This document shows positions 1 through 39,303 of a stretch of 39,303 nucleotides of DNA, in pieces. Position numbers and translations under genes: made by a program. Each line of letters begins with the position of its first letter. Positions within the stretch are counted from its first letter, which is position 1. This DNA comes from a bacterium (GTDB lineage Bacteria > CLD3 > SB21), in contig JAEUSK010000283.1 of NCBI GenBank assembly GCA_016787925.1, forward strand, positions 1 to 39,303, written 5' to 3'. The notes under the pieces were generated by a model. The model saw nothing but the letters and a program-made list of their open reading frames with translations, did no database searches and was not told the origin of the DNA.

Positions 1-1
1 T

Positions 2-1276
2 CATACTCATGAGAAAAATATTACTTCCATCACGGCCTCGTGGAGAAATAAATCCTTCGCGGTGACCGATGCTTCCGGTATGGCGCGGTTATATCATTCA
101 ACGAGCGAGCAGCTTCTCGTAGATATTCCTGTGAGTTCGGATCCGCTGACCTACGCGACGTACTCGCCAAAAGGGGACGGAGTTCTGTTTGTTACAGAAG
201 ACGGTTCAGTCTACGACTATAGCATAGACAATCCGCATCCGGAGACCACGCTGAAAACGTTGTTCGGCAAAGTCTGGTATGAAAGCTATCCGAAGCCGAC
301 ATACACCTGGCAGTCCACGGGCGGTTCCGACGATTTTGAGCCGAAGCTGAGTCTGATCCCGCTGATATTCGGCACGCTGAAAGCTACATTATATGCGATG
401 GTTTTTGCGATCCCGTTGGCAATCCTTGGCGCGATCTATACGTCTCAGTTTGCTCATCCGAAAATACGAAACATAATAAAACCAACGGTTGAAATCATGG
501 CGGCATTGCCAAGTGTAGTGATCGGATTTATCGCCGGTTTATGGCTCGCGCCTTTAATGAAAGATGTATTGGTCGAGTTCATCATTATGCTCATGCTGTT
601 GCCGGTATTGATTGTTTTGTTTGTCTATTTCTTTGATAAACTGCCCCGAAAAATTACGAATCCGTTTAAGCACGGGTACGAAGTTTTTCTAATGATTCCG
701 ATCGTAATTGTTTCCGTTTTCATATGCTACTATATAGGAAGTGTGGTAACTGAATCAATATTCGGCGGGGATGTTCAGAATTGGCTTTATACTGTCTTAA
801 ATATAAAATATGACCAACGCAATTCGATCGTTATCGGAGTGGCAATGGCATTTGCAGTTATGCCGATCATTTTTACCATTACGGAAGACTCGCTGGCCAG
901 CGTGCCCGCTCATCTTACGTCGGCATCGCTTGCATTGGGCGCGAGCCGATGGCAGACCGCCATCAAAGTTATTTTACCCGCGGCAAGTCCCGGGATTTTT
1001 TCCGCAGTGATGATTGGTTTTGGCCGCGCCGTTGGCGAAACAATGATCGTATTGATGGCAACCGGAAATACGCCGATCATGGACTGGAGTATATTTAATG
1101 GTATGAGAACGTTATCCGCCAATATTGCGGTTGAAATTCCCGAAGCCCCGCACGCCGGAACTCTTTACCGAACGCTGTTCTTGTCGGGTCTACTCTTGTT
1201 TATGATGACTTTTTTTGTAAATACCATTGCGGAGTTAGTCAGGCAAAGGCTAAGAAGAAAATATGCGTCCCTTTAA
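2..1276 (+). CDS. pstC: Phosphate ABC transporter permease PstC, large form (5' partial)
   Basis: Membrane subunit of the high-affinity PstSCAB phosphate importer. The frame is open from base 2 with no stop, so the true start lies upstream; the GTG at 62 is only the first in-window start codon. About 105 residues of soluble, WD/propeller-like sequence (for example the motif TYSPKGDGVLFVTEDGS) precede the first permease helix, then come the helices and the ABC-contact (EAA) loop, seen as EDSLASVPAHL followed by ALGASRWQTAIKVILPA. Classic PstC is about 300 residues, so this is the enlarged type known from some proteobacteria and other phyla, whose extra domain is expected outside the cytoplasmic membrane. 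It ends in TAA, 34 nt before pstA, and heads a pst-pho operon; pstS is not in the window. The family call is firm; what the extra domain does is unknown. Confidence 0.92.
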   Translation, partial: HTHEKNITSITASWRNKSFAVTDASGMARLYHSTSEQLLVDIPVSSDPLTYATYSPKGDGVLFVTEDGSVYDYSIDNPHPETTLKTLFGKVWYESYPKPTYTWQSTGGSDDFEPKLSLIPLIFGTLKATLYAMVFAIPLAILGAIYTSQFAHPKIRNIIKPTVEIMAALPSVVIGFIAGLWLAPLMKDVLVEFIIMLMLLPVLIVLFVYFFDKLPRKITNPFKHGYEVFLMIPIVIVSVFICYYIGSVVTESIFGGDVQNWLYTVLNIKYDQRNSIVIGVAMAFAVMPIIFTITEDSLASVPAHLTSASLALGASRWQTAIKVILPAASPGIFSAVMIGFGRAVGETMIVLMATGNTPIMDWSIFNGMRTLSANIAVEIPEAPHAGTLYRTLFLSGLLLFMMTFFVNTIAELVRQRLRRKYASL

Positions 1277-1310
1277 TTTAGACTATCGGATCATGTATTA
1301 AGAGGCCGAA

Positions 1311-2936
1311 ATGCGTAAACTTTTCAAAACTGGAGAAATCTATTTGTGGTTCACTGGCGCCGTGCTGGGCCTGATCATCCTGATGGTTGCCGGTTTGTTA
1401 TTCATCGTTTCATTGAATGGCGTCGGTGTTTTCTGGCCGTCTAATCTGGCGGAGGTTAAGTATTCCGACGGACGTGTGTTGCTTGGCGAAATTAAAGAAG
1501 AAGAAGAGATTCCTCAGTCGGCGTTGCCGGAGAAATACCGGGATGAAACGCAAAAGCGTTTTCAAATGAAGATCGGCAATCGTGATGTGTACGGCAGCGA
1601 TTTCAGGTGGGTTTCCACGTATGAACTTAATGAACTCTACTACCCGGACGATGCCATCTGTATCGAACGCAGGGAGTTTGGAAATCTATACGGCAGGCTT
1701 GCAGGCATCAAGGATAATGGAGTATTCATTGCTCAGGGTGGCTCGGCTATCACAACTTTTAAAACTTTGCTGGATAAATCGAACGAAGTGTTTGATAGAA
1801 AGTACCAACTTGAAAAAAACGAGATAGGGAAGATAAACTACGATATCGAGCAACAACGATTGAGAATTAAGAAATTGAAATTTTACGGCCAGGACGACCC
1901 CGTAACTGTACTTTCAATTGAAAAGACCATAGCGGATTTAGAGAACAAATACAAGGTTCTCCAGGGAGAGGTGGACGAACTCAATGTAAAGACTTCTTCG
2001 TTATCCGTTGTGGTAACTCTGGCGGACGGATCGCAAAAGGAAATTGAACTGTCAAAAGCAATCCGGTTTTACCAGCCTAACGGGATGAACGTATTTGAAA
2101 AAACGAAATACTATTCAGTTAAAGTACATGAATTTCTCTTTGATGATCCCCGTGAATCAAATACGGAAGGCGGAGTTTTCCCGGCGATTTTTGGAACGGT
2201 GATGATGGTGCTTCTCATGACGGTATTTGTCGTTCCCTTCGGTGTCATGGCTGCACTGTATCTTCGCGAATATGCTAAGCAAGGACTTATGGTCAGGCTG
2301 ACCCGTATTGCCGTCAATAATCTGGCTGGCGTGCCTTCGATCGTATTCGGTATCTTTGGGCTTGGTTTTTTTGTTTATGCTTGCGGAGGAACGATCGACG
2401 CGCTGTTCTATCCGGATCGGCTTCCCACGCCGACATGGGGGACTGGCGGTATATTGTGGGCGTCTCTCACATTATCCCTTCTTACAGTACCGGTTGTCAT
2501 AGTTGCAACGGAAGAAGCGCTGGCGGCGGTTCCAAGGGGAGCGCGCGATGCATCGCTCGCCTTAGGCGCCACCAAGTGGCAGACAACATGGCGGGTCGTA
2601 TTACCGGCATCAACTCCGGGAATATTAACGGGTGTGATACTTGCGATGGCGCGCGGAGCAGGTGAAGTTGCTCCGCTGATGATCACCGGCGTTGTCAAGC
2701 TTGCGCCGAATCTACCGCTCGATACTTCGTTTCCTTTCTTTCATCTGGACCGGAAATTTATGCATTTAGGATTTCATATTTATGACGTCGGCTTTCAGTC
2801 GCCAAATGTCGAAGCGGCAAAACCGATGGTCTTTATGACGGCGCTTTTATTGATTCTTATTGTCTTGATGCTCAACCTGACCGCAATCATTATTCGCGCC
2901 CGCTTAAGGAAAAAATATAAAGGTTCTGCATTTTAA
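1311..2936 (+). CDS. pstA: Phosphate ABC transporter permease PstA, large form
   Basis: Second membrane subunit of the Pst phosphate importer, 541 residues against roughly 280-300 for classic PstA. It has one N-terminal helix (about residues 12-36), then a long hydrophilic insert (about 40-285) that should be periplasmic and includes a predicted coiled coil around residues 160-225. The conventional permease core follows (about 290-535). The ABC-contact loop reads [20 protein letters not shown] followed by [19 protein letters not shown] Shine-Dalgarno lies 6 nt before the ATG. It sits between pstC and pstB, so it would pair with the equally enlarged PstC. The insert may touch PstS or the extra domain of PstC (inference). 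Confidence 0.93.
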
Positions 2937-2970
2937 ATTAGATTTGAAAATGATATATTCAGGAAATACT

Positions 2971-3843
2971 ATGATCGACAAGAAAACTGAAATAAAGAGC
3001 GAAGCAAGTGCCGACAAGCATTTGTCGAAGTCCGAAGCGGAACCGCAAAACGATTTTTCAGGCGGTATCAATCTAGCTTCGACAAGGTCACGAACTAAGA
3101 TCGTGACCAAGGACGTAAACATGTTTTACGGCGAGCAGCAGGCTTTGATAAATATTTCGCTCGAAATTCTGCAGAATGAAGTGACTGCTTTAATCGGACC
3201 GTCCGGATGCGGCAAATCAACCTATTTGCGGCTGTTCAATCGCATGAACGACCTTGTAGACGGTGTGACGATCCAAGGGCAGATATGGATTGACGGGAAA
3301 GATATTTACCACAAAGACACAGATGTGGTTGACCTGAGAAAAAAAGTCGGTATGATCTTCCAAAAATCAAATCCTTTTCCAAAATCGATTTATGAGAATG
3401 TGGCTTACGGACCGCGTGTGAATGGAGAGAATTCGGCGGAGAAGCTCGACGAGATCGTAGAGCGATGTCTTAGGAAAGCGGCGCTATGGGATGAGGTCAA
3501 GGATCGCCTGAAGATTTCCGCATACAGCCTGTCCGGAGGCCAGCAACAGCGATTATGTATTGCGCGGGCATTAGCCGTAGATCCGGATGTGTTGCTTATG
3601 GACGAACCCTGTTCCGCGCTGGATCCTATAGCGACGCAGAAAATCGAAGACCTGATCAAAGAGCTAAAACACGATTACACCATTGTCATCGTAACGCATA
3701 ATATGCAGCAGGCGGCTCGTGTGTCGGATAAAACGGCATTTATGTGGCTCGGAAAAATGATCGAATTCAACGAAACCAAAAAAATATTTACCTCTCCGGA
3801 TCAAAAAATGACGGAAGATTATATCACCGGAAGATTTGGATAA
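2971..3843 (+). CDS. pstB: Phosphate ABC transporter ATP-binding protein PstB
   Basis: Cytoplasmic ATPase that powers the PstCA permease. Taken from the ATG at 2971 it has 290 residues: Walker A GPSGCGKS at about 76-83, Q-loop near 131, signature LSGGQQQR at about 187-194, Walker B VLLMDEP with Asp211-Glu212, and the switch His in VTHNM. I chose 2971 because AGGA (2961-2964) lies 6 nt upstream; in-frame TTG 2944 and ATG 2950 are possible but lack a good ribosome site. The first 45 residues are a polar extension absent from short PstB proteins. It follows pstA closely and precedes phoU. Confidence 0.95.
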
Positions 3844-3916
3844 CTTTTATTGGGACTTGCGTAATATAAAAGTAAGTAAAGACACTTAACTCATTACTAT
3901 TAGAGAACGAAAGAGT

Positions 3917-4588
3917 ATGAAAGCACAATTCACCGAACAGTTGGCTCATTTGGAAAAACTCATTATTGAAATGGGAAGCATGGTTGAGACTCAGGTATCC
4001 AGTACGATTCAGGCTTTGATCGACCGGAATATCCCTCTGGCGATGGCGGTGATGCAGAACGACCACAAAGTAGATGAATTGGAAATGACTATCGATGAGG
4101 AAGTGCTGAGTATTCTGGCTTTGCATCAACCGGTGGCGGTAGACCTTCGTGACGTGATAGGAATTTCCAAGATCAATGGAGATCTCGAACGTATCGGCGA
4201 TCATGCGCAGAATATCGCCGAATCCGTCAAAGTTATTGTTGAAAATAATCAGCGTATCACCGTAGATTATATTCCGAAAATGTCGGCCATTGCGCGCAGC
4301 ATGCTCAAGGACGCCATTGATAGTTTTATTCATAAAGACGTCGAATTGGCCATGTCCGTGTGCAAACGCGACGACGATATTGATGATCTGAATAAATATT
4401 TGTTTGCTGATATCCTGGCAAGTATGATCAAAGACCCCCAGGTCATCCCTACGTCGATGGAGGTCATACGCATCAGCAAAAATTTTGAGCGGATTGCAGA
4501 TCTGTGTACGAATATTTGTGAAGACGTCGTATTCATTCGCGACGCGAAATCCATTAAACACTCCAAGGAACACCAAAAACTTTTATAG
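3917..4588 (+). CDS. phoU: Phosphate signalling protein PhoU
   Basis: A 223-residue all-helical protein with two PhoU repeats. The typical metal-binding acidic stretches are seen as NDHKVDELEMTIDEE near residue 50 and CKRDDDIDDLN near 150; GDLERIGDHAQNIAE and KNFERIADLCTNICEDV are the paired signature helices. In known systems PhoU links the Pst transporter to the PhoR kinase and keeps the regulon silent when phosphate is plentiful. The start ATG has only a weak purine-rich site (AAAGAG). It lies 73 nt after pstB and 9 nt before phoB, so transporter, PhoU and two-component system are probably co-expressed. Confidence 0.95.
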   Translation: MKAQFTEQLAHLEKLIIEMGSMVETQVSSTIQALIDRNIPLAMAVMQNDHKVDELEMTIDEEVLSILALHQPVAVDLRDVIGISKINGDLERIGDHAQNIAESVKVIVENNQRITVDYIPKMSAIARSMLKDAIDSFIHKDVELAMSVCKRDDDIDDLNKYLFADILASMIKDPQVIPTSMEVIRISKNFERIADLCTNICEDVVFIRDAKSIKHSKEHQKLL

Positions 4589-4597
4589 GATTGCTCG

Positions 4598-5311
4598 ATG
4601 GCCAAAAAAACAAAAACCATATTGTGCGTGGATGATGAACATGATATTCTGGATATACTTTCTTACAACCTCAAGAAAGAAGGATATGCGGTTTATACCG
4701 CCGACAGCGGGGATAAGGGGATTCAGCTGGCGGAAAAAATTAAGCCGGACCTTGTCATTCTCGATGTGATGATGCCCGGCAAAGATGGTTTAGAAGTGTG
4801 TAAGGCCATTCGTAACAGCCTGTTCATAAAAGACACGCATATCATATTTTTAACGGCTAAAGCGGATGAAATCGACGAAATCGTCGGGCTGGAATTTGGC
4901 GCCGATGATTATGTAACAAAACCGTTCAGTCCAAGGAAGATCGTCACTCGCGTCAAAGCGTTGTTCCGCCGCGTCGAATTGCGAAAGGAGTTAGCGGACG
5001 TTAATAAAAGTATTATCAAGATTGCCGGAGTTGAAATCAACCGCATTAATTACACCGTTAAAGTCGATGGGATGGACGTTAAATTTCTGCACAAAGAATT
5101 TGAATTATTGTATTTTCTGATGCATCGGCCGAATATGGTGTTTTCACGAAATAATCTTCTGCATCATGTTTGGGGCGAAGACGCATTCTTTGTTGACCGA
5201 ACGGTGGATGTACATGTAACTAAAATTCGAAAAAAAATGGGACGATACGGCGATATGATTGAAACGGTGCGCGGAGTCGGTTATAAATTTACATCGAACG
5301 GAAATTTCTAA
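4598..5311 (+). CDS. phoB: Phosphate-regulon response regulator, PhoB/OmpR family
   Basis: A 237-residue regulator with an N-terminal receiver (acidic pair in CVDDEHD, phospho-acceptor Asp56 in VILDVMMPG, conserved Lys in YVTKPFSPRK) and a C-terminal winged helix (about 135-235) containing VFSRNNLLHHVWG and TVDVHVTKIRKKMG. Its place between phoU and a PhoR-like kinase points to control of phosphate-starvation genes. AGGA is 8 nt before the ATG. The stop at 5309-5311 is separated from the phoR ATG by a single base, so the two are likely translationally coupled. An OmpR-family regulator of another stimulus cannot be excluded from sequence alone, but the context is strong. Confidence 0.93.
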   Translation: MAKKTKTILCVDDEHDILDILSYNLKKEGYAVYTADSGDKGIQLAEKIKPDLVILDVMMPGKDGLEVCKAIRNSLFIKDTHIIFLTAKADEIDEIVGLEFGADDYVTKPFSPRKIVTRVKALFRRVELRKELADVNKSIIKIAGVEINRINYTVKVDGMDVKFLHKEFELLYFLMHRPNMVFSRNNLLHHVWGEDAFFVDRTVDVHVTKIRKKMGRYGDMIETVRGVGYKFTSNGNF

Positions 5312-5312
5312 T

Positions 5313-6719
5313 ATGAAAAAAATCAGTTCCCAGATATCAGCCGCGCTTATCATTCTATTCCTTGTCGGATTCATCATATTATTGGTCATAACAGATCAGT
5401 TACTCAAGAAGAACCTTCAAGATCAGATTGTAGAAGACCTCAAAATACAATGTGTGCTGATTGATAACCTGCTGCCGCAAGATACTGATTCAATTCAATT
5501 AGCGGTCTCCCGACTTTCGAAAATGGTGGACGCCCGTATTACGGTTATTGACCCATCCGGCGACGTGTTAGGCGAATCGGATGAACATCACAAACTGGCA
5601 GATTTGGATAATCATTTGAATCGGGACGAAGTGCAGGAGGCCTTGAGGAATATCGACGGCTTTGGGTTTTCCATTCGTTACAGCCAGACTGTAAAGGAGG
5701 ACCTTGTATACACGGCTTATAAGTCGGATCGCCAGAGGTTTATACGATTGGCGAAGCAACAACGATTCGTTGACAGTGTGGTTTGGAAAGTCCGTTGGCT
5801 TTTGTTTGCTTCCGCATTCGGGGCCATAGCCATTGTTCTTATCATGGTACCGCGCGTCTCCAGATCGCTGACCAGGCCGCTGACGGACATCATTACTGCG
5901 GCGGAAGACATTAAAGGCGGCAATTACGACAGGGAAATACTTGTTTCGGAGGACAACGAGATAGGGGAACTCGGAAAGATATTAAACTCGATGTCGGCCA
6001 AACTTAAGGGCGATATTATCCAACTCAACCAACTCCAGGAAATCCGGAAAGATTTTGTTGCAAACGCCTCTCATGAACTGCGCACGCCGATCAGTTCTAT
6101 TCGCGGATTTGTCGAAACGCTGCTGGACGGAGCCTATCATGATGAAGAAGTCAGTAGAAAATTTCTTGAACGCACGCTTTCCAATGTGATTCGTCTTGAA
6201 AATATCGTGAATGATATGCTGGATCTCTCCAAGCTGGAAGTGCGTGACAAAGGATTGAGCCTTCGTTATTTTGATGTGGGCGAACATGTTCGGCCGATTT
6301 TGTCGGATTTTGAAGAACGTGCGAACAAAAAGGGATTGGATTTAAAATTTGAATCCTCGCTGCCCGCAGATTACAAATTGTTTGCGGATCCTTATCAATT
6401 TGAAAAAGCAATGACCAATCTGATAGAAAACGCCGTCAAGTACACCGAAAACGGGTACGTAAAAGTCTCCGTACAAAAAGTAAATGAAGAAGTGGCCGTT
6501 ACGGTGGAAGACACCGGTCACGGCGTCAGGCAGGAAGATATAACGCGCATCTTCGAGCGATTTTATCGTGTAGATAAGGGGCGTTCGCGTCAGCAAGGCG
6601 GGAGCGGTTTAGGTCTGTCTATCGTGAAACATGTCATGGAAATTCATAACGGCAGTGTGCGTGTCGAATCAGAAATTAACAAAGGCTCCCGGTTCATTCT
6701 TACTTTTCCAACAATGTAA
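5313..6719 (+). CDS. phoR: Phosphate-regulon sensor histidine kinase PhoR
   Basis: A membrane histidine kinase of 468 residues from the ATG at 5313. An upstream in-frame GTG at 5259 would overlap phoB by 53 nt and is less likely. It has TM1 at about 9-28, an extracytoplasmic region of about 130 residues, TM2 at about 162-180, HAMP at about 180-235, and a HisKA domain with phospho-acceptor His254 in NASHELRTPISS. The ATPase domain follows, with N-box NLIENAVKYTE, G1 DTGHGV and G2 GGSGLGLSIVKH. It autophosphorylates and passes phosphate to the adjacent PhoB. No cytoplasmic PAS is evident between HAMP and HisKA, unlike E. coli PhoR; the outer region may hold a PAS-like fold as in Bacillus PhoR (inference). 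Confidence 0.93.
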   Translation: MKKISSQISAALIILFLVGFIILLVITDQLLKKNLQDQIVEDLKIQCVLIDNLLPQDTDSIQLAVSRLSKMVDARITVIDPSGDVLGESDEHHKLADLDNHLNRDEVQEALRNIDGFGFSIRYSQTVKEDLVYTAYKSDRQRFIRLAKQQRFVDSVVWKVRWLLFASAFGAIAIVLIMVPRVSRSLTRPLTDIITAAEDIKGGNYDREILVSEDNEIGELGKILNSMSAKLKGDIIQLNQLQEIRKDFVANASHELRTPISSIRGFVETLLDGAYHDEEVSRKFLERTLSNVIRLENIVNDMLDLSKLEVRDKGLSLRYFDVGEHVRPILSDFEERANKKGLDLKFESSLPADYKLFADPYQFEKAMTNLIENAVKYTENGYVKVSVQKVNEEVAVTVEDTGHGVRQEDITRIFERFYRVDKGRSRQQGGSGLGLSIVKHVMEIHNGSVRVESEINKGSRFILTFPTM

Positions 6720-6760
6720 TACCTTTCCTTTTCGTCAATTCAACATTTTTTTTTTAGAAC

Positions 6761-6789
6761 TTGAAATTTAGAGATATTATAAATATTAT
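6761..6789 (+). promoter_or_regulatory. Candidate sigma70-type promoter for the DUF47-pit pair
   Basis: TTGAAA (6761-6766) and TATTAT (6784-6789) are separated by exactly 17 nt in the AT-rich gap after phoR. Transcription would begin near 6796, about 30 nt before the DUF47 start. I see no clear direct-repeat Pho box nearby. Matched by eye only. Confidence 0.4.
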
Positions 6790-6824
6790 TACTCGAATTT
6801 TAAAAAGCTTAACCGAAAATACTT

Positions 6825-7469
6825 ATGGGATTTGATCGATTTTTGCAGGCGTTGATGCCAACAGACAAAAAGTTTTACAGTTTTTTCGAGGAATCGGCGC
6901 AACTGATTATTAAAGGATCTGATGAACTGAACAAACTCAGCGCGGCGTCTCCAGCGGACCGTGAGGGAGTTTATCGCCGTATTGAGGAGTTGGAGCACGA
7001 ATGCGATAACGTTACGCATAAAGTGTATGACGAACTCAACAAGACGTTTGTCACGCCTTTTGACCGTGAAGATATTCATATGCTGGCATCGGAACTGGAC
7101 GACATTATGGACTTTATGGATGAAAGCTCTAAACGATGTTTGTTATACAAACTCGAAAAAATTCCGGAGCCAATGACGCAGTTGATAGAAATTTTGCATA
7201 AATCCGTCGGTGAAATTAGCCGCGGCATTTCACTTCTGAGGCATACCAATAGATTTAAAGAACTGCGTCAGGCGCTATTAAAGGTGCATGAATATGAAAA
7301 TGAGGCGGACACGGTGTATGAACAAACGCTGGCTAAAATGTTTGATGAAGAAAAAGACGCAATTCTCGTTATTAAATTAAAAGATATTTACGGAAGCCTA
7401 GAACGCGCGACAGATAAGTGCGAAGCAGTCGCCAATGTGCTGGAAACCATTCTTATTAAACACGCCTAA
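6825..7469 (+). CDS. DUF47 (TIGR00153, PhoU-like) phosphate transport accessory protein
   Basis: A 214-residue helical protein with no membrane segment. The N-terminus (MGFDRFLQALMPTDKKFYSF followed by FEESAQ) and motifs such as ELEHECDNVTHKV and ALLKVHEYENEADTVYEQ match the DUF47/Pit-accessory family, a distant PhoU relative. The acidic E-x3-D/E patterns resemble PhoU metal-binding helices. Members are usually encoded directly before a Pit transporter and are thought to regulate it, which fits the pit gene 12 nt downstream. There is no strong Shine-Dalgarno before the ATG. Function beyond this association is inferred from context. Confidence 0.9.
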   Translation: MGFDRFLQALMPTDKKFYSFFEESAQLIIKGSDELNKLSAASPADREGVYRRIEELEHECDNVTHKVYDELNKTFVTPFDREDIHMLASELDDIMDFMDESSKRCLLYKLEKIPEPMTQLIEILHKSVGEISRGISLLRHTNRFKELRQALLKVHEYENEADTVYEQTLAKMFDEEKDAILVIKLKDIYGSLERATDKCEAVANVLETILIKHA

Positions 7470-7481
7470 CCCGGATACGAC

Positions 7482-8474
7482 ATGCTGACGCTCGTTATAA
7501 CGATTATTATTATTGCGCTCATTTTTGACTTTCTTAACGGATTTCATGATTCCGCCAATTCTATTGCCACTGTGGTCTCTACGCGTGTCCTCACGCCGCG
7601 CAAAGCGGTAATGTTCGCCGCTTTTTTTAATCTGATTGCGGCATTTATGTTTGACGTTCATATTGCTAAAACAATTGGAAAAGGATTAGTAGATCTTCAG
7701 GCGGTTAATGAATACGTTATCATGTCGGGACTGTTGGGTGCGATTGTATGGAATTTAATTACATGGTATTACGGTCTGCCTTCCAGTTCATCGCACGCTC
7801 TTATGGGCGGATATGCAGGTGCTGCTATCGCCAAAGCCGGGGTTGGTTCGATCCTCGTCAGCGGTTGGGTTCCAACAATCATTTTTATCGTCATGGCTCC
7901 ACTGATGGGCATGCTGATGGGATTTTTTCTTATGCTGGCGTTAGCTTGGATTTTTCATGACCGTTCATCGACCCGAGTTAACTCCACTTTTAGGAAACTC
8001 CAGCTCGTTTCAGCCGCAGCCTACTCGCTCGGTCACGGAACCAACGACGCACAAAAAACCATGGGTGTTATCACCGGGTTGCTTGTAACAGCCGGTATCT
8101 TGACTACTTTTGAAGTTCCATTCTGGGTTGTATTAATTTCTCACTTTGCGATCGCAATGGGAACCTTGTTTGGCGGCTGGCGTATTGTAAAAACGATGGG
8201 TCAGAAGATAACAAAACTCAAACCATCCGACGGCTTTTGTGCGGAAACAGCAGGCGCCATCACACTATTGGTTACTGCTTTTGGTGGAATTTCAGTCAGT
8301 ACGACACACACTATTACCGGGGCGATTATGGGCGTCGGCGCTACAAAAAGGTTATCCGCAGTTCGCTGGGGTGTTGCAGGAAATATCGTGGTAGCGTGGA
8401 TACTAACCATTCCGGCATCGGCCTTGGTTGGAGCCGTATGTTATTGGTCTATTTCAGCTATGGTGGGACAGTAA
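7482..8474 (+). CDS. pit: Inorganic phosphate transporter, PiT family
   Basis: An integral membrane carrier of 330 residues that imports metal-phosphate or phosphate with a cation. The two inverted PiT signature repeats are visible: FLNGFHDSANSIATVVSTR near residue 20 and SLGHGTNDAQKTMGVI near residue 185. SSSHALMGG and STTHTITGAIMGVG are the paired helix motifs. It is shorter than E. coli PitA (about 500 residues) but normal for the short bacterial and archaeal type. It follows the DUF47 gene by 12 nt and ends the phosphate block, giving the cell a low-affinity uptake route beside Pst. Confidence 0.93.
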   Translation: MLTLVITIIIIALIFDFLNGFHDSANSIATVVSTRVLTPRKAVMFAAFFNLIAAFMFDVHIAKTIGKGLVDLQAVNEYVIMSGLLGAIVWNLITWYYGLPSSSSHALMGGYAGAAIAKAGVGSILVSGWVPTIIFIVMAPLMGMLMGFFLMLALAWIFHDRSSTRVNSTFRKLQLVSAAAYSLGHGTNDAQKTMGVITGLLVTAGILTTFEVPFWVVLISHFAIAMGTLFGGWRIVKTMGQKITKLKPSDGFCAETAGAITLLVTAFGGISVSTTHTITGAIMGVGATKRLSAVRWGVAGNIVVAWILTIPASALVGAVCYWSISAMVGQ

Positions 8475-8568
8475 CCGGCAGGCAATGGATTTCTCGCCTT
8501 CAATTCCTTCTTATTTCAATCGCACATATCTTACACACGCCAATCGTTGTTACCTATAACAGAAAAGC

Positions 8569-8600
8569 AAATTTCAATGAGTTTTTCTCAATTGGAATTT
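8569..8600. terminator. Possible bidirectional terminator hairpin between pit and preA
   Basis: Arms AAATTTCAATGAG (8569-8581) and CTCAATTGGAATTT (8587-8600) pair with one bulge and one wobble around a TTTTT loop, in the short gap between two converging genes. There is no long U-tract on either strand, so the call is tentative. Confidence 0.35.
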
Positions 8601-8604
8601 CAAA

Positions 8605-9948
8605 TCAATCACGATTTGACTTCTTATGCTTCAAGGCATCCAAGGGCTCCGGGATCCAATGATGAGTACCTCCGGCTAATTGGTCATTAAACGTAGTGGG
8701 TATGTTGCCTTTCTCTGTTCGGTCGTGCCAAGTCTCAACTTTTGAGCCGTCGTCCTTTCTAACCATCGTGATACAACCCTCCACCGGACATACGAGCGAA
8801 CAGAGATTACATCCGACGCAATTTTCTTCAATGATAAACGGAACACGCTGGCCATTACCTTTCGGTAAACCGATAGCCTGATGGGCACCGTCTTCACAGG
8901 CAATGTAACACAACTGGCATTCGATACATTTCTTTTTATTAATCTCGGCAATTACTTTGTAATTAAGATTCAGGTTTTCCCATGTCTTAATATTTGGTAG
9001 CGCTTTACCGACCATTTCATTAATATGGTTAAATCCTTTATCGGCCATATATCGTTCCAATCCGGGAATCATTTCGCGAATGATTCCAAAACCATAATGC
9101 ATCACGGCCGTGCAGACTTGTACGTTTGTTGCGCCAAGCAATATGAACTCAACCGCATCGCGCCAATTTTCAATTCCGCCGATACCGGAAATCGGTAAAT
9201 TAACTCCTTGCTCCTGCGCGCAATTCTTAACCATGTTCAGCGCAATTGGTTTTACCGCCGGGCCGCAATAGCCGCCGTTGGTACTCTTACCGTCTACGGC
9301 CGGATACGTAACAAAATTATCCAGATCCACACCGACTAAACTCTGAATGGTGTTGATAAGTGAAATGGCATCAGCGCCGCCTAGTCTTGCCGCAATGGCC
9401 GGCTCGGTTATATCGGTAATATTCGGCGTCAACTTAACAATAACAGGTTTTTTGGAGACCTCTTTGACCCAGGAAACAATGGTCTTTAACACGTTGGGTT
9501 CTTGGCCAACGGCGGAACCCATACCGCGTTCGCACATGCCGTGCGGGCATCCGAAATTCAATTCCACTCCGTCGGCGCCGGCGTTCTCCACGTCTTTCAC
9601 AATTTGATGCCACTCTTCTCGGCTTTGAACCATGAGCGATGCAACGACCGCATGATTGGGGAAATGTTTTTTTACTTCTTCTATTTCCCGTAAATTATCT
9701 TTAAGCGGACGGTCGCTGATCAGTTCAATATTGTTAAATCCCATCATGCGCGTATCGCGGTAATTCAATGCTCCATAACGGCTGGAAACATTGACGATCG
9801 GAATACCTAACGTCTTCCAAACGGCGCCGCCCCATCCTGCGTCAAATGCCTTCATAACTTGGTAGCCTGAATTCGTCGGCGGCGCGGAGGCCAGCCAAAA
9901 GGGATTAGGTGATTTTATGCCTGCAAAATTGACTGATAAATCCGGCAT
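8605..9948 (-). CDS. preA: NAD-dependent dihydropyrimidine dehydrogenase subunit PreA
   Basis: Pyrimidine-binding subunit that reduces uracil or thymine to the 5,6-dihydro form; 447 residues. Residues 1-310 form the FMN barrel of the DHODH superfamily, with the active-site loop NFGCPHGMCERGMGSAVGQ placing the general-acid Cys at 134. The C-terminus carries two [4Fe-4S] motifs: Cys341/344/347/351 and Cys377/380/383/387. NTIQSLVGVDLD and SGIGGIENW are flavin and substrate loops. AAAGGAG stands just before the ATG. It is last in the pyrimidine cluster, 59 nt after preT, its electron-input partner. A residue of note is Cys139 inside the loop (HGMCERG), where homologues I recall carry Ser or Gly. 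Confidence 0.94.
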   Translation of the reverse strand: MPDLSVNFAGIKSPNPFWLASAPPTNSGYQVMKAFDAGWGGAVWKTLGIPIVNVSSRYGALNYRDTRMMGFNNIELISDRPLKDNLREIEEVKKHFPNHAVVASLMVQSREEWHQIVKDVENAGADGVELNFGCPHGMCERGMGSAVGQEPNVLKTIVSWVKEVSKKPVIVKLTPNITDITEPAIAARLGGADAISLINTIQSLVGVDLDNFVTYPAVDGKSTNGGYCGPAVKPIALNMVKNCAQEQGVNLPISGIGGIENWRDAVEFILLGATNVQVCTAVMHYGFGIIREMIPGLERYMADKGFNHINEMVGKALPNIKTWENLNLNYKVIAEINKKKCIECQLCYIACEDGAHQAIGLPKGNGQRVPFIIEENCVGCNLCSLVCPVEGCITMVRKDDGSKVETWHDRTEKGNIPTTFNDQLAGGTHHWIPEPLDALKHKKSNRD

Positions 9949-10007
9949 GAAGTTCTCCTTTAATTTTTTGTAATTCTACCCGCAAAATCTCACTGCACGG
10001 CCAAATT

Positions 10008-11333
10008 CTATTTGCCAATAATAAACCGGTGAATGCCGCGTGCTGCAGCCTTGCCTTCTGCGGCCGCATTGACAACCTCTTTGCCGCCATTAGCTGCGTC
10101 ACCTGCAGCAAAATATTTCTTGTTTTTTGTCTGAAACATTTTATTGACTCGAATCCTCCCGCTATCGTCTAATTCCAATCCCGGTATGTGGCTGAAAAAA
10201 TCAACGTGTTTTGCCTGGCCCGTTGCCTTTATAACCATGTCGCAGTTTTCTACAAACTCAGTTCCTTTGATGGCTTCTATTTTCCCGCGTCTTGTTCGAG
10301 TTCGAATAAATTTGATACTTTCCACTTTAGTTTTTCCGATTATCTTGACAGGGGCAACATTGAACAAGCTTTTTACTCCAACTTTTTTTGCAAGCTCGTA
10401 CTCAAAATCATACGCCTTCATTTCTTCTTTGGAACGGCGATAGGCAAGAATTACTTTATCGGCCCCCATACGTGCCGATTCCGAAGCCGCATCCATGGCA
10501 GTGTTACCGCCACCGAGTACGATGACCTTGTTTCCGACGTGCACCCGATGTTGTGTCAATCTCAATTTTTCGATAAATTCCGTTGCGCCAACGCAGTTTC
10601 GCAAATTTTCACCAGAAATCTTTATTTCAGAAGTCTCACCAAGTCCAATTCCGATAAATATTGCGTCGTATTTTATTTCAAGCTTTTCAATATCTCTTTT
10701 GGATACTATTGGCGAACGGTATTTGACCGAAAATTCAAACTGCTCTTGAAGATATTTTATTTCATCCAGCGCCTCTTTATTCGTTATTTTATATGGTGCA
10801 ACTCCGTACAAAGTCAATCCGGACGGTTTTTCTTTGGCTTCGAATATATCAACCTCATAGCCCAGCATACGCAATTCACACGCGCAGGAAATCCCTGCCG
10901 GCCCGGCGCCGATCACTGCAACTTTCTTTCCGTTGGGTTTACCTGTAATGAATAATTTTTTATTTTGAATAATAGCTTGGGTCGTGGCAAAGCTTTGCAG
11001 GCGGCCGATTTCTATCGGTTTAATATGTTGATGATTGTAAACGCAAGCGCCTTCACACAGAACTTCCGTCGGGCAAACCTGCCCGCAGGCATGGCCGAGA
11101 TAGTTTGCGTCATAAATAGTTTTTGCCGCTCCGATGGTATTTCCGGAATGAATCTGGCGAATGAACAGCGGGATATCTATGCCGGTTGGGCATGCCTGAA
11201 TACAAGGCGCGTCATAGCAAAAGAGACAACGCGAGCTTTCGTAGTACGCCTGTGTTTCGTTCAGGAAGGGTTTGATTTGGGAAAAATTGCGATCAAATTC
11301 TTTTTTGGACGAAGGCCTTTGGAATTCCGACAT
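10008..11333 (-). CDS. preT: Dihydropyrimidine dehydrogenase subunit PreT (FAD/NAD(P) oxidoreductase)
   Basis: Electron-input subunit of bacterial dihydropyrimidine dehydrogenase; 441 residues. The N-terminal Fe-S domain has Cys36/39/44/48 (CLFCYDAPCIQACP) and Cys83/87/93/97 (CGQVCPTEVLCEGAC). The FAD dinucleotide fold follows with VAVIGAGPAGISCA at about 138-151, then the NAD(P) fold with VIVLGGGNTAMDAA. The C-terminal motif FAAGDAANGG closes the FAD site. The architecture matches glutamate-synthase small-subunit-like reductases, but the neighbouring preA and ring-opening enzymes fix the role. AGGA lies 8 nt before the ATG; the gene starts 21 nt after the beta-ureidopropionase stop. Confidence 0.93.
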   Translation of the reverse strand: MSEFQRPSSKKEFDRNFSQIKPFLNETQAYYESSRCLFCYDAPCIQACPTGIDIPLFIRQIHSGNTIGAAKTIYDANYLGHACGQVCPTEVLCEGACVYNHQHIKPIEIGRLQSFATTQAIIQNKKLFITGKPNGKKVAVIGAGPAGISCACELRMLGYEVDIFEAKEKPSGLTLYGVAPYKITNKEALDEIKYLQEQFEFSVKYRSPIVSKRDIEKLEIKYDAIFIGIGLGETSEIKISGENLRNCVGATEFIEKLRLTQHRVHVGNKVIVLGGGNTAMDAASESARMGADKVILAYRRSKEEMKAYDFEYELAKKVGVKSLFNVAPVKIIGKTKVESIKFIRTRTRRGKIEAIKGTEFVENCDMVIKATGQAKHVDFFSHIPGLELDDSGRIRVNKMFQTKNKKYFAAGDAANGGKEVVNAAAEGKAAARGIHRFIIGK

Positions 11334-11354
11334 AGAGTTTTCCTTTGTTTATTA

Positions 11355-12221
11355 TTAAAGCTCCACCAACTTCCCGTATGTCTCCGGACGGCGATCTCTG
11401 AAAAACTGCCAGGTAGCCCGCACTTCATCAATCATGTCGAGGTTAAAATCGGCAACAAGTAATTCGTCCTTATCCCCGGACGCTTCGGCAAATATCTGTC
11501 CGCGGGGATCAACGAAATAGGATGTTCCGTAAAACTTACCCAGATTCCACGGTTTCTCGGTTCCGACGCGATTGATGCAGCCCATAAAATAGCCATTTGC
11601 AACTGCATGCGCGGGCTGCTCTAATTTCCAAAGGTATTGCGACAGACCCGCAACGGTTGCGGATGGATTGTAGACAATTTCAGCGCCGTTCAATCCAAGA
11701 ATTCGTGCCCCGTCGGGAAAATGACGGTCGTAGCAGATATAAACGGCTATCTTGGCGTACTTGGTTTGAAATACAGGATAACCGAGATTACCGGGTTTAA
11801 AAAAGAATTTTTCCCAAAACCCAGAGGTATGCGGAATGTGATTTTTTCTATATTTGCCCAAATACGTACCATCGGCGTCTATCACCGCGGCAGTATTGTA
11901 CAAAACGCCCGGCTGTTCTTTTTCATAAACAGGAACAACCATAGCCATGTTATATTTTTTTGCATACGATTGCATTAGTTCCACCGTCGGGCCTGGAACG
12001 GATTCAGCAGATTCATACCACGATTTGTCCTGTCCTGGACAAAAATAAGGTGTGTTAAAAATTTCCTGTAAGCAAAGAATCTGAACGCCTTTCTTTCCTG
12101 CGTCTTCAATATACGGGATATGTTTTTGTACCATCGCATCGACAATTTCACGAATGGTACCTTCTCCCTCAGTTTTCGGTAGGCTCATTTGAATGAGTCC
12201 TGATTTGATCATGCGGGGCAT
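11355..12221 (-). CDS. Beta-ureidopropionase (nitrilase-superfamily N-carbamoyl-beta-alanine amidohydrolase)
   Basis: Third step of reductive pyrimidine breakdown: N-carbamoyl-beta-alanine (or the methyl analogue) to beta-alanine (or beta-aminoisobutyrate), CO2 and ammonia. It is 288 residues, with the nitrilase catalytic triad Glu53 (LQEIFN), Lys126 (YRKNHIPH) and Cys163 (YICYDRHFPDG). By sequence alone N-carbamoylputrescine amidase is a close alternative. Location between dihydropyrimidinase and preTA makes beta-ureidopropionase the better call. GGAG lies 5 nt before the ATG. The upstream neighbour on the same strand is a transposase, so its link to the upper operon may be interrupted. Confidence 0.88.
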   Translation of the reverse strand: MPRMIKSGLIQMSLPKTEGEGTIREIVDAMVQKHIPYIEDAGKKGVQILCLQEIFNTPYFCPGQDKSWYESAESVPGPTVELMQSYAKKYNMAMVVPVYEKEQPGVLYNTAAVIDADGTYLGKYRKNHIPHTSGFWEKFFFKPGNLGYPVFQTKYAKIAVYICYDRHFPDGARILGLNGAEIVYNPSATVAGLSQYLWKLEQPAHAVANGYFMGCINRVGTEKPWNLGKFYGTSYFVDPRGQIFAEASGDKDELLVADFNLDMIDEVRATWQFFRDRRPETYGKLVEL

Positions 12222-12299
12222 GGTGTCTCCTTGTGACAGTTGGTTCCCCCGGGATGGGGGCTAGTTAATTACCAAAACGTTTGTCTATATCTTTTTTGG

Positions 12300-12332
12300 A
12301 TTTCCAACGCACTTTTGAAGTGCGTTGGAAAT
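12300..12332. repeat. REP-like hairpin downstream of the RAYT gene
   Basis: Perfect 15-bp stem: ATTTCCAACGCACTT (12300-12314), loop TTG, AAGTGCGTTGGAAAT (12318-12332). It sits 17 nt beyond the transposase stop. The ten stem pairs next to the loop are identical to those of the hairpin at 12943-12975. Such palindromes are typical substrates or end structures of RAYT transposases. Confidence 0.85.
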
Positions 12333-12349
12333 AAATTGAAAATAAACTG

Positions 12350-12925
12350 TTACTCATCAAACAAATACTTTTCCAATAATTTCTTATCCTTAACCGATTG
12401 AGTATCATTCACAAAGGCAATGTAGTCGTTGGCGGTTTTAAAAAAGGACTCAACAAATTCTTTGTCGATAAGCAGTCCCGCGCGCTTGTTAATCCATTCA
12501 AGATAATTAGAAAATTCCCATTTTTCCAAATCACTAACTAATTTTGCTTGCAGTGGGTTTCTGTGAATGTATCTACACAAATGAACCAGGTAATCATCAT
12601 CAGCAACGTGAATAGATTTGAAAGGACTTTCGAACAGTGTCCCGGTTCGATTGTACATTTTGTTAAACGCTTTCGAATAGCTGTTGAAGACGGCTTGTAC
12701 AAAGGTGCCGATTGTTACTTCTGAATTTTGACGCAACAAAAAATGATAATGATTCGGCATAAAACAGTACGCTATAACAGTTACATGAAATTCATCAAGG
12801 TATTCTCGTACGCGACGCAAAAGAAATCTGTAATTTTCTTTGCTACGGAATATCTTTCCTCGATTACAGCCCCGGTTGTATACATGATAGTAGGAGCCTT
12901 TTTCAAAATTGATTTTTCTTTTCAT
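12350..12925 (-). CDS. REP-associated tyrosine transposase (RAYT, Y1/HUH family)
   Basis: A 191-residue IS200-like single-strand transposase. Start taken as ATG 12925; an upstream TTG at 12973 lies inside the flanking hairpin and is unlikely. The HUH metal motif is in MPNHYHFLL (His59, His61) and the nucleophile is probably Tyr83 in VFNSYSKAFN. The typical RAYT motif YNRTGTLFESPFKS and RYIHRNPLQAKLV are also present. It resembles domesticated RAYTs that act on REP palindromes rather than a self-spreading IS. The gene appears intact and lies between dihydropyrimidinase and beta-ureidopropionase in the same direction as the operon. Confidence 0.93.
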   Translation of the reverse strand: MKRKINFEKGSYYHVYNRGCNRGKIFRSKENYRFLLRRVREYLDEFHVTVIAYCFMPNHYHFLLRQNSEVTIGTFVQAVFNSYSKAFNKMYNRTGTLFESPFKSIHVADDDYLVHLCRYIHRNPLQAKLVSDLEKWEFSNYLEWINKRAGLLIDKEFVESFFKTANDYIAFVNDTQSVKDKKLLEKYLFDE

Positions 12926-12942
12926 TAAACTTTTATTTGCTT

Positions 12943-12975
12943 CTTTGCAACGCACTTTAAAAGTGCGTTGCAAAG
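12943..12975. repeat. REP-like hairpin upstream of the RAYT gene
   Basis: Perfect 15-bp stem: CTTTGCAACGCACTT (12943-12957), loop TAA, AAGTGCGTTGCAAAG (12961-12975). It lies 18 nt before the transposase ATG. Relative to the downstream hairpin, two outer positions differ and both partners have changed, so pairing is kept. Confidence 0.85.
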
Positions 12976-12991
12976 GAAGCGGTGCAAACCT

Positions 12992-14374
12992 TTAAACCGC
13001 CGATGACGACCTTCCGCGCTTGATGAATTTACCATACCCTTTTTCGATCATTGCTTTTCCGTTGTCAATTGCCACTTTCCCTCTCAGTATGACTGTCTTA
13101 CATTTCCCTGTAACCTGCCAGCCCTCATAGGCGGAATAATCGCAACGATGATGATGCGTTTTCGCAGAAAGAGTATGTTTTTCATTCGGGTCAAATATCA
13201 CAATATCTGCATCCGAGCCGATGCCGATGGATCCTTTTTTTGGAAACATGCCGAATACTTTAGCCGCATTAGTGGAAGTCACTTCCACGTATTTATTCAA
13301 GCTGATTTTTCCTTTGTGTACGCCTTCGGAATACAGCAATTCCATTCGGTGTTCCAGTCCGGGATGCCCGTTCGGAATTTTGGAAAAATCATTTTCACCC
13401 ATTTTCTTTTGTTCCCAGTTGAAAGGGCAGTGATCCGTTCCGACAATATTGACAATGCCCTGATTGAGTCCTGCCCACAATGATTCCTGATCTTTTTTCT
13501 CGCGCAGCGGCGGACTCATCACCCATTTGGCCGATTCAAAACCCTTGTCATACAGCGAAGCATCAAGCAGAAGGTATTGAACACACGTTTCAACAAAAAC
13601 TTTCTGATTTCGTTTGGCCGCATCGCGAACCTGATTGAGTGCGCCTTCGCAGGTAAGATGAACAATATACGATGTCACGCCCGTGTGGTAAGCCATGTCG
13701 ACAAATCGTCCGGAGGCTTCCGATTCGGTGATTTCAGGCTGTGAAAGATAGTGATACAGCGGAGAAAGTTTGTTTTCCGAACGATGCTTGGCAACAAGGA
13801 AATCGATCATGTCACCGTTGGTCGCATGCACCGTCACCATGCCGCCTTGCTTTCGAACTTCGTTCATCAAACCAACCATCTGGCGATCGTCGATCATTAA
13901 TGCGCCTTTATAAGCCATGAACGTCTTAAAAGACGTAATGCCTTCCTTTTCGATCATTTCTTTAATTTCATTTTTCGTGTTGTCATTAAAGTCCGTCACA
14001 GCCATGTGAAATGAATAGTCGCCGAGCGCGTTACCGTTCGAGCGTCCTTGCCACGCCTCTAGCGCCGAATGCAGCGACTTACCCTGCGTCTGTAAAATAA
14101 AATCAATGACTGTGGTGGTTCCGCCGAATAACGCAGCGCGCGTTCCTGTTTCATAATTATCGCTGGAATATGTTCCCATAAATGGCATGTCGAGATGCAC
14201 ATGAGGATCAATACCGCCCGGGAAAACAAGTTTCCCCCCGGCGTCAATAACCTGATCGGCTTTCATATTCAAGTTTTTCCCAATTGCCGAAATGGTTTCG
14301 CCTTCAACAAAAATATCGGCAACGTGATCATCTGATACGGTGATCACCCGTCCGTTTTTGATAAGTAATGACAT
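12992..14374 (-). CDS. hydA: Dihydropyrimidinase (D-hydantoinase family)
   Basis: Opens the ring of dihydrouracil or dihydrothymine to the N-carbamoyl-beta-amino acid. It is a 460-residue cyclic amidohydrolase with the two-metal site visible: His58/His60 (DPHVHLD), carboxylated Lys150 (TSFKTFMAYKG), His183 (VHATNGD), His239 (IVHLTCEGA) and Asp314 (GTDHCPFNW). The frame extends 62 codons upstream to 14560, but GGAGGAC directly before ATG 14374 and the family N-terminus (MSLLIKNGRVIT) settle the start. It follows the NCS1 carrier; downstream lies the RAYT element and then the next pathway enzyme. Confidence 0.95.
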   Translation of the reverse strand: MSLLIKNGRVITVSDDHVADIFVEGETISAIGKNLNMKADQVIDAGGKLVFPGGIDPHVHLDMPFMGTYSSDNYETGTRAALFGGTTTVIDFILQTQGKSLHSALEAWQGRSNGNALGDYSFHMAVTDFNDNTKNEIKEMIEKEGITSFKTFMAYKGALMIDDRQMVGLMNEVRKQGGMVTVHATNGDMIDFLVAKHRSENKLSPLYHYLSQPEITESEASGRFVDMAYHTGVTSYIVHLTCEGALNQVRDAAKRNQKVFVETCVQYLLLDASLYDKGFESAKWVMSPPLREKKDQESLWAGLNQGIVNIVGTDHCPFNWEQKKMGENDFSKIPNGHPGLEHRMELLYSEGVHKGKISLNKYVEVTSTNAAKVFGMFPKKGSIGIGSDADIVIFDPNEKHTLSAKTHHHRCDYSAYEGWQVTGKCKTVILRGKVAIDNGKAMIEKGYGKFIKRGRSSSAV

Positions 14375-14414
14375 TGCGTCCTCCAATCTTGAAAAAATCA
14401 ATTGCCAATAAGAC

Positions 14415-14482
14415 CCGGAGACACTAAGGCTCACGAAGAGAACCAAAAAGTGTCTGTGCGTGGTGTCTTCGAGACTTTGTGA
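14415..14482. repeat. Candidate dispersed intergenic repeat (GACAC/CACGAAG type)
   Basis: The gap between the NCS1 carrier and dihydropyrimidinase holds an imperfect inverted repeat made of GACACTAAGGCTCACGAAGA-like and GTGTCTTCGAGACTTTGTG-like arms. I recall similar CACGAAG/TTCGTGT sequences as dispersed intergenic repeats in other bacterial genomes. It looks non-coding despite being in frame with the upstream extension of the dihydropyrimidinase frame. Confidence 0.4.
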
Positions 14483-14490
14483 AAAATGGG

Positions 14491-16212
14491 TTACTGTTTT
14501 ATTTTCGACTTCATCAATAAATAATAGATTCCTCCGGAAACCAAAACTCCGGTGAACCATGATAAATGGTAAAATATTTCCAGCGCTGGAATCCAGTAAC
14601 CGATGAGCGCTGATAAAACGCCTGCGGCTAAAGCGACCATTGCGAAAGGATTGAAATTCCTGCCGCCATAGGCATACTCGCTATCGATCTTGTACAAAGC
14701 AGCCAAATTCAAAGAGGTTTTTTTTATTAAGTAATAATCGCAAACCAAAATCCCTAAAACAGGCCCTAGTGCCCCGCTGACGAATATTAATATGCTGCTA
14801 ATTTCATTGAGCAGCCACCACGGGCAAATAATAATGCCGATAAAACCCGTGATAACGCCGCCTCCGAAAAAGCTGATTTTTTTTGGAGATAGATTTGAGA
14901 ATGCATTTGCCGGCGCAATGACATTGGCCGCAATATTGGTTGTCAATGTTGCCATGATCATAAATATTTGGGAAACAATGACGAGAGTAGGGCTCTCCAG
15001 TTTGGCTAACAAAGAGACCGGATCCCACGGCGCATCGTCAGCGATCAAGATATCTTTGAAATTAATTACCGTAGCGCATGTAACGAATATGCCGACAAAC
15101 GAATACAAAACCATAGCCCCGGGCAATCCTAAAAATTGACCGGCTACCTGGTCTTTTTGTCTGGACGCATAACGCGTGATGTCTGAGATGCTCAACGACA
15201 TGGTCGCCCAGAAACCTACCATGGCCGTTAGCCAGAGAATGTAACTTAAAAAACTTGGGCTGCCGTCTGTTAGTTTCGTTATGCTCACATTCACAATACT
15301 GGATTTAATGGTTTCACCGGTGCGGAATTGTACCACCACAGGTTTTTTGCCGGCTGCCAACGATCCTTTGTCGATTTCCGGATCTTCGGGAAGTTGAAAT
15401 TTATTCAAAATAGGAATCCAGCCCAACGCCTTTCGAGAGCCATCATTGAGTGGAACAGAAACTTGAAATTCGGCAGCTTTATTACTGCCGTCGGGATTCA
15501 GCAGCGGATTTAATTGTAGCATGATGGCGCCATTGATCTCATGCATTACTACTGACGGTTTTCCAAGTTGTTCGCCCTGGTCGAGCACAATACCAAAGCC
15601 GCCCGCTTTATTTGCGCTCCACGCGATAAGAACAACGCCGATAATAATTAAAATGGGCGCGGATAAATTTTCCAGCCACTTAATACTTTCAGTGCCCTTC
15701 CAGATGAAGTACATATTAACCAGCCAGAACAAACCGAAACATACAAACTTTCCAATGCTTAATTCCGGAGTACCATCACTGCCGGTCAGAGAATTCCAGA
15801 TTGCATAAAATGCCAAACCGCCGATCCACGTCTGCACGCCAAACCATCCGCAAGCTACAACGGCTCTTAAAATGGAGACGAGGTGAATTCCGGTAATGCC
15901 GAAAGACGCTCGTCCGAACACGGGAAAGGGAATTCCATATTTTACGCCCACGTGTCCGTTCAACACCATAGGAATAGTGACCAGAATATTCGCTAAGCCG
16001 ATGATAATGAGTGAGGCTTGCCAACTCAATCCTGACTTGATCATGTACGACGCTAAAATATATGTCGGTATGCAAACGGCCATCCCAACCCACAAAGCGG
16101 CCAGGCTCCACATGTTCCACGTTCTTTTGTTTTTTGGAACCGGCGCCAGATCGGCGCTATACAGAGGGGAAGACGAAAGGTCTTCTGCTAATTCAATGAT
16201 TTCTGAGTTCAT
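14491..16212 (-). CDS. NCS1-family nucleobase/hydantoin:cation symporter with extra periplasmic domain
   Basis: A 573-residue inner-membrane carrier. The N-terminal half shows NCS1 landmarks: WNMWSLAALWVGMAVCIPTY (TM1), GIPFPVFGRASFGI and RAVVACGWFGVQTWIGG (TM3). TM6 begins near residue 322 and includes MSLSISDITRYAS. Between TM5 (ends near 201) and TM6 lies a hydrophilic stretch of about 120 residues (about 202-321), where hydantoin carriers such as Mhp1 (about 490 residues) have a short loop; topology puts it outside. The likely cargo is uracil, thymine, a dihydropyrimidine or hydantoin, given the neighbouring genes. No strong Shine-Dalgarno before the ATG. Confidence 0.9.
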   Translation of the reverse strand: MNSEIIELAEDLSSSPLYSADLAPVPKNKRTWNMWSLAALWVGMAVCIPTYILASYMIKSGLSWQASLIIIGLANILVTIPMVLNGHVGVKYGIPFPVFGRASFGITGIHLVSILRAVVACGWFGVQTWIGGLAFYAIWNSLTGSDGTPELSIGKFVCFGLFWLVNMYFIWKGTESIKWLENLSAPILIIIGVVLIAWSANKAGGFGIVLDQGEQLGKPSVVMHEINGAIMLQLNPLLNPDGSNKAAEFQVSVPLNDGSRKALGWIPILNKFQLPEDPEIDKGSLAAGKKPVVVQFRTGETIKSSIVNVSITKLTDGSPSFLSYILWLTAMVGFWATMSLSISDITRYASRQKDQVAGQFLGLPGAMVLYSFVGIFVTCATVINFKDILIADDAPWDPVSLLAKLESPTLVIVSQIFMIMATLTTNIAANVIAPANAFSNLSPKKISFFGGGVITGFIGIIICPWWLLNEISSILIFVSGALGPVLGILVCDYYLIKKTSLNLAALYKIDSEYAYGGRNFNPFAMVALAAGVLSALIGYWIPALEIFYHLSWFTGVLVSGGIYYLLMKSKIKQ

Positions 16213-16289
16213 GCGTTTTCTGGTGTATCTGTAATGTTAACAGAAAATTCATTTCCGTCAACCACTCTAGTTTACACGGATAAAACATT

Positions 16290-16321
16290 CTGCGCGAATC
16301 CGCGAAATTTGCGGGGGATAA
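16290..16321. repeat. Candidate dispersed repeat with CCGCGAAATTTGCGG hairpin
   Basis: In the aminotransferase-NCS1 gap the sequence TGCGCGAATCCGCGAAATTT followed by GCGGGGGAT forms a small CCGC/GCGG stem. It resembles intergenic ATCCGCGAAATT-type repeats I recall from other genomes, but only one copy is visible here. Confidence 0.3.
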
Positions 16322-16335
16322 ACTTATTGATCGCT

Positions 16336-17673
16336 TTAGTGGCAATATTCATCTGCAACCGAAATGGCCGTGGAAATAATATCCAGTCCCTCGTCAATTT
16401 GTTCTTTAGTCACGCAGAGCGGAGGCGCAGTGAATATCCAATTCCAGCGAACGAAAGTGAACATGCCGAGTTCTGAGATCTTTGCTGCAACTTTGTTCAT
16501 CACTTCCATTTCATCCGGTTTTGCGTTCCACGGCGCCATGGGTTCTTTGGTGTCGCGGTTTTTTACGAGTTCGATACAGCCGAGCAGGCCGGTATTGCGA
16601 TAATCACCGATGGAAGGATGTTTTTTCTTTAATTCGTCAACACGGCTTTCGATATAGCGCCCCATATTCGCCGCATTTTCAATTAGATTTTCTTCTTCAT
16701 AAATTTCTAGACATGCTAATGCGGCTGCGCAAGCTACCGCATGGGCGGAATAGGTCAATCCAAGCGGCAGCGGTTTGTCATCAAAATTTTTGGCAATTTC
16801 TTCCTTAACCATAATGCCGCCGAGCGGAATATATCCGCACGTAAGTCCTTTCGCCATGCACACGATGTCGGGTTCAATTCCGTGATGCTCGATCGCAAAC
16901 ATCTTTCCCGTTCTTCCGAAACCGCTCATCACTTCATCGTCAATCCACAAAATACCGTACCGATCGCAGATCGATTTTAATTTCTTAATATAGCCAGGAG
17001 GATATTTGATACAACCGGAGGAACCGGATTCGCCTTCGAATAAGAGCGCGGCAACATTTTGCGGGCCCTCGTACTTGATCACGCGTTCAACATGAGCGGC
17101 TGCGCGATCGGAGCATTCCTCGAGCGTTTTACTTCCCCAGGGACATCGGTAAAAATAAGGATTTTCAACATGAACAAAATTCGGCGCAGCCTGGCTGTCC
17201 ACCGCCAATCGCCGGGGATCGCCTCCGGCTGAAAACGCGCCGTAACTTGCTCCGTGAAACGATTGGTATTGCGTGATGATTTTATGGCGGCCTGTGTAAA
17301 TGCGAGCTAACTTAACCGCGTTTTCTACCGCCTCGGCGCCGCCCAGCGTAAAAAAAGTTTTGTTCAGATTGCCCGGGCTGATTTCAGATAATTTTTTTCC
17401 AAGGTCGCCGCGAACTTTCGTGATCATTCCCGGATAAACATAACTCACTTCATTCATCTGTTTCGTCACCGCTTCAGTTACTTTCGGGTGTCCGTGGCCA
17501 ATATTGACATTCATCAGCTGAGAGGAAAAATCAAGATAACGTTTTCCACCGCGGGCGTAGAGATAAACGCCTTTTGCTTTTTCGATGTTAATGGGGTTCA
17601 ATCCGCTTTGTTTCGACCATGAAAAAAGCGTGTGATTTATATTATTCTGCAGAATTTGCTGTGGATCAATCAT
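16336..17673 (-). CDS. Class III PLP aminotransferase, probable beta-alanine/beta-aminoisobutyrate:pyruvate transaminase
   Basis: A 445-residue fold-type I class III aminotransferase. PLP-binding features are GGAEAVENAVKLAR (about 111-124), FHGASYGAFSAGG, the Asp246 motif in WIDDEVMSGFGRTGK, and Schiff-base Lys275 in CMAKGLTCGYIPLGG. In this cluster it would convert beta-alanine to malonate semialdehyde, or beta-aminoisobutyrate to methylmalonate semialdehyde, the substrates of the adjacent MmsA. Taurine:pyruvate aminotransferase is a sequence-similar alternative, so substrate is inferred from context. The gene starts 94 nt after mmsA; no clear Shine-Dalgarno. Confidence 0.87.
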   Translation of the reverse strand: MIDPQQILQNNINHTLFSWSKQSGLNPINIEKAKGVYLYARGGKRYLDFSSQLMNVNIGHGHPKVTEAVTKQMNEVSYVYPGMITKVRGDLGKKLSEISPGNLNKTFFTLGGAEAVENAVKLARIYTGRHKIITQYQSFHGASYGAFSAGGDPRRLAVDSQAAPNFVHVENPYFYRCPWGSKTLEECSDRAAAHVERVIKYEGPQNVAALLFEGESGSSGCIKYPPGYIKKLKSICDRYGILWIDDEVMSGFGRTGKMFAIEHHGIEPDIVCMAKGLTCGYIPLGGIMVKEEIAKNFDDKPLPLGLTYSAHAVACAAALACLEIYEEENLIENAANMGRYIESRVDELKKKHPSIGDYRNTGLLGCIELVKNRDTKEPMAPWNAKPDEMEVMNKVAAKISELGMFTFVRWNWIFTAPPLCVTKEQIDEGLDIISTAISVADEYCH

Positions 17674-17767
17674 AGTTTGAATCGTTAAATGAGAAATTCA
17701 TGAATAATAAAAAAATAATGACAGATTAGTTAAATCAAAAATCGTCAATCTGCAATCTTACAATGTT

Positions 17768-19222
17768 TTAACTCATCCAATTGGTTCTTGCTTCCGGATT
17801 CCACTTGGTTGATGTCTTTTTGAGTTTTGTCCAGAATTCAATGGAACTTTTTCCGGTAATATCGCAGGTGCCGAATTTCGATTCGTTCCATCCGCCGAAG
17901 GAAAACGGTTCGCGCGGAACCGGTACGCCGATATTCACTCCGATCATTCCGGCGCTTGCTTTTTCCATGACAATTCGCGCCAGCGCACCGCTTTGCGTGA
18001 ACACCGCCGCCGCATTACCGTAGTTGGAACTGTTTTCAATTTCCATAGCTTCATCTAAGTTCTTGGAACGAATGATGGCTAATACGGGGCCGAACACTTC
18101 TTCTTTGGCAATGGCCATATCGGGGGTTACAAAATCAATGACGGTTGGTCCTACATAAAACCCTTTTTCGCTGCCGGCAACTTTAGCGTTACGTCCGTCG
18201 ACTAAAATTTTTGCCCCGGCTTTTTCAGCTTCCGTTATGTAACGCTCGATTTTTTCTTTAGCTTCTTTAGTGATTACCGAACCTAGATTTTTCCCTGGTA
18301 TAATTTTTTTTGCTTCCTCACAAATCTTTGCGACGATGGGATCGATCGGGCCGACGCCGACCATTGCCGAAGCCGCCATGCACCGTTGTCCGGCGCATCC
18401 CGACATCGAAGCCGCAACATTCGAAGCGGTCATGTCCACATGCGCATCCGGCAAGACAATAAGGTGATTTTTTGCGCCGCCCAATGCAACACAGCGTTTG
18501 AGGCTTGAACACGAGCGTTTATAAACGATTTTGGCGACTTTGGTTGATCCGACAAACGATACGGCTTCTATTCCTGGATGATCGCATATCGCCTCGACGA
18601 TTTCCCGATCGCCGTTAACAACATTAAAAACGCCGTCCGGCAAACCGGCTTCCTTCAGCATTTCAGCTATTCGATTGGAACTGATCGGAACTTGTTCGGA
18701 AGGTTTAAGAATAAAACAGTTTCCGAGAACAATTGCGTTAGGCAAGGTCCAGTGCGGAACCATGTGCGGAAAATTAAACGGCACGATTGAAGCTACAACG
18801 CCCAGCGGTTTATGCTCAACGCGGCATTCCACACCCGCGCTGACTTCCATAACTTCACCTGCAACCAACTGCGGCATGGAACAGGCAAATTCAGTCAGTT
18901 CGATACTTTTCGCAACTTCAGCAATAGATTCATCCATGGTTTTGCCGTTTTCTTCATGAACGATGACGGCAAGTTCGTTCAGATGTTTTTCCATTAAGGT
19001 TTTGTAGCGATAAAATATCTGAACGCGTTCTTTGATCGGCGTATTGGACCATTTGGGGAAAGCCGTTTGGGCCGCTTTTACAGCCTGGTCAAGATCGTCT
19101 TTGCCGGACAATGGAACTTTAGAGATTACGGCGCCGTCGCTCGGGCACAATACGTCCAAGGTTTTATGCCCGTTGGAAGAAAAATTTCCCGCTATATAAT
19201 TTTTTACTTCAGGATACTTCAT
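17768..19222 (-). CDS. mmsA: CoA-acylating (methyl)malonate-semialdehyde dehydrogenase
   Basis: Converts malonate or methylmalonate semialdehyde, with CoA and NAD+, to acetyl-CoA or propionyl-CoA plus CO2. It has 484 residues from ATG 19222, preceded by GGGAGGTG; the longer frame to 19291 is not needed. ALDH landmarks: VPFNFPHMVPHWTLPNAIV, SFVGSTKVAK, and nucleophile Cys281 in GCAGQRCMAASAMVG. The segment ALGGAKNH replaces the ELGGK of hydrolytic aldehyde dehydrogenases, so the general-base Glu is missing, as expected for the CoA-dependent MmsA branch. First gene of the pyrimidine cluster. Confidence 0.94.
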   Translation of the reverse strand: MKYPEVKNYIAGNFSSNGHKTLDVLCPSDGAVISKVPLSGKDDLDQAVKAAQTAFPKWSNTPIKERVQIFYRYKTLMEKHLNELAVIVHEENGKTMDESIAEVAKSIELTEFACSMPQLVAGEVMEVSAGVECRVEHKPLGVVASIVPFNFPHMVPHWTLPNAIVLGNCFILKPSEQVPISSNRIAEMLKEAGLPDGVFNVVNGDREIVEAICDHPGIEAVSFVGSTKVAKIVYKRSCSSLKRCVALGGAKNHLIVLPDAHVDMTASNVAASMSGCAGQRCMAASAMVGVGPIDPIVAKICEEAKKIIPGKNLGSVITKEAKEKIERYITEAEKAGAKILVDGRNAKVAGSEKGFYVGPTVIDFVTPDMAIAKEEVFGPVLAIIRSKNLDEAMEIENSSNYGNAAAVFTQSGALARIVMEKASAGMIGVNIGVPVPREPFSFGGWNESKFGTCDITGKSSIEFWTKLKKTSTKWNPEARTNWMS

Positions 19223-19351
19223 TGCCAACACCTCCCAATCTAATAAAAAAATAGTACGTGCGACCTGCTTGATTGAATGTTCACATTGCAAACAATACGA
19301 AAGAGACTGGAATAAAAAAGATTTGTTAACACATAGGTCAGACTTGACACA

Positions 19352-19369
19352 TAAAAACTAATGTTTTTA
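19352..19369. promoter_or_regulatory. Dyad symmetry upstream of mmsA, possible operator
   Basis: TAAAAAC-TAAT-GTTTTTA is a 7-4-7 inverted repeat in the 194-nt gap between glpD and the pyrimidine cluster, about 130 nt before the mmsA start. It could be an operator of the cluster or a weak hairpin after glpD. A separate A6-TAGTAC motif lies at 19246-19257. I could not place a convincing -35/-10 pair. Confidence 0.3.
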
Positions 19370-19416
19370 GTTCAACATTACAATAATAATTTAATCGGCG
19401 GGATGATTGGGCGGGT

Positions 19417-21024
19417 TCAGTTTTGGTGGGATAATAACCGGCGGGTTACATAACTTTTATAATTATCTATTTCCTCCCGCTTTTTATTCTCATTCCAGCG
19501 TAATTCACCGGCCATCAGATTTCCAACTATTTCACAAGCATCCATTCCTAAACAGGTGTTCATCCCGATCGGCGTTCTCCGGAGCATGACGTCTGTTAGG
19601 GTCTTGGCCCATTCATGTCTCACAGCATATATGACTTGAGCTCTTAAGTCGGAACCATGGGAACAAATTTTTTTAAACCCGCCAGGATGTAAGTCTGCCA
19701 CTTTCAGCACGTCTTCAAAATGTGTTCCGTACAGTGTAACCAGATGACGAAAGGACATTTCATCGATGTTCCAGCGCCGATGTGCGTCCGCAAAATTGTT
19801 TGTTATATACGATTCAACATTTTCCATGGCACCGCCCCATAGCGGGATGATATCGGTCAGGCATACTGGCGATAACTCAGATGTCTTTTTATGTGCGGCA
19901 TCAATTGCCAATTGGGCCGCATGACGATATGTGGTCAGCTTGCCGCCAACGAGTGATATAAGATTTGTAATACCGTCTGTCTTCCCATGGTCAATGATGA
20001 TGTGCCGCCGAGTGATTGCGCCGGGATTTTTTTTACCGGAATAAGGCAACGGACGCACACCGGAAAATGAAAACAAAATCGAGTTGCGATTGATCTCCGC
20101 CGCAGGAAAACATTGGTTTGTTTCCGTAATCAAATAATCGATTTCTGATAATGAAGGTGCGAGTTCATCCAAGGAATTCCGATGGCGAACATCCGTTGTG
20201 CCTATCAGATAATAATTCAACCAGGGGAGAATAAAGAACGGCCTTCCGTCCAATCGCGCATTCGAATAGATGGCATGACGGGGGCCGTCAGTGAATCGCG
20301 GCACCACAATGTGGCTTCCGCGCGTTCCGCCGATCATTGGCCTGCGGGAAGCTCTATGGGGATTTACAATTTCGTCGATCCACGGCCCGGCGGCATTGAT
20401 CACGACGCCACACTCAAATTCTTTGTCTTGACCAAGAATCAAATCTTTAGCGATAACAGATTGCACCCGATTATCTTTTTTATTCAAACGAATAACTTGA
20501 TGATGGTTGTAAATTTTAGCTCCGTTTTCCTCAGCAGAATGCAGATTCGCCAGCACAAGACGTTCCGGGTACCGACACTGCGCATCCCAATATGCGATGC
20601 CTCCTCGTAATTCACGTTTATCTAATCCCGGTTCGATCTCATTCAGTTGATCTGGCGTAAAGGTCTCGTGAAGCGGCATGGAGCTGTTAGTTGATAAAAA
20701 CTCATATAGCTTCATTCCAAACCGGAGCGTGGTCTTCCAATGCGGTGAGTAACGGTAAACACTCAGCAATATGTGCAGTGGATGTATGTTATGCGGATGG
20801 ATATGCAGGAGGATTTCTCTTTCGCGCAGGGACTCACGAACGAGGCCAAATTCTCCATGTTCAAGATACCGAAGGCCGCCGTGAATAAGTTTGCTTGATG
20901 CCCAGCTGGTGCCGGAACAAAAATCATTTTTTTCAAGCAGGGTAACATCCCATCCGCGCATGGCCGCGTCGCGCGCTATGCCTGCGCCATTAATTCCGCC
21001 GCCGATTACTACGAGTTTTTTCAT
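19417..21024 (-). CDS. glpD: FAD-dependent glycerol-3-phosphate dehydrogenase
   Basis: Membrane-associated flavoprotein oxidising sn-glycerol-3-phosphate to dihydroxyacetone phosphate and passing electrons to quinone; 535 residues from ATG 21024. The FAD fold opens the protein (VVIGGGINGAGIARDAAMRG) and is followed by the family motifs SSKLIHGGLRYLEHGEFGLV, GGTRGSHIVVPRF and FFILPWLNYYLIGTTD; GGKLTTYRHAAQLA starts the C-terminal part. The frame continues upstream to 21102, but homology begins at MKKLVVIGG. There is no obvious Shine-Dalgarno. No glpK or glpF is in the window, so it stands alone between moaA and the pyrimidine cluster. Confidence 0.93.
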   Translation of the reverse strand: MKKLVVIGGGINGAGIARDAAMRGWDVTLLEKNDFCSGTSWASSKLIHGGLRYLEHGEFGLVRESLREREILLHIHPHNIHPLHILLSVYRYSPHWKTTLRFGMKLYEFLSTNSSMPLHETFTPDQLNEIEPGLDKRELRGGIAYWDAQCRYPERLVLANLHSAEENGAKIYNHHQVIRLNKKDNRVQSVIAKDLILGQDKEFECGVVINAAGPWIDEIVNPHRASRRPMIGGTRGSHIVVPRFTDGPRHAIYSNARLDGRPFFILPWLNYYLIGTTDVRHRNSLDELAPSLSEIDYLITETNQCFPAAEINRNSILFSFSGVRPLPYSGKKNPGAITRRHIIIDHGKTDGITNLISLVGGKLTTYRHAAQLAIDAAHKKTSELSPVCLTDIIPLWGGAMENVESYITNNFADAHRRWNIDEMSFRHLVTLYGTHFEDVLKVADLHPGGFKKICSHGSDLRAQVIYAVRHEWAKTLTDVMLRRTPIGMNTCLGMDACEIVGNLMAGELRWNENKKREEIDNYKSYVTRRLLSHQN

Positions 21025-21145
21025 CACATTAATGTACGGAAATATTGAGTCGAATGTTTTAGATTTGTAAGGTCGTCTGATAACGGTTTGCCGCGAAGGC
21101 AAATAATTGGGGCGATTACATGGCTATAGATATTATTTAAAATAA

Positions 21146-22138
21146 TTATCCGCCAACTTGTGAAAATACCGTATTGACATGGATCATATCCGAAATACCC
21201 AGCGGATGATGTTCCGGTTTGTCAATGATGATTCGTTCGCGGATCCATTGTTCTAATTCGTCATCGGATCGTCCGCTTCGGATGAATCCCTTCACATCAA
21301 GTCCGTCATTGGAAAATAAACACCATTTCAATTTTCCAAGGGAGGTAAGGCGGATGCGGTTACAGGACGAACAAAAATGTTCCGCATACGGATCGATGAA
21401 TCCGATCTTTCCGGCGAAACCCGGAATTTCGAAGAGCTTGGCGGGGCCCGTTTTTTCAGATTCAGTAACCGGAGTTAATTCGTAATGTTGGGAAACAATA
21501 TTTTTCAGTTGTTCTGTTTTGATGATGCGCGCGTGTTCAAATTCATTTCCCAGGCCGCCGGAAGACGGCATGTATTCTATGAAGCGTATGTGCAGCGGAG
21601 TTTTACGCGCAAGCTCGACGAAATCGTAAATTTCACCGTCATTAAATCCATTCATCACGACCATGTTCAGTTTGACCGGTGTGAATCCTAATTCCACCGC
21701 GCGCCAAATTGCATTCCATACCTGGTCAAATCCGTCAAATCGCGCGAGGCTCTTGAATTTATTTTTGTCCAGCGTGTCAAGACTGATGTTAACGCGGTGC
21801 AGTCCGCTTTTTTTGAATTCATCCGCGAGTGGGTTCAGAAGGTATCCGTTGGTTGTCATAGCGAATGATTTCAACGGTAATTTTCCGATCCGATGAACCA
21901 GTTCAACAATGTCTTTTCTGACGGTTGGCTCTCCGCCCGAAATGCGTATCTTTTCAACGCCGAGCCGGACAAATACTTTTGCAATGCGTTCGATCTCATC
22001 ATATGTGAGGAGTTCTTCGCGCGGAACAAACTCGACGCCGTCCGACGGCATGCAATACACGCAGCGGAAATTGCACCGGTCGGTAACCGAAATTCTCAGA
22101 TAATCTATTTTGCGGTTGAATCCGTCTATCAATGGCAT
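21146..22138 (-). CDS. moaA: GTP 3',8-cyclase MoaA (molybdenum cofactor biosynthesis)
   Basis: Radical-SAM enzyme for the first step of molybdopterin synthesis. It has 330 residues from ATG 22138 with AGGAA 6 nt upstream; the longer frame to 22270 is rejected. The N-terminal SAM cluster is Cys22/26/29 (CNFRCVYC), the SAM motif RISGGEPTVR, and the C-terminal GTP-binding cluster Cys256/259/273 (C-x2-C-x13-C). The protein ends in Gly-Gly, the catalytic tail of genuine MoaA. No other moa or moe genes lie nearby, so the remaining pathway must be elsewhere. Confidence 0.95.
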   Translation of the reverse strand: MPLIDGFNRKIDYLRISVTDRCNFRCVYCMPSDGVEFVPREELLTYDEIERIAKVFVRLGVEKIRISGGEPTVRKDIVELVHRIGKLPLKSFAMTTNGYLLNPLADEFKKSGLHRVNISLDTLDKNKFKSLARFDGFDQVWNAIWRAVELGFTPVKLNMVVMNGFNDGEIYDFVELARKTPLHIRFIEYMPSSGGLGNEFEHARIIKTEQLKNIVSQHYELTPVTESEKTGPAKLFEIPGFAGKIGFIDPYAEHFCSSCNRIRLTSLGKLKWCLFSNDGLDVKGFIRSGRSDDELEQWIRERIIIDKPEHHPLGISDMIHVNTVFSQVGG

Positions 22139-22172
22139 GTGAAATTCCTGTATTACTTTAAAAGCATGACGG

Positions 22173-22201
22173 ATTTTAGTTAAATAAATTTCAAAAATCA
22201 A
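22173..22201 (-). promoter_or_regulatory. Candidate moaA promoter
   Basis: On the minus strand TTGATT (22201-22196), 17 nt, then TAAAAT (22178-22173), about 35 nt before the moaA start. It faces away from the hutU promoter. Confidence 0.45.
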
Positions 22202-22232
22202 TGGTATGAACCATGAATTATCTGCAGCTGTG

Positions 22233-22261
22233 TTGAATATAAAAAGAATAGAACGTATATT
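22233..22261 (+). promoter_or_regulatory. Candidate hutU promoter
   Basis: TTGAAT (22233-22238), 17 nt, TATATT (22256-22261). Transcription would start near 22268, leaving a leader of about 40 nt that contains the AAGGA ribosome site. Confidence 0.5.
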
Positions 22262-22307
22262 TTCCGGCAATTGGAATTATTAAAAATGAAGCTATAAGGA
22301 CAAACTT

Positions 22308-23954
22308 ATGCGAACCATTCGAGCCCCACGCGGCAATCAACTCACTTGCAAAAGCTGGCTTACGGAAGCACCGATGCGTATGCTGATGAATAATCTCGAT
22401 CCTGAGGTTGCGGAGAATCCGCAAGAACTGGTTGTGTATGGCGGCTCAGGGAAGGCGGCGAGAAATTGGGAATGTTTCGATGCTATCGTGAAATCACTTC
22501 AGAATTTAGAGAATGATGAAACTTTGCTGGTGCAATCCGGTAAACCGGTTGCAGTATTCAAATCCCATTCTGACGCGCCTCGTGTGATCATCGCCAATTC
22601 CAACATAGTTCCGCACTGGGCCACGTGGGAAAATTTCCGCGAATATGAAAAAATGGGGTTGACCATGTACGGACAAATGACGGCGGGGAGCTGGATCTAC
22701 ATTGGAACGCAGGGTATCTTGCAAGGCACGTATGAAACATTCGCCGAATGCGCGAGAAAACATTTTAAGGGCACGCTTAGAGGAACGATCACGTTGACTG
22801 CAGGGTTAGGCGGAATGGGCGGCGCACAACCTTTGGCTGTTACGATGAATGATGGTGTGGCAATTTGCGTAGAGGTAGATCCGCAGCGTATTCAGCGCCG
22901 GCTGGAAACCAAATATTGCGACGTGATGGTAAAAGATCTCGACTCCGCATGGAAATTGGCGCAGCAATTTAAGATCAAAGGCGAAGGAAAATCGATCGCG
23001 CTTTTGGGCAATGCGGCGGATATTTTGCCGGAATTGCTGAAACGCGGCATGATCCCGGATATCGTTACGGATCAAACTTCAGCGCATGATGCGCTAAACG
23101 GTTATGTCCCGTCGGGATTGAATGTAGAGGAACTTGCAGAATGGCGCAATAACAAACCCGACGAATACATCCGCCGTTCTATGGAGTCTATGGCAACGCA
23201 TGTACGCGCTATGCTGGAGTGCCAGAAAAAAGGCTCTATTGTTTTTGATTACGGAAATAATATTCGAGCGCAGGCTCAGAAGCAGGGCGTCGCCAACGCA
23301 TTTGACTTTCCCGGATTTGTACCGGCATTCATTCGTCCGTTATTTTGCGAAGGACAAGGGCCTTTTCGCTGGGCGGCATTGTCCGGCGACCCGGAAGATA
23401 TTTTCGTAACAGACCGTGCGCTCATGGACGCATTTCCTAAAAAGGAAGGGTTGCAACGTTGGCTCGGACAAGCAAAGGAAAAAATTCAATTTCAGGGACT
23501 TCCGTGCAGAATTTGCTGGTTGGGTTATGGCGAGCGAGAAAAAGCCGGACTGGTATTCAACGAACTGGTTCGCACAGGTATGGTTAAAGCGCCGATCGTG
23601 ATCGGGCGTGATCATTTGGATTGCGGTTCGGTTGCGTCACCCAACCGCGAGACGGAAGCGATGAAAGATGGAAGCGACGCGATTGCCGACTGGCCGCTGC
23701 TCAATTTTGCGATCAATGCGGTTAACGGAGCAACCTGGGTTTCCCTGCACCACGGCGGCGGAGTGGGTATCGGGTATTCAATTCATGCAGGAATGGTCAT
23801 AGTTGCCGACGGAACTCCGGAAGCGGCGAAACGGTTACAACGTGTTTTGACAAGCGATCCCGGGATGGGCGTTGTGCGGCACGTGGATGCAGGTTACGAT
23901 GAAGCCGTTAAAGTTGCGAAGGCAAAAGATGTGAAGATACCGATGATGAAATGA
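22308..23954 (+). CDS. hutU: Urocanate hydratase
   Basis: Second enzyme of histidine degradation: urocanate to 4-imidazolone-5-propionate, using tightly bound NAD+ as electrophile. It is 548 residues, the normal length. Landmarks are LYGG-type [30 protein letters not shown], the NAD loop [14 protein letters not shown], and conserved Cys403 in [29 protein letters not shown] and [15 protein letters not shown] complete the signature. AAGGA precedes the ATG by 7 nt. No hutH, hutI or hutG is adjacent, so the pathway is split or partial. It converges on the DUF4175-like gene with an 18-nt gap. Confidence 0.96.
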
Positions 23955-23972
23955 AAATGACTTACGCGCATT

Positions 23973-26900
23973 TTATTCTTGATTCAGGTTCCCCAGCGCC
24001 TCGAAATATTTTTTGATCAATTCCTCATAGTCTTTGGAATAACCCTGTTTCATCTCCTTGAGAAGTTCCTGCCGTAATTTGTTTTTACGATCAGTAAGAT
24101 CTTTCGAAAGCTCATTAGGCGATTTGGATTTATACTCTTTCCCCGTTTCGCCCATTCTTTTTTCACTTTGATCTTTTTCCTGTTGTGATTTTGTCGCGTC
24201 GAGCATGCGCTGTAATATTTTCTGTTGTCGCTGAATCGTCTCGCGGCCGATATTTTTCTTCTGCATATCTTTTATCACTTCGTCCATTTCCTTCGCCATG
24301 TTCTCCAGTTTGCCTTTGATATCCTGGTGTCCCTGCAATCCGGACTGCATATTTTCAAGGGATTCTCTCAGCGCCTGTTGTTCCGCCATCATGCGGCCAA
24401 GCTGTGCCTGTTGTTCCGGCGTCATACTGCCTGGATTTTGCTCCCCAAACGGCATCATACCGTCATTGATTCCTTGCTGCCGGCCCGCCATTTTCTGAAG
24501 GTCTTCCATCAGCTGTTCAAGCCCTGTTCCGGATTGACCGTTGTTGATTTTATCCATGGATTGAAGCAATAACTTGACTGCATCGTTCACGGCGACCATG
24601 GATGTATTTTGATTGCTGGTTGCGCGAATCGTGTTGCGTTCCTCAAGGTTTTTCACCGCATCGTTCATGGTGTTTAATGATTGCGCGACAATTTTGCCGA
24701 GGGCCGTTGTGACATAAAAAGTCTTGTTGGACAATTCTATCAGATTTTCGGTCACGCGGCTCATATTGGAAAGAATGTCAGCCTGTTGCTGCGCCGTCGC
24801 GCGAAATTGAGGGCTTGTGAATGCCAGCGACCGGGTGTCTATCATCACGCGTTCCTGTTCTTTTGATATTTCTAACATATCCACTACAATTTTTTGCATG
24901 GCATTCATGATCTGTTGATTCTGCTGCTGCAGGAACTCCTGCCGTGCTTTTTGCAGCTGTTGAGCAAGTGAATCGAGACCATCCTTAATTTCCTGTTGGT
25001 TCTGTTTGTTCTCTTTCGTGTTTTGCTGCCCTCCTTGAATAGCGGACTTGGATTGATCCATTTGTTTCTGCATCTGTCCGCTTTCCATCTGGTTTATCGC
25101 CCTGTCCAGTTCCTTCGTTTCAGCCTTCTTATCAATATCCTTTACAAGATCGCTCAATTCCTTGCTTTTCTGTTCCAGGTTTTCCAGCGATTGTTTAATC
25201 TTTTCCTGTTCTTTAGCCAGCGCAGACCTCTCGTTTTCATTTTTGATTTTTTTTGACAATTCATTCAGCTGTTCCTGCCGTTGCCGGAGGTCTTCTGCTT
25301 GCTTTTTCAGCAGGTCGAACATTTGTTCGGCTTTAATACGCTTGAGCAGTTCTACTGTTCTGTCCATACTCTTTTTGAACGATTCCTGATCAAACTTGAA
25401 ATTCCTGAGCGCGTCCTTCATTTGTTTCTGATCAAAATTGTTTTTCATAGCCTGCTGCAGCTGCCGCATGATTTCCTGCATCTCTTTGCTGTTAACTTCA
25501 GAAAGCAGTTTTTGAAGTTCCTGATACTTATCCAGCGTCTCTTTAGACAGCAATTTATTTTCCTTCATTTTTTCCGTCATCTTATCGAGCGACTCCTTCA
25601 TCGCTTCGATGTCCTTCTGCATCTTTTCCTGTTTTTCGGCTAGCTGTTTTATTTTCTCCTTATCTTTCCAGTCCAGTTTTTTATTTTCCTTAAGCAATTC
25701 CTTATTTATTTCTTCCAGTTCCTTTCTAATATCTTCGCTTTCTTTTACTATATCCTCGGATTTGGCAATATGCTGATCCTGTTCTTTGTTGACTTCGGAG
25801 AGTATTTCTTCCAGCGATGGAAACCTCAGTTGGCGGACCTCACTCTTAGAGCTCTTAGGCCCGCTGACGGCGTCATTGTCAAAAACCTCGAGGTAGTACA
25901 AGATTCGGTCTTCGGGCTGCAGGCCAAGCGAGGAAAAATTCCATATATAAGGTATGCTTTGATTGATAAGCGAACGATTGACTAATAAAGATAAGTCCAG
26001 CGAGGAAAGCCCGCCTGATGCAGCAAGATCTCCATTGGTCTGTTCGATCTTGTAATGCAGGATTAATTTAGTCAAGCCAAAATCGTCCTGAACTTCCGAG
26101 AGCAATCGTACGGTCATATTTTCATTTATGTCCAGATCCTTATCGGGTTCAACCAGTCTGACAAGGGGGAATTCATCGGCAATCACAGCCAACCGGTATT
26201 CAACGGGGTTACTGCTCTCGACATTTTCCTTATCCTTAAGCAGCAGGTAGTATGTCAGGTTTCTGCGCAATTGAAAAGACGCTTCTGCTTTCTGCTGCGA
26301 GAACTTGCCCAATTGGAGAGGTAACGTTGAACTATCTGAAAAAACTATCTGCGCAGTTTTAAGCGGTTTAGTAGTTTCGATCATCAGTTTGATAACCGAT
26401 CCTTTCAGGGCCGTTACATCACCGATATTTTCATCTTCAGATCTTGTTCCCAATCCGGAATAATCCGGATAGTCGATCTCGATTTGCAGACGCTTGACCG
26501 CCGGGCGTTTGAGGGTGGTGATATGAAAATCATCCGACTTCAATGTACGCCGCCGCGGCGAGTTCTTATCAAGAGCGGTTGCATAATAAAACAGATCATA
26601 TCTGACATTGGGGATTTCAAATTTAAAAACTCCAGCTGAGTCTTTCTTTAACATTTCTTCCTTAAACAATTCGACGCCGGCAGTCCGAATCCAGATTGAA
26701 ATCCGGTCGGGAAGTACCGGAGACAAAACCGGATCAGGAACAAGTTCTATGGTTATGGTTGCATTCTGGCCGTGTAGAATTTCTATATTACCCGGCATTA
26801 TTTTCCATGTGAATGGAGGAGGGTCGTGTATTTCCAAATTTGGATTAAGAAGTCGGGCGAAGGCATTGGTTAAAGGACTATACCATATGACCATGACGGT

Positions 26901-27413
26901 TAGGGAAACCGCCGCAACGATTGAACAACGGCGTATTGCTTTCCTAAAGCGGCTGTAATTTACAGTGAGTGTAAAGTCCAGCTGGTGTGTCGCGGATTGA
27001 ATCGTCTGCAGTGCGGCCTGCACCAGCGAATCGGAATAGTCGGGTGATTCCCTCAGGCCGTAAATTTGTATGGCATTCGCAAGTCGATCCTTTATTTCAG
27101 GAAACCGCTCGCCAACTTTTTTTGCCAGTGTAATATCATCAAACGAATAAGCAATTCCAGAGAACCGCAGTAACGGATAAAATAAAAAAATGATGCACGA
27201 TATGGCAACAGAAACAAGAGCTGCAAGGGCAATAATCCATCGGCCGATAACATCAGGCGAGAAAAAAAGTTCAGTTAAACCGGCGCTGATAATTATGGTG
27301 AAAGAAAATGAGACAAACCATAGCATGCCGGAGTAGAGCGTTACAAGGTTCTCTCTGCGCCTCAGGGCATCAATCTTTGTTTTGAGTTCGGCGTATAATT
27401 CGTTTGTGGACAT
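23973..27413 (-). CDS. Large DUF4175-like membrane protein with long coiled coil
   Basis: A 1146-residue protein. Two helices near the N-terminus (about 27-50 and 58-82) and a third at about 165-182 anchor it; the intervening part includes KVGERFPEIKDRLANAIQIY, typical of the DUF4175-like family. Residues 185-530 look like extracytoplasmic beta-rich segments (DYPDYSGLGTRS, YYLLLKDKENVESSNPVEYR). Residues about 540-810 are an extreme Glu/Lys/Gln coiled coil, followed by Gln/Met-rich helices to the end. I recall such proteins near MoxR/Bat-type genes in Bacteroidota relatives; none is here. No enzymatic motif is seen, so the function is unknown. No clear Shine-Dalgarno. Confidence 0.75.
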   Translation of the reverse strand: MSTNELYAELKTKIDALRRRENLVTLYSGMLWFVSFSFTIIISAGLTELFFSPDVIGRWIIALAALVSVAISCIIFLFYPLLRFSGIAYSFDDITLAKKVGERFPEIKDRLANAIQIYGLRESPDYSDSLVQAALQTIQSATHQLDFTLTVNYSRFRKAIRRCSIVAAVSLTVMVIWYSPLTNAFARLLNPNLEIHDPPPFTWKIMPGNIEILHGQNATITIELVPDPVLSPVLPDRISIWIRTAGVELFKEEMLKKDSAGVFKFEIPNVRYDLFYYATALDKNSPRRRTLKSDDFHITTLKRPAVKRLQIEIDYPDYSGLGTRSEDENIGDVTALKGSVIKLMIETTKPLKTAQIVFSDSSTLPLQLGKFSQQKAEASFQLRRNLTYYLLLKDKENVESSNPVEYRLAVIADEFPLVRLVEPDKDLDINENMTVRLLSEVQDDFGLTKLILHYKIEQTNGDLAASGGLSSLDLSLLVNRSLINQSIPYIWNFSSLGLQPEDRILYYLEVFDNDAVSGPKSSKSEVRQLRFPSLEEILSEVNKEQDQHIAKSEDIVKESEDIRKELEEINKELLKENKKLDWKDKEKIKQLAEKQEKMQKDIEAMKESLDKMTEKMKENKLLSKETLDKYQELQKLLSEVNSKEMQEIMRQLQQAMKNNFDQKQMKDALRNFKFDQESFKKSMDRTVELLKRIKAEQMFDLLKKQAEDLRQRQEQLNELSKKIKNENERSALAKEQEKIKQSLENLEQKSKELSDLVKDIDKKAETKELDRAINQMESGQMQKQMDQSKSAIQGGQQNTKENKQNQQEIKDGLDSLAQQLQKARQEFLQQQNQQIMNAMQKIVVDMLEISKEQERVMIDTRSLAFTSPQFRATAQQQADILSNMSRVTENLIELSNKTFYVTTALGKIVAQSLNTMNDAVKNLEERNTIRATSNQNTSMVAVNDAVKLLLQSMDKINNGQSGTGLEQLMEDLQKMAGRQQGINDGMMPFGEQNPGSMTPEQQAQLGRMMAEQQALRESLENMQSGLQGHQDIKGKLENMAKEMDEVIKDMQKKNIGRETIQRQQKILQRMLDATKSQQEKDQSEKRMGETGKEYKSKSPNELSKDLTDRKNKLRQELLKEMKQGYSKDYEELIKKYFEALGNLNQE

Positions 27414-27524
27414 ATTACTGTAACGTCTGCCCTACGGAATTGTTCTATTTCTTAGGCAAAATTATTTGAATTGCAGCTAAGCAACCCGATCCCAAAATTA
27501 TACAAAGAGTTTGGCTTAAAAACA

Positions 27525-27560
27525 AAAAACACCGATAAAAAATAGTACATCGGTGTTTTT
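27525..27560 (-). terminator. Rho-independent terminator after the 208-residue unknown gene
   Basis: Arms AAAAACACCGAT (27525-27536) and ATCGGTGTTTTT (27549-27560) form a perfect 12-bp stem with a 12-nt loop. Read on the minus strand it is followed by a T-rich tail, 21 nt after the stop at 27581. The loop contains AAAAAATAGTAC. It is nearly symmetric and could work both ways. Confidence 0.8.
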
Positions 27561-27580
27561 AGGCATATTGTTTGAATAGA

Positions 27581-28207
27581 CTACAGTCTATTGAGAAGTT
27601 CTTTTTGATGGAGTTCCGACTTTTTCTTGTTTTGATCTTTTTCTCTTGTTATGATCAATTCTGCTTCTTTGAAAAAATCAGACTTCGCGGCTAAATAATA
27701 AATGATAAAATCGGACGAATCGTGTAAAAAAATTTTATTCCCTTGCTCATCCGTGATGCAGATATTTTTCAAATCAATTGATTTACTTAGATATTTTTTG
27801 GACAACGATTCGACAAGTTTTATTTTATCATTAGGAGTCAAATACGAGAACGTGTAAGTGAAAAGGAACATCTTGTTCTTAAAGAAATGCATTTCGCATT
27901 TAGTCTTATGGCCGCCCAGCAAAAACTTGTAAAATAAAATTTGATTTTTTAAAACGGTAATATTGGCCAGCCTGCAGTGGGGTTCGCCATATTTTTTGAG
28001 TACGTCTTCGCTGCTGCCGCCCAACTCCGGTTTGGCGGAAACGGCCGATTCAACCGAAGCCAATTTGTTGCCGGCGGACAACAAACTTACATACGACCGG
28101 ATGTTACCATATTTTGCCGACAATCGCTCATAATACCGGCTTCGCGAATAATAGTATTCAGTCTGCGAAGGCAGTGCCTTCTTCAGTTTACGTAGAATTC
28201 TTTTCAT
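27581..28207 (-). CDS. Uncharacterised 208-residue protein
   Basis: I do not recognise the family. The N-terminus is strongly basic (MKRILRKLKKALP), with no clean signal peptide or membrane segment. The central part (about 65-140) looks like alternating beta strands with aromatic residues (ILFYKFLLGGHKTKCEMHFF, MFLFTYTFSYL). The motif SSEDVLKKYGEPHCRL near residue 65 loosely recalls the EV-x3-YGxP turn of small SmpA-like proteins, but that is not enough for a call. The tail is Lys/Glu-rich and helical. It is a monocistron bounded on both sides by near-identical hairpins, with weak ribosome site and a candidate TTGACA promoter. Confidence 0.75.
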   Translation of the reverse strand: MKRILRKLKKALPSQTEYYYSRSRYYERLSAKYGNIRSYVSLLSAGNKLASVESAVSAKPELGGSSEDVLKKYGEPHCRLANITVLKNQILFYKFLLGGHKTKCEMHFFKNKMFLFTYTFSYLTPNDKIKLVESLSKKYLSKSIDLKNICITDEQGNKIFLHDSSDFIIYYLAAKSDFFKEAELIITREKDQNKKKSELHQKELLNRL

Positions 28208-28337
28208 GAGGCAATTCTAATCAGAGATTAATCGTCGATTGATGGCAGATAATTAAATCCGGGAATGCCGGTCTAATTTTCGATCGATAAAATCAAATGA
28301 ATTCGTGTGATCCTGTGGTAATGTGAACCGGTTTGTG

Positions 28338-28366
28338 AACTTAAAGACATTTCGATCTTTTGTCAA
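28338..28366 (-). promoter_or_regulatory. Candidate promoter of the 208-residue unknown gene, with adjacent TGTGAAC direct repeat
   Basis: On the minus strand a perfect TTGACA (28366-28361) is followed after 17 nt by TAAGTT (28343-28338), a poor -10. Two TGTGAAC copies, starting 12 nt apart at 28322 and 28334 on the plus strand, lie at and just downstream of the -10 and could bind a regulator. Confidence 0.35.
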
Positions 28367-28427
28367 GAAAAAATAAATCCGGCATAAATTGTCTGCCGGG
28401 ATATCTCAAACAAGAAAATAAATAAAA

Positions 28428-28454
28428 ACACCGATAAGGGCGTCTCATCGGTGT
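28428..28454 (-). terminator. Rho-independent terminator after the P5C dehydrogenase gene
   Basis: Arms ACACCGAT (28428-28435) and ATCGGTGT (28447-28454) with an 11-nt loop; on the minus strand the stem is followed by TTTTATTTATTTT. It lies 26 nt after the stop at 28481. Its arms match those of the terminator at 27525-27560. Confidence 0.75.
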
Positions 28455-28480
28455 CTTATTTAGAAAAAATATTGGAAAGA

Positions 28481-30046
28481 TTATTTGACCTTTTCACTCC
28501 AGACTTTGGCTTGCGTGAATAGCATCAGGTAATCCCGACCGCCGGCTTTTGAGTCCGTGCCGCTCATATTGAAACCGCCGAAAGGATGCGCGCCGACCAT
28601 AGCGCCGGTGCATTTACGGTTTAAATAGAGGTTGCCGACATGGAATTCCGCTTTCGCACGTTCGATCTTATTTTTGTTTTTGGAATAAACTGCGCCGGTC
28701 AACCCGTATTCGGTATTATTTGCAATTTCCAAAGCTTCATCATAATTCTTTGCCTTGATCACAGCCAGCACCGGACCGAAAATCTCTTCCTGGGAAATCG
28801 TGTCTTTTGGTTTCACGTTATCCACGATGGTCGGCGTGAGGAAACTTCCCACGGTGTCGTCTTTAGTTCCGCCGAAAACGATCTCTCCGCCTTCCTGTTT
28901 CGCTTTGTCAATGTACCACATCATGCTTCCAAGCGCTTTGTCATTGATCACCGGGCCCATATAGTTTTTAGGATCAACAGGATTTCCAACCGTCAGTGTT
29001 TTCGCTTTATCAAGCAGCTTACTCATGAATTTCTGATGCACGCTCTCAACCACGATGGCGCGCGAGCAGGCGGAACATTTCTGTCCCTGGAATCCGAATG
29101 CGGAGTAGAGGACGCCTTCAGCCGCTTTATCAAGATCGGCTTCATTGTCTACGATAATAGAATCCTTTCCTCCCATTTCTGCCACCACGCGTTTGATCCA
29201 GAGCTGGCCGGTCTGCGTTTCAGCTGCGGCTTTGTTAATATGCAAGCCGACAGACTTTGAGCCGGTGAACGCAATGAAACGCGTTAAAGGATGCTTGGTC
29301 AGCGCATCGCCCATACCGGAACCCGGCCCGGGCACGAAGTTGAGAACGCCTTTCGGTAGACCAACTTCTTCCATCAATTCGAAGAACTTGATCGCTATAG
29401 AAGGCGAATCGCTGGAAGGTTTTAGTACAACGGTATTTCCCGCAACAATCGCGGCGGTGGTCATGCCAACAAGAATAGCCAGCGGGAAATTCCACGGCGG
29501 AATAACCGCGCCGACACCAAGCGGTATATAGAGTAAACGGTTTTTCTCGGCGGGAAGTTTTACCAACGGCTGATCGCCGGCGTAACGAAGCATTTCGCGT
29601 CCGTAAAATTCCATAAAGTCAATCGCTTCTGCCGTATCGGCATCCGCTTCGACCCAGCTCTTGCCAACTTCATATACCATCCATGCTGAAAATTCATGTT
29701 TACGTTTGCGCATGATCGCGGCGGCTTTGAAGAGATATTGCGCGCGTTTTTCGGGTGTAACTGTGCGCCATTTCAGAAATTTTTCATGCGCCAGTTCAAT
29801 CGCTTTATTCGCATATTCTTCATTAGCCTGATAGAACGTGCCGATCACTTGCTCGCGATTCGAAGGATTGAGCGAGCGTAAGGTCTGATTGGTGCGAATG
29901 CGGTCGCCGTCAATGATGACGAAATATTCTTTACCGAGTTCACTTTCAACTTTTTTTAATGCTTTTTCAAATGCCTTCTTGTTGGCAGATTTAGAAAAAT
30001 CCGTCAAGGGCTCATTTTTGAAAGCGCTTATTTTTTTTCCGGCCAT
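28481..30046 (-). CDS. pruA: L-glutamate gamma-semialdehyde (1-pyrroline-5-carboxylate) dehydrogenase
   Basis: Oxidises glutamate-5-semialdehyde to glutamate with NAD+, the last step of proline (and part of arginine) breakdown. A 521-residue stand-alone ALDH of the RocA/PruA type: PPWNFPLAILVGMTTAAI, IAFTGSKSVGLHI, general-base Glu290 in VVAEMGGKDSIIV, and nucleophile Cys324 in FGFQGQKCSACSRA. The C-terminal NRKCTGAMVGAHPFGGFNMS followed by GTDSKAGG is characteristic of P5C dehydrogenases. GGAG lies a few bases before the ATG. No proline dehydrogenase is adjacent. It has its own promoter and terminator, so it is probably a single-gene unit. Confidence 0.94.
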   Translation of the reverse strand: MAGKKISAFKNEPLTDFSKSANKKAFEKALKKVESELGKEYFVIIDGDRIRTNQTLRSLNPSNREQVIGTFYQANEEYANKAIELAHEKFLKWRTVTPEKRAQYLFKAAAIMRKRKHEFSAWMVYEVGKSWVEADADTAEAIDFMEFYGREMLRYAGDQPLVKLPAEKNRLLYIPLGVGAVIPPWNFPLAILVGMTTAAIVAGNTVVLKPSSDSPSIAIKFFELMEEVGLPKGVLNFVPGPGSGMGDALTKHPLTRFIAFTGSKSVGLHINKAAAETQTGQLWIKRVVAEMGGKDSIIVDNEADLDKAAEGVLYSAFGFQGQKCSACSRAIVVESVHQKFMSKLLDKAKTLTVGNPVDPKNYMGPVINDKALGSMMWYIDKAKQEGGEIVFGGTKDDTVGSFLTPTIVDNVKPKDTISQEEIFGPVLAVIKAKNYDEALEIANNTEYGLTGAVYSKNKNKIERAKAEFHVGNLYLNRKCTGAMVGAHPFGGFNMSGTDSKAGGRDYLMLFTQAKVWSEKVK

Positions 30047-30098
30047 GGTCAGCTCCTATATTTTTTTTGTGTTCATAGTGTCGATTCAAACGTTGCAG

Positions 30099-30127
30099 AA
30101 TATAACGATATTCCAAATTTGATTCAA
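30099..30127 (-). promoter_or_regulatory. Candidate promoter of the P5C dehydrogenase gene
   Basis: On the minus strand TTGAAT (30127-30122), 17 nt, TATATT (30104-30099): the same two hexamers and spacing as at hutU. Transcription would start about 45 nt before the ATG. Confidence 0.5.
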
Positions 30128-30242
30128 GCAAATAACGACTGCAAATTGTAATATTATTCTCAAAAAAGGCTGTTTGGGATCAGTGGGTCGCTATCGGCAG
30201 TCGGTTGGTGATTATTGTTTATTATGGATTTAATCCGGAAAT

Positions 30243-30262
30243 AGAGCTGCAATTTTAGCTCT
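30243..30262 (-). terminator. Weak hairpin after the four-helix membrane protein gene
   Basis: AGAGCT (30243-30248) pairs with AGCTCT (30257-30262) about 50 nt past the stop at 30309. The tail on the minus strand is only ATTTCC, so termination is uncertain. Confidence 0.3.
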
Positions 30263-30308
30263 CTTTACAAAATCACCGAGTTGAAAGTAAACGGTCTGTC
30301 GCAGCCAT

Positions 30309-30902
30309 TCACAACGGCGTTCCCGCAATTCTTGAATTAAAGATTTCTTCGATATGTTCCTTATTCGGAAACGTAAGAATCACAAAACCGATGAGGATCA
30401 GTGAGGTGATCGCATTCAACCAAATCGACGGCGTCTCCTGTATGGTGCCGTTGAATGTGCCGATTAAACAAATGACCAAACCAAAAAGCGCAGGCGCTTC
30501 CAGCATGGCGAGGCGCACGATAATAGCAGATCGGATGATGGCCAATATTTTTTCAGCCGGACTGTCAATAACGCGGCCCTGTCCGTCTTTCATTACTTTA
30601 GTTACGCCGTTCCGGAGCACGGAGGAACTGAGTAAAAGATTGAACACAACGCGCGCTACAGTGTAAACGCCGGCCGCAATCATAATGTGCGCAAGGGTCA
30701 GTAAATTAATCAGATCGTAATCGTCATTCGCGATGCGAGCGTCAACAGACATCGTTTGTGATGAATAAACAAATAGAACGACGCCCATGAACATCACCAC
30801 GCCGAGGCCGATCGCGCCCTGAATAATCTGAATAACACGGACATTCTGCGGCGTAAGTGCCGTTTGGAATTCGGATAGGGTAACTTCGGATAATGAGTTC
30901 AT
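30309..30902 (-). CDS. Uncharacterised four-helix membrane protein
   Basis: A 197-residue protein from ATG 30902, which has AGGAG 8 nt upstream; the frame to 30938 is longer but without a ribosome site. Four hydrophobic segments are visible: about 22-46 (IQGAIGLGVVMFMGVVLFVY), 68-95 (AHIMIAAGVYTVARVVFNLL), 124-150 (MLEAPALFGLVICLIGTF) and 160-180 (NAITSLILIGFVILTFP). Short polar termini face the cytoplasm if the N-terminus is inside. I do not recognise a family or catalytic residues. It follows the nifJ/DHODH-like pair on the same strand after a 100-nt gap holding a 20-bp palindrome. Confidence 0.75.
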   Translation of the reverse strand: MNSLSEVTLSEFQTALTPQNVRVIQIIQGAIGLGVVMFMGVVLFVYSSQTMSVDARIANDDYDLINLLTLAHIMIAAGVYTVARVVFNLLLSSSVLRNGVTKVMKDGQGRVIDSPAEKILAIIRSAIIVRLAMLEAPALFGLVICLIGTFNGTIQETPSIWLNAITSLILIGFVILTFPNKEHIEEIFNSRIAGTPL

Positions 30903-30962
30903 TTTCGTTTCTCCTGTTTGAATTGAGACGGCGTGCACATTGAGATTGACAAACAGAGATGG

Positions 30963-30982
30963 AAAAAATAGTACTATTTTTT
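30963..30982. promoter_or_regulatory. Perfect 20-bp palindrome, possible operator
   Basis: AAAAAATAGTACTATTTTTT reads the same on both strands. It lies 61 nt before the membrane-protein ATG and 20 nt after the DHODH-like stop. On the minus strand a TTGAAT (30996-30991) precedes its TAGTAC by 17 nt, so it could overlap a promoter; alternatively it is a weak terminator. Confidence 0.4.
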
Positions 30983-31002
30983 TCGTATGATTTATTCAAA
31001 TC

Positions 31003-32016
31003 CTAATTATGATACAGCAGATCGTCCGTCAACGTATACGTGCTGAGCGCTTTCATGTAATTAGCGCGCTCGAATGCGGCCGGATCGGCAACCGATTTCT
31101 GGCTCATACTGCCGAGCATTTGTTCGACGGACACGTATTCATGTTCCTTCATCCAGGTTTCCATGCCGCGTAGAATTTCAGTTATACGCCCGATCCCGTT
31201 TTGTAACAAGGCCGAACAAACCATCGTTACATGGGCACCGGCCATCAGCATTTTAAGGGCATCTTCATGCGTATGAATGCCGCCGGTCGCGGCGAGGCTC
31301 GCTTTGATGCGGCCGTGAAGTATGGCAACCCACCGCAATGGAAGACGCATGGACTGCGGCGTGCTCAGCATAACGTTTGGAACCACTTCCAGTTTTTCAA
31401 GATCGATGTCCGGTTGATAAAACCGGTTGAACAAAACCAGCGCGTCAACACCCAATTTGTCGAATCGCTTCGCCATATGGGCCAGTGATGTGAAGTAAGG
31501 GCTCAGTTTTACGGCAACAGGAATTTTCAGGTTTTTAATCGATCGGGCGGTCTCTAGATACCGTTGTTCCAGTTGTTCGCTCGTTTCCGTAACATCGGCC
31601 GCAACGTAATACATGTTAAGTTCGATGCCGTCAACGCCCGTCTCCTGAATTTGTTTCGCGTATTGGAGCCAACCGTTATTCGACGAGCCATTGAGGCTTG
31701 CGATGATAGGGATATTCACCGCTTCGCGCGCTTTCCGGATATGTTCAAGATATTCCTCAGGCCCTTGATTGTATTTTTGCAGATCGACAAAATAAGAAAG
31801 GGCTTCCGAGAAACTTTCCGTGCCGTGCGTCATGTGATAATAAAGCTCCATCGCTTCGTGCGTGATCTGTTCCTCGAAAAGCGAGTACATCACGATCGCG
31901 GATGCGCCGGCATCTTCCATACGACGGATATTCGCAATATCCTTGGACAACGGAGAAGCCGAGGGAACGATCGGGTTTTTTAACTTCATTCCCATGTACG
32001 ACGTAGATAAGTCCAT
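31003..32016 (-). CDS. Dihydroorotate dehydrogenase-like FMN protein (function unknown)
   Basis: A 337-residue TIM-barrel protein of the DHODH superfamily, similar to the DHODH-like proteins that I recall beside nifJ in several phyla. The N-terminus (MDLSTSYMGMKLKNPIVPSA) and phosphate-binding segments AATGGIHTHEDALKMLMAGA and TMVCSALLQNGIG support FMN binding. The usual catalytic loop N-x-S-[C/S]-P is replaced by ELNMYYVAADVTE (residues 132-144), so neither base residue of class 1 or 2 DHODH is present. No Fe-S motif is seen. It is probably not the pyrimidine-biosynthesis enzyme and may act with the upstream pyruvate:ferredoxin oxidoreductase (inference). Confidence 0.85.
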   Translation of the reverse strand: MDLSTSYMGMKLKNPIVPSASPLSKDIANIRRMEDAGASAIVMYSLFEEQITHEAMELYYHMTHGTESFSEALSYFVDLQKYNQGPEEYLEHIRKAREAVNIPIIASLNGSSNNGWLQYAKQIQETGVDGIELNMYYVAADVTETSEQLEQRYLETARSIKNLKIPVAVKLSPYFTSLAHMAKRFDKLGVDALVLFNRFYQPDIDLEKLEVVPNVMLSTPQSMRLPLRWVAILHGRIKASLAATGGIHTHEDALKMLMAGAHVTMVCSALLQNGIGRITEILRGMETWMKEHEYVSVEQMLGSMSQKSVADPAAFERANYMKALSTYTLTDDLLYHN

Positions 32017-32128
32017 AAAGGTACCTTTCTAAATTTATTAGATTAACATTTATTCAGTCAAAAAATTTCAGTCATAATCCATGCGATTCTGACTTTAAAA
32101 TCAATATTAAAGCCGTCGAATGACCCTG

Positions 32129-35100
32129 TTAATGATCCGAGATGTCTTTCCCGTTTTCGCCGTAATGGAGCGTCGCCATCTGTTCATAAAAATTCCAGCG
32201 CTTATTAATATCATCCTGCGCCTGTTTGGCCAGAGTTTTCGCCATTTCCGGATCGCTCATGGTCAGCATCTTATAACGTGTTTCGTTGTATGCATAATCC
32301 TTGAATGAAATACTCGGCGCTTTGGAATCCAGAACCAGCGGGTTCTTTCCTTCCATTGCCAGATTCGGATTATATCGATACAGCGGCCAATGTCCGCTGT
32401 CCGTAGCGGCTTTTTGCTGGTGCAGGCCGAGTCCCATATTAATGCCGTGCGCGATACAGTGGCTGTAGGCGATGATCACCGACGGGCCGTCGTACGCTTC
32501 TGACTCGAGAAATGCTTTGACAGTTTGCGTATCGTTGGCGCCCATGGCAATTTGCGCGACGTACACATGTCCGGCGCTGATCGCCATGAGTCCGAGGTCT
32601 TTTTTCGACACGCGTTTTCCTGCCGCGGCGAATTTAGCCACGGCGGCGCGGTTGGTCGATTTGGACATCTGTCCGCCGGTATTGGAATAGACTTCCGTAT
32701 CGAGTACCAGAATATTTACGTTACGTCCCGAGGCGAGTACGTGATCAAGTCCGCCGTAACCGATATCATAAGCCCATCCGTCGCCGCCGACGATCCAGAC
32801 GCATTTCTTCACCAGAATGTCGGCAATAGTCAAAAGCGTTTTTCCCTCGGTTGATTTGATCGACGCTAATTTTTTCTTCAAGGCTTCCACGCGTTCACGC
32901 TGATCGTGAATATCCGATTCGTCAACTTGTTTTGCCGTTAGAATGGACTGCGCGAGATCGTCGCCAACTTGCGAAGCCAGTTTTTGCAGAAGTTCACGTG
33001 CATATTCGTTTTGTTTGTCCATCGTGAGCCGCATGCCGAGGCCGAACTCCGCGTTATCTTCAAAAAGTGAATTAGACCATGCCGGGCCGCGTCCTTCTTT
33101 ATTTTTTGCCCACGGCGTAGTCGGGAGATTGCCTCCGTAGATCGAGGAACAGCCCGTTGCGTTGGCGATAACGGTGCGGTCGCCGAAAAGCTGGCTCAGC
33201 AGTTTCAGATACGGCGTTTCGCCGCAGCCGGAGCAGGCGCCGGAGAATTCAAATAACGGCTGAAGAAATTGCGACCCTTTGACCGAGCCGGTTTGAACAT
33301 TGCGCCGGTCGATCTCGGGCAGATTGAGGAAGAAATCCCAATTCGTGCGTTCATTATCGCGTAATGGCGGCTGTGGAACCATGTTGATCGCCTTGAGTCG
33401 TGTTTCACTTTTGTTTTTCGCAGGGCAAACATCAACGCAGATGCCGCAGCCGGTGCAGTCTTCAGGCGCAACCTGGATCGAATACATCATACCGGGATAT
33501 TCTTTGCCTTTATACGGCGTTGATTTGAACGTCGCGGGTTTGGACGAAAGCTCTTTTTCGTCATAGACTTTGATGCGGATCGTGGCGTGCGGGCAAACCA
33601 GCGCGCATTTGTTGCATTGGATACACACTTTGGGATCCCATGCCGGAATTTCCAGCGCGATATTTCTTTTTTCCCACTGGGCCGTGTCGCTTGGGAACGT
33701 GCCGTCAACAGGCATCGCGCTGACAGGCAGATCATCGCCGAGGCCTGCAATGATTTTAGACGTAACATTCTGAACAAAATCCGGAGCCTTCGAGGAAACG
33801 ACCGGCGGCAATTCGATTTTGCTCGTTACCGATTTAGGAACTTCCACCTGATGTAAATGGACCAAGGTCTGATCAACGGCGTTGAAATTGATCCGCACAA
33901 TTTCTTCGCCTTTCTTGCCGTACGTTTTTTCAATGGAGGCTTTAATCGCTTCGATGGCCTTGTCGCGCGGCAGAATTCCGGAAATGGCGAAGAAACAGGT
34001 TTGCATGATCGTGTTAAATCGTCCGCCCATGCCGGTGTCTTTGGCCACAGTGTAGCCGTCGATCACATAGAAATTTAATTTTTTGTCAATGATCTGTTTC
34101 TGAACCGTGCGCGGCAATGTATTCCAAACTTCATCTTTTCCGTACGGACTGTTGAGCAGGAATGTGCCGCCGTCCACTATGGTTTTCAGCATGTCATATT
34201 TTTCAAGGAACGTGTATTGGTGGCAGGCAACAAAGTTGGAGGAATTAACCAGATACGACGACTGGATCTGTTTCGGCCCGAAACGCAAATGGGAAATGGT
34301 AACCGAACCGGATTTTTTGGAATCGTACACGAAATAACCTTGCGCGTAATTATCCGTATCTTCACCGATGATCTTGATGGAATTTTTGTTCGCGCCAACC
34401 GTGCCGTCCGCACCGAGCCCGTAGAACAGCGCGCGCACCACATCTTTGCCTTCCGTGGTCAATGACGGATCGTAGCTCAGGCTTGTGTGGCTCACGTCGT
34501 CGTTAATGCCGATGGTGAAATGATTTTTCGGCTGCGGCTTGGCCAATTCGTCAAAAATACCTTTGACCATCGCGGAAGTAAATTCTTTCGATGATAGTCC
34601 GTAGCGGCCGCCGACGACTCTCGGGAATGCAAAAGGTAATTTGCCTTCGCCCATCGATTCGGTGAGCGCCGTCAGCACATCCTGATACAAAGGTTCGCCC
34701 GCACTGCCGGGTTCTTTTGTGCGGTCGAGCACAGAAATTTTCTTTACTGTTTTTGGTAACGCATCGATGAATTTATCGATCGCAAACGGGCGGTAGAGAT
34801 GAACTTTCAGCACGCCGACTTTTTCACCTTTGTTCATCATGTAGTCAACGGTTTCCTGCGCGGTGGTTGCTCCGGAGCCCATGATGATAATGACGCGTTC
34901 CGCATCGGGCGCGCCGTGATAATCGAATAAGTGATATTGCCGTCCGACGATCTTGGCAAATTTATCCATGGTTTTCTGAATGATGTCGGGGCACTTTGCG
35001 TAATACGGATTAACTGATTCGCGTCCCTGGAAAAATACGTCCGGGTTCTGCGCAGAACCGCGCATGAATGGACGGTCCGGTGAAAGAGCGCGCATGCGGT

Positions 35101-35707
35101 GCGCGCGGATGAGTTCCTCATCCATCATCGCGCGAAGATCTTCCTCGGAAAGTTGTTCCACTTTCATCACTTCGTGCGATGTGCGGAATCCGTCAAAAAA
35201 ATGGATCAGCGGTAAACGCGCTTCCAGTGTCGCGGCATGAGCAATAAGAGCGAAGTCCATAACTTCCTGAACCGAGTTAGAAACGAGTTGTCCGAATCCC
35301 GTAGCGCGAACCGCCATCACGTCCGAGTGGTCGCCGAAAATGGACAACGCCTGCGACGCCACCGACCGCGCGGCAACGTGAAATACTGTGGAAGTAAGTT
35401 CACCCGCAATTTTATACATATTTGGAATCATCAGCAGTAAACCCTGCGATGATGTGAATGTCGTTGTCAATGCGCCTGTTTGTAATGCGCCGTGAACCGC
35501 GCCCGCCGCGCCGCCTTCACTCTGCATTTCCATCACGGAAGGAACCGTTCCCCAAATATTTTTTTGTCCGTGCGCCGACCATTCGTCCGACCATTCGCCC
35601 ATAGCCGAGGACGGTGTGATGGGATAAATAGCGATAACTTCGTTTAATTTATGAGCAACATACGCCGCCGCCTCATTACCATCCAAAGTGACCATAGTTC
35701 GTTTCAT
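32129..35707 (-). CDS. nifJ: Pyruvate:ferredoxin (flavodoxin) oxidoreductase
   Basis: Homodimeric-type PFOR of 1192 residues, all domains fused, which oxidises pyruvate with CoA to acetyl-CoA, CO2 and reduced ferredoxin. In order: the pyrimidine-binding TPP domain (YPITPSSAMGEWSDEW near 28-43), domain II, the gamma domain (GSGATTAQETVDYM), two ferredoxin-type [4Fe-4S] clusters (CIQCNKCALVCP near 695, CTGCGICVDVCP near 750), and the TPP/proximal cluster domain (CSGCGETPYLK near 826, ATGCSSIYGGN, GDGWAYDIGYGG near 974). Length and motifs are complete. AGGAA precedes the ATG. It signals an anaerobic or microaerobic capability and is followed by the DHODH-like gene. Confidence 0.97.
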   Translation of the reverse strand: MKRTMVTLDGNEAAAYVAHKLNEVIAIYPITPSSAMGEWSDEWSAHGQKNIWGTVPSVMEMQSEGGAAGAVHGALQTGALTTTFTSSQGLLLMIPNMYKIAGELTSTVFHVAARSVASQALSIFGDHSDVMAVRATGFGQLVSNSVQEVMDFALIAHAATLEARLPLIHFFDGFRTSHEVMKVEQLSEEDLRAMMDEELIRAHRMRALSPDRPFMRGSAQNPDVFFQGRESVNPYYAKCPDIIQKTMDKFAKIVGRQYHLFDYHGAPDAERVIIIMGSGATTAQETVDYMMNKGEKVGVLKVHLYRPFAIDKFIDALPKTVKKISVLDRTKEPGSAGEPLYQDVLTALTESMGEGKLPFAFPRVVGGRYGLSSKEFTSAMVKGIFDELAKPQPKNHFTIGINDDVSHTSLSYDPSLTTEGKDVVRALFYGLGADGTVGANKNSIKIIGEDTDNYAQGYFVYDSKKSGSVTISHLRFGPKQIQSSYLVNSSNFVACHQYTFLEKYDMLKTIVDGGTFLLNSPYGKDEVWNTLPRTVQKQIIDKKLNFYVIDGYTVAKDTGMGGRFNTIMQTCFFAISGILPRDKAIEAIKASIEKTYGKKGEEIVRINFNAVDQTLVHLHQVEVPKSVTSKIELPPVVSSKAPDFVQNVTSKIIAGLGDDLPVSAMPVDGTFPSDTAQWEKRNIALEIPAWDPKVCIQCNKCALVCPHATIRIKVYDEKELSSKPATFKSTPYKGKEYPGMMYSIQVAPEDCTGCGICVDVCPAKNKSETRLKAINMVPQPPLRDNERTNWDFFLNLPEIDRRNVQTGSVKGSQFLQPLFEFSGACSGCGETPYLKLLSQLFGDRTVIANATGCSSIYGGNLPTTPWAKNKEGRGPAWSNSLFEDNAEFGLGMRLTMDKQNEYARELLQKLASQVGDDLAQSILTAKQVDESDIHDQRERVEALKKKLASIKSTEGKTLLTIADILVKKCVWIVGGDGWAYDIGYGGLDHVLASGRNVNILVLDTEVYSNTGGQMSKSTNRAAVAKFAAAGKRVSKKDLGLMAISAGHVYVAQIAMGANDTQTVKAFLESEAYDGPSVIIAYSHCIAHGINMGLGLHQQKAATDSGHWPLYRYNPNLAMEGKNPLVLDSKAPSISFKDYAYNETRYKMLTMSDPEMAKTLAKQAQDDINKRWNFYEQMATLHYGENGKDISDH

Positions 35708-35748
35708 GGAATTTCCTATTAATTTATTGAATTTATTATATTTAAAAT

Positions 35749-35777
35749 ATTATCATATCTTTGATTAGTTGAGTTAA
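35749..35777 (-). promoter_or_regulatory. Candidate nifJ promoter
   Basis: On the minus strand TTAACT (35777-35772), 17 nt, GATAAT (35754-35749), in a very AT-rich stretch about 42 nt before the nifJ ATG. Confidence 0.4.
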
Positions 35778-35865
35778 AGATAAGGAATTCATATCCCCGC
35801 AACAATGACCGATGTCATGTTTTTAACTGATTTATGTCGGAAACAGGAAATTAGGTGAAATGGGG

Positions 35866-35899
35866 AAAATCGGTGGATCTAAGGGATTGTCCCGATTTT
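35866..35899. terminator. Hairpin between the toxin remnant and nifJ, possible terminator
   Basis: AAAATCGG (35866-35873) pairs with CCGATTTT (35892-35899), with a small GGGA/TCCC helix inside the loop. It lies about 44 nt after the toxin stop on the minus strand. Tail Ts are few on the minus strand (GATTTTCCCC). Confidence 0.35.
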
Positions 35900-35942
35900 T
35901 CGGTCTATTCTTGCTTGCAGGTATATTAGCGGAAATCCTTGG

Positions 35943-36208
35943 TTATGGAAAGTACCGATAAATTTCTTTTCGGTGCAAAACGCGCTCAAAAACGACTATG
36001 CTGTTTTCTAATTTGATGCCAACTCGATACGAACCGAAACGAATCTTGTAATATGTTGGATAGCCCTTCATTGCTTCGATCTTTCCTGTTTCAGTAATGG
36101 ATTTTGAAGATGGCATTGTTTCAAAAACAAATCTTTCGATTTCTTTTCTTGGTAAAGGCGGGATTTTAGATAGCTTTTAAGAAACTTCTTTTGATAGGCT
36201 ACGTTCAA
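35943..36208 (-). pseudogene. RelE/ParE-family toxin gene with a one-base frameshift
   Basis: Read from a TTG at 36208 that overlaps the antitoxin TGA, the frame encodes LNVAYQKKFLK and then leaves the family pattern, stopping after 46 codons. In the neighbouring frame the sequence continues with KLSKIPPLPRKEIERFVFE, GYPTYYKIRFGSYRVGIKLE and VLHRKEIYRYFP before TAA at 35943, which are classic RelE-like motifs. One extra A in the AAAA run (36175-36178, TTTT on the plus strand) would restore an 88-residue toxin; the present 266 nt is one short of a multiple of three. Either a genuine inactivating deletion or a homopolymer error. An intact toxin would be an mRNA-cleaving RelE relative. Confidence 0.8.
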
Positions 36209-36408
36209 TGCTTCTTTTCCAGTGTGTTATAGTAAGTTTTGGCTTCGGCTAGATTTAATGCTGATGCATTTTCATTTTCTTTGATTAATTGAACCAAACC
36301 GTAGTTTTCCAATACTTCTTCAATCTTTTGAAAAGTTTCAATATCAACTTGAACTGCAACTTTATTGTCTTCTTCGTCTACAATGTAAGTTTTTGGTATT
36401 TTTAGCAT
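36205..36408 (-). CDS. Antitoxin of a type II toxin-antitoxin pair (RelB/Phd-like)
   Basis: A 67-residue protein (MLKIPKTYIVDEEDNKVAVQ, then VDIETFQKIEEVLENYGLV) of the small antitoxin group paired with RelE-like toxins: a short N-terminal beta/DNA-binding part and a helical, toxin-wrapping tail. AAGGAG lies 5 nt before the ATG. Its TGA overlaps the toxin TTG, the usual coupled arrangement. The frame is intact, whereas the toxin frame is broken. The pair sits in the gap between aroC and nifJ, consistent with acquisition as a small cassette (inference). Confidence 0.8.
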   Translation of the reverse strand: MLKIPKTYIVDEEDNKVAVQVDIETFQKIEEVLENYGLVQLIKENENASALNLAEAKTYYNTLEKKH

Positions 36409-36426
36409 CGATGCTCCTTTCTCGAA

Positions 36427-36455
36427 AATATAGTCACTGAAAGATCAACAGACAA
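36427..36455 (-). promoter_or_regulatory. Candidate promoter of the toxin-antitoxin pair
   Basis: On the minus strand TTGTCT (36455-36450), 17 nt, TATATT (36432-36427), immediately beyond the aroC stop and about 18 nt before the antitoxin ATG. Confidence 0.45.
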
Positions 36456-36456
36456 A

Positions 36457-37626
36457 TCATTTTCTTATTTTCTCTCTGTCGTATCTTATCTTAATTTCTT
36501 CGATACTGTCTCCGCCGAATTTTTCCAGGAGAGGATTGATCAGCGCGAGCGCCGTCATCGCCTCAGCGACCACGGCCGCGGCGGGAACGGAACAGGTATC
36601 CGTTCTCTCTTTATGCGCGGAGGCAGATTTTTTGGTTTCGATATCGACTGACATGAGGGGCCGGGCTAGTGTTGGAAGGGGTTTCATCGCGCCGCGAATG
36701 ATCAGGCGGTCGCCGGTGGTCATTCCGCCCTCAAGCCCGCCGCAGCGGTTCGTTTTACGGTAATAACCCTTTTTTTCGTCAAAGAAAATTTCGTCATGAA
36801 CCTCCGAGCCGAATTTTCCCGCGTTCTCAAAAGCATCGCCGATCTCGACGCCCTTGATGGCCGGAATGGAACAAATATACTGTGCCAAAATCCCGTCCAA
36901 TTTTTTATCCCAGTGCGTATAACTGCCAAGTCCCTCCGGAAGGCCGTCTACGATTACTTCAAATATTCCTCCAAGCGAATTACCTTCCTTTTGCGCCGAC
37001 TTTATTTCGTCAATCATTTTTTTTGTGACTGCGGAATCAAGCGCGCGAACTTCGGAATCGTCGGATAGTTTCGTTATCTCAGCTATACTGAAATTTTGAA
37101 TTTTGAATTGTGAATTCTGGATTCTGACTTTTCCGATTTGAATGACATGAGACGCGATTGTGATGCCGAATTCTTCCAGCAATTTTCTTGCAACGCTTCC
37201 GAGCGCCACACGCATCGCCGTTTCCCGCGCGCTGGAACGCTCGATAACCGGCCGAATATCGTCGAATCCGAATTTGAGTACTCCCGCAAGATCGGCATGG
37301 CCCGGACGGGGGAGCGTAACTTTTTTTATTTTGTTAGTTACTTTCTGCACCTCGACGGGCATGATCTCTTTCCAGTTTTCCCAATCTTTATTCCATACGA
37401 GCAAACTGATCGGAGAGCCGATCGTCTTGCCGAGCCGCACGCCGGAAATAATTTCCGCACGATCGGACTCAATCTTCATGCGTCCGCCGCGTCCGTAGCC
37501 TTGCTGCCGGCGATAAAGCTGGTGATCAATGTATTCAGCTGTGAGTTCCAGTCCCGCGGGAATGCCTTCAATAACACCGCTCAGGCCTTTGCCGTGCGAT
37601 TCGCCGGCTGTTAGAAAACGGATCAT
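36457..37626 (-). CDS. aroC: Chorismate synthase
   Basis: Last enzyme of the shikimate pathway: EPSP to chorismate, with reduced FMN. It has 389 residues. Family motifs: FLTAGESHGKGLSGVIEG at the N-terminus, RRQQGYGRGGRMKIESD (40-55), RPGHADLAGVLKFGFDDIRP (107-126) and ERSSARETAMRVALG (129-143). KEGNSLGGIFEV and the C-terminal RTDTCSVPAAAVVAEAM are also present. Residues about 166-180 (KVRIQNSQFKIQNFS) come from a heptanucleotide repeat inserted in frame in a loop that varies between homologues. All conserved blocks flank it intact, so the enzyme should work. No Shine-Dalgarno is obvious; a TTGAAT promoter lies upstream. Confidence 0.95.
   Translation of the reverse strand: MIRFLTAGESHGKGLSGVIEGIPAGLELTAEYIDHQLYRRQQGYGRGGRMKIESDRAEIISGVRLGKTIGSPISLLVWNKDWENWKEIMPVEVQKVTNKIKKVTLPRPGHADLAGVLKFGFDDIRPVIERSSARETAMRVALGSVARKLLEEFGITIASHVIQIGKVRIQNSQFKIQNFSIAEITKLSDDSEVRALDSAVTKKMIDEIKSAQKEGNSLGGIFEVIVDGLPEGLGSYTHWDKKLDGILAQYICSIPAIKGVEIGDAFENAGKFGSEVHDEIFFDEKKGYYRKTNRCGGLEGGMTTGDRLIIRGAMKPLPTLARPLMSVDIETKKSASAHKERTDTCSVPAAAVVAEAMTALALINPLLEKFGGDSIEEIKIRYDREKIRK
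37089..37131. repeat. Tandem heptanucleotide repeat inside aroC
   Basis: Five consecutive 7-mers, TGAATTT, TGAATTG, TGAATTC, TGGATTC, TGACTTT (37097-37131), preceded by an 8-nt variant TGAAATTT. Three units equal 21 nt, so the protein repeats every 7 residues (IQNSQFK-IQNF). The low-complexity, TGAATT-rich sequence is unlike the surrounding gene. Confidence 0.8.
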
Positions 37627-37653
37627 AGGATCGTAACCCAGTTTGTTTTTCTT

Positions 37654-37682
37654 AATCTAAATACAATCATTTTGAAATTCAA
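37654..37682 (-). promoter_or_regulatory. Candidate aroC promoter
   Basis: On the minus strand TTGAAT (37682-37677), 17 nt, TAGATT (37659-37654), about 28 nt before the ATG. The -35 hexamer equals those at hutU and the P5C dehydrogenase gene. Confidence 0.4.
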
Positions 37683-37791
37683 TGTTCTAATCGTTTCCAA
37701 ACATCTTTTCAGAATTGCCTTTATGACGGAAATAGATTACCTTTGCGTCTATGTAAACTTTATTTTGAAACAACTTAGGATTTTGATTCCC

Positions 37792-39303
37792 ATGAAAAAT
37801 TTCCTGATACTCGTCATCCTGCTTTTTATTAATCAAACCGCCGCATTCGCCCAGTGGCAGAAGATTTTGACCACGGATAAAGGCGGCAGTTCCGTTCACG
37901 TTATGTCCATCGATTTTGACGACAACGGCGTTTGGGTTGGCGTGCACAACGGCGGGGTGAAACAATTTACCGGCATCAAAGAAACCGCCACGTTCACAAA
38001 GGAGAGCGGTTTAATGTCGGATAAAATTCGCGCGATCGCGGTTGACAAAACCGGAAGAAAGTGGATCGCCACGGATAACGGCCTGGACATGTGGGACGGT
38101 AAGAAGTTTACTCATAATCAGAAAAACGACATAACCCTGTTGACCAACGATATCACGGCCCTGCATGTAGACGACGATAATCAGGTGTGGGTTGGCACAG
38201 ATAAAGGACTGGTAAGGATCAACGGTGACCGCTGGTCGGTTTTTGACGTAAAAAATACAAACAAACTGCTGCCGTCCAATTCGATCCGCGCGATTCACTC
38301 TAATTGGCGCGGCGCGGTATGGGTTGCCACCGATGAAGGGCTGGCGCAATTTAACGGGAAAACATGGAAAAATTATACTCAGAAACTGAACGGCCTGCCG
38401 ACCAACGATATTCACGACGTGTTTGTTGCGTCCGACGGGATCGTCTGGATCGCCACGGAAAAAGGCGTTGGCAAATTTGACGAAAAAACATGCACGCAGT
38501 ATTTAAAAGACATTCCGATGAGTTCGATCACCATGGACCTCGCCGGAAATATCTGGACTGCATCGCAGGAAGACGGCATTTACAAAATTCAGGACGGAAA
38601 GGAAAAAGCTTTTACGGTCAAGGACGGGTTGGCATCTGACGAAGGATTTGTGATCGAATGCGATCCCTACGGCGATATATGGGCTGGAACAAAATTGGGT
38701 TTGAATCAGTTTACCGACAAAGGCGATGCGGTCAAGATCGCTTCGGCGTTATTTCAAAAAGCGGAAGAGTTCCGCGTATTGGGCGACGATGCCAATGCGA
38801 GAAAGTTTTATGATCTGTTTTTTACGCGCGATTATCTGAAGCAGGCGCAGGAGATTCCGCTAGTGATCTTCGCACTGGAACAAATGAGTCTGAAAGACGA
38901 GCAGCTTGATAAAGTCAAAGAACTTGCGAAAAAAATCCTGACGCAGTTTCCGACTCACGAAAAAGCGAAACAAGTGATTTTGGATGTAGCGGAACTGTCG
39001 GCCAGACTTCAGAAAGTCAATGACGCGCAAATGTATTACCAGCAATATCTTGACGCGTATCCGGACGATCCTGTCAATCCGGAAATTTTATGGAAAATGG
39101 CTTCGTTGTTTGAAAAAGACGGCGACACGTTCGGCGCGGCGCGCTTGTATCAGAAATTGAATAACAAATATCCCGACAACCCATGGTATAACGAGATCCG
39201 CTGGATCGTAGCGAATATCGAAGAAAAGCAAAAAGGCCCGGATGCATCATTGGCAGTCTATACCGACCTTGCCGCGACGAGCGGCGATTATGAGATTCTG
39301 TAC
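37792..39303 (+). CDS. Secreted regulator-type beta-propeller and TPR protein (3' partial)
   Basis: Open from ATG 37792 to the last base (504 codons), so the C-terminus is outside the window. A signal peptide is clear (MKNFLILVILLFINQTAAFA, cleavage near residue 20). Seven propeller blades follow, each with a W-[VI]-[GA]-T/V-x2-G-[LV] strand: Trp48, 91, 133, 177, 219, 255 and 297, spaced mostly 42-44 residues. This matches the Reg_prop repeats of hybrid two-component sensors. After residue about 312 the sequence becomes helical with TPR-like units (AEEFRVLGDDANARKFYDLF, AQMYYQQYLDAYPDDPVNPE). A kinase domain could follow but is not visible. AGGA lies 11 nt before the ATG, a long spacing. Divergent from aroC. 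Confidence 0.88.
   Translation, partial: MKNFLILVILLFINQTAAFAQWQKILTTDKGGSSVHVMSIDFDDNGVWVGVHNGGVKQFTGIKETATFTKESGLMSDKIRAIAVDKTGRKWIATDNGLDMWDGKKFTHNQKNDITLLTNDITALHVDDDNQVWVGTDKGLVRINGDRWSVFDVKNTNKLLPSNSIRAIHSNWRGAVWVATDEGLAQFNGKTWKNYTQKLNGLPTNDIHDVFVASDGIVWIATEKGVGKFDEKTCTQYLKDIPMSSITMDLAGNIWTASQEDGIYKIQDGKEKAFTVKDGLASDEGFVIECDPYGDIWAGTKLGLNQFTDKGDAVKIASALFQKAEEFRVLGDDANARKFYDLFFTRDYLKQAQEIPLVIFALEQMSLKDEQLDKVKELAKKILTQFPTHEKAKQVILDVAELSARLQKVNDAQMYYQQYLDAYPDDPVNPEILWKMASLFEKDGDTFGAARLYQKLNNKYPDNPWYNEIRWIVANIEEKQKGPDASLAVYTDLAATSGDYEILY

Follow-up and report, generated by a model that had tools for sequence, protein, structure and literature searches.

The gene for a RAYT (REP-associated tyrosine transposase) and two hairpins found within a 39,303-nt contig stretch (hereafter the window) are best explained as a lone REPtron-like unit from a clade of RAYTs without GTAG tags, in which the RAYT would nick and move its cognate hairpins; the probability of this reading is put at roughly three in four. 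Part of this explanation is that the presence of the unit in the lineage is independent of the operon that hosts it. The hairpins of the clade typically measure exactly 15-3-15 nt, carry no GTAG tag and consist of four six-base blocks in alternating orientation, separated by three-base spacers.

An earlier note on this DNA described an intact Y1/HUH gene bracketed by two perfect 15-bp hairpins with 3-nt loops, and this anatomy is confirmed. The hairpin downstream of the gene (hairpin D, 12300..12332) reads ATTTCCAACGCACTT-TTG-AAGTGCGTTGGAAAT, and the upstream one (hairpin U, 12943..12975) reads CTTTGCAACGCACTT-TAA-AAGTGCGTTGCAAAG; each has 15 of 15 positions paired, around loops of TTG and TAA respectively. 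The inner ten pairs are identical, as the note had claimed, and between the two full stems 13 pairs are the same, two are compensated and none is unpaired. The compensated differences affect the outermost pair (A-T versus C-G) and the pair adjoining CAACGC (C-G versus G-C). No other perfect stem of at least 10 bp (loop 3-8 nt) exists anywhere in the window, for which the chance expectation of perfect 15/3 hairpins is about 4e-5 (0.004 per 3.6-Mb genome). Folding z-scores range from -7.4 to -7.6, and none of 200 shuffles folds equally well. Beyond one bulged base, hairpin U gains four to five outward pairs (GCTTC...GAAGC, 12943-12985) that hairpin D does not have. The 5' GTAG/GTGG tag is absent at the feet of both hairpins, the GGGGWSAS motif (the majority TIR type) occurs in neither, and an Rfam search matched them to no known RNA family.

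The RAYT itself (12350..12925, minus strand) is an intact protein of 191 aa. An alternative ORF with a TTG start reaches 12973, and would thus begin inside hairpin U; the ATG at 12925 is the likelier start. Pfam assigns Y1_Tnp (7.5e-13) and no other domain. The sole NCBIfam family matched is the RAYT model NF047646, at 68.6 bits against a curated cut-off of 80, a model that all 32 aligned relatives match too; the sub-cut-off score lowers the standing of the protein as an NCBI-defined equivalog, not the case that it works like one. The HUH motif MPNHYH (His59, His61; 12743..12760) and the tyrosine motif YIHRNP (12554..12571) both lie on the minus strand, and the two histidines as well as Y119, H121, N123 and P124 are invariant in the 32 relatives. 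Tyr119 is identified by homology as the catalytic tyrosine. The AlphaFold2 model (mean pLDDT 92) has as its best solved structure match 4er8, a complex of TnpA_REP with a REP hairpin (E 1.4e-8, TM 0.71 by target length). With the HUH motif, a tyrosine motif of the YxxxNP type and the Y1 fold, the protein has the motifs and the fold of class 2 TnpA_Y1 (RAYT/TnpA_REP).

A scan of GTDB species genomes yielded 80 RAYT relatives with 34-63% identity, mainly from Chloroflexota and Cyanobacteriota, with further members in Bacteroidota, Ignavibacteriota, Chlorobiota, Cloacimonadota, Fidelibacterota, Poribacteria, Planctomycetota and others. Hairpins of at least 12 pairs occur at 2.08 per kb within 260 nt of these genes, versus 0.13 per kb in control sequence 600-2500 nt away, a 16-fold enrichment. 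Among loci with enough flank, stems of at least 12 are found on both sides in 34 of 80, on one side in 12 and on neither side in 34. Exactly 15 contiguous pairs with a 3-nt loop is by far the commonest form (33 of 88 hairpins). The upstream hairpin could be set against the downstream one at 30 loci, which gave 392 identical pairs, 53 that differ in a compensated manner and 11 that differ on one side only, with loss of pairing; two poorly aligning loci (L104 and L098) contribute 22 of the 53, and without both the figures are 31 versus 8. The coupling of the RAYT to structure-conserved hairpins, which the note proposed from a single locus, thus recurs in many relatives.

The arms have an internal symmetry as well. 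Each 15-nt arm is quasi-palindromic, with 5.2 of 7 self-pairs compared to 1.80 +/- 0.15 in shuffled arms, and the symmetry is centred on the arm midpoint (0.74 paired, versus 0.19-0.32 for shifted axes). The element therefore has a 6-3-6-3-6-3-6 layout, for example AGGTGC-GAC-GCACTT-TGA-AAGTGC-GTC-GCACCT, in which the outer ends (AG...CT) differ from the inner ends because the second position within the arm is often G.T. In the window hairpins the inner blocks GCACTT/AAGTGC are retained, as is the triplet AAC/GTT; the outer blocks have diverged (3 of 7 self-pairs), with the long stem still perfect. Arm sequence tracks RAYT phylogeny (37 loci, Mantel r 0.47, a value reached in 0 of 5000 permutations), and the hairpins closest to those of the window, from L066, L092, L065, L068 and L064, mostly accompany RAYTs that are also near on the tree. 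At another locus (L006), a RAYT with 40% identity and motifs of the MPTHFH / YIHQNP type has a longer composite palindrome (GAGCCTCACTGGGAGTGAGAATCTCAGA...) on both flanks, which represents a different hairpin architecture.

The 53 compensated and 11 one-sided differences agree with the claim of the note that structure rather than sequence is conserved, with the caveat that palindromes can also correct themselves by template switching during replication, a class of mutation documented in two reports (PMC8794818, PMC7202029). It is a serious possibility, though somewhat short of an even chance, that the stem changes are mainly mutational, with one arm of a quasi-palindrome copied from the other, and do not reflect selection on the fold. 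In its favour, copies that stand alone and have no apparent function are well paired too. However, a stem of 15 and a loop of 3 have been held across phyla, arm sequence follows the RAYT, and the nested symmetry has been preserved, which self-correction acting on the long stem would leave unexplained. The mutational account is compatible with a REPtron-like unit, and both fold constraint, which the compensated changes fit, and template switching, which also matches arms, probably contribute.

Dispersed copies of the hairpins are present in genomes of relatives: 19, 15, 10 and 8 in four genomes of the GCACTT type, and up to 24 in those of the AGACCT type. In the 19-copy genome, a RAYT is found in only one of the fetched regions; the hexamers of the copies are almost invariant, their middle triplets vary, and 12 of the 19 are fully paired. 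The 24-copy genome has 18 fully paired copies and three covarying positions (13 CG and 11 TA; 13 GC, 10 CG and one mismatch; 12 AT and 12 GC). Among 18 copies fetched from two Stenomitos genomes, 16 have 15 of 15 pairs. GTAG or GTGG lies near only one of 36 Stenomitos hairpin feet, and no conserved tetranucleotide was found at the feet, beyond a weak pyrimidine preference at -2 (33 of 36).

Presence, absence and exchange of hairpins were observed at orthologous sites in this one genus. The RAYT unit is common to Stenomitos genomes, and two comparisons place the end of the homology precisely at the foot of the upstream hairpin, on its outer side. One coding site that is orthologous among four genomes has a AGACCTCCGAGGTTT hairpin in genome G161, a hairpin of the AGATCCCCGACTTCT type, which is the type flanking Nostoc-group RAYTs, in G168, and none in G169 and G172. 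A second site shows the same AGACCTCCGAGGTTT/AGATCCCCGACTTCT difference between G161 and G168, and at a third a hairpin common to G161 and G172 is missing in G169. The sites with two unrelated types or none (comparisons of L236 with L243, L244 and L245, and of L239 with L250) look as if one family had replaced the other or both had hit one site; because all these sites are few and flanking identity is about 80%, the exact junctions are uncertain. A 41-nt stretch past the downstream hairpin of a Stenomitos RAYT (L129:3667-3707) also recurs in the genus (98% in G172), and is perhaps another part of the mobile unit.

The genomic setting of the window unit is an apparent reductive pyrimidine catabolism cluster (8605-17673, minus strand) encoding a class-III aminotransferase, an NCS1 permease, dihydropyrimidinase, a carbon-nitrogen hydrolase, preT and preA. 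On the minus strand, the dihydropyrimidinase gene (12992..14560, TIGR02033 above cut-off, stop at 12992) is followed after 16 nt by hairpin U (12975-12943), after a further 17 nt by the RAYT (ATG 12925, stop 12350), after another 17 nt by hairpin D (12332-12300), and after 78 nt by the carbon-nitrogen hydrolase gene (11355..12221, PF00795), preT and preA. The dihydropyrimidinase ORF overlaps the permease, and its N-terminal part is therefore probably over-extended, with the true start further in. The hydrolase is probably a beta-ureidopropionase, a pathway role that is suggested by the operon. The unit does therefore sit between two genes of one pathway in the same direction, as the note had it.

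The assembly (3.6 Mb, 312 contigs, 95% complete) contains a single such RAYT, and the genome-wide search for more hairpins or REPINs that the note had called for returned only U and D, with no further copies either exact or at up to 3 mismatches; there is thus no REPIN population in this genome. Two genomes of the same genus have an identical gene order, at 87-91% DNA identity, without the RAYT or the hairpins, and the unit was therefore gained here or lost there. In these congeners the intergenic region is about 170 nt long, with 92% identity from one to the other. The 95 intergenic nt of the window that lie beyond the hairpins cannot be aligned to it, so no exact empty or insertion site can be read. 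The congener region contains a different repetitive sequence, GGTAAACGGATTGAACGGATTGAAC, with complement-like copies (L034:2883-3053 and L035:694-868), unrelated to that of the window. None of the RAYT relatives lies beside dihydropyrimidinase, ureidopropionase, preT or preA, and one has an aminotransferase-like gene nearby. Given this and the two congeners that lack the unit, its location inside the pyrimidine operon is most likely incidental. A conserved association with pyrimidine genes was looked for and not found, and the suggestion of the note that the unit has a conserved role in the operon was not borne out.

Absence of the whole unit from the congeners, together with an HUH-Y1 fold and hairpins on either side, would also suit an IS200/IS605-like insertion sequence that moves as one piece, the hairpins forming its left and right termini. 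This is improbable, as the unit is single copy, the dispersed hairpins in relatives are mostly solitary and without a transposase, and YIHRNP is a class-2 motif of the YxxxNP type, not the YxxxQ of IS200 (motifs as in PMC6006769). Slightly less probable still is a domesticated single-locus pair without mobility, in which the hairpins would be operators or mRNA structures for self-regulation of the RAYT. One gene and only two hairpins in the genome, with hairpin U ending 17 nt before the start codon, would be expected of such a pair, but the catalytic residues are kept, relatives have dispersed copies, and the RAYT is dispensable, since the congeners do without the gene. Least probable is that the hairpins act in RNA by stabilising the operon mRNA or by adjusting how strongly the ureidopropionase and preTA genes downstream are expressed: they are stable and stand between two co-directional genes of one pathway, and mRNA can be stabilised by REPs (PMC6006769), but the unit is missing in both congeners with the same operon, the units of relatives are not by these genes, and searches yielded neither a terminator-like or promoter site at the unit nor an Rfam match.

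For the lone REPtron-like unit, a mechanism may be proposed by analogy with characterised TnpA_REP proteins, which bind single-stranded REPs with varying GTAG dependence and cut at CT beside the hairpin (PMC8266576). The hairpin would fold when the DNA is single-stranded, and the RAYT would bind the fold, nick beside it via Tyr119 and rejoin the ends, with the result that hairpins may be inserted, lost or exchanged. In the genome analysed here, such spread would never have occurred, or would not have survived. Several points count against this explanation, namely the absence of dispersed copies from that genome, the 34 of 80 relatives with no stem of at least 12 on either side, the lack of a tag or common foot sequence, the small number of sites with movement, and the lack of an exact empty site. 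With no tag and a stem that reads identically on both strands, strand choice would have to differ or be absent. More tentatively, the clade may have its own recognition code, based on a tagless, two-fold symmetric substrate whose arms are half-sites or small hairpins. Such a substrate may allow the enzyme to use either strand, or to engage two half-sites as a dimer, and single 33-nt hairpins could be inserted, removed and exchanged, with one family even taking the place of another at a given site.

This clade bears on the question of how palindromes are disseminated by RAYTs. Its hairpins lack a tag and have one set size across several phyla, which makes the clade a ready counterpart to GTAG systems for asking if strand choice and cleavage depend on the tag. 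In addition, comparison of the Stenomitos sites gives direct evidence that hairpins are gained, lost and exchanged.

Among known systems, IS200/IS605 elements share the HUH-Y1 fold and the hairpins on either side, whereas the elements described here have no multi-copy unit, a class-2 tyrosine motif and perfect symmetric hairpins. Elhai reportedly described, in 2008, small dispersed repeats of cyanobacteria, including very short mobile hairpin-forming repeats in Nostoc, and the cyanobacterial members of the 15-3-15 class might overlap with these. REPtrons (PMC2817692, PMC6006769, PMC8266576) likewise combine a Y1 HUH protein related to TnpA_REP with palindromes on either side of the gene, palindromes that are dispersed in relatives and whose sequence tracks the RAYT, and REP_Sm, too, forms a perfect palindrome around a 3-nt loop (PMC8266576). 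They differ from the present clade, which has no 5' GTAG/GTGG tag, a stem and loop fixed at 15/3, quasi-palindromic arms, and copies that are mostly solitary and, in the genome of the window, not dispersed at all.

Quentin (2018) assigned the signature NH[YF]H / F (at the W position) / Y[IV]HLNP to TnpA_Y1 subclass 2.1, comprising long proteins with a C-terminal HTH domain for which no REP-like sequences were reported (PMC6006769). The window RAYT (NHYH, LFE, YIHRNP) is close to this signature but not identical, and membership is not claimed because proteins of this clade are shorter (191 aa for the window RAYT), have no HTH in Pfam and are accompanied by hairpins. This suggests that palindromes can accompany RAYTs with a subclass 2.1-like signature, for which none had been reported. 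Among openly licensed papers, a search for the hairpin sequences gave no match, and none was found to describe hairpins with the fixed 15-3-15 nested form. The nearest described kind is the TIRYTs of Di Nocera (2013), RAYT-like genes flanked by non-GTAG repeats, some of them wholly self-complementary and some forming dispersed families (PMC3733652). The TIRs in that text are mostly long inverted repeats, several with GGGGWSAS, and the fixed nested form does not figure there, although the two kinds may overlap. As in a TIRtron, the unit in the window is a RAYT-like gene between non-GTAG inverted repeats, here with outer arms of 34 nt that are 88% complementary and self-complementary.
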